Shown: in pieces, positions 1 through 64,000 of the stretch
How the letters are laid out: the number at the start of each line of letters is the position of its first letter
Position numbering within the stretch: the first letter of the stretch is position 1
Position numbers and translations under genes: made by a program
DNA from: Sphingobacterium rhinopitheci
GTDB taxonomy: Bacteria > Bacteroidota > Bacteroidia > Sphingobacteriales > Sphingobacteriaceae
DNA length: 64,000 bases
Assembly (NCBI RefSeq): GCF_022627575.1
Contig: NZ_JADEYQ010000005.1
Coordinates: forward strand, 1-64,000
Reading direction: 5' to 3'
The notes under the pieces: model-generated
Seen by the model: only the letters and a program-made list of their open reading frames with translations
Database searches by the model: none
Told to the model about the DNA's origin: nothing

Positions 1-23
1 GGGACACCTTCTTTATTTAATCA

Positions 24-1382
24 TTATTGAATATTTTCCAATTTTTCCTTTAACAATTTAGGGTCAAGACCTATCAAATTAGCTGTTTTATTTAAGTCTT
101 TATTATTTTTATTATACTTATGACTAATAAACCTATCCTCAGCAAAACCCATAAAATCACTTAAATTATCTATCTTATCTAAGTCAATCATCGAAGTATA
201 TCCAAAGTTCCCATTATGTGTAGATACCGTTGGGTTAGAATAAGTATCAACTTCTTTGTCAGTAATCTTATCACCACTAAGTATAATAAGACGTTCAATC
301 ATATTTCGAAGCTCCCGAATATTGCCCGTCCAAGGTAAAGCTTTTAAACGAACCATAGCCTCTTTGGTGATTTTTTTAATTGGAATATTATACTCTTCAC
401 ATATATCCTTACAAAAAGATTCTGCAATAAGTGGAATATCATCTGTACGGTCTGTTAATGGTGGTACATGAATCAATATCACCCCTAAACGATGGTACAA
501 ATCCATTCGAAACTTACCTTCATCAATTTCTTTTAACAAATCTTTATTTGTAGCGGCAATTACCCTGACATTAACAATTATCTCTTTATCACCACCAACT
601 CTGGTAATTTTATTTTCTTGCAGCACTCTTAATACTTTAGCTTGTGCAGACAAGCTCATATCGCCGATTTCATCTAAAAATAAAGTACCGCCATGCGCCT
701 GTTCGAATTTCCCGATCCGTTGCTTTACAGCAGATGTAAAGGCTCCCTTTTCGTGTCCAAATAATTCTGATTCAATAAGCTCCGAAGGTATTGCGGCACA
801 ATTTACCTCAATTAAAGTAGATTCACTCCTATTAGATTTTTCATGCAACCAGCGTGCTACTAACTCTTTTCCGGCACCATTAGCACCCGTTATTAATACA
901 CGTGCTTCAGTAGGTGCGACTTTTTCAATACTCGACTTTATTAAAGCTATGCTTTCAGAATTTCCTAAGATGTCCTTGGTCCTAGGAACTTTCTTCTTTA
1001 ATATTTTTGTTTCCTTAACAAGGTTCCCTTTTTCTAGGGCATTTCTTACTGTTATTAATAAACGATTAAGATCTAATGGTTTTTCTAAAAAATCAAATGC
1101 ACCTTTCTTGGCTGCTTCTACAGCAGTTTCGATCGTTCCATGTCCAGAAATCATTATGAAAGGAACTTCAGAAAATTCTTTAGCTGCACTAAGAACTTCC
1201 ATCCCATCCATTTTATTCATTTTAATATCACATAAAACAAGGTCTATTTTTTCCTTTTGAAGAATATCTAAACCATCCTTACCATTATCTGTGTCTAGGA
1301 CTTTGTATTCTTCGTACTCCAAAATATCTCTAAGAGAACTCCGAATTGGACGCTCATCATCAATAACTAGTATCGTAATCAT
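24..1382 (-). CDS. Sigma-54-type response regulator (NtrC family)
   Basis: Two-component response regulator that should activate sigma-54 promoters after phosphorylation by a sensor kinase not in this window. The receiver domain (residues about 1-120) has the acidic pair D8/D9, phospho-acceptor D52 and K101. The AAA+ domain (about 138-370) has Walker A GANGAGKE at 166-173 and an LFLDEIGDM Walker B. The sigma-54 contact loop reads GAFTSA (213-218) instead of the usual GAFTGA. The C-terminal DNA-binding region is short. A start 8 codons upstream is possible, but the ATG at 1382 begins exactly at the receiver fold (MITILVIDDE). The gene lies downstream of rnpB on the same strand with no promoter seen between them, so read-through is possible. 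Target genes are unknown. Confidence 0.9.
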   Translation of the reverse strand: MITILVIDDERPIRSSLRDILEYEEYKVLDTDNGKDGLDILQKEKIDLVLCDIKMNKMDGMEVLSAAKEFSEVPFIMISGHGTIETAVEAAKKGAFDFLEKPLDLNRLLITVRNALEKGNLVKETKILKKKVPRTKDILGNSESIALIKSSIEKVAPTEARVLITGANGAGKELVARWLHEKSNRSESTLIEVNCAAIPSELIESELFGHEKGAFTSAVKQRIGKFEQAHGGTLFLDEIGDMSLSAQAKVLRVLQENKITRVGGDKEIIVNVRVIAATNKDLLKEIDEGKFRMDLYHRLGVILIHVPPLTDRTDDIPLIAESFCKDICEEYNIPIKKITKEAMVRLKALPWTGNIRELRNMIERLIILSGDKITDKEVDTYSNPTVSTHNGNFGYTSMIDLDKIDNLSDFMGFAEDRFISHKYNKNNKDLNKTANLIGLDPKLLKEKLENIQ

Positions 1383-1436
1383 AAATTTGAATTGATTAGT
1401 AATCAAAATAAGAAAAAGAAAAGGAAAATCAAAAAA

Positions 1437-1815
1437 GAAGCAAACCTTTTAAGCCGGGTTCTGTACTCTAAGCTAGAGTTTCTATCATTTATCTAGGCTT
1501 GCACTTGCGCACAAGCTCCATCAACCTACCCATTGTAAATTCCAATAAATTGGAAGAAGACGAGCTACCTTCAACGTTTACAACCTATTTGGTTTTTCAA
1601 CACACGAGGTTTACCGTAATATATGTCACCATACAATACCGTGAGCTCTTACCTCACGTTTTCACCCTTACCAAGAAACTCTTGGCGGTATATTTTCTGT
1701 GGCACTTTCTGTCTGCTAAAAAATAACAGCCTTCCCGTTAGGAAGCGTGTTGCTCTATGTTGCCCGGACTTTCCTCTCTCTTATAAATAAGACAGCGATA
1801 GAACCAGTTTGCTTC
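1437..1815 (-). ncRNA. rnpB: RNase P RNA (class A)
   Basis: Catalytic RNA of RNase P, which matures tRNA 5' ends. On the minus strand it has the near-universal 5' block GAGGAAAGUCCGGGCAACAU (around 1758-1777) and the 3' block ACAGAACCCGGCUU (around 1451-1464). The ends are fixed by the P1 helix: 1807-1815 is perfectly complementary to 1437-1445 (9 bp). A U-run follows the 3' strand (A-run at 1431-1436 on the plus strand). A -7 promoter element sits 5 nt upstream of the inferred 5' end. Length of about 379 nt is normal. Confidence 0.95.
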
Positions 1816-1819
1816 GCTG

Positions 1820-1827
1820 CAAAAATA
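1820..1827 (-). promoter_or_regulatory. rnpB promoter, -7 element TATTTTTG
   Basis: Matches the Bacteroidota -7 consensus TAnnTTTG on the minus strand. The last base lies 5 nt before the 5' end of RNase P RNA inferred from P1 pairing. This gives an internal estimate of motif-to-start distance for the other promoters in this window. No convincing -33 TTG was seen. Confidence 0.65.
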
Positions 1828-1850
1828 AGGTTTAATTTATAATTATATGC

Positions 1851-1908
1851 ACATAAAATAAAAAAGCAGTAACAAACTATTCCGTTGCACTGCTTTTTTA
1901 TTTTATGT
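1851..1908 (-). terminator. Terminator of lipoprotein gene, upstream of rnpB
   Basis: A 20-bp perfect inverted repeat (1851-1870 with 1889-1908) with a short AAC/GTT inner extension and A/T-rich arms that supply the U-tract. It follows the lipoprotein gene at 1935-2342 and insulates rnpB. Confidence 0.8.
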
Positions 1909-1934
1909 ATTCCTGAAAAATAGATAATGATAGA

Positions 1935-2342
1935 TTATTTCACTCTCTTATACTCATATTTAGACCAAATTGCAGTATTTACATCTGATCTAATAACAGA
2001 ACTAAGCGTTGAATAATCATTTTTCAAATATAACTCATCAGTCGGTAGGCCTGATTTTAAACGCAACTGAATTTGATCAGGAATAGACTCCATTAATCCA
2101 CTAACATTAGTTACGTCATATTTTACACCAGTAGTAACACCTTTATGTGTAACTCGTAGAACCTCCTTATAAAAAGTTATTTTTTCATAATAAGCATTTG
2201 GGGAATCGGCCACCCATTCACTACCATTTAAAGCTAAGGCGAGATCTTCTTGTACAGATTTAGCATTAAAACCATTAATTACATTTTCTTTACAAGAGAA
2301 AAGGCAGAGGACTAAGGACATTAAAACAATTATATTCTTCAT
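1935..2342 (-). CDS. Small lipoprotein, paralogue of the next gene
   Basis: Unrecognised 135-residue lipoprotein. It has a lysine-start signal peptide (MKNIIVLMSLVLCLFSC) with lipobox LFSC. The mature part starts CKEN and contains EWVAxS, AYYxKI, IQLRLKSG and YSTLSSVIRSD. It aligns along its whole length with the product of 2550-2960, so the two are a tandem duplication. I chose the ATG at 2342 because it starts the signal peptide. The in-frame codon at 2351 is a TTG. No enzymatic motif is visible. Probably a lipid-anchored periplasmic or surface protein of unknown role. Confidence 0.8.
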   Translation of the reverse strand: MKNIIVLMSLVLCLFSCKENVINGFNAKSVQEDLALALNGSEWVADSPNAYYEKITFYKEVLRVTHKGVTTGVKYDVTNVSGLMESIPDQIQLRLKSGLPTDELYLKNDYSTLSSVIRSDVNTAIWSKYEYKRVK

Positions 2343-2496
2343 AAGAGGCAATTATAGTTTTTCAAGGGGGCAAAAGTAAAAAATATAATCACAAAGAGAT
2401 AAACTAAAAGAGAACTAACACCTTTAAGGAAATAATTAATACTAATAACTAAAATATTATATTCATTAACCTAAAAACAAAAAAAAGATCATAAAA

Positions 2497-2528
2497 AAAA
2501 GACCCCCTATAATAAAAGGAAGTCTTTT
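2497..2528 (-). terminator. Terminator after the second lipoprotein gene
   Basis: On the minus strand AAAAGAC pairs with GTCTTTT, with an inner CC/GG pair and a run of eight T after the stem. It ends the 2550-2960 unit, so the paralogues are transcribed separately. Nothing else was seen in the intergenic stretch 2343-2549. Confidence 0.65.
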
Positions 2529-2549
2529 GTGTATGTATAAAAATAAAAA

Positions 2550-2960
2550 CTATTTAATTCTAGTATAATGAGACTCACTAGTAAATGTACTAGCAGCATC
2601 TGTTCTTACAACAGATTGTAAGCTAGTATAATTATTTGAAAGATATATCTCATTCAAATATAAACCAGATTTTAATCGTAATTGTATTGTGTCAGGTAGC
2701 ACCATCGTTGGTGAAGTAATATTTGAAACATGAAAACCCATTCGCTCTGGCGCACCATTTCTAATTGTTCCCTCTATTATTTCTTTATCAAATACTATTT
2801 TTGAATAATAAGCTTCACTAGAATTCGCAACCCACTCACTTTTATCTAAAGTATTTACTACATCTTGTTTTACAGATACTGAAGTATATCCTGCTACAAT
2901 ATTCTCTTTACAAGAGATAAAAACAGTTGCCAATGTGAATAGTACAATTAATTTTTTCAT
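2550..2960 (-). CDS. Small lipoprotein, tandem paralogue
   Basis: Unrecognised 136-residue lipoprotein with signal peptide MKKLIVLFTLATVFISC and lipobox FISC. Shared with the product of 1935-2342: the CKEN start of the mature protein, SEWVANS, EAYYSKI, TIQLRLKSG, and YTSLQSVVRTD. The pair has diverged strongly but stayed collinear. The ATG at 2960 directly abuts a 43-bp interrupted palindrome (2961-3003) that would form a hairpin in the leader. No Shine-Dalgarno was seen. Function unknown. Confidence 0.8.
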   Translation of the reverse strand: MKKLIVLFTLATVFISCKENIVAGYTSVSVKQDVVNTLDKSEWVANSSEAYYSKIVFDKEIIEGTIRNGAPERMGFHVSNITSPTMVLPDTIQLRLKSGLYLNEIYLSNNYTSLQSVVRTDAASTFTSESHYTRIK

Positions 2961-3003
2961 AGTTTGTATTGTAATTATATATAATTACAATACAATACAA
3001 ACT
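2961..3003 (-). promoter_or_regulatory. Interrupted palindrome abutting a start codon
   Basis: A 24-bp perfect palindrome (2968-2991), flanked by TTTGT (2963-2967) and ACAAA (2997-3001). The right arm carries a 5-bp duplication (ACAAT repeated). It lies directly against the ATG of the lipoprotein gene. It could be an operator for a dimeric regulator or a leader hairpin limiting translation. Confidence 0.5.
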
Positions 3004-3074
3004 ATCAATTTGTTTTAAATTAATTCAAAACATACAGCTAAGTACATTTTAAGTCAATTTAATAACCTAAAATA

Positions 3075-4772
3075 TTACTCATCATTGCTATTCAAAGCTC
3101 TCAATTTAGAATGCTTATATCCATAAATGAAATAGATTATTAAGCCAATAAGAAGCCAAATAACAAAAATAATCCAATTACTAGCGCCAAGTTCACTCAT
3201 TAAATAGAGATTAATTAAAATTCCAATAACTGGAAGTAAGGAGAAATTATGTTTAAAACTAAGCACACTCATCACTAACCATGTCGCCCAAAATATTATA
3301 ACTAATGATTTATGTACTATGACGTCTTTAGTTCCCAATGTCCCCCATTCGTTTAAGCTATCTTTACCATAGACAAACATTAAAACAATGCCAATTATAA
3401 GACTAAGTCCAACCAAATATTTACCATTAATATAAGGCACTTTAAATTTAGACTTCTTAGACAATCCTGATTTATCCATATATAGAACACCTGCACACAC
3501 TAAGATAAATGCAAAGAAAGTACCTACCGAAGTAAGATCCACAAAAAAGTCCATCTTAAAAAACAATGCTGGTACCGCAACAACAATACCTGTGACAATA
3601 GTCGCAAATGAAGGTGTTTTATACTTCGGATGTATTGTTGCAAATTTTTTCCATAATAAGCCATCGCGACTCATCGTCATCCAAATACGTGGTTGTGCCA
3701 ATTGGAAGACTAATAAAGCACTAGTGATAGCAATCACTGATGTTACAGAAATAATACCTGCCATCTTATCAAAACCAACATAAGAGAAAACATATGCTAA
3801 AGGATCTTTGACATTTAATTCTGTATAATTCACCATACCCGTTAGTACTAGGGTAATTAACACATATAAAACAGCACATATAACCAAACAATAAATCATA
3901 GCTTTGGGTAAGTCACGTTGTGGATTTTTGCATTCCTCCGCTGTTGTAGAAATTGAATCAAAACCTATAAAAGCAAAGAAAACAGCAGCTATTCCACTAA
4001 GCACTCCCCCCATTCCATTTGGTGCAAAAGGAGTCCAATTTTCTGGTTTCACATAAAATATTCCACCTACAATTACTAATATGATAATCCCTACTTTTAT
4101 CAATACCATGATATTACTAGCGCGTTGAGACTCTCTAATCCCCCTGTACACCAACCAAGTAACTAAAACAGTAATCAAGCCAGCAGGCAAATCAAAAACA
4201 ATAGGAATATCACCTATTTTGGGAGCTGTATTATAGGCTTGCAATGCTATCTTATCTATCCCCGTCAATTTGTCTACCCCTACTTCGAGCATCTTCGCAT
4301 GTGCCTCTAAAGCATAGCCTGGTGCCATGGTTAGCCATTTAGGAATAAACAATCCAAATCCTTCACACATGGATACAAAGTATTGAGACCATGAAATTGC
4401 AACTACCATATTGGAAACAGCATATTCCAACACCAATGCCCATCCAATGATCCAAGCGAACAACTCTCCGAATGCGACATAAGCATAGGTATATGCTGAA
4501 CCTGAAACGGGCACTGTACTTGCAAATTGTGCATAAGAAAGTGCGGTAAATACGCACGCAAAAGCCACAAACACAAATAATAAAGATACCGCAGGTCCTC
4601 CATTGAATGACGCTAATCCTATCGTACTAAATATCCCCGCCCCTACTATAGCGGCTATTCCTAAAGATACGAGGTCTTTTACACCTAATATTTTAGCCAT
4701 CCCTGAACTATGCTCGTTAGCGTCTTTTAAAATTTGGTCAACACTTTTTTTACGAAAAAGCTGATTCATCAT
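3075..4772 (-). CDS. APC-family amino acid permease
   Basis: Inner-membrane amino acid transporter of 565 residues. The N-terminus contains LGIAAIVGAGIFSTIG, the helix-1 substrate-binding signature of the APC superfamily, followed by about 12-14 hydrophobic helices. AALSYAQF-like, SGSAYTYAY and FFAFIGFDSISTTAEECKNP motifs are typical of the cationic amino acid transporter branch (YfnA/CAT-like). A long loop between helices 4 and 5 (about residues 150-190) adds to the length. Two consecutive ATG codons (4772, 4769) are possible starts. Substrate cannot be assigned from sequence alone. Confidence 0.88.
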   Translation of the reverse strand: MMNQLFRKKSVDQILKDANEHSSGMAKILGVKDLVSLGIAAIVGAGIFSTIGLASFNGGPAVSLLFVFVAFACVFTALSYAQFASTVPVSGSAYTYAYVAFGELFAWIIGWALVLEYAVSNMVVAISWSQYFVSMCEGFGLFIPKWLTMAPGYALEAHAKMLEVGVDKLTGIDKIALQAYNTAPKIGDIPIVFDLPAGLITVLVTWLVYRGIRESQRASNIMVLIKVGIIILVIVGGIFYVKPENWTPFAPNGMGGVLSGIAAVFFAFIGFDSISTTAEECKNPQRDLPKAMIYCLVICAVLYVLITLVLTGMVNYTELNVKDPLAYVFSYVGFDKMAGIISVTSVIAITSALLVFQLAQPRIWMTMSRDGLLWKKFATIHPKYKTPSFATIVTGIVVAVPALFFKMDFFVDLTSVGTFFAFILVCAGVLYMDKSGLSKKSKFKVPYINGKYLVGLSLIIGIVLMFVYGKDSLNEWGTLGTKDVIVHKSLVIIFWATWLVMSVLSFKHNFSLLPVIGILINLYLMSELGASNWIIFVIWLLIGLIIYFIYGYKHSKLRALNSNDE

Positions 4773-4801
4773 ATATAATAATAGTTAATTTTCTTATTAG
4801 T

Positions 4802-5476
4802 CTAATTCAACGTCTGTTGAATATCAATGTATATATTGAAATAATTCTTTAGATGATTATTTTTATAATCATCTAGTCTAACTGCAAGTTCATCCAGATG
4901 AGACGTAGAAGCCTCAAATATCCAAATTCGTTTACATATATTATAAAGTGCATGCGGAATATTTTCAATATTTGCATAATTAGCAATATATCTAGCCTCA
5001 ACAAAACGATCATAAAAACGAAAAAAACGATCTTCATCGATCCTATCAAACACTTTCAAATAGCTTTTAACAGAGTACTTATCTATATTTTCCAAATGAT
5101 CATATAAGCGTGCTACGGAAAGTACATTATACGCTATTAGTAAATGGTCTAATAATAATTCTAAAGCTATATGTGCTAAAAAAGAAGGTCTTATAGGTAA
5201 ATCACGTACGACATCTTCAATATCTTTACGTAACCGATGTGTATGTTCATAAAAAAATGGAGAACTATGAAACACTTTATCCACTTCAAGATGCCGCTTC
5301 CAACCCGTAGTAATTGCTAAATAATTTGGATTTGAATCTAACAGATGTTCGTATTTTTGAATTTGAAAGGAATAATTCTTATCCACATTTTTCAACAAAT
5401 CAGGCAAAAACCCGCCAAATACTTGATGAGGATCTAAAGCATAACGTTCAAAATAATAGTGGGATAAAAAATTCAA
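4802..5476 (-). CDS. AcpH-like phosphodiesterase (DUF479)
   Basis: Resembles acyl-carrier-protein phosphodiesterase, which removes the 4'-phosphopantetheine arm from holo-ACP. The start MNFLSHYYF and the GGFLPDLLK motif near residue 20 match this family, as do the all-helical composition and length (224 residues; family about 190-230). Metal-coordinating acidic and His residues are present (for example D26 and H63). Assignment is to the family; activity on ACP is inferred. The gene ends 29 bp downstream of the permease start on the same strand and could be co-transcribed with it. Confidence 0.75.
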   Translation of the reverse strand: MNFLSHYYFERYALDPHQVFGGFLPDLLKNVDKNYSFQIQKYEHLLDSNPNYLAITTGWKRHLEVDKVFHSSPFFYEHTHRLRKDIEDVVRDLPIRPSFLAHIALELLLDHLLIAYNVLSVARLYDHLENIDKYSVKSYLKVFDRIDEDRFFRFYDRFVEARYIANYANIENIPHALYNICKRIWIFEASTSHLDELAVRLDDYKNNHLKNYFNIYIDIQQTLN

Positions 5477-5525
5477 AACTGTAATGGTTATGAGAAAATA
5501 CTATGTAAGATACGGCATATTCTGT

Positions 5526-5533
5526 TATCTTTG
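5526..5533 (+). promoter_or_regulatory. tyrS promoter, -7 element TATCTTTG
   Basis: Perfect match to TAnnTTTG, 29 bp before the tyrS ATG, giving a leader of about 25 nt. No clear -33 element. Confidence 0.6.
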
Positions 5534-5562
5534 CAATCTTAATTAAAATTAATCATATCGTT

Positions 5563-6846
5563 ATGAATTTTGTAGAAGAATTACGTTGGAGAGGCATGCT
5601 TCAAGACATCATGCCGGGAACTGAAGATTTACTGAACAAAGAGAAAGTGTCAGGATATATCGGATTTGACCCAACTGGCGATTCTTTACATGTTGGGCAT
5701 TTGACTCAAATCATGACTTTAATCCATTTTCAAAATGCAGGACATAAGCCCGTTGCTCTGGTAGGTGGCGCAACAGGTATGATCGGAGATCCTTCGTTCA
5801 AGTCTGCTGAGAGAAATCTTTTGGATGAAGCTACTTTACAGCACAATGTAAATAGTTTAAAAAATCAATTAGGGAAGTTTTTAACTTTTGGGGACGGAGA
5901 AAACGATGCCAAAATGGTAAATAACTACGATTGGTTTAAAGATTTCAGCTTTTTGGATTTTATTCGTGATGTGGGTAAGTTGATTACAGTCAACTATATG
6001 ATGTCTAAGGATTCGGTAAAGAAACGCTTAGAAGGTGATAACGGTCTATCGTTCACTGAGTTTACTTATCAATTAATCCAAGGATATGATTTCTATTATC
6101 TATGGAAGCATCACAATTGTAAGATCCAAATGGGAGGCTCGGATCAATGGGGTAACATCGTGACAGGATCAGAAATGATTCGTCGCCAAGACCAAGGAAC
6201 TGCCTATGCTCTTACAACACAATTGATAAAAAAATCAGACGGTCAAAAGTTTGGTAAAACAGAATCAGGTGCTATTTGGTTAGACCCCAAAAAAACATCT
6301 CCATTCAAGTATTACCAATTCTGGTTGAATGCTACAGATGATGATGCCAAAAACTGGATCAATATCTTTACATTACGTTCAAAAGAAGAATTAGAAGCTA
6401 TCATAGCTGAACATGATGCTGCTCCACATTTGAGAACAGTACAAAAGGCATTAGCTAAAGATATCACTATCCGTACACACTCTGAGGAGGCCTACGAAAC
6501 TGCTGTTAAAACATCTGAATTTTTATTTGGCAATGGTTCTTTAGAATTCCTTGCTAACTTAGAGCATGATGCTGTATTAGAAGTATTTGAAGGTGTTCCA
6601 CAATTTATTATCCGCAAAGACGAGTTGTCACAAGGCATCAATATTCTCGATCTTTTAGCGACCAAAGCACAAGTATTTGCTTCTAAAGGTGAAGCAAAGA
6701 AAATGTTAGCTGGTGGTGGCGTATCCTTAAACAAAATAAAGCTTAGTGACATCGAACAAAATGTGACTACAGCTGACTTAATAAACAACAAATACTTAGT
6801 TGCTCAAAAAGGTAAAAAGAACTACTTCTTGATTATCGCTGAATAA
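5563..6846 (+). CDS. tyrS: Tyrosyl-tRNA synthetase
   Basis: Charges tRNA-Tyr with tyrosine in the cytoplasm. Class I signature HVGH at 43-46 and the KMSKS-equivalent KFGKT at 229-233. The tyrosine pocket block [12 protein letters not shown] is at about 191-202. A C-terminal S4-like RNA-binding domain runs from about 350 to 427. The 427-residue length is normal for the TyrRS-1 family. A single gene with its own promoter and a strong terminator. Confidence 0.97.
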
Positions 6847-6867
6847 GTACAATCTTTAGTATACCTA

Positions 6868-6902
6868 AAATAGGCTATTCCAAAGAGGAATAGCCTATTT
6901 TT
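6868..6902 (+). terminator. tyrS terminator
   Basis: A 14-bp perfect stem (6868-6881 with 6887-6900), 5-nt loop and T-run. Confidence 0.85.
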
Positions 6903-6973
6903 GTATACGTCAATAAAACTTACAATCACCTCTTCTAGTAATATTCGTCACTATTTTTCGCTACCATCCTTTT

Positions 6974-6981
6974 TAATTTTG
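6974..6981 (+). promoter_or_regulatory. Promoter of the U32-ferredoxin pair, -7 element TAATTTTG
   Basis: Matches TAnnTTTG, 31 bp before the ATG at 7013. Predicts a leader of about 27 nt. Confidence 0.5.
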
Positions 6982-7012
6982 CATAGTCGTACTATAATTA
7001 GTGGAAAGAGAA

Positions 7013-8260
7013 ATGATAGACAAATCGATATTTGAAGTAATGGCACCTGCAGGCTCTAAAGAAGCTATGGCGGCGGCCATAAAAGCTGGTGCAAATTCCG
7101 TATATTTTGGTATTGAGCAGCTCAATATGCGGGCACGCCAAACGAATAATTTCCTTATTGAAGATCTTCCAGAGATTGCGGAGCTGTGTAATAGCCATAA
7201 TGCAAAAAGCTATATCACGCTAAATACGATCATCTATGACCATGATATCTCCTTGATGCGACGCATCATAGATCAAGCCAAAGAAGCTGGTATATCTGCC
7301 GTCATCGCTTCAGACCTAGCTGTGATGAGCTACTGCCGCAAGGTAGGTATGGAAGTCCATATCAGTACACAATCCAATATCACCAATATAGAAACTGTAG
7401 AATTCTATGCTACATATGCTGACGTAATGGTGATGGCGCGCGAATTGACCCTCAAACAGGTTGCCGATATTGTCAAAGTAATAGCGAAAAATGATATCCG
7501 TGGACCTAAGGGAGAACTTGTCCAGGTAGAAATATTTGCTCATGGTGCTTTATGTATGGCTGTGAGCGGCAAATGCTACCTTAGCCTACACTCTCACAAT
7601 GCATCAGCTAACCGCGGTGCTTGCATACAAAACTGCCGTCGTGAATATACGGTAACCGATGAGGAAGGTATCGAATTAAAGATTGACAACGAATACATTA
7701 TGTCGGCGAAAGACCTATGTACCATTGATTTCTTAGATAAAATCCTAGAAGCGGGAGTAGGTGTCCTAAAAATAGAAGGTCGTGGACGTGCTGCTGATTA
7801 CGTTTATACCACTACCAAGTGTTATAGAGAAGCCGTCGATGCATTTGCAAATGGCACCTATACAATCGAAAAAGTAGAACAATGGAAGCATCAATTAAGT
7901 GAAGTATATAACCGAGGATTTTGGGATGGATACTATCTAGGTCGAAAAATGGGGGAATGGTCCAATGTACATGGCTCTGTGGCGACCAAGCGTAAAATAT
8001 ACCTTGGCAAAGGCATAAAATATTTTGATAAAGTGGCCGTTGGCGAATTCATAATAGAAAGCCAATCCTTACAGAAAGGAGATAAAATAATCGTCACTGG
8101 ACCTACCACAGGATTTGTAGAAACAGAAGTGCAGGAGATACGATTAGATTCGGGGGAAATAGTAGACAAAGCAAGCAAAGGACAAACGATATCCTTCAAA
8201 ATCGCAGATAAAATAAGACCATCGGACAAACTTTACAAAATCGTCGAAGCTAATGCCTAA
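7013..8260 (+). CDS. U32-family protein (TrhP/RlhA-like RNA hydroxylase)
   Basis: Member of peptidase family U32. Characterised bacterial relatives are iron-sulfur proteins that hydroxylate tRNA or rRNA (TrhP, RlhA) or act in anaerobic ubiquinone synthesis (UbiU/V). The N-terminal barrel starts VMAPAGSKEAM. The U32 signature EIFAHGALCMAVSGKC is present, followed by two more cysteines in GACIQNC, giving a four-cysteine set that suits a 4Fe-4S cluster. A GTG 12 bp upstream is possible, but the ATG at 7013 is preceded by GGAAAGAG at good spacing. The stop overlaps the ferredoxin start by 8 bp. A tRNA-uridine-34 hydroxylase role is the best guess, not proven. Confidence 0.85.
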   Translation: MIDKSIFEVMAPAGSKEAMAAAIKAGANSVYFGIEQLNMRARQTNNFLIEDLPEIAELCNSHNAKSYITLNTIIYDHDISLMRRIIDQAKEAGISAVIASDLAVMSYCRKVGMEVHISTQSNITNIETVEFYATYADVMVMARELTLKQVADIVKVIAKNDIRGPKGELVQVEIFAHGALCMAVSGKCYLSLHSHNASANRGACIQNCRREYTVTDEEGIELKIDNEYIMSAKDLCTIDFLDKILEAGVGVLKIEGRGRAADYVYTTTKCYREAVDAFANGTYTIEKVEQWKHQLSEVYNRGFWDGYYLGRKMGEWSNVHGSVATKRKIYLGKGIKYFDKVAVGEFIIESQSLQKGDKIIVTGPTTGFVETEVQEIRLDSGEIVDKASKGQTISFKIADKIRPSDKLYKIVEANA

Positions 8261-8480
8261 GCTCATTCATTATAGACAGCGTTGTATCGGTTGCAATGCT
8301 TGTGTAGAAATTGCTTTTGATCGTTGGCGTATATCCAAGAAAGATGGTAAAGCAGTATTAATAGGGGGAATAGAGAAAAAAGGCGTCTTTCAAGCTACTA
8401 TTAGGTATGACGAAGTAGAAGAAAATCTCCGTGTAGTAGAAGCGTGTCCAGTGAATGTTATCAAATTGGATGGTGTTTAA
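8253..8480 (+). CDS. Single-cluster ferredoxin
   Basis: 75-residue electron carrier. RCIGCNAC (C-x2-C-x2-C) near residues 11-18 and the distal EACPVNVI cysteine-proline give four ligands for one 4Fe-4S cluster. The ATG lies inside the last codons of the U32 gene, implying translational coupling and a stoichiometric partner role. The obvious inference is that it supplies electrons to, or helps assemble, the iron-sulfur U32 protein. No terminator was seen before the repeat array. Confidence 0.9.
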   Translation: MPKLIHYRQRCIGCNACVEIAFDRWRISKKDGKAVLIGGIEKKGVFQATIRYDEVEENLRVVEACPVNVIKLDGV

Positions 8481-8523
8481 CCGTAAGAAAAAACTCTATT
8501 TTTCATCCTAACAAGCTTTTCTA

Positions 8524-9400
8524 TTGTCATCCTGACGACAGGAAGGATGTAATACCTTACTAAAGATGTTTCACTATGCTCAACATGACAAACCCATTTG
8601 ACGGCAGGAAGGATCTAATACCTTACTAGAGATGTTTCCTTGCACTCAACATGACAAACCCATATGACGAAAGGAAGGATCTAACACAATACTGGAGATG
8701 TTTCCTTGCACTCAACATGACAAACCCATTTGACGAAAGGAAGGATCTAACACCTAAGCTGAGATGTACCCCTGCACTCAACATGACAAACCCATTTGAC
8801 GACAGGAAGGATCTAACACAATACTAGAGATGTTTCCTTGTGCTCAACATGACAAACCGATTTCAAGACAGGAAGGATCTAACACAATACTAGAGATGTT
8901 TCACTATGTTCAACATGACAAACCGATTTGACGAAAGGAAGGATCTAACACAATACTGGAGATGTTTCCTTGCACTCAACATGACAAACCCATTTAACGA
9001 CAGGAAGGATCTAATACCTTACTAGAGATGTTTCCTTGTGCTCAACATGACAAACCCATTTAACGACAGGAAGGATCTAACACAATACTAGAGATGTTTC
9101 CTTGTACTCAACATGACAAACCCATTTAACGACAGGAAGGATCTAATACCTTACTAGAGATGTTTCCTTGCACTTAACATAACATACCGATATGACGAAA
9201 GGAAGGATCTATATACCTTACTAGAGATGTTTCCTTGTGCTCAACATGACAAACCCATTTAACGACAGGAAGGATCTAACACTATACTAGAGATGTTTCC
9301 TTGCACTTAACATAACAAACCCATTTGACGACAGGAAGGATCTAACACTATATTAGAGAGGTTTCCTTGTGCTCAACATAACAAAACATATGCATTGTCA
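8524..9400. repeat. Array of 13 tandem 66-bp repeats (REP-like)
   Basis: The core GGAAGGAT begins at 8541, 8607, 8673, 8739, 8805, 8871, 8937, 9003, 9069, 9135, 9201, 9268 and 9334, an exact 66-bp period with one 67-bp step. Each unit holds AGGAAGGATCT and, 13 nt later, AGATGTTTCCT, which pair over 11 positions with one mismatch and one G-U. The outer ends (TTGTCATCCTGA at the left, TCAACATGACAA inside each unit) are also complementary. This suggests a tandemly amplified palindromic repeat of the GTCATCCTGA type found between genes in this phylum. Stops occur in all six frames of the consensus, so it is non-coding. It fills the whole gap between the ferredoxin and aminotransferase genes. Confidence 0.95.
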
Positions 9401-9460
9401 TCTTGAAAAAAATGCAATACATAACTTAAAAAGTTAGTTTTTATACAACATTTTCCTTTG

Positions 9461-9468
9461 TACCTTTG
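9461..9468 (+). promoter_or_regulatory. Aminotransferase promoter, -7 element TACCTTTG
   Basis: Perfect TAnnTTTG only 4 nt before the ATG at 9473. With the 5-nt motif-to-start distance seen at rnpB, transcription would begin on the A of the start codon (leaderless). The same 15-mer recurs at 49219-49233 on the minus strand. Confidence 0.6.
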
Positions 9469-9472
9469 TGAT

Positions 9473-10660
9473 ATGATTAGCAATAGAGAACTTTTTTTAC
9501 GGAATACAGCACAAACCTCCAATAGTCCACGACTTATTGAGGTTGAAAAGGCTGAAGGATCTTACTTATACGGCCCCAAAGGCGAAAAATATTTAGACTT
9601 GGTATCGGGGTTTAATGTAAGTAATATTGGGCATCGCCATCCAAAAGTAATTGAGGCTATTCAAAATCAATTGGAAAAATACCTACACGTAACGGTATAC
9701 GGTGAGTTTGTACAAGCACCACAAGTACAATTCGCGTCACAATTATTAGCGACACTACCCGCATCATTTGGCTCTGTTTATTTAACAAACTCAGGAGCCG
9801 AAGCCGTAGAAGGATCTATGAAGATAGCAAAACGCTATACCGGACGTAGACAAATAATAGCCGCTAAAAATGCCTATCATGGCAGTACCCAAGGCGCATT
9901 GAGCCTGATTGGAGGGACAGCTTACCAACAAGCATATGCCCCACTGCTACCAGAAATAGATTTTATAACATTCAACGACATAGTCGATTTAGATTCTATA
10001 ACAACTAAAACGGCTGCTGTCATCGTAGAAGCAATCCAAGGAGAAGCTGGTGTACGTGTACCATCAGCCGAATATATGCAGGCATTACGTGCCCGCTGTA
10101 CTGCAGTAGGTGCCTTATTGGTATTTGATGAAATACAAACGGGCTTCGGCCGTACAGGCAAACTATTTGCCTTTGAGCATTTTGGTATCGTTCCAGATAT
10201 ATTGATGCTAGCCAAAGGTATCGGAGGCGGTATGCCTTTGGGCGCATTTGTCGCACCCAAAGAAATAATGGATGTCATCAAAGACAACCCCATGTTGGGA
10301 CATATCACTACATTCGGCGGTCATCCAGTATCATGTGCTGCAGCATTAGCATCCCTAAAAGTTATCCAAGAGGAACACCTTATCGAAGGAGTTGCGGCTA
10401 AAGCAGCCTTATTCCGTTCGGAGCTAAGTCACCCAAAGATCAAAGAAATAAGAGGGTTGGGATTAATGATGTGCTTGCAGTTAGCTAATTTCGATCAAGT
10501 ATACAATGTTAGCAAATATTGTGCAGATCATGGTGTAATGATCGATTGGTACTTGCATTGTGAAACAGCATTACGCGTCGCACCACCATTGACGGTATCT
10601 AAAGAAGAAATATTAGAAGCTTGCCAAGTAATAAAAACTGCTATTGATAAATTCTGTTAA
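9473..10660 (+). CDS. Class III PLP-dependent aminotransferase
   Basis: Fold-type I aminotransferase of the acetylornithine/ornithine/4-aminobutyrate group. Visible: NSGAEAVEGSMKIAKRYTGR (cofactor and substrate region), YHGSTQGALS, VFDEIQTGFGRTG (the PLP-binding Asp), and MLAKGIGGGMPLGAF with the Schiff-base lysine. An in-frame TTG 15 bp upstream overlaps the promoter element, so I take the ATG at 9473. Length 395 residues. It has no arginine-pathway neighbours, so the substrate (acetylornithine or another omega-amino compound) is unresolved. Confidence 0.88.
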   Translation: MISNRELFLRNTAQTSNSPRLIEVEKAEGSYLYGPKGEKYLDLVSGFNVSNIGHRHPKVIEAIQNQLEKYLHVTVYGEFVQAPQVQFASQLLATLPASFGSVYLTNSGAEAVEGSMKIAKRYTGRRQIIAAKNAYHGSTQGALSLIGGTAYQQAYAPLLPEIDFITFNDIVDLDSITTKTAAVIVEAIQGEAGVRVPSAEYMQALRARCTAVGALLVFDEIQTGFGRTGKLFAFEHFGIVPDILMLAKGIGGGMPLGAFVAPKEIMDVIKDNPMLGHITTFGGHPVSCAAALASLKVIQEEHLIEGVAAKAALFRSELSHPKIKEIRGLGLMMCLQLANFDQVYNVSKYCADHGVMIDWYLHCETALRVAPPLTVSKEEILEACQVIKTAIDKFC

Positions 10661-10670
10661 TATCTCTACA

Positions 10671-10690
10671 TTTAGGTAAATAAACCTAAA
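10671..10690 (+). promoter_or_regulatory. Leader hairpin before the SGNH hydrolase
   Basis: A 7-bp perfect inverted repeat TTTAGGT/ACCTAAA with a 6-nt loop, ending 3 nt before the ATG at 10694. No T-run. Could be an operator or a translation-modulating hairpin. Confidence 0.35.
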
Positions 10691-10693
10691 CTT

Positions 10694-11443
10694 ATGAATA
10701 ACAGAAGAAAATTCTTAAAGCAAACTTTGGCTACAATAGGTACTACATTAATAGGTTCACAACTATTAAAAGCGGAATCTATATTACCCGAAAAGTCTAA
10801 AATCACCCTGCAGCAAAATGATGTTATCTTGTTTCAGGGTGATTCTATTACTGACCATGGTAGAAATAGAGATGTGCTGATTCCAAATGATATCAATGGC
10901 ATGGGAAGAGGCTATGCTATGGTAGCTGCAAGCGCTATCCTTAATCAATATGCTGGCAAAAATATAGCGATTTACAATAGAGGCATCAGTGGGCACAAGG
11001 TCCCTCAACTGGAAGAACGCTGGCAAAAAGATTGTATAGACCTTAAACCAAATATCCTAAGTATACTTATAGGTGTAAACGACTACTGGCATACCCGCGA
11101 TGGAAAGTACAAAGGTACAGCTGTCTCTTTTAAAGAATCCTACCAACGACTATTGGATAATACCCTAAAAAACTTACCAAACGTACAATTAATTATCGGC
11201 GAACCCTTTGCTGTAAAGAAAGTAAAGCATGTAGATGATACGTGGTATCCCGAATTCTTAGGTTATCAAAAAGTAGCTCGCGACATCGCAAAAGAATATA
11301 AAGCCCTATTGATACCATACCAAGAAGTATTTGATAAAGCTGAAAAAAGAGCAGCAGGAAATTATTGGACTACAGATGGTGTACATACTACGCTAGCAGG
11401 TGTAAATCTAATGGCAGAAGCTTGGTTAACAACCTTAAAATAA
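10694..11443 (+). CDS. Exported SGNH/GDSL hydrolase
   Basis: Secreted esterase-like enzyme of 249 residues. The N-terminus NRRKFLKQTLATIGTTLIG has a twin-arginine-like motif and hydrophobic core, so export may use Tat. SGNH blocks: FQGDSITD (nucleophile Ser), the RGISGHK glycine block, IGVNDYW (Asn), and TTDGVHTT (catalytic Asp/His). The family includes carbohydrate esterases and lysophospholipases. The substrate is unknown. It follows the aminotransferase by 33 bp on the same strand. Confidence 0.85.
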   Translation: MNNRRKFLKQTLATIGTTLIGSQLLKAESILPEKSKITLQQNDVILFQGDSITDHGRNRDVLIPNDINGMGRGYAMVAASAILNQYAGKNIAIYNRGISGHKVPQLEERWQKDCIDLKPNILSILIGVNDYWHTRDGKYKGTAVSFKESYQRLLDNTLKNLPNVQLIIGEPFAVKKVKHVDDTWYPEFLGYQKVARDIAKEYKALLIPYQEVFDKAEKRAAGNYWTTDGVHTTLAGVNLMAEAWLTTLK

Positions 11444-11508
11444 TAAAATTTCATATTAACTACATAAAGAGTTAACATTAAATTAATACAACTTGAATTA
11501 ATAGTGCC

Positions 11509-11516
11509 TAACTTTG
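11509..11516 (+). promoter_or_regulatory. Promoter of the PiT gene, -7 element TAACTTTG
   Basis: Perfect TAnnTTTG, 16 bp before the ATG at 11533, giving a leader of about 12 nt. Confidence 0.6.
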
Positions 11517-11532
11517 TAGAAAAAAAAATAGT

Positions 11533-13785
11533 ATGGATAATTATTTATATCTAGTAATCATAACATTAATAACCTTAGGGATTATTGATATTATGGTTGG
11601 CGTTAGTAATGATGCTGTAAATTTTCTTAACTCAGCTATTGGATCGAAAGCAATTCCATTTCGATTGATCATGATCTTAGCTACTGTAGGGATTTTATGT
11701 GGTGCCGTATTCTCAAGTGGTATGATGGAAATAGCACGTTCAGGCATATATGTACCTAGTATGTTCACCTTCAATGATGTTCTCGTCATATTTTTGGCGG
11801 TCATGATAACAGATATTATTCTGTTGGATGTATTTAACTATTTTGGTCTACCTACATCTACTACAGTTTCTATAGTATTTGAGTTACTCGGAGGTGCTGT
11901 ATGTTTGGGACTTTATAAGATTGCCACCACTTCGGGCGATTGGTCTACCTTATCACAATATATAAATACGGAGAAAGCTTCCGAAATCGTTATTAGTATA
12001 TTATTATCCGTTATCCTATCTTTCACGTTAGGTATGGCTGTACAATATGTATCTCGTTTGATTTTTACCTTCAATTTCGAGAAAAAACTAAAGACATTTG
12101 GTGTATTATTTGGTGGTATTGCATTGGCTGCAATCAATTATTTCATATTAATAAAAGGTCTAAAATCAGTAACATTTATTGACGCTAGTGTAAAAGAATG
12201 GATCAGTACGCATGAATTGCATTTAATACTAGGCTGTTTTGTTGTCTTCACTATACTTAGTTATATTATTACGAGACTCAATATCAATATCCTTAAAGTA
12301 ATCATCGGTGTTGGTACATTTGGATTAGCATTATCATTTGCTGGCAATGACTTGGTGAATTTTATTGGTGTACCCGTTGCAGCAATACAAGCGATCGGCT
12401 TCTTTCAGCAGGCTGGTGGTGATCCAAATACATACATGATGACAGAATTAGGTTCTGCAGATATTGTAGCCCCATTATGGATCCTTGCAGCTGCAGGAGT
12501 TGTCATGATTACGACTTTATGGACCTCCAAAAAAGCACGCACAGTACTCGAAACAGAGATGAACCTGAGTAGTCAAGAGGGTGCTACAGAGAAATTTCAA
12601 CCTAATACATTCTCACGCCTTGTTGTTAGAGCATTTATCAACCTAGGTATAGGATTGAGCTATATCATGCCGCGTGCGCTACAAGCACGCTTAGATAGTC
12701 GCTTTGAAGGTAAAGAAATACCTAAAAAGAAAAATAACGAAGAGCCGATGTTTGATATGGTACGTGCCTCCGTCAATCTAATGGTTGCCAGTAGTCTTAT
12801 TGCATTAGGAACTTCTATGAAACTTCCTTTGTCAACGACCTATGTTACCTTTATGGTAGCGATGGGTACAGCCTTTGCCGATCGTGCTTGGGATAGAGAG
12901 TCTGCAGTATACCGTGTATCTGGGGTTTTACATGTAATCGGAGGTTGGTTCTTTACTGCTGCAAGTGCATTTGCTGGAGCCTTTGTGTTTGCATATCTCT
13001 TAAAAATAGGTGGTATCATGACCTTTGTAGGTGCTTTAATATTGCTTGCTATCCTATTATTTCAAAATGCCCGTAAACACAAAAAGAAAGTAGCCGAACA
13101 AACACAACGAAAGTTAAAATTAGTAAAAGAAGATATTCATACTTTACAACAAGTAACAGAATCTAGCTCAGCGCAAATAGCAGAAGTATTTGCAAAGACC
13201 AACATATTCTTCAAAGAAATCATTGATGGACTTATACGCAATGATCTAACTTCACTATCGGTAAACAAAAAACTGATAAAAAAAATCAATAGAGATCTCG
13301 ATTCTACGAATGATACACTTTATGACTTTATCCGTAATCTCGACGATACTACAGCCAAAGGAAGTAGATATTATATCATGTCATTGGGCTATATGCAAGA
13401 TATCATAGAAAATCTATATGTCATTGCTAATAATGCCTACAACCACGTAGATAATAACCACAAGCCCTTGAAAACGTATCAGGGTGAAGATCTAATGCTT
13501 GTAGCAAATGCATTAGGAAATTGGTATGCTGAGGTATATAATATGTATAAACGTCTTGAATTTGGGAAGATAGACAACAATATGACAGAACGTGATCAAC
13601 TATTGAAAATCACGAATAATCTTTTAGATAAGCAGATTGAGCATATTCGTACAACAGAAAATAGCCCTAAAAATAGTAAGCTATATTTCTCAATACTCTT
13701 AGAAACAAACGAATTAATAAGCTCTACCTTCAAATTGCTCAAACTACATAAAGAGTTTGAAGAATTTAAAAAGCATCATAAATAA
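11533..13785 (+). CDS. PiT-family phosphate transporter with PhoU-like tail
   Basis: Low-affinity inorganic phosphate permease in the inner membrane. The two inverted PiT signatures are present: VGVSNDAVNFLNSAIGSKA near residue 22 and SFAGNDLVNFIGVPVAA near residue 275. GLPTSTT and LPLSTTYVTF are also present. After the last helices the protein continues with about 220 mostly helical, charged residues (from about 530) resembling PhoU/DUF47. In other bacteria that domain is usually a separate protein, so regulation is probably built in. The 750-residue length fits this fused Bacteroidota form. Single gene with a clear promoter and terminator. Confidence 0.92.
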   Translation: MDNYLYLVIITLITLGIIDIMVGVSNDAVNFLNSAIGSKAIPFRLIMILATVGILCGAVFSSGMMEIARSGIYVPSMFTFNDVLVIFLAVMITDIILLDVFNYFGLPTSTTVSIVFELLGGAVCLGLYKIATTSGDWSTLSQYINTEKASEIVISILLSVILSFTLGMAVQYVSRLIFTFNFEKKLKTFGVLFGGIALAAINYFILIKGLKSVTFIDASVKEWISTHELHLILGCFVVFTILSYIITRLNINILKVIIGVGTFGLALSFAGNDLVNFIGVPVAAIQAIGFFQQAGGDPNTYMMTELGSADIVAPLWILAAAGVVMITTLWTSKKARTVLETEMNLSSQEGATEKFQPNTFSRLVVRAFINLGIGLSYIMPRALQARLDSRFEGKEIPKKKNNEEPMFDMVRASVNLMVASSLIALGTSMKLPLSTTYVTFMVAMGTAFADRAWDRESAVYRVSGVLHVIGGWFFTAASAFAGAFVFAYLLKIGGIMTFVGALILLAILLFQNARKHKKKVAEQTQRKLKLVKEDIHTLQQVTESSSAQIAEVFAKTNIFFKEIIDGLIRNDLTSLSVNKKLIKKINRDLDSTNDTLYDFIRNLDDTTAKGSRYYIMSLGYMQDIIENLYVIANNAYNHVDNNHKPLKTYQGEDLMLVANALGNWYAEVYNMYKRLEFGKIDNNMTERDQLLKITNNLLDKQIEHIRTTENSPKNSKLYFSILLETNELISSTFKLLKLHKEFEEFKKHHK

Positions 13786-13807
13786 CAGTATAAATACATA
13801 CAAAAGA

Positions 13808-13838
13808 AACGGCTCGATTGAAATTCAATCGAGCCGTT
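13808..13838. terminator. Bidirectional terminator, PiT / mtaB
   Basis: A 13-bp perfect stem (13808-13820 with 13826-13838) between convergent genes, with A/T-rich flanks. Confidence 0.8.
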
Positions 13839-13862
13839 ATTATTTTAGCGTAAAGTGATATA

Positions 13863-15182
13863 CTAATGTGTTAATATCTCACGAATCTCTTCGATATCTA
13901 CCTCACCGTTGTCAGAGATACTCCTATATTTGACAGGAACAATCTCATTTACTAACAAAGGATCATATGCCGTTCTTACTTTAACATAGTTTTTAGAGAA
14001 ACCATGCATATAGCCATCTTTGATATCACCTTCAAACAATACCTCTCCTACGGCACCTATATTCTCTTCATAGAAAGCTCTTCTTTTCTTCTCTGACAAT
14101 ATATGTAGCATCTTGCTACGATCCGAACGCTGTGATCCTGGAACAGCACCTTCCATCTGTGCAGCGATGGTATTTTCGCGCTCTGAATAGGTAAATACGT
14201 GTAGGTAAGAAATACTTAAATCATTCAAAAAATTGTAGGTATCGATAAAATCCTCACGTGTCTCACCCGGGAACCCTACTATCACATCTACACCAATACA
14301 TGCATTAGGCATTAAAGATTTGATCTTAGTGACACGCTCTGCATACAACTCACGTTTGTAGCGGCGACGCATCTGCGCCAATACTTTATTGTTGCCCGAT
14401 TGTAAAGGCATATGAAAGTGTGGAACGAAACGCTTTGATTGGGCTACAAACTCAATAATCTCATTTGCTAAAAGATTGGGTTCGATAGAAGAAATACGAA
14501 TACGATCTATTCCTTCGACATCGTCCAATGCTTTTACTAAATCCAAAAACTTGTCCTGACGTTTACCATCACGGATACCATAATCACCGATATTGACACC
14601 AGTCAACACGATTTCCTTTACCCCTGAAGCAGCAATCTCTTCGGCCTGACGTACAATATCTTCTATCTTGCCCGAGCGTGAAGCGCCACGTGCCAGAGGT
14701 ATCGTACAGAAGGTACATGAATAATCACAGCCGTCCTGAACTTTCAAAAAAGTACGTGTACGATCACCAATAGAATAGGCTGTTACAAATTGATTTGTTT
14801 CATCGATAGGACCATTATGGATTACCGTTTTCTCTTGCTTAGTCAAGTCATTGATATGCTCAATGATATTGAACTTCTCTGCAGCACCGAGTACCATATC
14901 TACACCAGGGATCTCTGCGATCTCTTTGGGCTTCAACTGTGCATAACAACCGACAATAGTTATGTAGGCATTGGGCGAATGCTTCAATGCTTCCTTGACT
15001 ACTTTGCGACATTTCTTATCCGCATTGTCCGTTACCGAACAGGTATTGATAACATAAACATCAGCAGGTGAATCAAAGGAAACAGAATCATACCCTGCAT
15101 CTTTAAACTGACGTCCAATAGAAGATGTCTCCGAAAAATTCAGCTTACACCCTAGCGTATAGAAAGCGACTTTTTTATTCAT
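13863..15182 (-). CDS. mtaB: tRNA t6A37 methylthiotransferase
   Basis: Radical-SAM enzyme that converts t6A37 to ms2t6A in tRNAs decoding ANN codons. The N-terminal methylthiotransferase domain has cysteines C12, C48 and C79 for the auxiliary cluster. The radical-SAM motif C152-x3-C156-x2-C159 lies in GCDYSCTFC. A TRAM-like RNA-binding end runs from about 375. The start YTLGCKLNFSET and the length (439) identify MtaB rather than MiaB or RimO. The promoter element lies 11 bp before the ATG. Confidence 0.94.
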   Translation of the reverse strand: MNKKVAFYTLGCKLNFSETSSIGRQFKDAGYDSVSFDSPADVYVINTCSVTDNADKKCRKVVKEALKHSPNAYITIVGCYAQLKPKEIAEIPGVDMVLGAAEKFNIIEHINDLTKQEKTVIHNGPIDETNQFVTAYSIGDRTRTFLKVQDGCDYSCTFCTIPLARGASRSGKIEDIVRQAEEIAASGVKEIVLTGVNIGDYGIRDGKRQDKFLDLVKALDDVEGIDRIRISSIEPNLLANEIIEFVAQSKRFVPHFHMPLQSGNNKVLAQMRRRYKRELYAERVTKIKSLMPNACIGVDVIVGFPGETREDFIDTYNFLNDLSISYLHVFTYSERENTIAAQMEGAVPGSQRSDRSKMLHILSEKKRRAFYEENIGAVGEVLFEGDIKDGYMHGFSKNYVKVRTAYDPLLVNEIVPVKYRSISDNGEVDIEEIREILTH

Positions 15183-15192
15183 AGTAATTTTG

Positions 15193-15200
15193 CAAAAATA
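15193..15200 (-). promoter_or_regulatory. mtaB promoter, -7 element TATTTTTG
   Basis: TAnnTTTG on the minus strand, 10 nt before the ATG at 15182. Predicts a leader of only about 6 nt. Confidence 0.55.
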
Positions 15201-15287
15201 CGCTTTTTTTTAGACTTAAGGACAAAGTTGAAACATTTGAGATGTTAATGACATTTTTTATATATTTAAACTATTAAACAAGAGCAC

Positions 15288-15971
15288 ATGAATTACCTCT
15301 CTACAGTACTTCAAAAAACAGATTCTCAGGATATAGATGACATGATTGAAGCAATAGAATATTCATTTGACATCATATTTGTAGAAAAAGAGCTTTCAGA
15401 AATAAATTCTATTCGAGCACTTTGTAACTTGATATGCTCCAAAATAAACTTCCTGCAGCGGGATACATGTACTACACAGCAGGCCTTCTACAAATTCAGA
15501 AAAGCATATTACCATACGCAAAATACAACGATATCCTTGCACACAACGAGCCTACTAACCGATATCTTTCCCAAAAAACAACGTAGACAAAATTTGGCTC
15601 AGATTGAGAAAGAGCTCGGTATCAAAATCGATGTTCTTCAGCCTTCTACTTGGATATCAAGCTCCCTATTGCTACTATTTGTAGGATGTATCGTTTTATT
15701 ATTTACAAGCCCTATGCTCGCTATCTTCGGGCTTATATCTACAATAACCACTTATATACTGATGCATAAATTTACAAATCGTTTTACCATACATAGCGTC
15801 AAAGATCTAATTACCATTATAGTGAAAGAAAACTATCAAAAACTTAGAAGCTCAGACACCTACAATCCCAAAGAAATAGAACCTTTAGTGATTAGTTATT
15901 TTAAGGATCAATTGGGACTTGATGATACAAAATTTGACCAATACGCAACATTTAACAGGCGCAATTTTTAG
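15288..15971 (+). CDS. Unknown two-helix membrane protein
   Basis: Not recognised. 227 residues: a soluble N-terminal part (1-135), two adjacent membrane segments (about 137-165, with GLIST between them), and a soluble C-terminal part. Residues 20-52 (IEYSFDII to ICSKI) resemble the second half of an acyl-carrier-protein fold, but the phosphopantetheine serine motif DSL is absent. The C-terminal VKDLITIIVKEN block looks similar. The resemblance is weak and is an inference. Single gene between mtaB (divergent) and thyA. No clear terminator after it. Confidence 0.65.
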   Translation: MNYLSTVLQKTDSQDIDDMIEAIEYSFDIIFVEKELSEINSIRALCNLICSKINFLQRDTCTTQQAFYKFRKAYYHTQNTTISLHTTSLLTDIFPKKQRRQNLAQIEKELGIKIDVLQPSTWISSSLLLLFVGCIVLLFTSPMLAIFGLISTITTYILMHKFTNRFTIHSVKDLITIIVKENYQKLRSSDTYNPKEIEPLVISYFKDQLGLDDTKFDQYATFNRRNF

Positions 15972-16007
15972 GTACTAATTCCCTAAAATGCTAACTTAGT
16001 AAGATTT

Positions 16008-16015
16008 TAGTTTTG
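16008..16015 (+). promoter_or_regulatory. Possible thyA promoter, -7 element TAGTTTTG
   Basis: Fits TAnnTTTG but lies 85 bp before the ATG, giving a leader of about 80 nt. The spacing makes it less certain than the other promoters here. Confidence 0.35.
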
Positions 16016-16100
16016 GATCCAAATATTTTACATTCCCTTGGAGATGTGGTAAGCCAAAATATAGATTAGTATTAAAGAACACGATATTTAAAAAAAGAAT

Positions 16101-16922
16101 ATGAAGCAATATTTAGATTTACTAAAGCACGTATATACCACAGGTGTAGACAAGACAGATAGAACAGGAACAGGTACACGCAGTGTTTTTGGTTATCAAA
16201 TGCGCTTCAATCTAAAAGAAGGATTCCCATTAGTAACAACTAAAAAATTACACTTACGTTCTATCCTTCACGAGCTGATATGGTTTCTCAAAGGAGACAC
16301 CAATATCAAGTATCTAAAAGAAAATGGCGTAAGCATCTGGGATGAATGGGCAGATGAAAATGGCAACTTAGGCCCTGTCTATGGTTCTCAATGGCGATCA
16401 TGGCCGACGCCCGATGGTAGACATATCGATCAGATAGCACAAGTGATAAAACAACTAAAGACATCACCAGATTCACGACGTATTATCGTATCGGCATGGA
16501 ATGTTGCAGAGATTGAAAATATGGCTCTACCGCCATGTCATGCCTTCTTCCAGTTTTATGTAGCACCAGCACAACCAGAGAAAGGAATCCTAAAGCCACA
16601 GCTATCCTGCCAATTGTACCAGCGTAGCGCCGATATATTCTTGGGTGTGCCCTTTAATATAGCATCATATGCACTCTTGACCATGATGGTAGCACAGGTA
16701 TGCGATATGGAAGCAGCAGATTTTGTACATACCTTGGGCGATGCGCATGTTTACAACAACCACTTTGCACAAACAGAGCTACAGCTTTCGCGCGAACCAA
16801 AGGCTTTGCCACAAATAGTAATAAATCCGGAGATAAAGGATATTTTTGATTTCAAATTTGAAGATTTTGAGCTGGTGAATTACGAGAGTCATCCACATAT
16901 CAAAGCTCCTGTAGCCGTATAA
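16101..16922 (+). CDS. thyA: Thymidylate synthase
   Basis: Makes dTMP from dUMP using methylene-tetrahydrofolate and releases dihydrofolate. The catalytic Cys is C146 in [11 protein letters not shown]. The folate/dUMP region [21 protein letters not shown] and the phosphate-binding arginines ([18 protein letters not shown]) are intact. 273 residues, close to the family norm of 264. It is 42 bp upstream of folA, which regenerates tetrahydrofolate, so the two form a dTMP-cycle operon. Confidence 0.98.
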
Positions 16923-16964
16923 TATTTATCGTTAGAACAATAAGAGAGATTAATAGAGAACAAG

Positions 16965-17459
16965 ATGAGTGATATTAAAATAACTTTAATCGTTGCTGCT
17001 GCTGAAAACAACGCAATAGGAAAAAATAATCAAATGCCTTGGCATCTGCCAAATGACTTCAAGTATTTTAAGAAAAATACATTGGAGCATTCGGTAGTGA
17101 TGGGACGCAAAACATATGAATCGATCGGCAAACCTCTTCCAGACCGTCGTAATATCGTGTTGACAAGAGACCTAAAATACAGCAATGATGAGGTCGATGT
17201 AGCCAATAGCATACAGGAGATTTTCAACTATTGCCGTGATGAGCGCGAAGTATTTATCATCGGTGGTGCTGAGGTGTACAAACAAACATTACCTATCGCA
17301 GATAAGATATTATTGACACGTGTACATACAACGATAGATGGAGATTCCTTTTTCCCAGAGCTATTAGATCATCAATGGAAATTAGTAAGTGCGGAGAAAA
17401 ATGAAAAAGACGAAAAACATGCTTTCGATTATACTTTTGAAGTATACGAAAAGATATAA
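16965..17459 (+). CDS. folA: Dihydrofolate reductase
   Basis: NADPH-dependent reduction of dihydrofolate to tetrahydrofolate. The start TLIVAAAENNAIGKNNQMPWHLPNDFKYFK contains the PWHLPND substrate block with the catalytic acid. GRKTYESIGKPLPDRRN and FIIGGAEVY are the NADPH-binding motifs. 164 residues, typical chromosomal size. Co-transcribed with thyA. This is the target of trimethoprim. Confidence 0.97.
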   Translation: MSDIKITLIVAAAENNAIGKNNQMPWHLPNDFKYFKKNTLEHSVVMGRKTYESIGKPLPDRRNIVLTRDLKYSNDEVDVANSIQEIFNYCRDEREVFIIGGAEVYKQTLPIADKILLTRVHTTIDGDSFFPELLDHQWKLVSAEKNEKDEKHAFDYTFEVYEKI

Positions 17460-17525
17460 GTAATGAAATAGCTTTACAGGTATTTTGCGCAAGTTAATAA
17501 ATACCGATAGCATAAAACTGAAGAT

Positions 17526-17578
17526 TTATAACATAACAAAAGCGCCCTAAATAATAAGGCGCTTTTGTTATGTTATAA
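17526..17578. terminator. Bidirectional terminator, folA / argH
   Basis: A 21-bp perfect inverted repeat (17526-17546 with 17558-17578) and an 11-nt loop between the convergent folA and argH. A/T-rich outer arms give U-tracts both ways. Confidence 0.88.
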
Positions 17579-17589
17579 AGAATTGGATA

Positions 17590-18921
17590 TTATCGAACCA
17601 ATTCTTCTAGCGCCTTCTCTACTTTTTCGAAGCCAAAATCAGCTTTTACTTCCGCAAACATGCGCTTTATTTCATCATTACATAGATTACCAATACTTCC
17701 TTCGTGCGTATGGTTTACTTCTTTAGAAGGTTTAAATGTCCCCTCTTCTATCGCAAGGCCAATATTTTTATATGCCTCACGGAAAGGAATCCCTTGCAAT
17801 ACTTCGTTATTTACCACTTCTACGGAGAATAGGTAATCGTATTTAGGATCATCCAAGATGCTATCTTTGATACTTATATTGTCCAACATAAAAGTTGCTA
17901 TCTCTAAGCAATCATTCAACGATTGGAAAGCAGGGAACAAATTCTCTTTCAACAATTGCAAATCACGGTGATAACCTACCGGTAGGTTAGTCGTCATCAT
18001 AGCGATTTCTGTCGGCAAAGCTTGAATTTTATTGCATCGAGAACGTATCAATTCAAAAACATCCGGGTTCTTCTTGTGTGGCATGATACTCGACCCTGTC
18101 GTCAAATGCGCCGGGAACGAAATAAATCCAAAATTTTGATTTATAAACAAGGTTACATCCATTGCAAATTTTGCTAAAGAAGCAGCGATAGAACTCATAG
18201 CTTGCGCTAATATACGCTCTGTCTTACCGCGCCCCATTTGTGCATATACAACGTTATAATTTAGGTCATCAAAACCTAATAATTGTGTTGTCATCGTACG
18301 ATTCAACGGAAAAGAAGAGCCATAACCTGCAGCCGATCCTAGCGGATTTTTATTACATACCGACCATGCAGCTTTCAATAAGTGTAAATCATCTACTAAG
18401 CTTTCGGCATAAGCACCAAACCACAAGCCAAAAGAAGATGGCATAGCAATCTGCAAGTGAGTATATCCTGGCATAAGTACATTTTTATATTGCTCACTCA
18501 ATTTTATCAATTGATTAAACAATAACTCTGTATTATTGAAAATACTATGTATTTCTGAACGGAAATACAATTTCAAATCTACCAATACCTGATCGTTACG
18601 TGAACGTCCAGAGTGAATCTTCTTACCCGCCTCCCCAATACGTTGCGTCAGCATCATCTCTACTTGAGAATGTACATCTTCAACACTATCTTCAATTAGA
18701 AATTTACCGGCTAATACTTCTTGGTATATATTCTTTAACTCTTGTTGAACAGCCGTTAAGTCTTCATCCGTCATCAAACCAATGCTATTCAGCATACGTG
18801 TATGTGCCAACGAACCTAATACATCAGCTCCTGCCAAATGCATATCCATTTCGCGGTCACGCCCTACGGTAAATGATTCAACGAAAGAATCAACATCTAT
18901 ATTTTTTTGCCAAATTTTCAT
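17590..18921 (-). CDS. argH: Argininosuccinate lyase
   Basis: Last step of arginine synthesis: argininosuccinate to arginine plus fumarate. Fumarase/aspartase superfamily signature GSSIMPHKKNPD with the mobile catalytic Ser loop. GRDREMDMHLAGADVLGSLAHTRML near the N-terminus and HSGRSRNDQV for substrate binding are also present. 443 residues, slightly short of the usual 455-465. No other arg genes are adjacent. Confidence 0.96.
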   Translation of the reverse strand: MKIWQKNIDVDSFVESFTVGRDREMDMHLAGADVLGSLAHTRMLNSIGLMTDEDLTAVQQELKNIYQEVLAGKFLIEDSVEDVHSQVEMMLTQRIGEAGKKIHSGRSRNDQVLVDLKLYFRSEIHSIFNNTELLFNQLIKLSEQYKNVLMPGYTHLQIAMPSSFGLWFGAYAESLVDDLHLLKAAWSVCNKNPLGSAAGYGSSFPLNRTMTTQLLGFDDLNYNVVYAQMGRGKTERILAQAMSSIAASLAKFAMDVTLFINQNFGFISFPAHLTTGSSIMPHKKNPDVFELIRSRCNKIQALPTEIAMMTTNLPVGYHRDLQLLKENLFPAFQSLNDCLEIATFMLDNISIKDSILDDPKYDYLFSVEVVNNEVLQGIPFREAYKNIGLAIEEGTFKPSKEVNHTHEGSIGNLCNDEIKRMFAEVKADFGFEKVEKALEELVR

Positions 18922-18941
18922 CTACTAAACTTTAATGAAAA

Positions 18942-18949
18942 CAAAAATA
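18942..18949 (-). promoter_or_regulatory. argH promoter, -7 element TATTTTTG
   Basis: TAnnTTTG on the minus strand, 20 nt before the argH ATG, in the short region shared with the divergent gene starting at 18989. Confidence 0.55.
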
Positions 18950-18988
18950 GTATAAATTTTGTTATACTATTTGAATTCGAGGAACTTT

Positions 18989-19258
18989 ATGATACGATCA
19001 GCATTAAAAAACAACTTGATATTATCCTTGATAATATTTAATCTTGGATTAATACTTTACTTAGCATTTTCGGAAATGAATAATGTTCATCTTACTAATA
19101 CGGATCCTCCACCTTATATATCCGAGCAATTAAGATGGGTCATTGCAGTAGGTATTATTTTATTTGGGGCCCTATCGATTATCTACTCGGTGCATAAAAT
19201 ATTTAAAGAGAATAAAAAACTCGTTAACTCTGAATCTTCAAGTCCCCAAGATGTTTAA
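18989..19258 (+). CDS. Small two-helix membrane protein
   Basis: Unrecognised 89-residue protein with two hydrophobic segments (about 9-27 and 49-68), a short hydrophilic loop with LTNTDPPPY, and a charged C-terminus. Starts further upstream are possible, but the ATG at 18989 has GAGG 7 nt before it. Its 3' end overlaps the 3' end of convergent metA by 35 bp, so the two transcripts are complementary there. Confidence 0.6.
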   Translation: MIRSALKNNLILSLIIFNLGLILYLAFSEMNNVHLTNTDPPPYISEQLRWVIAVGIILFGALSIIYSVHKIFKENKKLVNSESSSPQDV

Positions 19259-20168
19259 CCTCGTTAACATCAAAAGGAGTCTCTTGATACACATAATAGT
19301 TCAACCAATTATTAAATAGCAAATTGGCGTGCCCAGACCAGCGAACAACAGGCTCTTCGTCGGGATTATCATTTTTATAATAATTGTCAGGAACATCAAT
19401 TTCTAAGCCTTTTTCACGATCTCGGACAAATTCTTCATGTAATGTCAATGGTGAATATTCAGAATGTCCTGTCAGATAAAGTTCACGACCACCACGCGTA
19501 GAGACAATAGAAATACCCGCTTTGTCAGACTCCGAAAGGATTTTTATAGCAGGATTTTTTAAGATGTCTTCTTTTTCTACGGTTGTATGTCTACTGTGTG
19601 GAATATAAAACTCATCATCAAAACCACGGAATAAAGGGTCTAATTTATCTTCAGCGGAATGCTTAAATACACCAAACAACTTCTTATCCAAAGGTTTCTT
19701 TTCTATACCATAGAAATGATATAAGGCAGCTTGAGAAGCCCAACATATATATAAAGTCGATGTTACATGTTTGCGTGCCCAATCAAATATTGTTTTTATT
19801 TCATTCCAATAGGTCACCTCTTCGAAAGGTAACATCTCTACTGGGGCACCAGTAATGATCATACCATCATAAAAATTATCACTTATTTCAGAAAAACTTT
19901 TGTAGAATAACTCTAGATGTTCCTCCGGAGTATTTTTTGATACATGTGTATCTAAGCGTAAAAACTCAAGTTCTACTTGCAAAGGATTATTAGAAAGTAA
20001 ACGGATAAAATCAGTTTCCGTAGAAATTTTTAAGGGCATTAGATTTAAGATCAATAACTTCTGAGGACGAATATCTTGTGTATTCGCTCTTAAATCACTC
20101 ATCACAAATATATTTTCACCCTTTAATAATTCTATAGCAGGTAAGTTGTAAGGTATTTTTACTGGCAT
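19224..20168 (-). CDS. metA: Homoserine O-acyltransferase, predicted acetyl-CoA type
   Basis: First committed step of methionine synthesis, activating homoserine by acylation. MetA family, 314 residues, with catalytic C142 in YICWASQAALYHFYG and H235/E237 in LTGHSEYS. Residue 111 is Glu (ITGAPVEMLPF). In this family Glu111 is associated with acetyl-CoA and Gly111, as in E. coli, with succinyl-CoA. The product is therefore predicted to be O-acetylhomoserine despite the usual MetA label. The start MPVKIPYNLPA is canonical. The 3' end overlaps the neighbouring convergent gene. Confidence 0.94.
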   Translation of the reverse strand: MPVKIPYNLPAIELLKGENIFVMSDLRANTQDIRPQKLLILNLMPLKISTETDFIRLLSNNPLQVELEFLRLDTHVSKNTPEEHLELFYKSFSEISDNFYDGMIITGAPVEMLPFEEVTYWNEIKTIFDWARKHVTSTLYICWASQAALYHFYGIEKKPLDKKLFGVFKHSAEDKLDPLFRGFDDEFYIPHSRHTTVEKEDILKNPAIKILSESDKAGISIVSTRGGRELYLTGHSEYSPLTLHEEFVRDREKGLEIDVPDNYYKNDNPDEEPVVRWSGHANLLFNNWLNYYVYQETPFDVNEVKHLGDLKIQS

Positions 20169-20458
20169 CGTATAATTCTTTTCAAGACGTGGCTAAGGTA
20201 AAAATATATTGATTAAAGAACAACATAAAAATCAAATAATACTATTATTCCCATATTAAATAACAGAGCATTACATACTTTTAGTTTATTACATTAACTA
20301 ATAGTGACAAGACATGCGTCAAAGAAATAGTATATGAATGGAATCGCAAGCAGGCATATCTATTGTGTAATATAAGAATTACTTTCTAGGAAGAATCCTT
20401 GTATTAAAAATACAATGCATATTTTTACAGAATCAAACTACAATACCAATCTTTCAAT
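20169..20458. other. Divergent intergenic region, metA / S9 peptidase
   Basis: 290 bp between two divergent genes. On the metA side a near-consensus TACCTTAG lies about 30 bp before its start. I looked for tRNA, a riboswitch-like fold or an ORF and saw nothing I can support. Confidence 0.4.
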
Positions 20459-23377
20459 ATGAATAAAAAATCATTATTATTTATAGCTTGCCAATTAGCT
20501 TGGGTAGCATCATATGCGCAAGAGCACAAAAAACCGCTAACTTGGCAAGATATACCATCATGGCAATATATACGTACCAATGGGGCTGCTACATCCGATG
20601 ATGGTCAATGGTTAGCTTATGTATCAGGACCGACACAAGGTGACCTTACACTATCCTTACGGAATACCTCCGATACTACTAATTATAAATACAACATCGG
20701 GGGACTCAACTCCCTTATTACGTTTAACAAAAATAGCCAATATGCAGCATTCTTTGAATCACCAAACTATAAGGAGATCAAAGCCAATGAAAAGGCTAAA
20801 AAACCAAATAGTAGGAAACTAAAAGTCATTTCGCTAAAGGATACAGCGTCATTAACATTTGATAAAGTACAGGGATTTGACTTTTCTAATGATGACAATA
20901 GATGGATTGCTGTCCGCTTTCAGCCTACTATTACACCTGGACCAAGAGGAGAAGATGCTGGGAAGGGTAGTGATTTATTATTATACAATCTAATCACAAA
21001 AAAAAGCTATAATCTAGGTAATATAAGTGATTACAAATTCAATAAATCAGGGCAATATTTAGCCTATACCGTTGATGCAAATGGCAAAAATGGCAATGGT
21101 ATATTCGTGATGGATTTAGCAACAGGCTTGACCAATGCCCTAGAAAATGATAAAGCCAATTACGCTAAAATCAACTGGAATAAAGAAGGTACAGCCTTTT
21201 CATTACTAAAATCTAAAAAAGACAAAAAATATAAAACGCCAATATATACTTTGATAGGTATAAAAAATATCAAAGGTAACGATGCAGAACTATTTACCTA
21301 TACAGGGTTAGATGAGAACCAAATATCTGCAGGCTATGGCATCAGTGAAAATAGCATCCCCTATTGGAGTAAGGATTTGAACACTTTATTTTTCGGTATC
21401 AGTAAGCTCGAAAAGACAGCGGAAGAAAAAGAAGCTGCAAAAAAAACTACTGCATCAGCTAAAGATAGTACGCATACGAATATAGCACTTCGTAAAGATA
21501 GTACATCACAAGGTGCAGATACAACAGCCAACAATAAATCAAAAATAGCAAAAGCCAAACCTACAGCAGCTGTAAATAAAAAGGATTTAGAAAAACCAGA
21601 TATGATTATCTGGAATTGGCAGGACAAGCGATTACAATCGGCACAAAAAACACAATTGTCACGCGACAAAAACTATAATGCCATGAGTGCATGGAATATA
21701 AAAACCAACAGATTTATATCTCTTGCAGATAGTGCCATTAAAAATATTGCGTTAGCACCAAATCAACAGATAGGATATGCAATAGATGTAACGCCCTATG
21801 AATATACCTCCAATTTAGATGGCCAAAGCTATGGGGATTTATATATCGTGGATATAGCAACAGGCGAAAAAAAATTGGCTATAGAAAAATTGTATCTAAA
21901 TGCAGCTAGAGGTTTAAGCTTCTCACCCAATAGTCAATATTTGCTGTACTATCAAGATGGCCACTATTTTACCTTAGCAGTAAATACATTAGCAAAAGTT
22001 AATATTACTAAAAATATCCCGGCATCATTCGTAGATAGCTATGATGACCACAATATCATCAATGTACCTACAGGCAGCTATGGATGGTCAATAGACAACA
22101 AATATATCCTCTTAAAAGACAATTTTGATTTGTGGAAAGTATCGGCAGATGGCAAGACTTATACCGCAATAACAGACAATTGGAAAAACAGTAAATTAAA
22201 AACTACACAGTACAACAGATTGTATGAGGATGATGAAGGTATAGATTTTAAAAAAGATCAATACTTCAATATCATTAACGATGCGAATAAGCAACAAGGC
22301 ATCGCGGTATTACCTGCAAACAAAAACCAAGTAGAGATACTCAAGATTGATGATATCACAATAAGTCCTCTACGCAAGGCAAAAAAAGCAGATACCTATT
22401 TCTACAGTATAGAAAAAAGTCAACAAGCACCCGAAATATTTGTCACTGACAAATCCATGAAGGCAGCTAAGCAACTGACTTCAAATACCCCAGACACAGC
22501 ACAATACGGTATATCGGCAGGTTCAAAATTAATAAATTATGTAAGCAGCAATGGAGATACATTGCAGGCAACATTATATCTACCTGCTAATTATGTAGAA
22601 GGCAAATCATACCCTACAATTACGTATATATACGAAAGATTGACCGATGAAAAGAATACGTTCTCACAACCAGCATATCCAGGTGGCGGATTCAATAGAG
22701 CGATGTATACAAGTAACGGCTATGCTGTATTGATGCCAGACATCAGCTATACGCTCAATGATCCAGGTATGTCTGCTGTAGCATGCGTAGTACCTGCTGT
22801 CAAAGAAGCTATCAAAACAGGTATCGTAGATGCTGACAACATAGCTATACACGGACACTCATGGGGCGGTTATCAAACAGCATTTTTGATCACGCAAACA
22901 GATATCTTCAAAGCTGCTGTTGCAGGAGCTCCATTGACAAATATGATATCCATGTACTCCCTAATCTACTGGAACTCTGGTTCTTCAAACCAAGCGATTT
23001 TTGAATCAAGCCAAGGGCGATTAACTACAGGATATTGGGACAATTGGGATGCCTACACACGCAACTCACCTATATATCATATCAAAAAAGTAAATACACC
23101 ATTGATCATTATGCACAATGACAAAGATGGTGCCGTAGATTATACCCAAGGAATTGAATATTTCAATGGACTAAGAAGATTGAATAAGCCAGTAGTCATG
23201 CTTACCTACAATGGTGAAAATCACGGCTTGGTAAAAGAAGTAAATCGTAAAGATTATGCTGTACGTATGATGGAATATTTTGACCATTACCTCAAAGGAA
23301 AACCTGCACCAATATGGTGGTCAAAGGGAATAAACTATATGGATATGGATAAACATCTGGAAGATAGAGCCTTCTAA
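20459..23377 (+). CDS. S9-family serine peptidase (prolyl oligopeptidase type)
   Basis: Exported peptidase of 972 residues with signal peptide MNKKSLLFIACQLAWVASYAQE. A long beta-propeller-like region is followed by a C-terminal alpha/beta-hydrolase domain. Catalytic triad: S801 in HGHSWGGYQ, D890 in HNDKDGAVDY and H922 in NGENHGL. A low-complexity Lys/Ala/Thr/Ser insertion sits at about 320-375. Usual S9 enzymes are 700-850 residues, so this is on the long side. Probably periplasmic oligopeptide degradation. Single gene. Confidence 0.92.
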   Translation: MNKKSLLFIACQLAWVASYAQEHKKPLTWQDIPSWQYIRTNGAATSDDGQWLAYVSGPTQGDLTLSLRNTSDTTNYKYNIGGLNSLITFNKNSQYAAFFESPNYKEIKANEKAKKPNSRKLKVISLKDTASLTFDKVQGFDFSNDDNRWIAVRFQPTITPGPRGEDAGKGSDLLLYNLITKKSYNLGNISDYKFNKSGQYLAYTVDANGKNGNGIFVMDLATGLTNALENDKANYAKINWNKEGTAFSLLKSKKDKKYKTPIYTLIGIKNIKGNDAELFTYTGLDENQISAGYGISENSIPYWSKDLNTLFFGISKLEKTAEEKEAAKKTTASAKDSTHTNIALRKDSTSQGADTTANNKSKIAKAKPTAAVNKKDLEKPDMIIWNWQDKRLQSAQKTQLSRDKNYNAMSAWNIKTNRFISLADSAIKNIALAPNQQIGYAIDVTPYEYTSNLDGQSYGDLYIVDIATGEKKLAIEKLYLNAARGLSFSPNSQYLLYYQDGHYFTLAVNTLAKVNITKNIPASFVDSYDDHNIINVPTGSYGWSIDNKYILLKDNFDLWKVSADGKTYTAITDNWKNSKLKTTQYNRLYEDDEGIDFKKDQYFNIINDANKQQGIAVLPANKNQVEILKIDDITISPLRKAKKADTYFYSIEKSQQAPEIFVTDKSMKAAKQLTSNTPDTAQYGISAGSKLINYVSSNGDTLQATLYLPANYVEGKSYPTITYIYERLTDEKNTFSQPAYPGGGFNRAMYTSNGYAVLMPDISYTLNDPGMSAVACVVPAVKEAIKTGIVDADNIAIHGHSWGGYQTAFLITQTDIFKAAVAGAPLTNMISMYSLIYWNSGSSNQAIFESSQGRLTTGYWDNWDAYTRNSPIYHIKKVNTPLIIMHNDKDGAVDYTQGIEYFNGLRRLNKPVVMLTYNGENHGLVKEVNRKDYAVRMMEYFDHYLKGKPAPIWWSKGINYMDMDKHLEDRAF

Positions 23378-23394
23378 CAAGGGACAAATCCTGA

Positions 23395-23440
23395 TTAATA
23401 CTAAAGGGTATTTCGATACTGAGATGCCCTTTAGTATTAA
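23395..23440 (+). terminator. Terminator of the S9 peptidase gene
   Basis: A 14-bp perfect stem (23395-23408 with 23427-23440) about 18 bp after the stop, followed by an A/T-rich stretch. Confidence 0.65.
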
Positions 23441-23539
23441 ATAAAATATATAAATGCGAACTACACACTATATATTTTGGTATTCCCTAATTGCTAATAT
23501 TAATTCACTAGTGCTAAATTAGTACAGAATATAAAGCAC

Positions 23540-23575
23540 AAAAAAAGCGGTAAGAAAATCTTACCGCTTTTTTGT
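23540..23575 (-). terminator. Terminator of the atp operon
   Basis: GCGGTAAGA pairs with TCTTACCGC, extended by an A-run and a T-run. It sits just after atpG on the minus strand and can also act on plus-strand transcripts. Confidence 0.85.
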
Positions 23576-23591
23576 ATATCAATACATTTGA

Positions 23592-24470
23592 TTAACTGTT
23601 TGACAAGGCAGCAGCTCCAGATACAATCTCTGTAAGCTCTGTTGTAATAGCCGCTTGACGTGCTTGGTTGTATGATAATTTTAATGCTTTGATTAAGTCA
23701 CCAGCATTTTCTGTTGCCTTATCCATCGCAGTCATACGTGCACCATGCTCAGAAGCATTAGAATCTAATACAGCCTTAAATAATTGAATCTTAATAGCCT
23801 TAGGAATTAATTCTTCAATAATTTTTTCTTTAGAAGGTTCAATAATGTAATCTAATTCGGCTACATCATTTGTTTTTTCTTCAGGCAATAGAGGTAATAA
23901 TTGCTCTGCAGTCAAGATTTGTACTGCAGCATTACGGAATTGATTATAAACCACTTCCACTCTATCGATATTTCCTTCTTTAAATTCATTCATAATGAAT
24001 TCCGTCACTTTAGATACGTTTGCGAAATCTAAATTGTTGAATAACTCATTATTATTACCAATAACGTTGAAGTTACGTCTAGCGAAGAATTCTTGACCAC
24101 GCTTACCAATAGCTACAATACTTACATCACCTTTAGCAAATTGATCCGCATATTTGTCAGCGATCAAATTGTTAGCCGTTTTAATAGCATTAGCATTGAA
24201 AGCACCTGCAAGACCTCTATTAGAAGTAATAACTACTACTAATACCTTATTAGGAACACGGTCTTGAGTATAAGGTGAATCAGAACCTTCTACTGAAGCA
24301 GAAACTTGAGCAAGAATATCTCTTAATTTATTGGCATATGGGCGCAATTGAACAATAGCGTTCGTTGCACGTTTTAATTTAGCAGCAGATACCATTTTCA
24401 TAGCTTTGGTAATCTGTTGCGTGGAGCTAACCGATACAATACGGTTTCTTACTTCTTTTAAATTTGCCAT
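23592..24470 (-). CDS. atpG: ATP synthase gamma subunit
   Basis: Central rotor shaft of F1. The N-terminus NLKEVRNRIVSVSSTQQITKAMKMVSAAKLKRA and the C-terminal AARMTAMDKATENAGDLIKAL-like block are the coiled-coil halves that insert into the alpha/beta ring. 292 residues. It is the last gene of the operon. A 12-bp hairpin lies in the 78-bp gap before it. The beta and epsilon genes do not follow, so they must be elsewhere. Confidence 0.97.
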   Translation of the reverse strand: MANLKEVRNRIVSVSSTQQITKAMKMVSAAKLKRATNAIVQLRPYANKLRDILAQVSASVEGSDSPYTQDRVPNKVLVVVITSNRGLAGAFNANAIKTANNLIADKYADQFAKGDVSIVAIGKRGQEFFARRNFNVIGNNNELFNNLDFANVSKVTEFIMNEFKEGNIDRVEVVYNQFRNAAVQILTAEQLLPLLPEEKTNDVAELDYIIEPSKEKIIEELIPKAIKIQLFKAVLDSNASEHGARMTAMDKATENAGDLIKALKLSYNQARQAAITTELTEIVSGAAALSNS

Positions 24471-24502
24471 ATTATAATAGAGATTTGAGTTCGGAGTATT
24501 GT

Positions 24503-24531
24503 GTATTGAGTATATTCTCTATACTCAATAC
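24503..24531 (-). promoter_or_regulatory. Intra-operon hairpin between atpA and atpG
   Basis: A perfect 12-bp inverted repeat (24503-24514 with 24520-24531) with a 5-nt loop, flanked by further GAGTATT-like copies. No T-run follows on the minus strand, so it is more likely an mRNA stability or processing element than a full terminator. Confidence 0.5.
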
Positions 24532-24548
24532 TCTTTACTCACATCTAA

Positions 24549-26123
24549 TTAATATTTTGAAGCTAATTCTTTAGCTACAGTTTCTAAAACATTAGTTAAC
24601 TCATCAGTGAATTTACCAGCTTTAAGGGCTGCTAAAACTTCTGGATGACGTTGCTCTAATTGTGTTAAGTATTCTTCTTCGAATTGACGTACTTTGTCCA
24701 CAGGAACAGCACGTAATAATCCTTTAGTACCAGCGTAGATAATAGCTGTTTGCTTTTCTACAGATACTGGAGCGAATTGACCTTGTTTCAAGATCTCTAC
24801 GTTACGAATACCTTTATCTAATACCGCTTTAGTAGCTGCATCTAAATCAGAACCGAATTTAGAGAAGGCTTCCAATTCACGGAATTGAGCTTGATCTAAT
24901 TTCAAAGTACCTGATACTTTTTTCATAGACTTGATCTGCGCATTACCACCAACACGAGATACCGAGATACCTACGTTGATCGCTGGACGGATACCTGCGT
25001 TGAACAAGTTAGACTCTAAGAAAATCTGACCATCTGTGATCGAGATTACGTTTGTAGGGATATACGCGGATACGTCACCTGCTTGAGTCTCAATAATAGG
25101 AAGAGCTGTTAATGAGCCACCACCTTTTACTAAGTGCTTGATAGAATCTGGTAAATCATTCATTGCACGAGCGATAGTATCTGAAGAGTTGATTTTCGCA
25201 GCACGCTCTAATAAACGAGAGTGAAGGTAGAAAACGTCACCTGGATACGCTTCACGTCCTGGAGGACGTTTTAACAATAATGAAACCTCACGGTAAGCTA
25301 CCGCTTGTTTAGATAAATCATCATATACGATCAATGCTGGACGACCTGTATCACGGAAGAATTCACCGATTGCAGCACCTGACATAGGAGCGTAGAATTG
25401 TAGTGGCGCAGGATCAGCAGCAGAAGCAGCGACAACAACAGTATATGCCATTGCACCTTTTTCTTCTAATGTACGCACGATGTTAGCAACAGTAGAGTTC
25501 TTTTGACCTACAGCAACATATATACAGAATACTGGTTGACCAGCATCATAAAACTCTTTTTGGTTGATGATAGTATCGATACATACCGCAGTTTTACCTG
25601 TTTGACGGTCACCGATTACTAACTCACGCTGTCCACGACCTACTGGAATCATCGCATCGATAGCTTTGATACCTGTTTGTAATGGTTCAGTTACCGGTTG
25701 ACGGTAGATTACACCTGGCGCTTTACGCTCGATAGGCATCTCATAAGTATCACCTGTGATTGGACCTTTACCATCGATAGGCTGTCCTAAAGTATTTACT
25801 ACACGACCCAACATACCTTCACCTACCTTAATAGATGCGATACGGTTAGTACGTTTGATTGTATCACCTTCTTTGATTTCATCAGAAGGACCTAAAAGTA
25901 CAACACCTACGTTGTCTTCTTCTAAGTTCAATACAATACCTTGCAATCCATTAGCAAACTCAACCAACTCACCTGATTGAACTTTTGTTAAGCCGTAAAC
26001 ACGAGCAATACCATCACCTACTGTTAGTACGGTACCTACTTCCTCTAATTCGGCCTCTGACTTAAAGCCTGACAATTGCTCTCTAAGAATTGCCGAAACT
26101 TCATCTGGTCTTACCTCTATCAT
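24549..26123 (-). CDS. atpA: ATP synthase alpha subunit
   Basis: Non-catalytic nucleotide-binding subunit of F1. Walker A GDRQTGKT at 171-178. The ATP-synthase alpha/beta signature region ([14 protein letters not shown]) and the arginine-finger segment ([11 protein letters not shown]) are present. 524 residues. The N-terminus [20 protein letters not shown] binds the delta subunit. Tightly packed between atpH and atpG. Confidence 0.98.
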
Positions 26124-26178
26124 TTTACTTCGTATAAGGGGTTTTAGATTCTATTATTTCTTAATAACCAACGGAGGA

Positions 26179-26724
26179 CTAAACGCCTTGGTTGATTAAA
26201 TATCTTTCTAATTTATTTAACTTACCAGCTAAAGTAGCATCGATCTGTCTATCACCTACTTTTACGATAAATCCACCGATCAATGATGCATCTACTTTAT
26301 TAGTAAGGACAATCTGTGCATTAATTTGCTGTCCGATAATAGTTTTTAACGCTTCGATATTTGCTGCAGACAATGGTGCCGCAGAAGTAACTTCAGCTTT
26401 TACTATACCTTTAATTTCGTTGTATTCGCGAACAAATTCCAAAGCTGTAGCATATAAAATATTGCTACGACCTTTTCTAACCATAATATCAAAGAAAGCT
26501 AATATCTCTGGTCTTACTTTACCGCCGAATAAAGAATTTAAGATGTTTTGCTTCTTATCTGTTTTGATAATCGGGTTACTCAAAACAGCTTGCAACTCAG
26601 TGCTAGCCTTGATAACAGCAGCAATTTGCTCCATATCAGACTTTACGGCATCTAAATTACCTTGCTCACTTGCTAAATCAATTAATGATTTGGCATATCT
26701 CGAAGCGACTTGGAATACTGACAT
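26179..26724 (-). CDS. atpH: ATP synthase delta subunit
   Basis: Stator connector joining F1 alpha to the b subunits (OSCP-like). The N-terminal helical domain starts ASRYAKSLIDLASEQGNL. The C-terminal GGFIVKVGDRQIDATLAGKLNKL block is the family signature. 181 residues, normal length. Gaps of 28 bp to atpF and 55 bp to atpA fit one operon. Confidence 0.95.
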   Translation of the reverse strand: MSVFQVASRYAKSLIDLASEQGNLDAVKSDMEQIAAVIKASTELQAVLSNPIIKTDKKQNILNSLFGGKVRPEILAFFDIMVRKGRSNILYATALEFVREYNEIKGIVKAEVTSAAPLSAANIEALKTIIGQQINAQIVLTNKVDASLIGGFIVKVGDRQIDATLAGKLNKLERYLINQGV

Positions 26725-26752
26725 ACGTTATTCTTTAATTTGCGTGATCCAA

Positions 26753-27253
26753 TTAGTTAATTTTAACATCTTTCAACAAGTCAGCTACTAGCGCTTCTTG
26801 TTTATTTTGGTCTTCAAATTCTTTTGTTAATACTTTACGAGCGATATCTAAAGACAAAGCAGATACTTGATTCTTAACCTCCGCTAAAGCTTTTAATTTT
26901 TGTTCTTCAATTTCACGTTTAGCGCTTTCGATCAATTTAGCACCTTCCGTTTGCGCAGCAGATTTTGCTTCAGCAACGATTTTATCTTTCAAGTCTTTGG
27001 CTTCTTTCAAGATATTGTCACGTTCTTCACGAGCTTCTTTTAATAATTGCTCGTTTTCGTTTGTCAATCGTGCCATTTCAGTTTTAGCTTTCTCTGCTGA
27101 AGCTAAAGCCTCTGTGATACCTTGCTCACGCTCTTCTAAAGCATTAACAATAGGTTTCCAAGCAAATTTTCCTAAAATAAAGATTACAATCAATAAAATT
27201 ATTATTTGCCAAAAGAACAAACCATACGAGAACTGATTAATTAATGCTTCCAT
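26753..27253 (-). CDS. atpF: ATP synthase b subunit
   Basis: Peripheral stalk of FoF1. One N-terminal membrane helix (about residues 10-30, FFWQIIILLIVIFILGKFAWKP), then a long charged coiled coil rich in Ala, Glu and Lys that dimerises and binds delta. 166 residues. A single b gene (no b' copy) lies here, so a homodimer is expected. Confidence 0.95.
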   Translation of the reverse strand: MEALINQFSYGLFFWQIIILLIVIFILGKFAWKPIVNALEEREQGITEALASAEKAKTEMARLTNENEQLLKEAREERDNILKEAKDLKDKIVAEAKSAAQTEGAKLIESAKREIEEQKLKALAEVKNQVSALSLDIARKVLTKEFEDQNKQEALVADLLKDVKIN

Positions 27254-27362
27254 TTATATGTTTTATAAAATATTAAGTTTAAAATTCTTTAATTTTTCGT
27301 TTTTAAATATCACTCGTAACCAACCGTTACGAGTGACATTTATTCCTTTTAATCAACTTGGA

Positions 27363-27554
27363 TTATGCACCTAAGATTAAAGCACCGAATGCTAAACCTT
27401 CTACTAAGGCACCAATGATGATCATTGCAGTTTGAATTTTACCAGCTGCTTCAGGTTGACGTGCGATAGCTTCCATTGCTGAACCACCGATTTTACCTAA
27501 ACCTAAACTTGCACCGATTACGATTAAACCTGCTCCTACTAAATTTGGGATCAT
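27363..27554 (-). CDS. atpE: ATP synthase c subunit
   Basis: Proteolipid of the rotor ring, 63 residues with two membrane helices and the conserved loop ARQPE at 31-35. The ion-binding carboxylate is E52 in ALVEGLAFG. It lacks the helix-1 Gln and the Glu-Ser/Thr pair typical of sodium-binding rings, so protons are the likely ion. It is short compared with the 79-residue E. coli protein because the N-terminus is trimmed. Confidence 0.95.
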   Translation of the reverse strand: MIPNLVGAGLIVIGASLGLGKIGGSAMEAIARQPEAAGKIQTAMIIIGALVEGLAFGALILGA

Positions 27555-27590
27555 AATAATTATATATTAAAAATTAACAAAAAATTCCTA

Positions 27591-28670
27591 TTAATGGTGA
27601 CTGTGTTCCTCTACAGCCATACCGATAAACAATGATGATAACATCGTAAAGATAAAGGCTTGCAAGAATGCTACCAATAACTCTAAGAAGAATAAAATCA
27701 ATGTTAATAACATAGATACGCCGATACTACCACCAACAGTCAATTGTTGTTGGAATAAGTACACGATAGCGATCAATCCCATTACTACAGAGTGACCTGC
27801 TGTAATATTGGCAAATAAACGCAACATCAAGGAGAAAGGTTTAGTAAACATACCTAATACCTCGATTGGTGCTAATACAATTTTGAATGGAACGGGTACA
27901 CCCGGCATCCAGAAGATGTGTTTCCAGTAATCTTTGTTCGCTTTTACATTTGTCACCACAAACGTAAACAATGCTAAACACAAAGTGATAGAAATATTAC
28001 CCGTCACATTGAATCCTAGTGGCGTAAGGCCTAATAAATTCAATAAGAAAATAAAGAAGAATACCGACAATAAGTAAGGCATAAATTCTTTATAACGGTG
28101 ACCGATATTTGGAATAGCCATTTCATCACGAACATACAATACCAAAGGCTCTAAAGCACGACCTATACCTTTAGGCAAAGTGTTGGCTCCTTTTTTGTAC
28201 GTTTTAGCTAATGAACCAAAACCAATAAATAACAACAATGTAGCCAACATCATACCTACTACACCTTTAGTGATTGAAAAATCTAATGGTTTAGCATTTG
28301 TAGGGTGATGATGCTCATCGTAGTTAAGTGTTCCTGCAGCATCAGTTTTATAAATCTTACCGTGGTACAATTTATAATATTGACCCGCATCTTCTACTAC
28401 TGCTTCATGTTGAAAATCAGCAGAAGAAAATATTTTCAAACCATTATCAATTAAAATAACTGGCAATGGGAACCCAACATAGTCATCACCATTTTTATAC
28501 AATGTAAAAAAGTGATCATCCGCTAAGTGATGTTTGATGTGCGCATTGATAGAATCAGCTTTAGACATTAACGTACTAGCATGAGCCTCATCAGCGGCTT
28601 TTGATGTAAAAGGATTGACAGCAAGGAATATTACTGCAAAAAATAAAAGTGCTCTCTTAAGATTCACCAT
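27591..28670 (-). CDS. atpB: ATP synthase a subunit with extra exported domain
   Basis: Stator channel subunit that conducts ions past the c ring. The essential arginine is R284 in SLMLRLFANITAGH. The last 230 residues are the usual multi-helix fold. Before it is an extension of about 130 residues with a signal-peptide-like start (KRALLFFAVIFLAVNPFTSKA) and a His-rich periplasmic segment. That makes 359 residues against about 270 in E. coli. A long N-terminal domain is common in Bacteroidota. A promoter element lies 36 nt upstream. Confidence 0.96.
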   Translation of the reverse strand: MVNLKRALLFFAVIFLAVNPFTSKAADEAHASTLMSKADSINAHIKHHLADDHFFTLYKNGDDYVGFPLPVILIDNGLKIFSSADFQHEAVVEDAGQYYKLYHGKIYKTDAAGTLNYDEHHHPTNAKPLDFSITKGVVGMMLATLLLFIGFGSLAKTYKKGANTLPKGIGRALEPLVLYVRDEMAIPNIGHRYKEFMPYLLSVFFFIFLLNLLGLTPLGFNVTGNISITLCLALFTFVVTNVKANKDYWKHIFWMPGVPVPFKIVLAPIEVLGMFTKPFSLMLRLFANITAGHSVVMGLIAIVYLFQQQLTVGGSIGVSMLLTLILFFLELLVAFLQAFIFTMLSSLFIGMAVEEHSHH

Positions 28671-28705
28671 TTTTAGATTACTGTTGAATAATGAAAAATT
28701 TTGCG

Positions 28706-28713
28706 CAAAAATA
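28706..28713 (-). promoter_or_regulatory. Internal atpB promoter, -7 element TATTTTTG
   Basis: TAnnTTTG on the minus strand, 36 nt before the atpB ATG, in the 94-bp gap after the accessory membrane gene. It would allow atpBEFHAG to be expressed apart from the two upstream accessory genes. Confidence 0.5.
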
Positions 28714-28764
28714 CAATTTTATTTGGCATATATCTGCATTTGTGGAAACTTTTTTTCTAAAAGT

Positions 28765-29163
28765 TTATCGTTTTGTATCTTCCTGATTCAAAGCACTAAA
28801 CGCAATATATACATCAAAGAAAAGGAAAACAAAGAATACCACTAAAAAGTTATATTCAATAAAGTCATTTTCAAATTTATTTAAGCCATTTTTTATGTAA
28901 ATGTAACTCGCCACGCCCTTCAAAGTCATTAAGGCTAAAAAAATTAATCCTAATTTTTCAGGCATAGCGTATTGAGTTCCAAAAATAGATAGTAATATAA
29001 CCAAGGATGCTATCGCACCAAAAGCATACAACCCTTCTAACGTATACTCGGACTGTGCCCACAATTGATTTACTTCCATAGAAGATAAGATCAAGTATTG
29101 CGCACCGTACGCTGCTCCTGCTACAATCAGCAGCATTAATAGATATTTGATATAGTTACTCAT
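28765..29163 (-). CDS. ATP-synthase-linked membrane protein (AtpI/AtpR position)
   Basis: Unrecognised 132-residue protein with four predicted helices (about 6-22, 48-66, 72-88 and 106-122). It sits between an AtpZ-like gene and atpB, the place where accessory AtpI-type proteins are found, but I see no clear AtpI motif. The ATG at 29163 overlaps the stop of the upstream gene (ATGAGTAA, 8 bp), so translation is coupled. In-frame codons further upstream lie inside the neighbour and are unlikely starts. A role in Fo assembly is inferred from position only. Confidence 0.7.
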   Translation of the reverse strand: MSNYIKYLLMLLIVAGAAYGAQYLILSSMEVNQLWAQSEYTLEGLYAFGAIASLVILLSIFGTQYAMPEKLGLIFLALMTLKGVASYIYIKNGLNKFENDFIEYNFLVVFFVFLFFDVYIAFSALNQEDTKR

Positions 29164-29383
29164 TTTTACTAATTCGATTGGCTTGTCTAATAAACTGATA
29201 AAGGGAGCCAATCACCCCTACCATCGTCATTGCTTTTGTTAACCATCCTCCAGCTATATCGTACCTATCATCTAACCATGTCCCGAGCCAATAAAACAAA
29301 TAAATAGTGGCTCCCATTTGGAAAGGCATTGACGTGAAGACAATCCACTTATTTATCTTTTTATTTGACTTATTATCTTTCAA
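29156..29383 (-). CDS. AtpZ/AtpQ-like small membrane protein
   Basis: Accessory ATP synthase protein with two helices (FQMGATIYLFYWLGTWLDD and WLTKAMTMVGVIGSLYQFI), typical of the AtpI/AtpZ family encoded upstream of atpB. An ATG at 29416 is in frame, but the promoter element at 29403-29410 lies inside that extension. I therefore prefer the TTG at 29383 (MKDNKSNKKINKW, 75 residues). A later ATG (MPFQMG) is also possible. First gene of the atp operon. Confidence 0.65.
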   Translation of the reverse strand: MKDNKSNKKINKWIVFTSMPFQMGATIYLFYWLGTWLDDRYDIAGGWLTKAMTMVGVIGSLYQFIRQANRISKNE

Positions 29384-29402
29384 ATAGCTGCGTATTGGGT
29401 CA

Positions 29403-29410
29403 CAAAGATA
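29403..29410 (-). promoter_or_regulatory. atp operon promoter, -7 element TATCTTTG
   Basis: Perfect TAnnTTTG on the minus strand in the 67-bp stretch between the helicase stop and the preferred start of the AtpZ-like gene. It decides that start, since the in-frame ATG at 29416 lies upstream of the element. Confidence 0.5.
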
Positions 29411-29450
29411 AGACAAACATTGCAGATATCAGCACATTAATAGCGGATTA

Positions 29451-31667
29451 CTAGGTATTTTTAGCTTCTAAAACTTTTTGACCGATTTTGATCTCTGGAT
29501 ATGAAAAATCATCCCCCAAAATCATCTTAATTTCGGATGAAGATTTACCTTCATTATCTTTAATAACGGTGATGATCCTATCCAATTTACGCTTGTCTAT
29601 TAAATCCTCAGCATCAATATCTTCGCCAACAAAATGAATCAAATGTCCATAGATTGTTCCTTCTACTAACCCCCTCTTTACAGCGATCTGCGCTATATCA
29701 AAACCATCTTGATACATAGCTAATGTGACTTCTTTGGTGTCGGGTTCTTTTTCTGCAACATCAGGTGAAGAGTTGACCGTTTCGTCCTTAATTTTAGTTA
29801 TTTTTAGATCAATGTCCTCCAAACTTTCATCTTTAGTTAATGCTTTAGCTATAGTTAGGCAATGTTGTAGCACTTCGTATTTGCGCTTGAAATCTAATAA
29901 TAGAGCTTTTAATTCTTGAATATATTTCTTCGTACGTTTCCTTACTTTCCAATCTTCAATATGTTGCTCTGTTGTATCGAGCAAATCGGTTTTCATTTTT
30001 GGTAAGAACCAATTTACAGCAGAGGCCGTACGTTCGGCTATTTTATCATAGTCGACAGCAGCTACATCAGAAAGCATCCCATATAGCTGCGTCACAAACT
30101 TATGGGCTACTAATTCTTGCTGTTTGATATCTTGTGTCAACTTCGCAAAATAAGCCTCTACGCCTTCTTTGTTATCGATATTACGATCAGACAATGATTG
30201 GGCGATCTCTACTACCGCTTCAGACAATAAATTCCAGCGGAAACTTTGTAATAAAATTTGCCCTAAATAAGCGCGTTGACATTGCTTTAGCACTTTATCC
30301 AACTGATCTGTATTCATTAGCTCACTCATAAAGTTGACTACTTGATAGTCCGTACGTATGGAATGTGCTGATATTTTAGAGCGCAGCACTAAGCCTTCCA
30401 ACCCTGTCAACCTACTCAATGCGACATAAACTTGTCCTGAAGCAAAAGATGTACCTGCATCAATAATCGCTTTTTCAAAAGTCAAGCCTTGACTTTTATG
30501 TATCGTTATGGCCCAAGCAAGTCGCAAAGGATATTGCGAAAAGGTCCCTAAAACCTGTTCTTCAATTTTATCTTCTCCTTTATTGTAATTGTACTTTATA
30601 TTCTGCCAAGTTTCACGACGCACGATAACATCTTCTGTCCCATCTTTAAAACCTACAAGGACCTGATGTTTATCTAGGTTTAATTCTTTAACAAAGCCAA
30701 TCTTTCCATTAAAATATTTACGATCCTCGCCTACATCATTTTTAATAAACATCACCTGTGCACCTTGTTTGAGCGCTAATGTTTCCTCGGTAGGAAAAGA
30801 CCCCTGTTGAAAATCATCTTTGACGACAGCCTTTACATTATGGAGCTTCCCTTTCAGCTTAACAAGCTCTTCTTGATTGATTTGGTCAGCAAGTTTATTA
30901 TGTGAAGTCAAAGTAATATATTGTTCTTCATCAGGAGCTTTAAATGCTTCTTTGTAATGACCATTTAGCTGTTCTAAATCTTCTACCGAACAACTATTAT
31001 TTCTAATATTATTCAAAATATGAATAAAGTGGTCATCGCGCTGACGATATATTTGTTGTAATTCTAACTTTACTAAAGGGCTAGATCGTAACACCTTGGC
31101 ATCAAAGAAAAAAGTACTTGAGTAATGATTTTTAAGAATTTGCCATTCATGGTCACGCACAACAGGAGGAAGCTGATAAAGATCACCAATAAACAAAAGC
31201 TGTACACCACCGAAAGGTCTCATATCGCGTCTGACAGACTTCAATATCACATCTATAGCATCCAAAGTATCCGCACGCACCATCGATACCTCATCAATCA
31301 CCAAAAGCTCCAACTCTTGCAATATGGCTCTTCGTTGCTTTGTTAATTTGATGGTACTAAAAAGGCGGCTTTTATTATATATATGATTGTCTTGATCATC
31401 CCATTTTAAGTCATAATCCTCGACAAATACACCAAAAGGGAGCCAAAACAATGCATGCAGCGTAGTGCCACCAGCATTCATTGCTGCCACACCTGTAGGT
31501 GCAGTAATAGCCATTTTTTTATAACAATTTTCTCTTATATATTTTAAAAAGGTAGTCTTTCCAGTACCAGCTTTACCAGTTAAAAAAAGATTTTGGTTGG
31601 TTTGATTAACAAATGCAGCAGCCTTTTTAAATATAATATTTGAAGTATCAAAGTTTACGGATTCCAT
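29451..31667 (-). CDS. PIF1-like superfamily 1 helicase with C-terminal HTH
   Basis: DNA helicase of 738 residues. Walker A GKAGTGKT at 31-38 (FLTGKAGTGKTTFLKYI). Motif II VIDEVSM and the PIF1 signature region GGVQLLFIGDLYQLPPV follow. The TRAFAC-like ending AWAITIHKSQGLTFEKAIID with YVALSRLTGL is helicase motifs V-VI. The last 100 residues (MYQDGFDIAQIAVKRGLVEGTI) look like an HTH_40 domain. The ATG at 31667 lies 6 nt after a -7 element. Common in Bacteroidota. Probable role in replication or repair. Confidence 0.88.
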   Translation of the reverse strand: MESVNFDTSNIIFKKAAAFVNQTNQNLFLTGKAGTGKTTFLKYIRENCYKKMAITAPTGVAAMNAGGTTLHALFWLPFGVFVEDYDLKWDDQDNHIYNKSRLFSTIKLTKQRRAILQELELLVIDEVSMVRADTLDAIDVILKSVRRDMRPFGGVQLLFIGDLYQLPPVVRDHEWQILKNHYSSTFFFDAKVLRSSPLVKLELQQIYRQRDDHFIHILNNIRNNSCSVEDLEQLNGHYKEAFKAPDEEQYITLTSHNKLADQINQEELVKLKGKLHNVKAVVKDDFQQGSFPTEETLALKQGAQVMFIKNDVGEDRKYFNGKIGFVKELNLDKHQVLVGFKDGTEDVIVRRETWQNIKYNYNKGEDKIEEQVLGTFSQYPLRLAWAITIHKSQGLTFEKAIIDAGTSFASGQVYVALSRLTGLEGLVLRSKISAHSIRTDYQVVNFMSELMNTDQLDKVLKQCQRAYLGQILLQSFRWNLLSEAVVEIAQSLSDRNIDNKEGVEAYFAKLTQDIKQQELVAHKFVTQLYGMLSDVAAVDYDKIAERTASAVNWFLPKMKTDLLDTTEQHIEDWKVRKRTKKYIQELKALLLDFKRKYEVLQHCLTIAKALTKDESLEDIDLKITKIKDETVNSSPDVAEKEPDTKEVTLAMYQDGFDIAQIAVKRGLVEGTIYGHLIHFVGEDIDAEDLIDKRKLDRIITVIKDNEGKSSSEIKMILGDDFSYPEIKIGQKVLEAKNT

Positions 31668-31672
31668 CCTTA

Positions 31673-31680
31673 CAAAGGTA
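31673..31680 (-). promoter_or_regulatory. Helicase promoter, -7 element TACCTTTG
   Basis: TAnnTTTG on the minus strand, only 5 nt from the ATG at 31667. Predicts a leader of 0-1 nt. Confidence 0.55.
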
Positions 31681-31797
31681 ATATTTAGAACCTCAAAAAA
31701 TGACATAAAAGACATTTAAGCAATAATTCTTACTTTTATAAGACCTTTTACATTATTATATATTATCTTGACAAACTATTTTAACATTTACTCAGTT

Positions 31798-32298
31798 ATG
31801 GCACATATTGATAAGACAGATTTGTTTAATGAAACTGCAGAACAGCTTAATTCTTTAGGTTTTACTGTTGAAAATATTGATCAAAACAGACCTTGGGGTG
31901 GTTTTTTTGTTATTGAAGAAAATCAAGCTCAAAATTTTGCGAATGAATTCTTTGAAGGTTTAGATATCAAAGACCTAAAAATTTCAGGAAAATTGAGCCC
32001 TAAAATTTTAATCGTAGCACCCAACAAAAGACTTTCTTGGCAATACCACCACAGACGCGCCGAAATATGGCGAGTAATCCGTGGTGAAGTTGGTGTAGCT
32101 ACAAGTCAAAACGATGAACAGCATGAAATTAAAATATTAAAAGAAGGAGATTATATCCGTCTAGCACAAGGTGAACGTCATCGTTTAATTGGTTTAAACG
32201 AATATGGTGTGGTGGCAGAGATCTGGCAACATACAGATTCTGCAAGCCCTTCAGATGAGGACGATATTGTTCGTATTCAAGATGACTTCGGAAGATAA
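31798..32298 (+). CDS. Cupin protein, type II mannose-6-phosphate isomerase-like
   Basis: 166-residue cupin resembling the isomerase domain of bifunctional ManC/AlgA proteins. RPWGGFF opens the fold and LSWQYHHRRAEIWRVIRGEVGV holds the metal ligands (H84, H85, E89). GDYIRLAQGERHRLIG gives the second cupin motif with its His. It lacks the nucleotidyltransferase half, so it is a stand-alone isomerase-like protein. An in-frame ATG 30 bp upstream exists. MAHIDKTDLF is the more natural start. Confidence 0.8.
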   Translation: MAHIDKTDLFNETAEQLNSLGFTVENIDQNRPWGGFFVIEENQAQNFANEFFEGLDIKDLKISGKLSPKILIVAPNKRLSWQYHHRRAEIWRVIRGEVGVATSQNDEQHEIKILKEGDYIRLAQGERHRLIGLNEYGVVAEIWQHTDSASPSDEDDIVRIQDDFGR

Positions 32299-32304
32299 AA
32301 ATCA

Positions 32305-32338
32305 AAAAAAGCTTTACTACATACAGTAAAGCTTTTTT
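32305..32338 (+). terminator. Terminator of the cupin gene
   Basis: A 14-bp perfect stem (32305-32318 with 32325-32338), 6-nt loop and T-run, 6 bp after the stop. Confidence 0.88.
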
Positions 32339-32399
32339 ATTTAAATAAGATAGCATAAATCAAAAATAATTCGGCAGTATTATTTCACCGTTATTTTAC

Positions 32400-32407
32400 T
32401 ATTTTTG
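32400..32407 (+). promoter_or_regulatory. parE promoter, -7 element TATTTTTG
   Basis: TAnnTTTG, 20 bp before the ATG at 32428. Leader of about 16 nt. Confidence 0.55.
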
Positions 32408-32427
32408 CTTAGCTCAAGAAAATAAAC

Positions 32428-34281
32428 ATGACAACATATAACGAAGATAGTATACGCTCACTCGATTGGAAAGAACATATCCGCCTACGTCCGGGTATGT
32501 ATATTGGTAAATTAGGTGATGGTTCGGCATATGATGACGGTATCTATGTACTGCTAAAAGAAGTCGTAGATAACTGTATCGATGAATTTGTTATGGGGGC
32601 TGGCCGCACTATTGACATCACCGTTACAGATAATAAAGTATCTGTAAGAGATTATGGCCGCGGTATCCCTATCGGCTCGGTAGTAGATGTAGTTTCAAAA
32701 ATTAATACTGGCGGAAAATACGATAGCAAAGCTTTTCAAAAGTCTGTAGGATTGAATGGTGTTGGTACGAAAGCGGTAAATGCTTTGTCAACAAATTTTA
32801 CTGTACAATCCTATCGTGATGGAAAAACGCGTATTGCTAATTTTAGTAAAGGAGAACTACAAACAGATGAACAAAAAGATACCACACAACGTAATGGTAC
32901 TGCTGTAGCATTCTATCCTGATGATACTATTTTTAAGCATTATAAATACCGTAGTGAGTTTGTAGAGAATATGATTTGGAATTATGTTTTCTTAAATTCA
33001 GGCTTAACTATAAATTTTAATGGTCAGAAATTTATTTCAGAGAATGGACTTAAAGATCTATTAGAAAGAAATGTAGATACGGAAGGTATGCGCTACCCTA
33101 TCATTCACCTCAAAGGGGATGATATTGAAATCGCAATGACACACGGCCAACAATATGGGGAAGAATATTATTCATTTGTCAATGGTCAACACACCACACA
33201 AGGAGGAACACATCAAGCCGCATTTCGTGAAGCACTCGTAAAAACAGTACGTGAATTCTATAAGAAGGAATTTGATGCTTCAGATATTAGAGCATCAATT
33301 ATCGGTGCGATCGCTATAAAAGTTCAAGAGCCTGTTTTCGAATCACAAACGAAGACCAAACTAGGCTCTCAAAGTATTGGCCCGGAAGGACCAACTGTTC
33401 GTACGTTTATAAATGATTTTATCAAGAAAGCTTTAGACGATTACTTACACAAAGATTCGACTACAGCAGATGCTTTATTGAAGCGTATCTTACAATCCGA
33501 AAGAGAGCGTAAAGATATTGCAGGCATTAAGAAATTGGCCAATGAACGTGCTAAAAAAGCATCAGTCCACAACCGAAAATTAAGAGATTGTAAGCTTCAC
33601 TTTGGGGATAAACACGAGCGTAATCTACAGACTACCTTATTTATTACGGAGGGGGATTCGGCATCAGGTTCCATCACAAAATCACGTGATGTACAGACAC
33701 AGGCGGTATTCAGCTTAAGAGGAAAACCATTAAACTGTTATGGTCTAACAAAGAAAATAGTTTATGAAAATGAAGAGTTCAACCTCCTTCAGCACGCATT
33801 AAATATTGAAGATGGCATAGAGGGATTGCGATACAACAATATTGTGATCGCTACCGATGCCGATGTAGATGGTATGCACATCCGTTTATTGATGATGACC
33901 TTCTTCTTGCAGTTTTTTCCAGACTTAGTAAAATCAGGACACGTTTCAATTTTACAAACGCCATTATTTCGGGTACGTAACAAAAAAGAAACCATCTATT
34001 GTTATTCTGATGAAGAGCGTCAACAAGCGATTGCTAAGCTGGGCAATAAACCAGAGATAACACGATTCAAGGGTTTGGGGGAAATATCGCCATCTGAATT
34101 TGGTCAATTTATCAATGAAGACATCCGTTTAGAGCCTGTTATATTGACCAAAGAAAATAGATTACCTCAAATATTGGAATATTATATGGGTAAAAATACA
34201 CAAGACCGTCAACGTCATATTGTAGATAATCTTCGTGTAGAGTTAGATACTGAAGATAAATTAACACAAAAAGCGGGCTAA
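32428..34281 (+). CDS. parE: Topoisomerase IV subunit B
   Basis: ATPase subunit of a type IIA topoisomerase. GHKL ATPase motifs: [21 protein letters not shown] and [15 protein letters not shown]. Toprim motif [10 protein letters not shown] at about 408-417 and the acidic [12 protein letters not shown]. The ending is short (617 residues) without the extra GyrB insertion, and it starts directly with the LRPGMYIG region. Both points favour ParE over GyrB. parC is not adjacent. A hairpin overlaps the stop codon, before purU. Confidence 0.9.
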
Positions 34282-34292
34282 GGTCCGCTTTT
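34269..34292 (+). terminator. Attenuator-like hairpin over the parE stop codon
   Basis: AAAAGCGG (34269-34276) pairs with CCGCTTTT (34285-34292) around the stop at 34279-34281. The T-run is short, so read-through into purU 25 bp later is plausible. Confidence 0.5.
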
Positions 34293-34316
34293 ACCGACCA
34301 ATTAAATACCATATTT

Positions 34317-35159
34317 ATGAATCAACAAATGTTGGTCTTGATACAATGTCAAGATCAAGTAGGCTTAGTTGCTATTATTTCCAACACCTTATCTGCGTAT
34401 CATTTAAATATTATCAATATGCGTGAATACGTAGATGAAGCGTCAAATAAATTCTTTGTTCGTGTAGTTTGCAATGGCACAAATTCGGATACCGAAGAAC
34501 TACAATTGTCACTAGCTGCTGTTCTACCTGCACATGCTCAAATACAAGTAAACCCCAGTAGGCGTAAAAAAACAGTAGTTTTGGTTACTAAGGAGCATCA
34601 TTGCATCGCCGACATCTTGGTTCGTCAGCACTTCGAAACATGGGGGTCAGAAGTACAAGCCGTTATAGGTAATTATGACGACTTAAAACCATTCGTTGAA
34701 AAATTCGACATACCATTCCATTATATTTCCCACGAAGGATTAAGTAAAAAAGATTTTGAAGAAGCTATAATAAGTCAAATCAAACAATACGATTACGATT
34801 ATATCATCCTCGCAAAATTTATGCGTATTCTATCGCCTGACTTTGTAAAAACATTTGAGAAGAAGATCATCAACATCCATCACTCCTTCTTACCGGCATT
34901 CATAGGGGCTAATCCCTACAAGCAGGCCTTCGAAAGAGGCGTTAAAATTATCGGAGCAACAGCACATTACGTAACCGATGACCTCGACGAAGGACCAATC
35001 ATCGTCCAAGATATTAGACATATCAACCATACCTATGGGATAAAAAATATGGTCTCCGCAGGTAAAGAAATTGAAAAAGCAGTATTAAGTCGTGCTATCC
35101 GATTATTGACAGAGGATAGAGTAATGCTCAATGGTAATAAAACGGTTGTTTTTGATTAA
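34317..35159 (+). CDS. purU: Formyltetrahydrofolate deformylase
   Basis: Hydrolyses 10-formyl-tetrahydrofolate to formate and tetrahydrofolate, balancing one-carbon pools. N-terminal ACT domain (residues 1-85, MLVLIQCQDQVGLVAIISNTL), a regulatory fold. C-terminal formyltransferase-like domain with INIHHSFLPAFIGANPY (catalytic Asn and His) and DDLDEGPIIVQD (catalytic Asp). 280 residues, the usual size. It follows parE closely. Confidence 0.95.
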   Translation: MNQQMLVLIQCQDQVGLVAIISNTLSAYHLNIINMREYVDEASNKFFVRVVCNGTNSDTEELQLSLAAVLPAHAQIQVNPSRRKKTVVLVTKEHHCIADILVRQHFETWGSEVQAVIGNYDDLKPFVEKFDIPFHYISHEGLSKKDFEEAIISQIKQYDYDYIILAKFMRILSPDFVKTFEKKIINIHHSFLPAFIGANPYKQAFERGVKIIGATAHYVTDDLDEGPIIVQDIRHINHTYGIKNMVSAGKEIEKAVLSRAIRLLTEDRVMLNGNKTVVFD

Positions 35160-35169
35160 ACAACCGTTT
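35140..35169 (+). terminator. Hairpin over the purU stop codon
   Basis: A 12-bp perfect stem (35140-35151 with 35158-35169) with a 6-nt loop that includes the end of purU. Only a short T-run follows, so terminator function is moderate. Confidence 0.55.
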
Positions 35170-35330
35170 AAAGAGATACTATATTAATCTCGATTTATTA
35201 TCCATTCTCGTCAACTACTTTTCAATGTATATCACCTATTAAGAAATATGATGAGACGCACTTTTTAGCCTAAACGGCATTATTTTTTAGTTGAACAATT
35301 TTTAAGCTCTTTGTAGCAATAAAAATTGTT

Positions 35331-37124
35331 ATGACGCATACATTCCATATCCCAGTCCTAGGACTTGCATTTTCTATAGATTCACCTATTAAAGTAGCTC
35401 AATTTGGTATTTCTTCTGCTGTATCCATTGTTGATGATGAACTAACAGAGCGATTACGTGAGTACCACAGCAAACAACACAAGCTGGAGTTCATTGAGAT
35501 CAGTAAAAAAGAATCGGATGCACGAGCAAAACGATTAACGGCATATCTAGACATGATGCAAGATATAATCGATAAGCAAGTCAGCACCTTAAAATCTTCC
35601 CAATTCAGCAATAACGAAACGTTGCATCACTATTTCAAACTACTACCAAAAAGCAATCCTGCCTATCATTTGTACCAACAATACCTTAGTACAGAAGATA
35701 GCACACAAAAAGAGAAGCTAGAATCTACCTTAAAAGAAATGATACAGCCTGGCGAGATAGATGTCAATATCATGTCCAAAGTAGATAAGGCTAATAAAGA
35801 TGAGGAAGGCAAATTATTAGAAAGTATATTCTCTGATGCTACATCAGCATTGAGGGGATACACCAATAGTAAAGTAAAATCGTCAGTGGTACTTTCTGCG
35901 GGAATGAATCCTAAGCTATATAATTACTTATCTGAAATACCTGAATTTCTACCCAACAACGATGGTACCTTTAATAAAAAGGTATGCTTGAAAGTATCCG
36001 ATTATCGCTCTGCTAACATTCAAGCTAAGTATTTGGCAAAAAAAGGCGTTTGGGTATCCGAATTTAGGGTTGAATCAGGCCTCAACTGTGGAGGTCATGC
36101 ATTCGCAACAGATGGATACTTGTTAGGTCCAATATTGGAAGAGTTCAAGCAAAACCGCCGACAATTAATCGAAGAGCTATTACCCATATACAGCAAAGCA
36201 TTAGCCGCTAAAGGAATTACAGTAGACCAATCACCTACACAACGTATAACCGCACAAGGCGGAGTAGGCACTGCGGAAGAGCAACAATTTTTACTTGAAT
36301 ACTACCAATTGGATAGTATCGGATGGGGCTCCCCCTTCCTGTTAGTTCCTGAAGCTACAACAGTAGACGATCAAACATTGGAAGCTTTGGCTACAGCAGA
36401 TAAAGAGGATTTTTATTTAAGTGGAGCGTCACCACTAGGTATACCATTTCACAATTTCAGAAAAAGTACCGCAGAAGCCCAAAGGGAAGAGCGTGTAAAT
36501 AGAAATAGAGCAGGTGCTCCATGTACAAAAAAATACCTTGTATCGAATGATGACTTCTCATCCGAGCCAATATGTACCGCATCACGTGTGTACCAACATA
36601 CGAAACTTCGAGAATTGGAGTTATTACAAGAATTAGATTTCTTAGATCCCAACAACAATGATATCGAGAAATTAAAAAGGGAAATTACAGAAAAAACATG
36701 CCTTTGTGAGGGCTTAGCAGCTTCTGCATACCTAAAATATGATATCGCCAAACGTAAAGAAAATACAGCAGTAGCAATATGCCCAGGACCAAATACAGCT
36801 TATTTCAACCGTGTCTATTCGCTGACAGAGATGGTAGATCATATCTATGGACGTACAGATTTATTGAAAGATATCGATCGTTCTTCCTTCTTTATTAATG
36901 AACTACGTTTGTACCTAGAATACTTGGACAAATACTGCGTTAACAACAATAATCCGGATGATAAGAAAAAGAATTATATAGATTCATTTAGAAATCAATT
37001 AATAAATGGGATTAATTACTACAAAGGGATAGCAGATGACCTATATGGTGACAATATAAGCTCTAAAATAGCTTTCTTACAGGAACTCGATAGCGCACAA
37101 GATAGACTAACAAAAGAAAACTAA
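35331..37124 (+). CDS. Uncharacterised nitronate-monooxygenase-like protein with Cys extension
   Basis: Not a named family to me; 597 residues. Three blocks fall in the order seen in FMN-binding barrels of the nitronate monooxygenase/FabK type. These are IPVLGLAFSIDSPIKVAQFGISS (7-29), ESGLNCGGHAF (248-258, like the GxxAGGH motif with catalytic His, here H256), and ITAQGGVGTAEE plus GWGSPFLLVPEAT (306-343, phosphate-binding and exit region). A charged helical insertion fills about 38-180. A C-terminal extension carries C398, C415, C457, C459 and C484 (CTKKYL, ICTASR, CLCEGL, CPGPN), which could bind a metal cluster. Single gene. FMN binding and redox activity are inferred. Confidence 0.6.
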   Translation: MTHTFHIPVLGLAFSIDSPIKVAQFGISSAVSIVDDELTERLREYHSKQHKLEFIEISKKESDARAKRLTAYLDMMQDIIDKQVSTLKSSQFSNNETLHHYFKLLPKSNPAYHLYQQYLSTEDSTQKEKLESTLKEMIQPGEIDVNIMSKVDKANKDEEGKLLESIFSDATSALRGYTNSKVKSSVVLSAGMNPKLYNYLSEIPEFLPNNDGTFNKKVCLKVSDYRSANIQAKYLAKKGVWVSEFRVESGLNCGGHAFATDGYLLGPILEEFKQNRRQLIEELLPIYSKALAAKGITVDQSPTQRITAQGGVGTAEEQQFLLEYYQLDSIGWGSPFLLVPEATTVDDQTLEALATADKEDFYLSGASPLGIPFHNFRKSTAEAQREERVNRNRAGAPCTKKYLVSNDDFSSEPICTASRVYQHTKLRELELLQELDFLDPNNNDIEKLKREITEKTCLCEGLAASAYLKYDIAKRKENTAVAICPGPNTAYFNRVYSLTEMVDHIYGRTDLLKDIDRSSFFINELRLYLEYLDKYCVNNNNPDDKKKNYIDSFRNQLINGINYYKGIADDLYGDNISSKIAFLQELDSAQDRLTKEN

Positions 37125-37131
37125 TATATTA

Positions 37132-37159
37132 AAAAAGGCAACTATTAGGTTGCCTTTTT
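37132..37159. terminator. Bidirectional terminator
   Basis: An 11-bp stem (37132-37142 with 37149-37159) with A-run and T-run arms, between the 597-residue protein gene and the convergent methyltransferase. Confidence 0.85.
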
Positions 37160-37180
37160 AATGTATATATTAATATAAAC

Positions 37181-38083
37181 TTATTTAGCGATTTTTCTAA
37201 ACTTACCAAATACTCCTAAAGGTAATTTAGGTCCTGCTGTAGCTTGAAGATAAAGCTCACCAATTTCTAAATTCTCTACTTTAGGGAAATTTGTTTTAAT
37301 CAAATTCTCAACGATTACAGAAGAAAATCCCAAAGAATAGGTATTTAAGATCAAGAAGTGCTCCTCCGGATCTAACAATTGAACAACATCTCTCATCATT
37401 TCCATGATATTGTCTTCCAATTTCCACTTCTCTCCTTTTGGACCGTGTCCATAAGCGGGAGGATCAAGGATTATACCATTATATTTATTACCACGTTTCA
37501 ATTCACGCTTCACAAATTTTAAGGCATCTTCTACCATCCAACGTACATTTGATAATCCCGATAGCTCTTGATTTTCATTCGCCCAAGTAACGACCTGTTT
37601 GATGGAATCTACGTGTGTGGTATCTGCTCCTGCCGCTCTAGCGATCATCGAAGCACCACCAGTATAAGCGAACAAATTTAAGAACTTAGGATTCGGTGTT
37701 TTTAAAGCCTTCACGGACGAAGATATATAATCCCAATTTACTGCTTGCTCCGGAAAAATCCCTACATGCTTGAAAGAAGTAAGACCTAATCGAAACTTGA
37801 TAGCTACATCATTATTTTTATATTCAATATGCCAGCGATCCGGTGTTTTAGGATTTTTCTTAACCCATTCGCCAGATGTTGCCGAACGGCCTTTGAATTT
37901 TATATGATGAAGCTTATTCCACTCCGCATCTCCTAAAGTCTTTGGCCATACCGCCTGCGGTTCAGGACGGATTAAAATTAAATCACCAAAACGTTCTAAT
38001 TTTTCGAAATCACCACAATCGATCAATTCGTAATCTTTCCAATGCTGTGGAGTAAGTAGTTGGATATTTGTTTGTGTAGACAA
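37181..38083 (-). CDS. RlmI-like SAM-dependent methyltransferase
   Basis: Class I methyltransferase of 300 residues, similar to the COG1092/RlmI group that makes m5C in rRNA. FLNLFAYTGGASMIARAAGA is the SAM-binding glycine motif, VDSIKQVVTWANEN is motif II, and ILDPPAYGHGPKGEKWKL is the catalytic DPPxY block. It lacks the N-terminal PUA domain of E. coli RlmI. RNA substrate unknown. Its own promoter element lies 20 nt upstream. Confidence 0.82.
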   Translation of the reverse strand: MSTQTNIQLLTPQHWKDYELIDCGDFEKLERFGDLILIRPEPQAVWPKTLGDAEWNKLHHIKFKGRSATSGEWVKKNPKTPDRWHIEYKNNDVAIKFRLGLTSFKHVGIFPEQAVNWDYISSSVKALKTPNPKFLNLFAYTGGASMIARAAGADTTHVDSIKQVVTWANENQELSGLSNVRWMVEDALKFVKRELKRGNKYNGIILDPPAYGHGPKGEKWKLEDNIMEMMRDVVQLLDPEEHFLILNTYSLGFSSVIVENLIKTNFPKVENLEIGELYLQATAGPKLPLGVFGKFRKIAK

Positions 38084-38103
38084 TGTATTCTATATTTTTT
38101 TTG

Positions 38104-38111
38104 CAAAGGTA
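38104..38111 (-). promoter_or_regulatory. Methyltransferase promoter, -7 element TACCTTTG
   Basis: TAnnTTTG on the minus strand, 20 nt before the ATG at 38083. Confidence 0.55.
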
Positions 38112-38141
38112 CGGAAAATAGCGTAATGAAAATAGTGCAAT

Positions 38142-38170
38142 AAAAAAGACCTATCTCAATGGACAGGTCT
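38142..38170 (-). terminator. Terminator of the MlaEF-type operon
   Basis: On the minus strand AGACCT (38165-38170) pairs with AGGTCT (38147-38152), followed by TTTTTTA (38142-38147 region). It lies 29 bp after the ABC gene. Confidence 0.65.
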
Positions 38171-38198
38171 ATATATAACAATTACGCGTTTGTATTAT

Positions 38199-38954
38199 TT
38201 ATTTCATGGTATCACGAGCGGCCTTCATCAAAGGACTAGCAAATACAAAATCGTTGAGTTCCATCACTTCAGAACTTAACATATCGGTATTTGATCCTTC
38301 CCAAAATTTCTGCCCTTTATGAAGAAACATAATGTACTCCCCTATTCCCATCACCGAATTCATATCATGGGTCACGACGATAGTTGTACAGTCATATTCT
38401 TGGGTAAGTTCCAAAATGAGCTCATCTATTAGTATTGATGTCGCTGGATCTAAACCAGAATTAGGTTCATCACAGAATAAATATTTAGGACTCATACTAA
38501 TTGCACGTGCTATACCGACGCGTTTTTTCATACCTCCAGATAACTCCGCGGGATACAATTTATTTGTATTATGTAAATTAACACGTTCTAGACAAAAATT
38601 AGCACGGTCTCTTTTTTCAGATTTACTCATCTCCGAAAACATATCCAATGCAAATATTATATTCTGCTCGACCGTCATAGAATCAAATAATGCTGAATTT
38701 TGAAAAAGCATACCGATCTCTTTACGAATAGGTACTTTTTCTTCAAAATCCATTGCCGTGAATTCTTGTTTATCGAAAAATACCTTTCCTTGATTTGGAG
38801 CATGTAAGCCTACAATACATTTTAATAAAGTACTTTTTCCAGATCCAGAGCCACCGATAATAAGACTAACTTTCCCTGGATCAAATATGGCATCTATACC
38901 TTTGAGCACTTCATTAGTACCAAATGATTTATGTATATTTTGAATTTCAATCAT
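38199..38954 (-). CDS. MlaF-type ABC ATPase (phospholipid transport)
   Basis: ATPase of an MCE-type lipid transporter that moves phospholipids between the membranes. Walker A GGSGSGKST near residue 35, Q-loop FQNSALFDSMTVEQNI, signature LSGGMKKRVGIARAI, and Walker B LFCDEPNSGLDP. 251 residues. It follows the MlaE-like permease gene by 13 bp. No MlaD (MCE) gene is in this window, so the lipid-binding subunit must be elsewhere. Confidence 0.9.
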   Translation of the reverse strand: MIEIQNIHKSFGTNEVLKGIDAIFDPGKVSLIIGGSGSGKSTLLKCIVGLHAPNQGKVFFDKQEFTAMDFEEKVPIRKEIGMLFQNSALFDSMTVEQNIIFALDMFSEMSKSEKRDRANFCLERVNLHNTNKLYPAELSGGMKKRVGIARAISMSPKYLFCDEPNSGLDPATSILIDELILELTQEYDCTTIVVTHDMNSVMGIGEYIMFLHKGQKFWEGSNTDMLSSEVMELNDFVFASPLMKAARDTMK

Positions 38955-38967
38955 AAATAAAATAGGA

Positions 38968-39702
38968 TTATAACATCAATGCTGTAATCAGGTAATCACT
39001 GGCTAAAATCGTGATACAACCTATCACAACCGCTCTAGTACCCGCTTGACCAACTTCCAAAGCACCACCACGTACGTAGAATCCTTTGTATGCAGGAATA
39101 GACGTGATAATAAAGCCATAAACAAATGCTTTTACCATCGCTACAGCTATAGTAAAACCATTAAATCCAGCTTGAATACCCAATATATAATCCGTCTGGC
39201 TAACAGCACCTGTCAAAATACCACCTAGCATACCACCTATAAGTGCACAACAAATAGCTATTATTACCAAAACAGGAACCATCACAATACCTGCAATAAT
39301 TTTGGGAAGGATTAAATAGCCTGCTGCATTAATCCCCATAATCTCTAAGGCATCAATTTGTTCGGTGACACGCATAGATCCGATTTGTGAAGATATAGAA
39401 GACCCTACTTTGCCCATCAATACTAGGGCAGAAATGGTAGGTCCTAATTCCAAGATATTAGAATCTCGGTTGATTTGCCCAATAATTGAATTTGGAATAA
39501 AATCAGAATCCAACTGAAATGCAATCTGCATCGTCATTACAGCACCAATAAATGTGGATATAATGATAATAAGTCCTAAAGAACCGATTCCAATATCACT
39601 CATTTCATGCATGGTCTCTCTCCAATATATCCGCCATTTCTCCGGTCTTTTGAAGACCTTTTTCAGGAGTAATAAATATTCACCAAAATAATAAAAGATC
39701 AT
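38968..39702 (-). CDS. MlaE-type permease
   Basis: Membrane subunit of an MCE lipid transporter, 244 residues, with about five to six hydrophobic helices. The MlaE signature is clear: GAVMTMQIAFQL, LGPTISALVLMGKVGSSISSQIGSMRVTEQIDALEIMG and the C-terminal YLITALML. First gene of a two-gene operon with the ATPase. In Gram-negative bacteria this pair maintains outer-membrane lipid asymmetry or delivers lipids. Confidence 0.92.
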   Translation of the reverse strand: MIFYYFGEYLLLLKKVFKRPEKWRIYWRETMHEMSDIGIGSLGLIIIISTFIGAVMTMQIAFQLDSDFIPNSIIGQINRDSNILELGPTISALVLMGKVGSSISSQIGSMRVTEQIDALEIMGINAAGYLILPKIIAGIVMVPVLVIIAICCALIGGMLGGILTGAVSQTDYILGIQAGFNGFTIAVAMVKAFVYGFIITSIPAYKGFYVRGGALEVGQAGTRAVVIGCITILASDYLITALML

Positions 39703-39883
39703 ATTATATAATTATACGCTCAGGTGCTAAAATACATATTTAATACTATAGTAACTCAAAAATGAGTGAATTGTTTATCAATTAAGAACAAATAGATAAG
39801 TTCACTTACCGAGAAAATAAATCCTTTCACCGAATAATAGGATTGGAATGCCTATTTGGGGATAAATAATAAACATAACAGCT

Positions 39884-39891
39884 TACCTTTG
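39884..39891 (+). promoter_or_regulatory. Promoter of the LiaF-like gene, -7 element TACCTTTG
   Basis: Perfect TAnnTTTG, 38 bp before the ATG at 39930. It lies in the 227-bp divergent gap 39703-39929, in which nothing else was seen. Confidence 0.55.
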
Positions 39892-39929
39892 TTTGCATAA
39901 TTCAAAGTAAACATTATATTTAACTTACT

Positions 39930-40835
39930 ATGAAAGAAAAGATTTCAACAGGTATATGGTTCATATTTTTTGGTATAATAGCCTTATTACACAATTTTGA
40001 TGTCATCAGGTTCAACTTTTGGGCAATTTTACCTTATTGGCCATTATTAGTTATCTCTCTGGGCGTTAATCTAATCTTCCAAAACAAGAAGAATGGTACC
40101 TTACCGCTATCGATTATAAATATTGGCTTGTGTTTATACCTAGGTTATGTAGGGATGACCTCTGACAAACGATTAAATATGGTAGATCACATTACAAAAA
40201 ATGAAAATATAGACAGTAGCCAAATCGTTCCTAGCCTAATAAGTCCTTTTAGTGAAGGTGTTGAAAATGTCAAACTTAATTTAAATATTGGTGCCGTTGC
40301 CTTACAAATGGATAGTATTCCTAGTAGTGAATTACTTCAAGCTAGTACGTCACAAAATATCGGCTTAAAAATAAATGAATCAGAAGACAACACCGACAAA
40401 GTAATCGATATAAGCAGTGTCGTAAAAGGCGACACGAAAAATAACCCAAAAATCACTTTCTCACTTAACGAAAACCCTACTTGGGATATGGAAATAAATA
40501 TGGGAGCAGCCTCCTTCATAGGTGATTTCAGTAAGTACAAATTAGCCAACTTAACGATCAATTCGGGTGCGGCAAGGATCAACTTCAAATTGGGAATGCC
40601 TATTAATGGAGAAACTACTATAGAATTAAATTCTGCAGCATCGTCCTGTCAGATTGCACTCCCTAAAGATGCAGCCTGTCGTGTGCTGATGTCGACTCTA
40701 TTATCATCTAATAAATTAGAAGGTTTTGAAAAAGTAGGCGATTCCTACGAAACACCGAATTATGAAGCAGCCGACAAAAAATACATTATTAACTTTACAG
40801 GAGCCGCTAATTCTCTAAAGATTAATAGCTATTAA
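39930..40835 (+). CDS. LiaF-like membrane protein
   Basis: 301 residues. Four short N-terminal helices (about residues 7-83) resemble the LiaI/LiaF transmembrane region, with IWFIFFGIIALLHNFDVI and ILPYWPLLVISLGVNLIF. The extracytoplasmic C-terminal part (from about 110) has repeated short beta strands rich in Asn and Gly (LNLNIGAVAL, INMGAASFIG, INSGAARINF), as in the toastrack domain. Characterised relatives sense cell-envelope stress. The role here is inferred. It stops 29 bp before ispG. Confidence 0.75.
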   Translation: MKEKISTGIWFIFFGIIALLHNFDVIRFNFWAILPYWPLLVISLGVNLIFQNKKNGTLPLSIINIGLCLYLGYVGMTSDKRLNMVDHITKNENIDSSQIVPSLISPFSEGVENVKLNLNIGAVALQMDSIPSSELLQASTSQNIGLKINESEDNTDKVIDISSVVKGDTKNNPKITFSLNENPTWDMEINMGAASFIGDFSKYKLANLTINSGAARINFKLGMPINGETTIELNSAASSCQIALPKDAACRVLMSTLLSSNKLEGFEKVGDSYETPNYEAADKKYIINFTGAANSLKINSY

Positions 40836-40848
40836 TCCTATAAATCGC

Positions 40849-40856
40849 TAACTTTG
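40849..40856 (+). promoter_or_regulatory. ispG promoter, -7 element TAACTTTG
   Basis: Perfect TAnnTTTG, 8 nt before the ATG. Predicts a leader of about 4 nt. Confidence 0.6.
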
Positions 40857-40864
40857 CCCATACG

Positions 40865-42871
40865 ATGAAGGCACAAAATACATTGATATTACCAGGTGGC
40901 TATTGCGATTCCAAGCTAACTTATTCGAGATTTCGCACACGCGAAGTACAAATTGGTGACATTCCGATGGGGGGAGATAATCCTATCCGTATCCAAAGTA
41001 TGACCACTATAGATACAATGGACACTTTGGGTTCTGTCGAGCAAACAATTCGTATGGTCGATGCTGGTTGTGAGTACGTACGTATCACGGCACCAAGTAT
41101 CAAAGAAGCGGAGAACCTAGGCAACATCAAAAAAGAACTTCGCGCTAGAGGGTATAATGTTCCATTGGTAGCCGATATACATTTCACACCAAATGCCGCA
41201 GAGGTTGCAGCACGACTAATAGAAAAAGTACGTGTCAATCCTGGTAACTATGCAGATAAGAAAAAATTTGATCAAATCGATTATACTGACCATGCGTATC
41301 AAGCAGAGCTAGACCGCATCTACAAAAAATTTGCTCCCTTAGTAAACATCTGCAAAGAATATGGTACTGCTATGCGTATAGGTACGAATCATGGATCACT
41401 GTCAGACCGTATCATGAGTAGATATGGCGATACGCCAGAGGGAATGGTCGAATCGGCGATGGAATTTATACGTATCTGTGAGGATCTAAAATTCCACAAC
41501 CTATGTGTTTCTATGAAATCCTCAAATCCTATGGTGATGGTACAAGCCTATAGGTTATTAGTAGAACGTATGGTAGCCGAGGACATGAACTATCCACTGC
41601 ACCTTGGCGTGACAGAGGCAGGTGATGGAGAAGATGGTCGTATTAAATCTGCTGTAGGTATTGGTACGCTATTGGAAGATGGTCTAGGAGATACAGTACG
41701 CGTTTCCTTGACAGAAGAACCCGAAAAAGAAGCACCTGTAGCAATTGCCTTAGTCAATAGATACAGTAAGCGTGCTGCAGAGCTCGCAAATACTGATCAA
41801 CGAGAGATCCTAACACTTTCGAATGATAGCACAGCAAGACCTTATATTTCACAAGAAGTAAATACCTTCGTAGGGGGATCATTAGTTCCACGTGTAATCG
41901 TCGATATCTCCAGCAAAAATCTAAAAGATCCATTTATTCTTTCCGAGGTAGGCTATAGGTACGATGCCATCAATGACAAGTACCACATGGGAGATCAATC
42001 TGTAGATTTTGTATATTTAGGAGACGCGTTACCCTCCTTTACAATGCCCGGTAACTTAAAACAATTGTACAATTACCAAACATGGTACAGCCTAAAGAAT
42101 AAAAGTAATATACACCCAATCTACAGCTTGGCAGAATACAATGCTGCCACGCATAAAGACACTGTTTTAAATCTCGTAAGGATATCTAATGATGACCTAG
42201 CTACAGTAGATTTTGAAAATCTACAATTGGATAAAACAGTAGTATTTTTGGTAGAAACAGATCATTTACATGGGATGGCAGACCAACGCCAATTTTTTGC
42301 GAACCTGCAAGAGATTGGAATTGATAACCCCGTAATAATAAGACGAACATATAAAGCAGCGGATTTTTCAGGACCAATAGGTGATATTATGAATCCTGAA
42401 GAGCCTATCTCAAAACTTCAACTTTATGCAGCGACAGATTTGGGAGCGCTATTGATTGATGGGTTAGGATCAGGTATTTGGATTGACTCTCCAGCTACCG
42501 CTATGGATAAATTAGTATCTATATCATTCGGAATATTACAAGCGACACGATCTCGTATATCTAAAACAGAATACATCTCCTGCCCTAGCTGCGGACGTAC
42601 ACTTTTCGATCTTCAAGAGACGACCCAAATGATTCGTAGCCGTACCAATCATTTGAAAGGTCTAAAAATTGGTATCATGGGTTGTATTGTGAATGGCCCA
42701 GGTGAGATGGCAGATGCCGATTATGGGTATGTAGGTGCTGGTCCAGACAAAATCACTTTGTATCGCGGACAAGAAGTCGTAAAAAAGAATGTCTCCTCAG
42801 CAAATGCATTAGATGAACTGATCAATATCATCAAATCCGATGGACTTTGGATCGAAGAGAACCAAGACTAA
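40865..42871 (+). CDS. ispG: IspG (GcpE), long form
   Basis: 4Fe-4S enzyme of the MEP isoprenoid pathway that reduces methylerythritol cyclodiphosphate to HMBPP. The N-terminal barrel contains GGDNPIRIQSMTTIDTMD and VRVNPGN. The C-terminal cluster domain has C573, C576 and C607 and the ligand glutamate in NGPGE. At 668 residues it carries the insertion (about 275-560) found in plants, Chlamydia and Bacteroidota, whereas the E. coli enzyme has 372. Electron donor (ferredoxin or flavodoxin) not adjacent. Confidence 0.96.
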   Translation: MKAQNTLILPGGYCDSKLTYSRFRTREVQIGDIPMGGDNPIRIQSMTTIDTMDTLGSVEQTIRMVDAGCEYVRITAPSIKEAENLGNIKKELRARGYNVPLVADIHFTPNAAEVAARLIEKVRVNPGNYADKKKFDQIDYTDHAYQAELDRIYKKFAPLVNICKEYGTAMRIGTNHGSLSDRIMSRYGDTPEGMVESAMEFIRICEDLKFHNLCVSMKSSNPMVMVQAYRLLVERMVAEDMNYPLHLGVTEAGDGEDGRIKSAVGIGTLLEDGLGDTVRVSLTEEPEKEAPVAIALVNRYSKRAAELANTDQREILTLSNDSTARPYISQEVNTFVGGSLVPRVIVDISSKNLKDPFILSEVGYRYDAINDKYHMGDQSVDFVYLGDALPSFTMPGNLKQLYNYQTWYSLKNKSNIHPIYSLAEYNAATHKDTVLNLVRISNDDLATVDFENLQLDKTVVFLVETDHLHGMADQRQFFANLQEIGIDNPVIIRRTYKAADFSGPIGDIMNPEEPISKLQLYAATDLGALLIDGLGSGIWIDSPATAMDKLVSISFGILQATRSRISKTEYISCPSCGRTLFDLQETTQMIRSRTNHLKGLKIGIMGCIVNGPGEMADADYGYVGAGPDKITLYRGQEVVKKNVSSANALDELINIIKSDGLWIEENQD

Positions 42872-42890
42872 TACTATAGTTCAACCTATA

Positions 42891-42929
42891 CAAAAGGCTC
42901 CAGTAAATAACTATTACTGGAGCCTTTTG
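42891..42929. terminator. Bidirectional terminator, ispG / MFS
   Basis: A 16-bp perfect stem (42891-42906 with 42914-42929) and a 7-nt loop between convergent genes. Confidence 0.88.
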
Positions 42930-42942
42930 CTCTAAAGAGGAT

Positions 42943-44178
42943 TTAACTTCCTTTCTGACTAAATAATTTGCGATGAATATGCATCCTTAGGTAGACATAA
43001 TAGCAAACCGATATCATCACGCCTAAACCACCCATCATATACAAGGTAGACTTGATACCTATGCCCTCAGCTATGGCGCCAATAATCAAACTACCGATAG
43101 GAAATACCCCTTGAAAAGCCATTACATAATAAGACATGATTCGCCCTCTATAGGCGGACATTGAATGTGTTTGTATGTATGTATTTACGCTGGAGTTTTG
43201 CATCATCATAGCAAAGGAAACAGCTACCGTAAACAACAGTGCCGAGAATAGATGATGCGAGTACGCTAATAAAATCAACGATGCCCCCATAATCAGAGCT
43301 GCAAATAATACCCTATACCTAAGGTTGTCCCCAGATTTGAGTGTCGCCATTCGTATTGCACCTATCATGGCTCCAAAACCTGCAGCAGATTCAAACCACG
43401 AGAAGGTAGTTTCATTACCATCAAACAAATCTCGTGCTACAGCAGGCAGCAAAGAGGTATAAGGAATCACTATTAAACTAGAGAAGGACATGATAATAAT
43501 CAACGAAGCAAGATGAGGAGAGCGTTTTAAATAATCAAATCCATCAACCAAGCCCTGCCAAGTAGAGCCCTTTGTCATCTTCCCTTCTCCTGCCGACTCA
43601 TCTACATTCATCAAAAATAATGTTATCAAAACAGGAACAAAACTGACAAAATTTACAGAGAAACACACCAATTCTCCATAGGAGCTTAAAAGAAAACCAC
43701 CCACTGCAGGGCCTATCATACGCGTAGCGTTAAATACCGATGAATTTAAGCCTATTGCATTAGGTAAATCTTTCCTACTACCTACTAAATAAGATAACAA
43801 AGACTGTCTTCCTAACACATCAAAAGCATTAATAACGCCTTGTATAAACCCTAAGATACAAAGCCAATACACATTGGCCATACCGAGATACACGACCAGA
43901 GTAAGTAGACCAGCTTGGATCATTAATAAGATTTGCGTGATAACAACCAATTTATATTTCGAGCGTCCATCCACGAAAGACCCTATAAAAGGAGATAAAA
44001 ATAAAGAGGGGGATAAGGATATAAAAGAAACAAAACCTAACCAAAACATGGAATCGGTTAACTCGTAGACCATCCAACTTATCGCTATCCGCTGCATCCA
44101 TGTACCTATCAACGATATCGATTGTCCAATAATGCTTAATCGAAAATTAGGGTAACGAAGAGACCTGAATAATTGCAT
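42943..44178 (-). CDS. MFS exporter (MFS_3/EntS-like)
   Basis: Inner-membrane major facilitator of 411 residues with about 12 helices. The start LRYPNFRLSIIGQSISLIGTWMQRIAISWMVYELTDS is characteristic of the MFS_3 group (EntS-like exporters). FIGSFVDGRSKYKLV is the loop 2-3 motif. GRQSLLSYLVG and GRIMSYYVMAF are further typical pieces. Substrate unknown; relatives export siderophores or drugs. No siderophore genes are adjacent. Confidence 0.85.
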   Translation of the reverse strand: MQLFRSLRYPNFRLSIIGQSISLIGTWMQRIAISWMVYELTDSMFWLGFVSFISLSPSLFLSPFIGSFVDGRSKYKLVVITQILLMIQAGLLTLVVYLGMANVYWLCILGFIQGVINAFDVLGRQSLLSYLVGSRKDLPNAIGLNSSVFNATRMIGPAVGGFLLSSYGELVCFSVNFVSFVPVLITLFLMNVDESAGEGKMTKGSTWQGLVDGFDYLKRSPHLASLIIIMSFSSLIVIPYTSLLPAVARDLFDGNETTFSWFESAAGFGAMIGAIRMATLKSGDNLRYRVLFAALIMGASLILLAYSHHLFSALLFTVAVSFAMMMQNSSVNTYIQTHSMSAYRGRIMSYYVMAFQGVFPIGSLIIGAIAEGIGIKSTLYMMGGLGVMISVCYYVYLRMHIHRKLFSQKGS

Positions 44179-44301
44179 ACTGTTATTAATACTTAAAATG
44201 GCGTCGTGTAAATCTAAAGAAATAACTACATTTGTAACAGATAAAATAAAAGATAGTTTTTAATAACTTATTTTTAAACACAATATCATTCTTCAAATAA
44301 A

Positions 44302-44961
44302 ATGAAATTTTTTATAGACACAGCCAATTTGGCTCAAATCAAGGAAGCTCAAGATTTAGGAGTATTAGATGGTGTAACTACTAATCCAAGCTTAATGGCT
44401 AAAGAAGGTATCTCTGGTCAAGAAAATGTAATCAATCATTACAAAGCAATTTGCGAAATCGTGGACGGTGATGTAAGTGCAGAGGTAATTGCTACAGATT
44501 ACGAAAACATGATCAAAGAAGGTGAAGCTTTAGCTGCTTTAGATCCGAAAATCGTAGTTAAAATCCCTATGATCAAAGACGGTGTCAAAGCGATAAAATA
44601 CTTTAGCAACAAAGGAATCAAGACAAACTGTACATTGGTATTTTCTGCGGGCCAAGCATTATTGGCAGCCAAAGCTGGTGCTACTTATGTATCCCCTTTC
44701 GTTGGTCGTTTGGATGATATTTCTGTAGACGGATTAGGCCTAATCGAAGAGATCAGATTAATCTATGACAACTATGGTTTCCCTACACAAATCCTTGCTG
44801 CATCTGTTCGTCACAGCGCTCATTTATTAGGCTGTGCTAAGATCGGTGCTGATGTAATGACAGGTCCATTATCTGTAATTACAGCCCTTCTAAAACACCC
44901 TTTAACAGATAGCGGTCTAGCACAATTTTTGGCAGATCACGCAAAAGCTGCAGGTAAATAA
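44302..44961 (+). CDS. TalC-type transaldolase / fructose-6-phosphate aldolase
   Basis: Small transaldolase of the FSA/TalC subfamily, 219 residues. [16 protein letters not shown] and [13 protein letters not shown] are family signatures. The Schiff-base lysine is K87 in [36 protein letters not shown] completes the active site. Sequence cannot decide between transaldolase (pentose phosphate pathway) and FSA activity. Transaldolase is the commoner role in this group. Own terminator. Confidence 0.92.
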
Positions 44962-44986
44962 TACCTTCCAATTTTGCCCAAAATAT

Positions 44987-45020
44987 AAGCCTCTCAATCA
45001 TAAAATTGAGGGGCTTTTTT
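44987..45020 (+). terminator. Terminator of the transaldolase gene
   Basis: A 12-bp stem with one G-U (44987-44998 with 45005-45016), a 6-nt loop, then a T-run. Confidence 0.85.
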
Positions 45021-45032
45021 ATACCTATTATT

Positions 45033-45050
45033 TTATGTAATTTTACATAA
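45033..45050. promoter_or_regulatory. Palindromic operator candidate before the Fur-family gene
   Basis: A perfect palindrome TTATGTAA-TT-TTACATAA that ends 1 bp before the ATG at 45052. A-T-rich 8-2-8 symmetry fits binding by a dimeric Fur-superfamily repressor, most simply autoregulation. It is not the classical Fur box sequence. Confidence 0.55.
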
Positions 45051-45051
45051 T

Positions 45052-45516
45052 ATGAAGACATCAGAATCCGTAGACGATAAAGACATTTTGCATAGAGAAT
45101 TTGGTTCTATTTTGAAATCATACAACCTCAAAGTAACGCAACCAAGGCTTCGTGTTTTGCAAATGGTTTCCGAAAAAAATACCGCGATATCACAACCAGA
45201 ACTGGAGAAAATATTAGGTAGTGAAATCGATCGCGTAACACTATATCGCATACTTTCTAGTTTTGAGGATAAAGGAATTCTACACAAAGTCTTTGACTTA
45301 AACGGCACCGCTACCTATGCCATCTGTTCGACCAAATGTAGCGCTCACCACCACCATGACCAGCATGTACATTTTATCTGTTCAGTATGCAATTCTGTAT
45401 TTTGCTTAGACGAGATAACCGTACCAAAGATCAACCTTCCGCCGAATTTTTCCCTTCATGGCATCGCTATTAACGCCGTAGGAATTTGCGATTCTTGCCA
45501 AAACAAACAGCCGTAA
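45052..45516 (+). CDS. Fur-family transcriptional regulator
   Basis: Metal-dependent repressor of 154 residues. Winged helix at about 15-80 with VTQPRLRVLQMV and RVTLYRILSSFEDKGILHKV (recognition helix). The dimer domain has a His cluster (H99-H102, H105, H107) and two CxxC pairs (C110/C113 and C146/C149) for structural zinc. Sequence does not decide between Fur, Zur and PerR. The palindrome against its start suggests self-control. Single gene. Confidence 0.9.
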   Translation: MKTSESVDDKDILHREFGSILKSYNLKVTQPRLRVLQMVSEKNTAISQPELEKILGSEIDRVTLYRILSSFEDKGILHKVFDLNGTATYAICSTKCSAHHHHDQHVHFICSVCNSVFCLDEITVPKINLPPNFSLHGIAINAVGICDSCQNKQP

Positions 45517-45534
45517 AGCACTATATTTTTAAAT

Positions 45535-45594
45535 AAAACTGGTAATGGTTGATTTTAAATTTTAAATAATTTAAAACCACCTATTACCAGTTTT
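45535..45594 (+). terminator. Terminator of the Fur-family gene
   Basis: AAAACTGGTAAT (45535-45546) pairs with ATTACCAGTTTT (45583-45594), with an inner ATTTAAAA stem. 18 bp after the stop. Confidence 0.75.
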
Positions 45595-45599
45595 AAGCC

Positions 45600-45928
45600 A
45601 TTTTTTGAATAAAAAACAGTGGTTATTTATTTTAGCTAAACAAACACTAACCTATTAAAAACAAATACATTAACAAAGCTAAAATACATTTTTAATTAAC
45701 CTAAAAATTAAGCCAATTTTACCATTAAAAACAAAATAGGCCTAAAACAAGCATAAAAGCAGTTAATATTTAGCATAAACAAACACAATACACTATTTAT
45801 CAATATATTAAACAAGCTAAAATAAATAAAAAATATACCAACAACGTAAATAAACAACATTACAAGCCAAATGCAGCTACATTAAGACTTTGGCTTCTAT
45901 TTTGTATCTTAGATATTATTAAGAAAAA
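45600..45928 (+). other. G-poor intergenic region before rnr
   Basis: About 330 bp with no ORF or RNA gene I recognise. Between 45661 and 45840 I count about 9 G against about 26 C on the plus strand, a strong skew. A near-consensus TATTTTG (45898-45904) is a weak promoter candidate for rnr. Confidence 0.5.
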
Positions 45929-45991
45929 CTACTACGTCAGTAGCGACCACTACCCTACCCTTAGTACAGGGATGGTCTCTTAAAACAAGAG
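45929..45991 (+). promoter_or_regulatory. Three-hairpin leader of rnr
   Basis: Three consecutive inverted repeats directly before the rnr ATG at 46001. The first is CTACT/AGTAG (45929-45933 with 45939-45943). The second is GACCA/TGGTC (45945-45949 with 45973-45977), with inner CCCT/AGGG. The third is CTCTT/AAGAG (45977-45981 with 45987-45991). Together they would make a compact structured leader that could regulate RNase R synthesis. Confidence 0.55.
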
Positions 45992-46000
45992 TATAACTAC

Positions 46001-48130
46001 ATGAAAACAAAAAAAGAAAACCCGTACAAAGAAGTGTTGACACAGATGATAATCGATGTGTTCGAAAAATCGGGAAACAAACTTTTGAACTATAAACAAG
46101 TTGCTTCAAAGCTCAACATAAACGACACAGACTCCAAGGTTGCCATAGCCGAAATACTGGACAGCACATCCAAGTCAAGTCCATTTTTACAACCCGAACG
46201 CGGCAAGTTCAAGCTTCGTCAGCTTCAGGTTTACATCACAGGAAAAGTAGATATGACAGCAGATGGTTCTGCTTACATTGTACCAGAAGATGAGTTGGAA
46301 AACGACATCTTTGTATCCCCTCGAAAACTCCGTCAAGCACTACATAATGACATCGTCAAAGTACATGTTTACGAGCGCAAAAAAGGGAAGAAAAGAGAGG
46401 GTGAAGTTATTGAAGTTTTGCAACGTGCAAAGACCGATTTTACCGGTACCATAAGCATCTCCGAGACCTATGCTTTCTTCCTTCCGGATGATCGCAAAAT
46501 GCTCCACGATATCTTCATTCCATTGAACAATCTGAACGGCGCAAAGCATGAAGAAAAGGTCTTAGTCACAATTCTCGAATGGCCGAAAAATGCTAAAAAC
46601 CCGATCGGAAAAGTAAAGGCTGTTTTAGGAAAAAAAGGAGAGAATAACACCGAGATGAATGCCATTTTAGCAGACTATGGCTTCCCTTTAGAATTTCCTA
46701 AAGCGGTAGAAAATGCAGCTAATGAAATTGCTGAAAACATCAGTCCTGAAGAAATTGCTAAGCGTAGAGATTTTAGAAATACAACAACATTTACAATCGA
46801 TCCATTGGATGCAAAAGATTTCGATGATGCCATTTCTTTTAAAACATTAGCGAATGGAAATTACGAGATCGGCGTACATATTGCTGACGTCTCCTACTAC
46901 GTAACACCCGATAGCACATTGGACAAAGAAGCTTTCCAACGTGGTACTTCGGTATACCTCGTAGATCGTGTAATACCGATGCTTCCGGAGCGTCTATCCA
47001 ACAATTTGTGCTCCCTTCGTCCACATGAAGATAAGTTATGTTTCTCTGCTGTATTCGAGATTGACGACAGTGCAAATGTTGTAGACCAATGGTTCGGTAG
47101 AACTATCATACACTCGGATCGTAGATTTACGTACGAAGAAGCACAAGAGATCATTGAGAATAAAGAAGGTGACTATTCGGAAGAAATATTAAAACTTAAT
47201 GAACTAGCTTATATCTTGCGCGAGCGTAAATTCAAAAGCGGTGCTATTAGTTTTGAAACAGAAGAGGTAAAATTCAAACTTGATGAAAACGGAAAACCGT
47301 TGGGCGTATATACTAAAGTTCGTAAAGATGCACACAAGTTGATTGAAGACTTCATGTTATTAGCGAATCGTAAGGTAGCAGAATACATCGGCAAACAAGG
47401 GTCTACCAAAAATAGATTAGGCTTTGTATATCGTTTTCACGATGTCCCTAAACCGGACTCTTTAGCGAGCTTCTCTTTATTTGCTGCGAAATTTGGCCAC
47501 AAGCTAAATACTAAAACAGATAAAGAAACAGCAAAATCGATAAACGTATTAATGTCCAAGATTGAGGGTAGCAAAGAACAAAACCTTTTGACATCACTTG
47601 CAGTACGCTCCATGGCGAAAGCGATATATACGACAAAACGCACATCGCACTACGGTCTAGCATTTGATTACTATACACACTTTACCTCCCCTATCCGTCG
47701 CTATCCCGATGTGATGGTACATCGTTTGTTGCAATTCTATTTGGATGGTGGCAACAATGTAAATACAGAGCATTACGAGAAATTGTGTGAACATTCATCG
47801 CAGATGGAAAAAAGAGCTGCTGAAGCTGAAAGAGCATCCATCAAATACAAACAAGCTGAATTCTTACTAGATCAAATCGGTATTGAATATACAGGTATCG
47901 TATCTGGTGTAACAGAATGGGGTATGTATGTAGAGATCGAAGAGAACAAATGTGAGGGTATGGTTCGTCTGAGAGATATCACAGATGACTTCTATACACT
48001 AGACGAGAAAAACTACGCTATCATTGGCCAGCGTAAGAAAAAAACGTACCAATTGGGTGATGAAGTACAAATCAAAGTCAAGAAAGTAGATTTAGAAAAA
48101 AGACAAATCGATTTTACGTTAATAAGTTAA
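46001..48130 (+). CDS. rnr: Ribonuclease R
   Basis: 3'-5' exoribonuclease of 709 residues that degrades structured RNA and takes part in RNA quality control. Order: N-terminal helix-turn-helix and cold-shock domains (1-230), RNB catalytic domain with TIDPLDAKDFDDAISF (catalytic Asp cluster, near 265-280) and HFTSPIRRYPDVMVHRLL, and a C-terminal S1 domain from about 625. It lacks a long Lys-rich tail. Preceded by a structured leader and followed by a terminator; single gene. Confidence 0.96.
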   Translation: MKTKKENPYKEVLTQMIIDVFEKSGNKLLNYKQVASKLNINDTDSKVAIAEILDSTSKSSPFLQPERGKFKLRQLQVYITGKVDMTADGSAYIVPEDELENDIFVSPRKLRQALHNDIVKVHVYERKKGKKREGEVIEVLQRAKTDFTGTISISETYAFFLPDDRKMLHDIFIPLNNLNGAKHEEKVLVTILEWPKNAKNPIGKVKAVLGKKGENNTEMNAILADYGFPLEFPKAVENAANEIAENISPEEIAKRRDFRNTTTFTIDPLDAKDFDDAISFKTLANGNYEIGVHIADVSYYVTPDSTLDKEAFQRGTSVYLVDRVIPMLPERLSNNLCSLRPHEDKLCFSAVFEIDDSANVVDQWFGRTIIHSDRRFTYEEAQEIIENKEGDYSEEILKLNELAYILRERKFKSGAISFETEEVKFKLDENGKPLGVYTKVRKDAHKLIEDFMLLANRKVAEYIGKQGSTKNRLGFVYRFHDVPKPDSLASFSLFAAKFGHKLNTKTDKETAKSINVLMSKIEGSKEQNLLTSLAVRSMAKAIYTTKRTSHYGLAFDYYTHFTSPIRRYPDVMVHRLLQFYLDGGNNVNTEHYEKLCEHSSQMEKRAAEAERASIKYKQAEFLLDQIGIEYTGIVSGVTEWGMYVEIEENKCEGMVRLRDITDDFYTLDEKNYAIIGQRKKKTYQLGDEVQIKVKKVDLEKRQIDFTLIS

Positions 48131-48132
48131 TT

Positions 48133-48162
48133 ATAAAAGGGAACCTTAGTGTTCCCTTTTAT
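48133..48162. terminator. rnr terminator
   Basis: A 12-bp perfect stem (48133-48144 with 48151-48162), 2 bp after the rnr stop, with a T-rich right arm. It may also serve the convergent metallophosphatase. Confidence 0.85.
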
Positions 48163-48237
48163 ATTATTTAAGCTTTATCGAAAACTTCTTACACGTACTC
48201 ATTATATCTATAAACTCGAGATAGATTATATCTAAAA

Positions 48238-49221
48238 CTATTTCAGTTTATAAATTGTGCCATTCATCCCACTTACAGAATCAGGCAAGGACTCCATCAA
48301 AATAGGACGATGGTTGGCCGGCTCGTAGCCAGTGATCTTAATCGATTCTATGGTCTTTCGCTTCGGCAACTCCAATATAGCGTATGCCTTTGATGCAGCA
48401 CCACTGTGCCCCATTAGTTCACGAGGGCCACCACCAAGACATCCCGCATTTAGCAAGGTCAATTGCTCTTTGGTTGCTGGATAATATACATGTTGATGTC
48501 CCGATATATACATATCTACTTTATTAGCTTTCAAAAAATCCAATGTTTCATCTGCTTCTTCAATCACCTCGCCTTTTTTATTTTTGCTCGCTACAATAGC
48601 ATACAAAGGCAGATGCCCCAATACTATGCGTGCACGCGCCTCCTTAGCTACGGGTAATACCAACTGTTGCTGCATCCATTCTTTTACTGCCTCCGGGATA
48701 TATGCTGAAGAAGCATCCCAACTAATAAAAAAAACATTGTTCTTGATATAAGAAAAGTAATATGGAAAATGAGTATCATCGACATAGGTCAAATTTGCCT
48801 TATGCTTATGTGTGCTCCAAAAAGAAGAAGCCGACTCCCTATCCAATAGAAAACTCGGTGAAGCATCATGGTTACCCATTGTAAATCCAAATGGAACCCC
48901 CAACTGATATATAGGGTCCAATACAGCACGATCAAACGCTGTCCACATAGAATCCAATCGACCCTTTGTTAAAGATGCCTTTTGCCCAGCGACCATATCA
49001 CCGCCACACAGAATAATATCAGGCTTGATATCTTTCACTCGGGACACCACATCATGTAATTCCTTACTATAAGTGACAGCACCATAACTATCATTCAAGT
49101 CAGAAATAAGGAGGATTTTAAGATTTCTATTTTTGGATTCCTTATGAAAATCTTGTGCCTTACTAACAGCTACAATTGTAAAAACACATATAATTAGCAA
49201 CAATTTCTTAGGTAAATTCAT
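48238..49221 (-). CDS. Exported calcineurin-like metallophosphatase
   Basis: 327-residue phosphoesterase with signal peptide MNLPKKLLLIICVFTIVAVSKAQ. Dimetal motifs: LLISDLNDSYG (degenerate DxH), GGDM, GNHD, GHLPLYA and SGHQHVY. The first motif has Asn/Asp in place of His, so one ligand may be atypical. In-frame codons further upstream include the promoter element, so I take the ATG at 49221. Substrate unknown; a periplasmic phosphatase or nucleotidase is likely. Confidence 0.85.
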   Translation of the reverse strand: MNLPKKLLLIICVFTIVAVSKAQDFHKESKNRNLKILLISDLNDSYGAVTYSKELHDVVSRVKDIKPDIILCGGDMVAGQKASLTKGRLDSMWTAFDRAVLDPIYQLGVPFGFTMGNHDASPSFLLDRESASSFWSTHKHKANLTYVDDTHFPYYFSYIKNNVFFISWDASSAYIPEAVKEWMQQQLVLPVAKEARARIVLGHLPLYAIVASKNKKGEVIEEADETLDFLKANKVDMYISGHQHVYYPATKEQLTLLNAGCLGGGPRELMGHSGAASKAYAILELPKRKTIESIKITGYEPANHRPILMESLPDSVSGMNGTIYKLK

Positions 49222-49225
49222 ATCA

Positions 49226-49233
49226 CAAAGGTA
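49226..49233 (-). promoter_or_regulatory. Metallophosphatase promoter, -7 element TACCTTTG
   Basis: TAnnTTTG, 4 nt from the ATG at 49221. The 15 bases from motif to ATG are identical to those at 9461-9475. Predicts a leaderless mRNA. Confidence 0.6.
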
Positions 49234-49396
49234 AGGTAGATTGTAGTACTTCAAAAGAAAAAAACTCTAAGAAGGTTATTTTTGCATTTGCATAAAATAA
49301 TGTAATGAACAAAGTGAATGTGCAACAAGTAGTACATTTCATTTGGAAGCTATAAAAAATGTAATAGTTTAAGCCAACTATTTAGTGTAATAAAGA

Positions 49397-49897
49397 ATGA
49401 AATACATTACATTAATCGCAACATTACTCCTTTTTATGGGAACTAGTTGCCAGACTAGCGTAGATAAAAAATCTGATAGCCAATCAACGGCAACTGAAGG
49501 AGCAATTTCAACTACAACAATTGTTCAGCAAGACAGCATAGTTTCAGAATCTATTAAAGGCAAATATATTGTAGTAAAAGAAGATCGAGAAATCATTAGA
49601 GATGGAAAAATAACTGAATCTACAAGTGAAATCCTTGGTTATAAAACAATTTATGACTTCAAAAATGAAAATTTAGTATCTTTTTTTCTTCCGGATTATG
49701 AAAAGCCGATTGACTTAAAAATCAAACGTTCTGGTCTTTCTTACCATTTAACTAGTGAAAATGCTGAGGCAGAGGATGAACTTTTGATGCTGAAAAAGCA
49801 TACACCAAATGAAGTCATCTTTGTGAGAGAGACGGCTGATAGAGATGAAGAAGGTGAAATTCTTGTGAGATTAACACTTTATATGAAACCCATTTAA
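49397..49897 (+). CDS. Putative lipoprotein
   Basis: Unrecognised 166-residue protein with signal peptide MKYITLIATLLLFMGTSC (lipobox GTSC), then a Ser/Thr-rich linker and a folded part of about 115 residues that is rich in charged beta strands. No catalytic motif visible. Single gene with a strong terminator shared with the convergent hydrolase gene. Confidence 0.7.
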   Translation: MKYITLIATLLLFMGTSCQTSVDKKSDSQSTATEGAISTTTIVQQDSIVSESIKGKYIVVKEDREIIRDGKITESTSEILGYKTIYDFKNENLVSFFLPDYEKPIDLKIKRSGLSYHLTSENAEAEDELLMLKKHTPNEVIFVRETADRDEEGEILVRLTLYMKPI

Positions 49898-49946
49898 TAA
49901 GAAGTAGGTATTAAATCCATTTTTAAGCTACAAAACCTTAAGAAAA

Positions 49947-49997
49947 AAAAACAGGATAACGCCAGCATCATGTTTATGACTGGGTTATCCTGTTTTT
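49947..49997. terminator. Long bidirectional terminator
   Basis: A stacked hairpin: AAAAACAGGATAAC (49947-49960) with its complement (49984-49997), continued by CCAG/CTGG and TCAT/ATGA. It lies between convergent units: the lipoprotein and the hydrolase that ends the SusCD operon. Confidence 0.85.
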
Positions 49998-50048
49998 AAG
50001 AAACCATTTTAGAAAGTCTAGTTTCCTAACAATAGATATACTAATCCA

Positions 50049-51380
50049 CTAAATAGAAATATCTATCTTACTAGGGAAAATACGGTCTTGATCACCGAAT
50101 ATAGCACAACTCTCTATCATATTAGAAAGATCCGTTTTCACTTTTTTGTCAAACATTAATTTATCATTAACGAATACTTTCACTTTTTTACTATAATCGA
50201 TATAATTATTATCCAAGAAAATAGAAAAATCTAAATCTTCTACTTTTTTAGTTTCTGTCATTTCATTATTCATTAACTCCACTTTGACATTAATTGTATT
50301 TTCATGAAATTGAATATCAAACACAAGTCTATCATACTCATCGCCTTCTTTTATAGCAAGAGGTTTGTTCAAGATAATGTTATAAAACCCCTTTCTATAT
50401 CTTCCATCCATTGGGAATAATACCCAAGAAATATGCTTAGGATGAGAATTTCTAGTGTAATTAACCAACCATGGAGATGTCACTGTATAATCAATTCCGT
50501 GACCTTTGTTTGGCTGTAACTGAATTTTATTAATAAATTGACCTGGATTCTCAGTTGCTAGTTTTTGAAACTCTTCTTTAGCAATGGTAGTTAGGCGATT
50601 TCGTCCAAATCCTCTATCATGCTCTCCAGTTTCTAAAGAAAATGCAATATTTCTAAAATTCAAGGGAGGAGCATTCTTTAAAGGTTCACCACCTGCCATT
50701 GGACCAGCTCCTGCTAAATAATCTGCATAGAAAGCGGCCAGTCGCTGACTTCCATAACCACCTTCAGAAATCCCCATAACATACATTTTATGCGCATCAA
50801 TTTGATCATTCAACATAGCTAATCTGAACATACGTTCCCAAGCGTATTGAACAGGCTTGTACCACCAACGATAACGCTTTTCGTTAGGTATCTGGGGTAT
50901 AAAATAAGCAGATGGCTTATCTTCAAAACGTAATGTCCACGCTAACGTATTTTTGAATTCAGAATTCTTAGGCCCAGAACCGTGTAAATTTAAAAAAAGA
51001 GCATGTTTTCGATTTTCATCATCACTTTTCCGAACAAAATAAAAAGGCATAGGATCTTCTTTCTTCAATTCCCAATGATGAATAGAAATACTATCTCTAT
51101 TTTCCAAATTTGTACTCCATACAGGTAAGCTATCTGTTTGCAAAACTTTTGATTTCCATCTTTCCCAAACAAAAGATTTCCCTTCTTCTACCTTACCTAG
51201 TTTGATTTCACTTTTTTGACCAAAAGAAATCAGATGCGTTTCCTCATCCATTGATCTCAAACGTTCAGCAAAATAAGCGTCAACTTTTGGCTGCAATCCG
51301 CTGTATTTCTGACTATAAACATCTTGACTGAAACAAGAAATTAACAGTGCAGTCACAATTATATAATTTTTTTTAACCAT
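50049..51380 (-). CDS. Exported alpha/beta hydrolase (last gene of SusCD operon)
   Basis: 443 residues with signal peptide MVKKNYIIVTALLISCFSQDVYSQ. LNLHGSG (oxyanion region, 130-136), the nucleophile S205 in MGISEGGYGSQ, and H294 in NKGHGIDY form an esterase or peptidase triad like that of PHB-depolymerase-type enzymes. A beta-rich C-terminal part runs from about 345. It starts 7 bp after the TlpA-like gene, so it belongs to the operon and probably acts on the imported nutrient. Confidence 0.8.
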   Translation of the reverse strand: MVKKNYIIVTALLISCFSQDVYSQKYSGLQPKVDAYFAERLRSMDEETHLISFGQKSEIKLGKVEEGKSFVWERWKSKVLQTDSLPVWSTNLENRDSISIHHWELKKEDPMPFYFVRKSDDENRKHALFLNLHGSGPKNSEFKNTLAWTLRFEDKPSAYFIPQIPNEKRYRWWYKPVQYAWERMFRLAMLNDQIDAHKMYVMGISEGGYGSQRLAAFYADYLAGAGPMAGGEPLKNAPPLNFRNIAFSLETGEHDRGFGRNRLTTIAKEEFQKLATENPGQFINKIQLQPNKGHGIDYTVTSPWLVNYTRNSHPKHISWVLFPMDGRYRKGFYNIILNKPLAIKEGDEYDRLVFDIQFHENTINVKVELMNNEMTETKKVEDLDFSIFLDNNYIDYSKKVKVFVNDKLMFDKKVKTDLSNMIESCAIFGDQDRIFPSKIDISI

Positions 51381-51387
51381 CTCTTCT

Positions 51388-52599
51388 TTAAAATTTTAAT
51401 GTTTCTTCTACCAATAAATCAATTTCTTGTATCAAGCCATCCGAACTTCCATCAAATCCTTTCAATGCAAACCGTACTTGCCCCTTTTTATCTATAACAA
51501 ATTGAGCGGGAATACCTGACACTTTAAATCTATTGACCAAATCATATTTTCCATTCACTTGTTGGTCTAATAAAACCTGAAAATTCAATTTATTCTTTTT
51601 AAGGATTTGGACAATCTTTTCTTTACGTTGATTTCCATCCATTGATTTTTCCATTGTGTTCACAAATAAAAACACAACATCTTTATTGCTCTTATACTTA
51701 TCCAACACACGTTGCATCGTAGGGAATGATGCTAAACAAGGACCACACCATGTTGCCCAAAAATCTAAAAAAACCACTTTCCCGTGAAGATCTTTCAAAC
51801 TAACAGTATTACCATTTAAATCCATTAATTCAAAATCTGGGGCTTTATAAGATAGCATTCTATCCCTAATACCATTTTCTTTTTCTTTACGAATAAAAGC
51901 TAATTGTTCTTGATAATAAGCTTCAAAACCTTTATCCCCACCATAAGCTTCATTCCATATTTCGTGAAGTAATTCTCGAGAAGAGACATTCCCTTTACCA
52001 GACTTTATAATTTCACTTAAAATTGGCATAGCAAGCAAAGGTTTATTATTCTTACGATAGAGCTCAATAAACAGATATGGATGTTTAAGAATAAGACTTT
52101 CAATTTCTCCATGATTTTCCAAAAAGAGTAAAGATTCCTGATATCTACCTGTATAATTCAATATTTCCGCATAGGTAAAATATTGCTGATACAATTTAGC
52201 CTCGCTTTTGGCAATATTTAAACTAAACACCTTTGCTAAAGAATCTACAGATTTAGTCTGCCAACTAGTAGTTGGCAGACTTTTCATCATTCGATTTCGC
52301 TCTTGAGGATTCTGTATTTTAAGAATAACCTTAATAGCTTCATCATTATTATTCCATAGCAACAATTTATCTGCTGCCGCAACATGCACCTGATCTAATA
52401 AAAAATGAACCTGTTCAAATTTTTCCTCCGGAAAATCTTTTTGAAAAGCTTGATAAATACGATCTAGATCATTCACATTATTGAGATTCTTTATTTGATT
52501 TGCTACCGATGGGATAGATACAAAAGCTGAAACAGCATTTTGCTGTGCAAAAACACTATTGCAAATAAAAAATAATATTATAATGAGTTTACTTTTCAT
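51388..52599 (-). CDS. TlpA-like thioredoxin-fold protein
   Basis: 403-residue periplasmic protein with signal peptide MKSKLIIILFFICNSVFA. An N-terminal helical region (to about 245) is followed by a TlpA/ResA-type thioredoxin domain with W294-C295-G-P-C298 in FWATWCGPC and the cis-proline block SGIPAQFVID. Likely a disulfide reductase for an exported partner. Its ATG overlaps the stop of the preceding gene by 1 bp (TAATG), implying coupling. Confidence 0.88.
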   Translation of the reverse strand: MKSKLIIILFFICNSVFAQQNAVSAFVSIPSVANQIKNLNNVNDLDRIYQAFQKDFPEEKFEQVHFLLDQVHVAAADKLLLWNNNDEAIKVILKIQNPQERNRMMKSLPTTSWQTKSVDSLAKVFSLNIAKSEAKLYQQYFTYAEILNYTGRYQESLLFLENHGEIESLILKHPYLFIELYRKNNKPLLAMPILSEIIKSGKGNVSSRELLHEIWNEAYGGDKGFEAYYQEQLAFIRKEKENGIRDRMLSYKAPDFELMDLNGNTVSLKDLHGKVVFLDFWATWCGPCLASFPTMQRVLDKYKSNKDVVFLFVNTMEKSMDGNQRKEKIVQILKKNKLNFQVLLDQQVNGKYDLVNRFKVSGIPAQFVIDKKGQVRFALKGFDGSSDGLIQEIDLLVEETLKF

Positions 52600-54047
52600 T
52601 ACTTTCTATTTTTATATACTAATGAAATAGGCTTATCAAGACCTTCATACAGTTTTGAATAATTATCATTTGTAAATTCGCCCAAATTATCGATAGAAAA
52701 TACATAAACCTTTCCTTCTTGCTGATCATAGGTTCCTACAGCCAATGTTCTATTATTATCTGGAAAACTGACCCAACTACTAACTGTTTGTTTTAACGTC
52801 AACGTAGTAATATCTGTTCCTTGCGGAAAAGTATAGATCAATTTTGAACTATTTTTCTCTACATCCAACAAATACAACTCATTATCAACAGCATAATATA
52901 TATGAAAATAAAGACCCGAGAACGCAACTGATGTCGCTTGAAGAATTTTCTCCGCATTATCAACAGGGTATTTTCCGACAGCTAAACCAGCACTATGTAT
53001 TCGAAGTACATGCGCTTTTTGTTGACTGTCTTTCATCAAAAAACTATACTGACTCATTGGAGCAACCCCACCAAACATCACATCCATACCTACGTTACTC
53101 ATATCAAATGGCGCATTAGCTTGGACAGAAAAATTATTAAACTTTTTGCTCGCGTAATTAATAAATCGCTTACCAATTTCATCATAGAATATCCCTGCAT
53201 CACTACTTTGGGAAGTAATAAAATAACGGGACAATCTATAATTACCAGCTACAGGCACCCCAAATCTAAAGTCAATTTGATTGGAATAAATCTTACCATT
53301 ATTCAAATAAAAAGCATTAGAACCGACCATATCGTACTTAAATTCTTGAGGTTTTGAATTTAAATTCTTCTCGACAAACCAGTCACTACCCTTATTTACC
53401 AGTGTAAAATCGGTATACTTCACGCGTACAGATTCATTTTCTCCGAGGAGAAATATATCCTGAGACCCTCCAAAAAATGTAGTTAATACACGTACAGTAT
53501 GTAAATTTGATGGTATCATAAGGTCTGGATTAGCAGAGCTCAATAAGCTGGGAATAGCATATCCATCAGGATGAAGTAATCCTACATCTCTTTTACCATC
53601 ATTACTTTGACTTATCATAAGCCATCCTTCACTCAAGCGACTCGAAACTTGCAACAAATATTTCTTAAAAGTGGAAACACCCGTGTTTTTATCGGTAACA
53701 GTGTAAAGAAGGGTATAAGTATCTGGACGAAGTCCAAATTGAACATTCAGGTTCTTTTCTGTAGACAATACTTCATCTATTAATCCTGTTATAGGCGGAT
53801 TAGATAGAAAAACGGACCATTTGTACGTGAGATTATCCTCTCCTGTTAATAGAGATTGCTCCAACAAGGTTTCCACTTTTAAAGAATCAAACTGATTAAC
53901 CTTCAATGTATCACTACCATTTTTCAATATAGTGATTTTGTTTATTTCTTGAAGATCATAATTTCCCTTGTCTTTATAACAAGAGATTTGCATAAGTACG
54001 AAAAGTAAAACTCCTATTTTACTACATACAGATATAATGAATTTCAT
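52599..54047 (-). CDS. PKD-like lipoprotein of SusCD operon
   Basis: 482-residue lipoprotein with signal MKFIISVCSKIGVLLFVLMQISC (lipobox QISC) and the CYKDKGNYD start common to PKD-like lipoproteins in SusCD loci. An N-terminal immunoglobulin-like part (to about 140, with TYKWSV) is followed by a propeller-like region. Expected at the cell surface or in the periplasm with the importer. Ligand unknown. Gaps of 18 bp upstream and a 1-bp overlap downstream fit one operon. Confidence 0.8.
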   Translation of the reverse strand: MKFIISVCSKIGVLLFVLMQISCYKDKGNYDLQEINKITILKNGSDTLKVNQFDSLKVETLLEQSLLTGEDNLTYKWSVFLSNPPITGLIDEVLSTEKNLNVQFGLRPDTYTLLYTVTDKNTGVSTFKKYLLQVSSRLSEGWLMISQSNDGKRDVGLLHPDGYAIPSLLSSANPDLMIPSNLHTVRVLTTFFGGSQDIFLLGENESVRVKYTDFTLVNKGSDWFVEKNLNSKPQEFKYDMVGSNAFYLNNGKIYSNQIDFRFGVPVAGNYRLSRYFITSQSSDAGIFYDEIGKRFINYASKKFNNFSVQANAPFDMSNVGMDVMFGGVAPMSQYSFLMKDSQQKAHVLRIHSAGLAVGKYPVDNAEKILQATSVAFSGLYFHIYYAVDNELYLLDVEKNSSKLIYTFPQGTDITTLTLKQTVSSWVSFPDNNRTLAVGTYDQQEGKVYVFSIDNLGEFTNDNYSKLYEGLDKPISLVYKNRK

Positions 54048-54065
54048 ATTTATGGAAGTTAAAGG

Positions 54066-54764
54066 TTAAGGAAATCGTACAGGTAGCTGATTTTCATCAA
54101 GCATTTCTGCACCATTAATTTGTATATATTCATTAAGTGTATTACGACACTTGCCAACTATAAACAATAATACCTCTGGGTGAAGCCCAGCGAAGTCAGT
54201 ATATCCTGTTTCACGTATAATCAAACCATATTTAGCTTGACTATATTCGCCAAATCGAATGTCGTGCCATGAAGCAGGCTTAGTCAAGTAATCATTGATT
54301 TTTATAAGGTATGTCATTTGCTCTTTGGGTCCTACACGAAATTCATCCGAATCCAATAAAGTAATCCAAATTTTTGCTTCTTTAGTCTTCAGAGATTCAG
54401 TTTTATTGACTTTAAGTCTTAACACCCCCTCATAGCTATTAGCAGGAATTACGGCAGGTAATAAATCATAATTAGCTCGATCAGCAGTAGTCTCTCCCTC
54501 TATTATACCATACTTAACCTCTCTATCTTGATTAGACAAATGTCCTAATATCCTTAACGGAAGCTCAATAGTATCTGAACTTACCGTTTCATTCTTGACA
54601 GCGAATGAAACGGTAAGACTATCTCTACCCTCGTCAATTCCATTTTTATAAATCGCTATTCCAGATCCAAAATTATAGGAAAGCATTTTATCTTTCTTAC
54701 ATCCTATTTGTGCTAAACACAAAGTCACCACAAATAGTATAGATATATATTTTTTCAAGTTCAT
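54066..54764 (-). CDS. DUF4843 lipoprotein of SusCD operon
   Basis: 232-residue lipoprotein. Signal MNLKKYISILFVVTLCLAQIGC with lipobox QIGC. DUF4843 features: SLTVSFAVKN, VKYGIIEGETTADRANYDLLPAVIPANSYEGVLRLKVNKT, and SWHDIRFGEYSQAKYGLI. An ATG 51 bp upstream is in frame but would overlap SusD, so the ATG at 54764 is preferred. DUF4843 proteins go with SusCD and TlpA-like genes in this phylum. Function unknown, probably an outer-membrane accessory. Confidence 0.82.
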   Translation of the reverse strand: MNLKKYISILFVVTLCLAQIGCKKDKMLSYNFGSGIAIYKNGIDEGRDSLTVSFAVKNETVSSDTIELPLRILGHLSNQDREVKYGIIEGETTADRANYDLLPAVIPANSYEGVLRLKVNKTESLKTKEAKIWITLLDSDEFRVGPKEQMTYLIKINDYLTKPASWHDIRFGEYSQAKYGLIIRETGYTDFAGLHPEVLLFIVGKCRNTLNEYIQINGAEMLDENQLPVRFP

Positions 54765-54771
54765 AATAGTA

Positions 54772-56169
54772 TTAATTATTGAATTCAATTTCATCATTTG
54801 GTCTTGGTAGCACATATTGCTGATCTGTCATATCTTGACCATAACCTGAAATTCGTTGCGTATTATTTCGTTTATAATAAAAAAACAACTGTCCTTCTTG
54901 ATAAAATTCCTTACGATATTCTTTAAAAATCTCCAGCTCAATTTGACTTTCTATCAAATCATTGCTCAAAGAACCTAACCCTCTATTTGTACGTACCAAG
55001 TTCAAATATTTGATTTTTTCAATAGGATCTACACTTGCTTCGGCAGCAATATAACATACCTCAGAAAGTCTTAATAATGGTACTCTCTTTGTATTGAGTA
55101 AATCTGTTTGAATATCATCTGTATAATATTTAACTGGATATAGTTGACTTGTAGTACCATCAGTATTAAATAAAAAAATCTTTCTAAAATCAGTACTTGA
55201 ACTTTCGTAAACCTCTGTAAAAAAAGACTCCTTATTAGTTAAAACACTCGACCCCGATGAGCTTCTGAACAAGCCATCATTTATGTCTTTCAATGTTGGA
55301 ATATAAATACCAAACAATTGTTCTGATAAGAAGGTACGATTAGGTGCAGTTCCAGCTAAGTTATTACGCTGAATAAATGGAAATAATGCTGCATTATCGA
55401 TTACAACACGAGCACTTTGCAAAGCCGTAGACTTATCACCAACATATAAGGAAATACGTGCTTTCAATCCATTTGCAGCCCAATAATTAAGGTGATTACG
55501 CGTATGTGATTTGAAAGGATCAGCAAGACCATAATTGACAGACTTGTGTGCTGACAACAAAGAAATGGCATCATTCAAATCTTGCATACATTTATTTATA
55601 AATTCTTGACCTGTTAAGTTTGGCTTAACCTTCATTTCAAAAACATCCACATACGGAATACTTTCGTTTTGCATTCCTACAGCAGGAATAGGGCCGAAAG
55701 CTCTGAATAAATCAAAATGTAAATAAGCGCGCAAGGCTAAAGCTTCACCTTTTATCAACTCATAATTACCTTCAGAGAATAAATTTTCTTTACCTTCAAG
55801 GTTTGTTAATAGATTATTAAGGTTTGCGATAGCATTGTACGAAGAATTCCAAAATTGGTTCACTCTACTTTGTACCGCAGCATTGCTATAGTTGTAACGA
55901 CCAAATTCATAATATTGATTGGTATTTCCACTAACATCATATTGCTGCGCAAATACATCCATTGTAGCCATAGTAAATTCCTTAGCATACAATTCAGCAC
56001 TAGCCATTTTTACATAAACACCTATTAATGCATCCTTGAAACCTTGCTCATCTTCAAATAAAACACGTTCTGAAATATTTGTTTTAGGTTGCACATCTAA
56101 CCATTTTGTGCAGCTACTTGATGACATTGCAACTGCAGTTAGCGCTATAAAAAATACTTTATAATTCAT
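54772..56169 (-). CDS. SusD-like substrate-binding lipoprotein
   Basis: Surface lipoprotein that closes the lid of the SusC barrel and captures substrate. 465 residues, signal MNYKVFFIALTAVAMSSSSC with lipobox. The CTKWLDVQPKTNISERVLFEDEQGF start is canonical for RagB/SusD. TPR-like helices (GEALALRAYLHFDLFRAFG) follow, and the C-terminus ends in an R/Y-rich YKRNNTQRISGYG block. It sits 11 bp after SusC. Substrate cannot be read from the sequence. Confidence 0.95.
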   Translation of the reverse strand: MNYKVFFIALTAVAMSSSSCTKWLDVQPKTNISERVLFEDEQGFKDALIGVYVKMASAELYAKEFTMATMDVFAQQYDVSGNTNQYYEFGRYNYSNAAVQSRVNQFWNSSYNAIANLNNLLTNLEGKENLFSEGNYELIKGEALALRAYLHFDLFRAFGPIPAVGMQNESIPYVDVFEMKVKPNLTGQEFINKCMQDLNDAISLLSAHKSVNYGLADPFKSHTRNHLNYWAANGLKARISLYVGDKSTALQSARVVIDNAALFPFIQRNNLAGTAPNRTFLSEQLFGIYIPTLKDINDGLFRSSSGSSVLTNKESFFTEVYESSSTDFRKIFLFNTDGTTSQLYPVKYYTDDIQTDLLNTKRVPLLRLSEVCYIAAEASVDPIEKIKYLNLVRTNRGLGSLSNDLIESQIELEIFKEYRKEFYQEGQLFFYYKRNNTQRISGYGQDMTDQQYVLPRPNDEIEFNN

Positions 56170-56180
56170 AATATCAATAT

Positions 56181-59100
56181 TTAGAATGATGTGTTTAAAC
56201 TAAATGTAAAGTTTCGAGCAAATGGATAAGCAAGACCTCTTTCCACTTGAATACTAGACATTTGGAATATATTATTTCCTTGAAGGTTAAGCCTTGTGTT
56301 TTTTAACTTCCATTTGCTTGTCCAAGCTTCGGGCAAAATGTAACCTAGCGAAATACTAGTAAAATTCAAGAAATTATTCTTTTGCATAAATCTCGAAGTT
56401 GCATTTGTTATAGAAGTAACAGTATTACCTTCAACATCACTCAAACCCTTAAAAAATGTCACATCACCTGGTTTTGTCCAACGATCTAATAACACACGTT
56501 CATCAACATTCATACTCAAATTTGCATTTTCAACATGATCTACTAATGTCTGGTTATATTGTTTAGCACCTAATTGATAACTAAAGTAAGCGCCAAATTG
56601 GATTCCTTTGTATGTCATATTAGTTCCTAGATTTCCACTAACCTTTGGAATTCCATCGCCAACAATCACTTTATCTTCTGCATTCCATACATACGTTAAT
56701 TGTCCATTACGATCATAAAATAATTCTTGACCAGTACTTGGATCTATACCAGCCGATAATACAGCCCATATAGAATTCACAGACTTACCTTCTTGATAAC
56801 GCTGCTGAGGTCTATTTTGATCGTTTTGATCGTTAGCTTCATTCATTTTTTTCAATGCATTCGATATCTCTTTTATTTCATTTCTATTGTGAATAGCATT
56901 CACAAAAACGGACCATGAAACCTTAGATTGTCCTGGCTTAAAGATAAAAGCATTCAAATTTCCTTCAATGCCTTTGTTGGCTAGTTTACCCATATTTTCC
57001 TTATAGGTACTAACACCTAGTGAGGGAGGAGTATTTACATCCAATAATAGATTGTTTGTAATCTCATAATAAGCATCTAATCGCAAAATAAAACGATCTG
57101 CTCCAAAAGCAAGATCTGCTCCCATATTGTATTTCAATGTTTCTTGCCATTTAAGATTCTGATTTCCATAACCTAATACAGATGCACCATAAGATCCTAA
57201 ATAATCTTGACCGGTATTGTATCCATATGTTGTGATAGCCATATAAGGCGGAAATTGCTGACTACCTGTAGTCCCTAATCCTCCACGAATTTTCAACCTA
57301 TTAATATACGGAAGTGCTGACTGCATAAATTTTTCTTCGTGGATATTCCATCCAAAACCTACAGCTCCAAACGGTGCATACCTGTTCAATTCGCCGAACT
57401 GCGTAGAACCATCAATATTTAAGGCTAAGTCGAATAGAAATCTTCTATCGTAGGTATAGTTAAAGTTGGCAAATGAAGAAAATCTTCTACTTATATTGTT
57501 TTGTCCACTTGGTCTACTTCCATTTCGGTATGCATTACCATAAAAAATTTCATCCAATCTATTATTTGGAAAACCAATAACAGAGATTGCTGTAGCTTGA
57601 CTTTGCTGTTCAGCAACAGAGAATCCCAAAGTTGCAAAAATCAAATTCTTGCCAAAGGTCTTACTGTAATCACCTACCAAACTAGCGTCATAATTAAAGA
57701 AACTTGAGTTTGAGCGATCATATGAACCCCTAGTAGCATAAGCTTCCGAGTTATAATCAGTAATATTAGCAAAAGCAGTATGTCCTGCTGGCAAGAAAAC
57801 ATTAGCCTCGTCATTTTGCTTAGTTAACCCTAACTTACCAGTAATGCGATAACCACCATTAAATCGCCATTCTAGAAAAGTATTATTTGTAATTCCAGTG
57901 TATTTACTATAATTAACTGTTCCTACAGTAGCATTATAAAGTGGATTAGAAATAACAGATGTTCCACCTATACCAAAATTAGCTATTGTTTCTAAAGTCT
58001 TGACAACATTACCATTCTCATCAAATGGATTCCAATATGGATTTAGTCGAGAATAATCACTGAAATTACCATAAGGGGAGTTGTCCGAAGTATTAGAATT
58101 AATATTCAACTGATTACGGACGATAAAGTTGTTCTTACGATAAGAAAGAATCATACCCCCTTCAAATGTCTCACGTCCAGAACCTTTCATTACACCTTTA
58201 TTATTGGTATATCCTGCTGATGCTCCATATCGAATGTGGCTATCTCCTCCTTCTACATAAATAGATTGTTTGGTACCTACTCCAGTTTGCAAGGGTTGAG
58301 ATAACCAATACGTATCTACACCTGATGCAACAGCAGCCATTCTATTTGAATATCTTTGATCTAATATCAGTTGATTCTCAGGTCTATTTGTATTGTACAA
58401 ACCACTTATCTGCTCTAACTTCAATTTATCAGCTGCATTTAATAGATTATATGAAGTCAAGTCAGGAGCAGTAACTTGCAATGTACTTGTATAATTGACC
58501 GTCAACTTACCTGCTTGAGGTTGCTTAGTTTCTACAACGATAACACCATTGGCAGCTCTAGAACCATAAGCAGAGGTAGCGACAGCATCTTTCAGAATCG
58601 TAATCTTATCTATTCTATTGATATCCAAATCATATATTTTTTGAAGACTTGCCTCAAAACCATCCAGCATAAACAATGGCATACTCGGATTAGATTGATA
58701 TGCTGCCATAAAATCCGCTCCGGATTGATTATTTAGACCGCCATCTCCTTGAGCAGGAAAATTATTTGTACCACGAAGACTAATTTTGGGCAACTGATTA
58801 GGGTCTGATCCAAATTCCAAATTATCTGGAATTCGAACCGCTGGATCAAAAACTTTCAATGCATCAAATACATTCATGGAGTTCACATTTCGAAGCTGAT
58901 CCCCAGTAACTGCTGTAGCGGCACCAGTAAAATTTTCTGTTGGACGACTAAATAAACCAGTCACTACAACATTTTCTATTTCTTCGGTCTTTTCTTCCAA
59001 TTCTATTAGAATATCTGCCCCATTATTAAGAATTACCCTTTGGTTTTTCAAACCCAAATAGCTAACTTCAATAAATGTCTCATATTCTGGAACTACAATC

Positions 59101-59552
59101 TGAAACAATCCACCATCTCCAGATTTAGTATTTATTTTTTGCGAGCCTGAAATAATTGTTGCGCCGGCTACTGGCCTTTTTGTTGAAGCTTCTATAATTT
59201 TTCCTGTTATAGTGCTTTTAGTAGCACGCTCTTCATCCATTAATACTATAGTGCCATTCTTGATGATAAAAACTACTCCAGTATTTGGATTGAAATATTT
59301 AGATAAAACATCTTGAATACTGATGTTTTTAAATTTTGGATTTATAAGTTGATTAAAATCTAACTTATTGGAGCTAAATGTAAAATTATAGCCAGTTTGT
59401 TTACGAATATGTGTTAAGAATTCGTTTAAAGTAATGTTCTTTTCATTTATAGTTACAGTCTTTGTTTGTGCTACTAAATTCTCCACAAGGAAAACACACA
59501 ATACCAATACGAATATAGCCGAATAAGAAAACTTTATTAATAATGTACGCAT
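56181..59552 (-). CDS. SusC-like TonB-dependent importer with STN domain
   Basis: Outer-membrane importer of 1123 residues. Order: signal peptide (1-29), STN signalling domain (about 30-105, ITLNEFLTHIRKQTGYNF), carboxypeptidase-D-like repeat (about 112-190), plug domain (about 195-340, with DRITILKDAVATSAYGSRAANGVIVV-type SusC signature), then the barrel. The STN domain implies surface signalling to the FecR/ECF pair encoded just upstream. It is the first gene of the importer operon, 88 bp after the anti-sigma gene. Confidence 0.96.
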   Translation of the reverse strand: MRTLLIKFSYSAIFVLVLCVFLVENLVAQTKTVTINEKNITLNEFLTHIRKQTGYNFTFSSNKLDFNQLINPKFKNISIQDVLSKYFNPNTGVVFIIKNGTIVLMDEERATKSTITGKIIEASTKRPVAGATIISGSQKINTKSGDGGLFQIVVPEYETFIEVSYLGLKNQRVILNNGADILIELEEKTEEIENVVVTGLFSRPTENFTGAATAVTGDQLRNVNSMNVFDALKVFDPAVRIPDNLEFGSDPNQLPKISLRGTNNFPAQGDGGLNNQSGADFMAAYQSNPSMPLFMLDGFEASLQKIYDLDINRIDKITILKDAVATSAYGSRAANGVIVVETKQPQAGKLTVNYTSTLQVTAPDLTSYNLLNAADKLKLEQISGLYNTNRPENQLILDQRYSNRMAAVASGVDTYWLSQPLQTGVGTKQSIYVEGGDSHIRYGASAGYTNNKGVMKGSGRETFEGGMILSYRKNNFIVRNQLNINSNTSDNSPYGNFSDYSRLNPYWNPFDENGNVVKTLETIANFGIGGTSVISNPLYNATVGTVNYSKYTGITNNTFLEWRFNGGYRITGKLGLTKQNDEANVFLPAGHTAFANITDYNSEAYATRGSYDRSNSSFFNYDASLVGDYSKTFGKNLIFATLGFSVAEQQSQATAISVIGFPNNRLDEIFYGNAYRNGSRPSGQNNISRRFSSFANFNYTYDRRFLFDLALNIDGSTQFGELNRYAPFGAVGFGWNIHEEKFMQSALPYINRLKIRGGLGTTGSQQFPPYMAITTYGYNTGQDYLGSYGASVLGYGNQNLKWQETLKYNMGADLAFGADRFILRLDAYYEITNNLLLDVNTPPSLGVSTYKENMGKLANKGIEGNLNAFIFKPGQSKVSWSVFVNAIHNRNEIKEISNALKKMNEANDQNDQNRPQQRYQEGKSVNSIWAVLSAGIDPSTGQELFYDRNGQLTYVWNAEDKVIVGDGIPKVSGNLGTNMTYKGIQFGAYFSYQLGAKQYNQTLVDHVENANLSMNVDERVLLDRWTKPGDVTFFKGLSDVEGNTVTSITNATSRFMQKNNFLNFTSISLGYILPEAWTSKWKLKNTRLNLQGNNIFQMSSIQVERGLAYPFARNFTFSLNTSF

Positions 59553-59640
59553 AGGTTTTTAATCTTTCACTTCTTTAGCTGTGTAAGCTGAATGAAGTAG
59601 TTTTAGGTTTTTGTTATTTATTTCTCTTAAAATTTATTAG

Positions 59641-60867
59641 TTAGTTCAGCACATGAACCTCCTTTCCTATTATTTTAAATTTTATTGGATATGTTTTTTC
59701 TATAATTTCTAACAGCTCCTGTAGAGTAACATCTCTAGAAACTTGAGCCCACATACGTTGCGTTGTTGATTGGGGCATATTTTTAAAATCAACATCATAC
59801 CAACGTCCTATTTGATTGATGACATTGTCAAGTGATTCATCTTCGAAATAAAAAATATTATTTATCCATGAGAGGTTTTTATCCAAATTGGCCTCCACCT
59901 GCAACATTTGATCATTGGAAACCAATGCTGTCTGATTTGGCTGTAACCAAAGGGCTTTATTATTATTTAAATTCTTAACATTAATAGATCCTGTTACTAA
60001 AGTAGTCTCCAAATGTTTATCATTTGAATACGCTGAAATATTAAAAGATGTACCATACACACTTATCTCTTGCCTATTTATCCCTTGCTTAGAGTACACT
60101 TTGAACATTTTCTTATTTTTTACAATTTCAAAAAATGCCTCACCCTGAAGCTCTACAGACCTTATAGTATCGTTAAATGATGCTGGCAAAATTAATGTAG
60201 TAGCTGAGTTTAATTGTACCCGAGAACCGTCAGGTAAGGTTAATGAATATGTACCTCCCCTAGGAGTTTTTATCACATGTTTCTCACCGGTAAGCAACTG
60301 ACCTTTATAATGTTTAGTGTATTTTAAGAGCAATTCATTATTCGCAGTTTTTTGTACTATCAAACCATTTTTAATAATCTGTGTGCCTATTGCTAATTTG
60401 GGTAATTCAAGCTTCGTACCATCAGTCATTTCCAGAATTGCAGCCTCGGAAGCAGGTAGAGCTACTTTTTCTACTTTATCAGCAGTCACTGGTATTTCAA
60501 GTTTTTCCGCTGTAAAACTGAAGCGCATAATTCTTTGATGCAAATCTGTTTTAATAATTAATGGAACAGTTACAAAAAGACAAGCTACAGCAGCAGCAGC
60601 AGCCCACTTCAATATTTGTATTCGGCTACTTTTCTTTGGTTTTATATCTTTACTCGTAAGAATAGCGGTTAAAATTTGACTTTGCACATCTTCAGATAAG
60701 CTATCTGTAGATTTAGGAACTTCAAAAGCATCCATTAAGCACCATTCGACTATTTCTCTGTAATCTGGATTCAATAAATAAGCATCTAACTCTTCTCGCT
60801 CGGAAAGGGTTTCTTGCTCCAACAAGCATCTATTAAATAAATATGTTATACGGTCTTTATTAGGCAT
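59641..60867 (-). CDS. FecR-family anti-sigma factor
   Basis: Inner-membrane regulator of 408 residues. A cytoplasmic N-terminal part (1-85) that should hold the sigma factor, one membrane helix (about 86-105, ILKWAAAAAVACLFVTVPLII), and a periplasmic FecR domain with KTPRGGTYSLTLPDGSRVQLNSATTLILPASF. The DUF4974 end (about 330-408) contacts the STN domain. It follows the sigma gene by 110 bp and precedes SusC. Senses the import state and releases the ECF factor. Confidence 0.94.
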   Translation of the reverse strand: MPNKDRITYLFNRCLLEQETLSEREELDAYLLNPDYREIVEWCLMDAFEVPKSTDSLSEDVQSQILTAILTSKDIKPKKSSRIQILKWAAAAAVACLFVTVPLIIKTDLHQRIMRFSFTAEKLEIPVTADKVEKVALPASEAAILEMTDGTKLELPKLAIGTQIIKNGLIVQKTANNELLLKYTKHYKGQLLTGEKHVIKTPRGGTYSLTLPDGSRVQLNSATTLILPASFNDTIRSVELQGEAFFEIVKNKKMFKVYSKQGINRQEISVYGTSFNISAYSNDKHLETTLVTGSINVKNLNNNKALWLQPNQTALVSNDQMLQVEANLDKNLSWINNIFYFEDESLDNVINQIGRWYDVDFKNMPQSTTQRMWAQVSRDVTLQELLEIIEKTYPIKFKIIGKEVHVLN

Positions 60868-60977
60868 TTTTATAGTATTGGCACTTGTTTCTTAAAACAA
60901 AAAACGGTTCTACAAGCTGAACTTTGACACGCTTTAATGAAATGACAATTAGGTTAATACTTTGGGGGGTAATAGAT

Positions 60978-61574
60978 TTAAAAATATTTTGAAAAAAAAT
61001 GTAATACGAATACTAAAGGCATATCTTTCATGTGCGATAAACAATAAGCACGAATGCTTTTCATTGCTTGATCTATATTCCATTTGACAGTTTCGGGCGA
61101 AACTCCTAATATTTCAGCTACCTCTTTTCTTTTGAGGTATTGCTCTTTAATCAATCTGTATGTTTGCTGTTGCTTTGTTGGCAATCTTTGTATTGCTCGT
61201 TCCAACAGCTCTAAAAAATCTTTACTCTGTAATTCATAATCGGCTCCTCGATAAAGTCCCAATAATGATTGGTGACTTTCTTCATTCAAATAATCTTTAT
61301 AAAATTTACCTTTTTTAAGTATGTTCAAGGTAATATTACGTGCAATAGTATAAAGCCAACCTTCAAAATTGTTTACACCTGGCAGATCCTCTTTGTTAAG
61401 CCAAACTTTTAAAAACGTATCTTGAACAATATCTTGTGCCATTGCTTCATCATTAGTAATGCGCAATGCAGTGGTATATATATTGGGATGAAAAAACTCG
61501 AAAAGCTTTCTAAAAGCGAATTCATCCCCTTCCGACACACTCTTTATTAAATAAGTTTTATACTCTAAATTCAT
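60978..61574 (-). CDS. ECF sigma-70 factor (SusCD-linked)
   Basis: Alternative sigma factor of 198 residues. Region 2 (about 15-85) with ALRITNDEAMAQDIVQDTFLKVW and region 4 (about 130-185) with REVAEILGVSPETVKWNIDQAMKSIRAYC. Controlled by the FecR-like protein encoded next and expected to transcribe the SusCD operon. A housekeeping-like -7 element lies upstream, so basal sigma expression may not depend on itself. Confidence 0.95.
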   Translation of the reverse strand: MNLEYKTYLIKSVSEGDEFAFRKLFEFFHPNIYTTALRITNDEAMAQDIVQDTFLKVWLNKEDLPGVNNFEGWLYTIARNITLNILKKGKFYKDYLNEESHQSLLGLYRGADYELQSKDFLELLERAIQRLPTKQQQTYRLIKEQYLKRKEVAEILGVSPETVKWNIDQAMKSIRAYCLSHMKDMPLVFVLHFFSKYF

Positions 61575-61590
61575 TCCGGGACGAAAGATA

Positions 61591-61598
61591 CAAAAATA
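61591..61598 (-). promoter_or_regulatory. Promoter of the ECF sigma gene, -7 element TATTTTTG
   Basis: TAnnTTTG on the minus strand, 16 nt before the ATG at 61574. Confidence 0.55.
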
Positions 61599-61752
61599 GT
61601 CATAATACTGTTACAGAAAAAAAACGCACAACATATCAAATCCTCAACCAGTCCTTTTTCATATACTACAGACTCTTTCTAAACGTCTCTATATTAAATC
61701 TATTAAGTAGACTTTCAAATTTATGAATAAGTAAGAAATAGTATAAATACGC

Positions 61753-62649
61753 TTACTTCAGAAACCCATCTTCCTTATATGCAGGATTGGGATATTTATA
61801 GAAACCTTCTCCTGTAGCTACGCCTAATTTGTTCTTATCAATAAAATTAGTCTTCAAATATTCTACCGTTTTTATTTTCGAAGGATTCTTTGTTGCGGCA
61901 GCTTGCATCGCATTAATATTATACGCCGTATTGATGCCCACAATATCCAATATGCCGAAAGGACCAAAAGGAGCCCCCGTCGCTATCATCCATGTCTTAT
62001 CAATAGTTTGCACCTCTGCGACATCATTTATCAATAGATCAGTCGCCGCATTCAATAAGGGCACTAATAGCGAATTCAATATATACCCCGGCTGTTCTTT
62101 ATGTAGTGGCAAGGCTACCATGCCTATCTCTTTAGCAAATGCAACGACCTCATCGAATACCTTTTTATCAGTACCTGCATGACCCATTATCTCTGCAGTA
62201 TTATTTATCCATATGGTATTTGCAAAGTGTAAAGCCAAAAATTGACTAGGCCTACCGGTCACTTGCGCAAACTGACTCGGCAATAAAGTAGACGAATTGG
62301 TAGCAAATATTGTTTTAGCGGGCGCAACTTTACTTAGCTGCTCATAAAATGAAGTTTTGATAGCTGGGTTTTCAGGCACTGCTTCAATTACTAGATCTGC
62401 ATCAGCAACAGCCTCCTCTAGATTAGAATTGTACTTCAAGCGATCAAAAGTATGTTTCAATTGTGCTACTGAAGCCTTCAAATCCGTAGCATAAGATGCG
62501 CTCAGTTGGTCAAACTTAGCTTTGGCCTTAGCCAATACCTCCTCATTAATATCATAAACGGTAACATGGAAACCATGAAAAGCGGATTGAAATGCTATCT
62601 GATACCCTAATACACCAGAACCTGCTACTGTAATATTTTTAAAACTCAT
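61753..62649 (-). CDS. 3-Hydroxyacyl-CoA dehydrogenase
   Basis: NAD-dependent oxidation of 3-hydroxyacyl-CoA, 298 residues (3-hydroxybutyryl-CoA dehydrogenase type). Rossmann motif VAGSGVLGYQIA at 9-20, DADLVIEAVPENPAIKTSFY, the catalytic His in FLALHFANTIWINNTAEIMGH and the C-terminal domain with GPFGILDIVG. It lacks the hydratase half of multifunctional FadB-type proteins. Not next to other beta-oxidation genes, so the pathway (fatty acid or butanoate) is open. Confidence 0.93.
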   Translation of the reverse strand: MSFKNITVAGSGVLGYQIAFQSAFHGFHVTVYDINEEVLAKAKAKFDQLSASYATDLKASVAQLKHTFDRLKYNSNLEEAVADADLVIEAVPENPAIKTSFYEQLSKVAPAKTIFATNSSTLLPSQFAQVTGRPSQFLALHFANTIWINNTAEIMGHAGTDKKVFDEVVAFAKEIGMVALPLHKEQPGYILNSLLVPLLNAATDLLINDVAEVQTIDKTWMIATGAPFGPFGILDIVGINTAYNINAMQAAATKNPSKIKTVEYLKTNFIDKNKLGVATGEGFYKYPNPAYKEDGFLK

Positions 62650-62860
62650 ATCTTATTCTTTAAATTAATGCGTACTACAGCACAACAATTTGGAATAAAA
62701 TATGTTTTACCGAACTGTGATCTGGAAGGTTATGACAATACAAATGCTATACCTGTAGCCTTCCATTGACAAGGAACAAAAATACCAACCCCTTACGGAT
62801 GTATTTATGCTAACTTAGGTGAATTATACAATATAGGCTTACACGAAACTTTGCTATTTT

Positions 62861-63499
62861 ATGAGAATAATATTATTTATCATATTACTATATACAACAG
62901 CATATCCATCCTGCCATGCACAAATACAAAAAACACGCATCATCAACATCTATAATGCAGTCGTAAAAACTAGCAATGGCACGGTCAAAGGGACATTAAA
63001 GCAAGCAACCGATACCACTATTATTATAGGACAACCAAGGGCTACAATAGCCATACCCATTACTTCGATCAAAACATTGAAAATAAAATTTGCACGTCAA
63101 TCGAGTTTTAAGATTTATGATGATGTCGCTAAAATTGGGCTTGGATTTATAGCCAATAACAGCCCAAATACAACAGCACGCAATAACTATGGCGAACCAG
63201 TATTTGAACCACTAACCTCCAGCGAACATACATTAGCAGAAATGGGCAGTAATATCATAACAGGCACAGCATTAACAACGATAGCTGTAACAGGCAATGC
63301 GATCACAAAACTACTATACAAACCCAATATCGAAGTGTTCAAAATAAAAAGAGACTACAAAAAATACAATACCCTCAAAGAACAAATCCAAATGTATAGC
63401 ACCCATCTGCAACAATCAGCACAATTTGAGCTCATACAAAGCAACCAATTAAAGCATGCTATGGAATTATACAAAGCCGATACAGGAGGTAAACAATAA
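62861..63499 (+). CDS. Unknown exported protein
   Basis: Unrecognised 212-residue protein with signal peptide MRIILFIILLYTTAYPSCHAQ. Residues 28-75 are short beta strands (VKTSNGTVKGTLKQATDTTIII), like an SH3-like or membrane-anchored small domain. A Gly/Ala/Thr helix (about 135-155) follows, then a charged helical tail. No motif assigned. A weak -7-like element (AAACTTTG) ends 8 nt before the ATG. Confidence 0.65.
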   Translation: MRIILFIILLYTTAYPSCHAQIQKTRIINIYNAVVKTSNGTVKGTLKQATDTTIIIGQPRATIAIPITSIKTLKIKFARQSSFKIYDDVAKIGLGFIANNSPNTTARNNYGEPVFEPLTSSEHTLAEMGSNIITGTALTTIAVTGNAITKLLYKPNIEVFKIKRDYKKYNTLKEQIQMYSTHLQQSAQFELIQSNQLKHAMELYKADTGGKQ

Positions 63500-63663
63500 T
63501 CTTAAACACCTAGACATACAACGCATGAGATAAATGTCAATACAAAAACAGCAGTATTCAATATACTATGATCGGTATAAAATCATAGCCTTACTAATTC
63601 AAAATGTGGAAAAAAATAACATATATATAAGAGCCAACTATTTACAGTGTCAAATATTCTTAT

Positions 63664-63671
63664 TATCTTTG
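63664..63671 (+). promoter_or_regulatory. rpsL promoter, -7 element TATCTTTG
   Basis: Perfect TAnnTTTG, 49 bp before the rpsL ATG, giving a leader of about 44 nt. The ORF that runs across it up to 63719 is therefore most likely spurious. Confidence 0.6.
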
Positions 63672-63719
63672 CGGACTTATAAAGATTTTTTAACAAAAAT
63701 TAAAAACAAAATCAGGTAA

Positions 63720-64000
63720 ATGCCTACTATTCAACAATTAGTTAGAAAAGGTAGAGTAGCTCTGGTTGACAAGAGTAAGTCACCAGCGTTGGACTCATGT
63801 CCACAGCGAAGAGGTGTATGTACACGTGTATATACTACTACCCCTAAAAAACCAAACTCAGCAATGCGTAAAGTAGCTCGTGTACGTTTAACAAACGGTA
63901 AAGAGGTTAACGCTTACATCCCTGGAGAAGGTCACAACTTACAAGAGCACTCGATCGTATTGATCCGTGGTGGTCGTGTTAAGGATTTACCAGGTGTACG
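63720..64000 (+). CDS. rpsL: Ribosomal protein S12 (3' end outside window)
   Basis: Decoding-centre protein of the small ribosomal subunit, truncated by the window end after 93 codons. [12 protein letters not shown], the [31 protein letters not shown] block and [12 protein letters not shown] are invariant. The lysines in TPKKPNSA and RVKDLPG, changed in streptomycin-resistant mutants, are wild type. An AGG lies 4-6 nt before the ATG. Usually followed by rpsG and fusA, beyond the window. Confidence 0.97.

Follow-up and report, generated by a model that had tools for sequence, protein, structure and literature searches.

A tandem array of truncated, TGTC-tagged REP-like dimers in an intergenic region of Sphingobacterium rhinopitheci

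The window considered here, the whole stretch of 64,000 nucleotides that was analysed, belongs to contig C46, one of the 63 contigs of a Sphingobacterium genome of 3.69 Mb. At positions 8524-9384 it carries an intergenic array of 13 units, with a period of 66 bp and a single step of 67 bp, which is preceded by a U32-peptidase-like gene and a short ferredoxin-like ORF and followed by an aminotransferase gene (Table 1). TAnnTTTG is the -7 promoter motif of Bacteroidota, and if the similar octamer TACCTTTG were a promoter element, the start of transcription would fall downstream of the array. In Sphingobacterium sp. T2 (L082) the gene order at the matching junction is kept, with about 70 bp between the genes, and no element or array was found there.

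Table 1. Features in and around the array, in window positions
Feature	Position	Strand	Basis or remark
U32-peptidase-like gene, 5' of the ferredoxin-like ORF	7001-8260		
4Fe-4S ferredoxin-like ORF, upstream of the array, 75 aa	8253..8480	+	Cysteine motif CIGCNAC...CP; no NCBIfam match
Unit 1, intact REP dimer	8524..8591	+	Half-site scan; 1 mismatch in the left half (GGATGT)
Unit 1, left half	8526-8550		Half-site scan
Unit 1, spacer (13 nt)	8551-8563		Half-site scan
Unit 1, right half	8564-8589		Half-site scan
Units 2-13, 12 tandem truncated units	8590..9383	+	Lacking 5 bp of the linker and the left tag GTCATCC
Unit 11, 67-bp unit	9184..9250	+	One additional base after GGATCT
Right border	9384..9422	+	Intact linker AAACATATGCATT, then decayed left half-site GTCATCTTGA... 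(9397-9422, 3 mismatches)
TACCTTTG, candidate -7 promoter element	9461..9468	+	Resemblance to TAnnTTTG, read from the sequence
Acetylornithine/ornithine-type aminotransferase, downstream of the array, about 394 aa	9476..10660	+	Start approximate

An earlier note, made from the letters of this DNA, had described thirteen copies at this period, and both ways of counting agree with it. The core GGAAGGAT occurs 13 times from 8541 to 9334, spaced by 66 bp and once by 67, and Tandem Repeats Finder (TRF) returned for the whole window a sole array (8533-9385, period 66, 12.9 copies, 87% matches) with a score of 1197, against a top score of 69 among 20 versions of the window randomised by a first-order Markov model. 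The units run head to tail and those from 2 to 13 have a mean identity of 87%, with the CA/TG/TA and TTTGACG/TTTAACG variants occurring as first described. Spacer and loop variants are shuffled among the units, a sign of exchange between them. The arms (GGAAGGATCT, AGATGTTTC and CAACAT) vary less than the spacer and loops across the 13 units; this could reflect some selection on pairing, 13 related units being too few to show it. A coding repeat, conceivable since 66 bp equal 22 codons, was ruled out by the lack of any ORF longer than 58 aa inside the array, and a CRISPR array was rejected because the head-to-tail units have no unique spacers and no cas-like gene stands among the ORFs listed nearby. 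The curated covariance models of Rfam gave no match to the array.

The anatomy of the unit is best seen in its first copy, the only one in which the left boundary TTGTCATCCTGA is intact, as the earlier note had pointed out. Unit 1 consists of two inverted half-sites of the form GTCAT-NN-TGA-n-GAA-NN-ATCT separated by a 13-nt spacer, the arrangement of two inverted REPs in one unit that characterizes REPINs. Each half-site can be drawn as a hairpin with a 3-nt loop, in which two G.A oppositions separate five outer pairs from two inner ones. The two NN dinucleotides are complementary in 97 of the 104 exact half-sites of the array genome and in 38 of 39 sampled in a related complete genome (G004), where the halves of the dimers retain complementarity within their own stems. 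Moreover, an alignment of 35 differing half-sites, hand-picked from listings of the genus and the class, revealed compensatory changes on both sides at four of the seven pairs, with covariation between the free positions 6-22, 7-21, 11-17 and 12-16; 95.9% of its cells are paired, and a shift of the partner by one column destroys the pairing. The pairs A4-T24 and T5-A23 are present in 35/35 half-sites, with their letters fixed in the search pattern. Since the pattern had set every letter except those of NN and the loop region, and the rows were picked by hand, the evidential weight lies in the free positions alone, and the compensatory changes at these argue that each half folds as a separate hairpin. 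A DNA energy model gives such short hairpins little stability, a result that is not decisive because the model may not describe G.A pairs and special loops well. The GTC of the tag and the CT tail were likewise set by the pattern; the preceding T is read in unit 1 (TTGTCAT) and in most intact half-sites of the arrays, where the CT tail is read too. Altogether, the array unit is, as judged from its letters, a damaged REP dimer of the REPIN type, so that the REP-like element originally proposed stands and is refined to a head-to-head dimer of TGTC-tagged hairpins. On the other hand, the 11-position hairpin assigned to every unit (AGGAAGGATCT/AGATGTTTCCT) exists in several units and is missing from others, unit 4 among them.

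Elements of this kind recall the CGTC-tagged REPs of Di Nocera et al. (2013, PMC3733652), a group that includes dRS3 of Neisseria and RPE-4 and RPE-6 of Rickettsia, forms clusters in Neisseria and Wolbachia and is reported in Bacteroidetes. The superfamily has C/TGTC tags, A-T first stem pairs, head-to-head dimers, stems of 8-9 bp, loops of 4-5 nt, an unpaired 3' tail that is mostly CCA, and no dedicated transposase. The Sphingobacterium half-site shares with it the unpaired T/CGTC tag, the two A-T pairs at the start of the stem, a mostly head-to-head dimeric form, often with unlike halves, the intergenic location and, by searches with PF01797 and NF047646, the lack of an associated dedicated transposase. 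It has a stem of seven canonical pairs plus two G.A oppositions, and differs in its 3-nt loop and in a CT instead of a CCA tail. Its sequence thus fits the CGTC/TGTC kind while falling outside the four families described there, from which it is set apart by their text descriptions only. As for clustering, the GTAG-23 REPs of T. roseum also occur as large blocks at few loci according to the same source, but they carry a GTAG tag and belong to a different phylum. Tandem REPIN clusters that include flanking sequence were described by Bertels and Rainey (2011, PMC3116915), and the likeness extends to both the inverted pair of REPs and its tandem repetition; the ordered clusters of Pseudomonas SBW25 have up to four REPINs in a genome with associated RAYTs, whereas the array of Sphingobacterium comprises 13 units, all but one truncated, and a cognate transposase was not found. 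Among open-access papers we found no literature on such elements in Sphingobacteria, and literature searches by the raw element sequence gave chance primer matches only.

The array is one of several in its genome. A pattern scan found 104 exact half-sites, against 2 for a reversed control pattern, and all of them (104/104) lie inside 12 intergenic clusters, either arrays or short groups, which include 22 clean head-to-head dimers; the remark that long arrays are less usual for such elements holds in general but not for this genome. Each cluster has its own TRF period, from 66 to several hundred bp, which indicates that tandem growth is a local habit. The same spread bears on the idea of a regularly spaced binding array for a nucleoid protein, gyrase or repressor. 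A constant period and conserved arms agree with such an array, but the sister arrays have other periods, and 66 bp, taken by the earlier note as about six helical turns, make 6.3 turns at 10.5 bp each, which would place the sites out of phase; this explanation is extremely improbable. Three clusters sit directly 3' of 5S rRNA genes at contig ends (L060:1-740, L061:5020-5613 and L065:4560-6014) and have 127-183 identical bp in common, including the end of the 5S gene, because of which the contigs break there; consequently, the copy number is a lower estimate. Such breaks beside rrn operons, in an assembly of 63 contigs, are what could make the window array itself look like an assembly artefact. 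Against it, units 2-13 all differ from one another (maximum identity 97%), unique flanks are joined to the array on both sides, and the family forms tandem arrays in other assemblies (G030 and G095, with periods of 55 and other lengths), some of them within one contig, so that the probability of an artefact is close to nil.

The remaining clusters lie behind four tRNAs, in the trpD-trpF and nuoH-nuoI intervals (gene names read from ORF translations) and between co-directional or convergent genes. In the trp cluster, a short array of period 118 (L062:4627-4992) separates the trpD-like and trpF-like genes, and a two-unit 67-bp repeat with single left half-sites (L066:4890-5091) separates the nuoH-like and nuoI-like ones. 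That the former, on contig C8, had replaced trpC was ruled out: trpE-G-C lie elsewhere in the array genome, and in G004 likewise trpC follows trpG without adjoining D or F, so nothing was replaced.

This distribution leads to the proposal that the array works as RNA, as a row of 3' UTR hairpins of the ferredoxin-like operon blocking exonucleases or insulating the downstream gene. No cluster whose two neighbours could be seen stands between divergent genes, the arrays are located behind coding genes, three 5S rRNA genes and four tRNAs or inside the trp and nuo intervals, and intact dimers fold better than their shuffles (z of -2.7 in another array of the genome, on contig C2, and -4.6 in G004). 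Nevertheless, the folded units of the window array give RNA z-scores of -0.5 to -2.8 (most between -0.5 and -1.7, one of -2.8), most thus near their shuffles, their left hairpin is deleted, the right-half stem has no compensatory change within the array, no terminator was found, and the array is absent from the matching junction of Sphingobacterium sp. T2. Such a function is therefore unlikely for this array, and no feature of it speaks for a dedicated role of any kind, with no terminator, RNA family, ORF or helical phasing found and most folded units weak. Transcribed hairpins might still serve a role at the ends of genes; most likely the array is, in the cell, near-neutral DNA of a 3' flank, and transcription from the upstream operon, if it occurs, would yield a row of weak hairpins from it.

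The origin of the array is best approached by comparison with the C2 array. There the units are of 78 bp, made up of a linker (14 nt) and a dimer (64 bp) whose left tag is intact, and relative to a linker and left half like AAACATTTACCATT-GTCATCC-TGA the window unit reads AAAC-CCATT-TGACGA and is 12 bp shorter. The loss takes part of the linker and the left tag GTCATCC, thereby one strand of the left stem, so that the left hairpin is gone. The right half is complete in most of units 2-13, and in most of them its inner stem pair is lost too, G facing G, as decay of the copies would lead one to expect. Both outer borders are intact, the left one in unit 1 and the right one in the linker and tag (AAACATATGCATT-GTCATC) that reappear 3' of unit 13 at 9384-9402, a detail absent from the earlier note, which indicates that the borders are ancestral and the truncated repeat confined to the inside. 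The unit, whose absence elsewhere the earlier note had named, together with constancy among strains, as evidence against its reading, recurs in the C2 array, which contains one near-complete copy of the truncated form that has an exact run of 64 bp in common with the window array. The two arrays have 64 distinct 24-mers in common, versus 0-2 for the window array and each other array.

Taken together, these comparisons of sequence make it probable that the array arose from a crippled REP dimer by tandem expansion on the spot, and that arrays exchanged sequence with one another. An ancestral TGTC-tagged head-to-head dimer of about 64 bp (78 bp with its linker) would have stood between the genes for the ferredoxin-like protein and the aminotransferase; a deletion of 12 bp would have taken the tag and one strand of the stem from its left half and left a 66-bp unit; unequal recombination or replication slippage would have raised this unit to 12 copies at the same site; and tracts of sequence would have been exchanged with the related array on C2. 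The order of deletion, tandem expansion and exchange, like their mechanism, is what we infer from the units themselves, and the truncated unit in C2 could alternatively stem from the transfer of a longer segment and not from recombination. Of the origin first proposed, amplification through the junction AACCCATTTGACGA agrees with this scheme, but the source can hardly have been a single isolated palindrome, since that junction is the 12-bp deletion relative to the 78-bp C2 unit and the truncated unit exists in C2 as well.

The same family is found well beyond this genome, with half-sites in 40 of 94 genomes of the genus and in 52 of 149 genomes of a class-wide sample. In G004, 248 half-sites form mostly scattered dimers, at least 75 of them paired head-to-head, along one contig. 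A replichore strand bias there was ruled out, the plus-strand sites having a minus-strand partner about 45 bp on. The halves of a dimer tend to differ: 22/22 dimers of the array genome have different NN in their halves, and among the G004 dimers listed 11/75 have identical NN in both, against a permutation mean of 31.4. In G150, the halves are mostly identical, so this rule is lineage specific. Four genomes from other families of the class (G150, G173, G129 and G137) have 48-204 TGTC half-sites, and in G173 the halves differ. The dimer also appears in 30 of 2.9 million viral contigs (L219-L248), in several near the contig end (e.g. L220, L230 and L238), possibly as host DNA flanking proviruses. 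In the array genome the TGTC family survives as arrays only, versus the dispersed dimers of G004.

How these elements move has been considered in the light of the REP transposases. A search of the array genome with PF01797 gave no Y1 transposase match, and NF047646 gave one match, to a divergent RAYT-like ORF on C2 (19043-19519) at a distance of about 48 kb from the array of that contig. The coding region of this ORF (locus L206:2987-3610, G000:C2) has a palindromic insert, GGGCGAAAGTAAGGGTG...CACCCTTACTTTCGCCC, that is unrelated to the TGTC element, and the 7 kb read around it contain no convincing TGTC element, so that nothing ties the ORF to the array and the associated RAYT that the earlier note had proposed looking for did not materialize. 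Related genes of G020 also have internal palindromes, which in RAYT-like genes fit subclass 2.4 of PMC6006769, and by this feature the ORF and the G020 genes would fit that subclass. In G004 no Y1 or RAYT match was obtained with PF01797, NF047646 or a genus-specific alignment, and a cognate RAYT gene was found neither in the array genome (G000) nor in G004. Across the genus, PF01797 matches have no obvious link with half-site copy number. Multi-copy IS200-like elements are suggested for two genomes, G036 and G002, whose Y1_Tnp matches number 19 and 12 and in many cases fall at contig ends.

A RAYT acting repeatedly at the locus could in principle have built the array, given that the dimers resemble REPINs, that spacers and linkers are common to several loci and that one RAYT-like ORF exists in the genome. 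Nevertheless, the foreign palindrome inside this ORF and the surrounding 7 kb speak against it, as does G004, rich in half-sites and lacking such a gene by three models, and units 2-13 are without the left tag and the left hairpin, on which such an enzyme would depend; this origin is very improbable. The mostly scattered dimers of G004, in the same negative searches by three models, rather raise the tentative and somewhat doubtful suggestion that some enzyme other than Y1/RAYT moves the TGTC/CGTC REP dimers of Sphingobacterium.

Local expansion of a damaged dimer would make the array itself an ordinary repeat expansion. The TGTC-tagged REP dimers to which it belongs, on the other hand, form a clear family within Bacteroidota whose compensatory changes are strong, and the array is of interest mainly because such elements multiply in related genomes without a findable matching transposase. 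In this regard, the dispersed elements of G004 and the array-only genome described here offer a useful natural comparison within one genus, and the complete genome of G004, with 248 half-sites and no Y1 found, is a direct search ground for what moves CGTC-type REPs.
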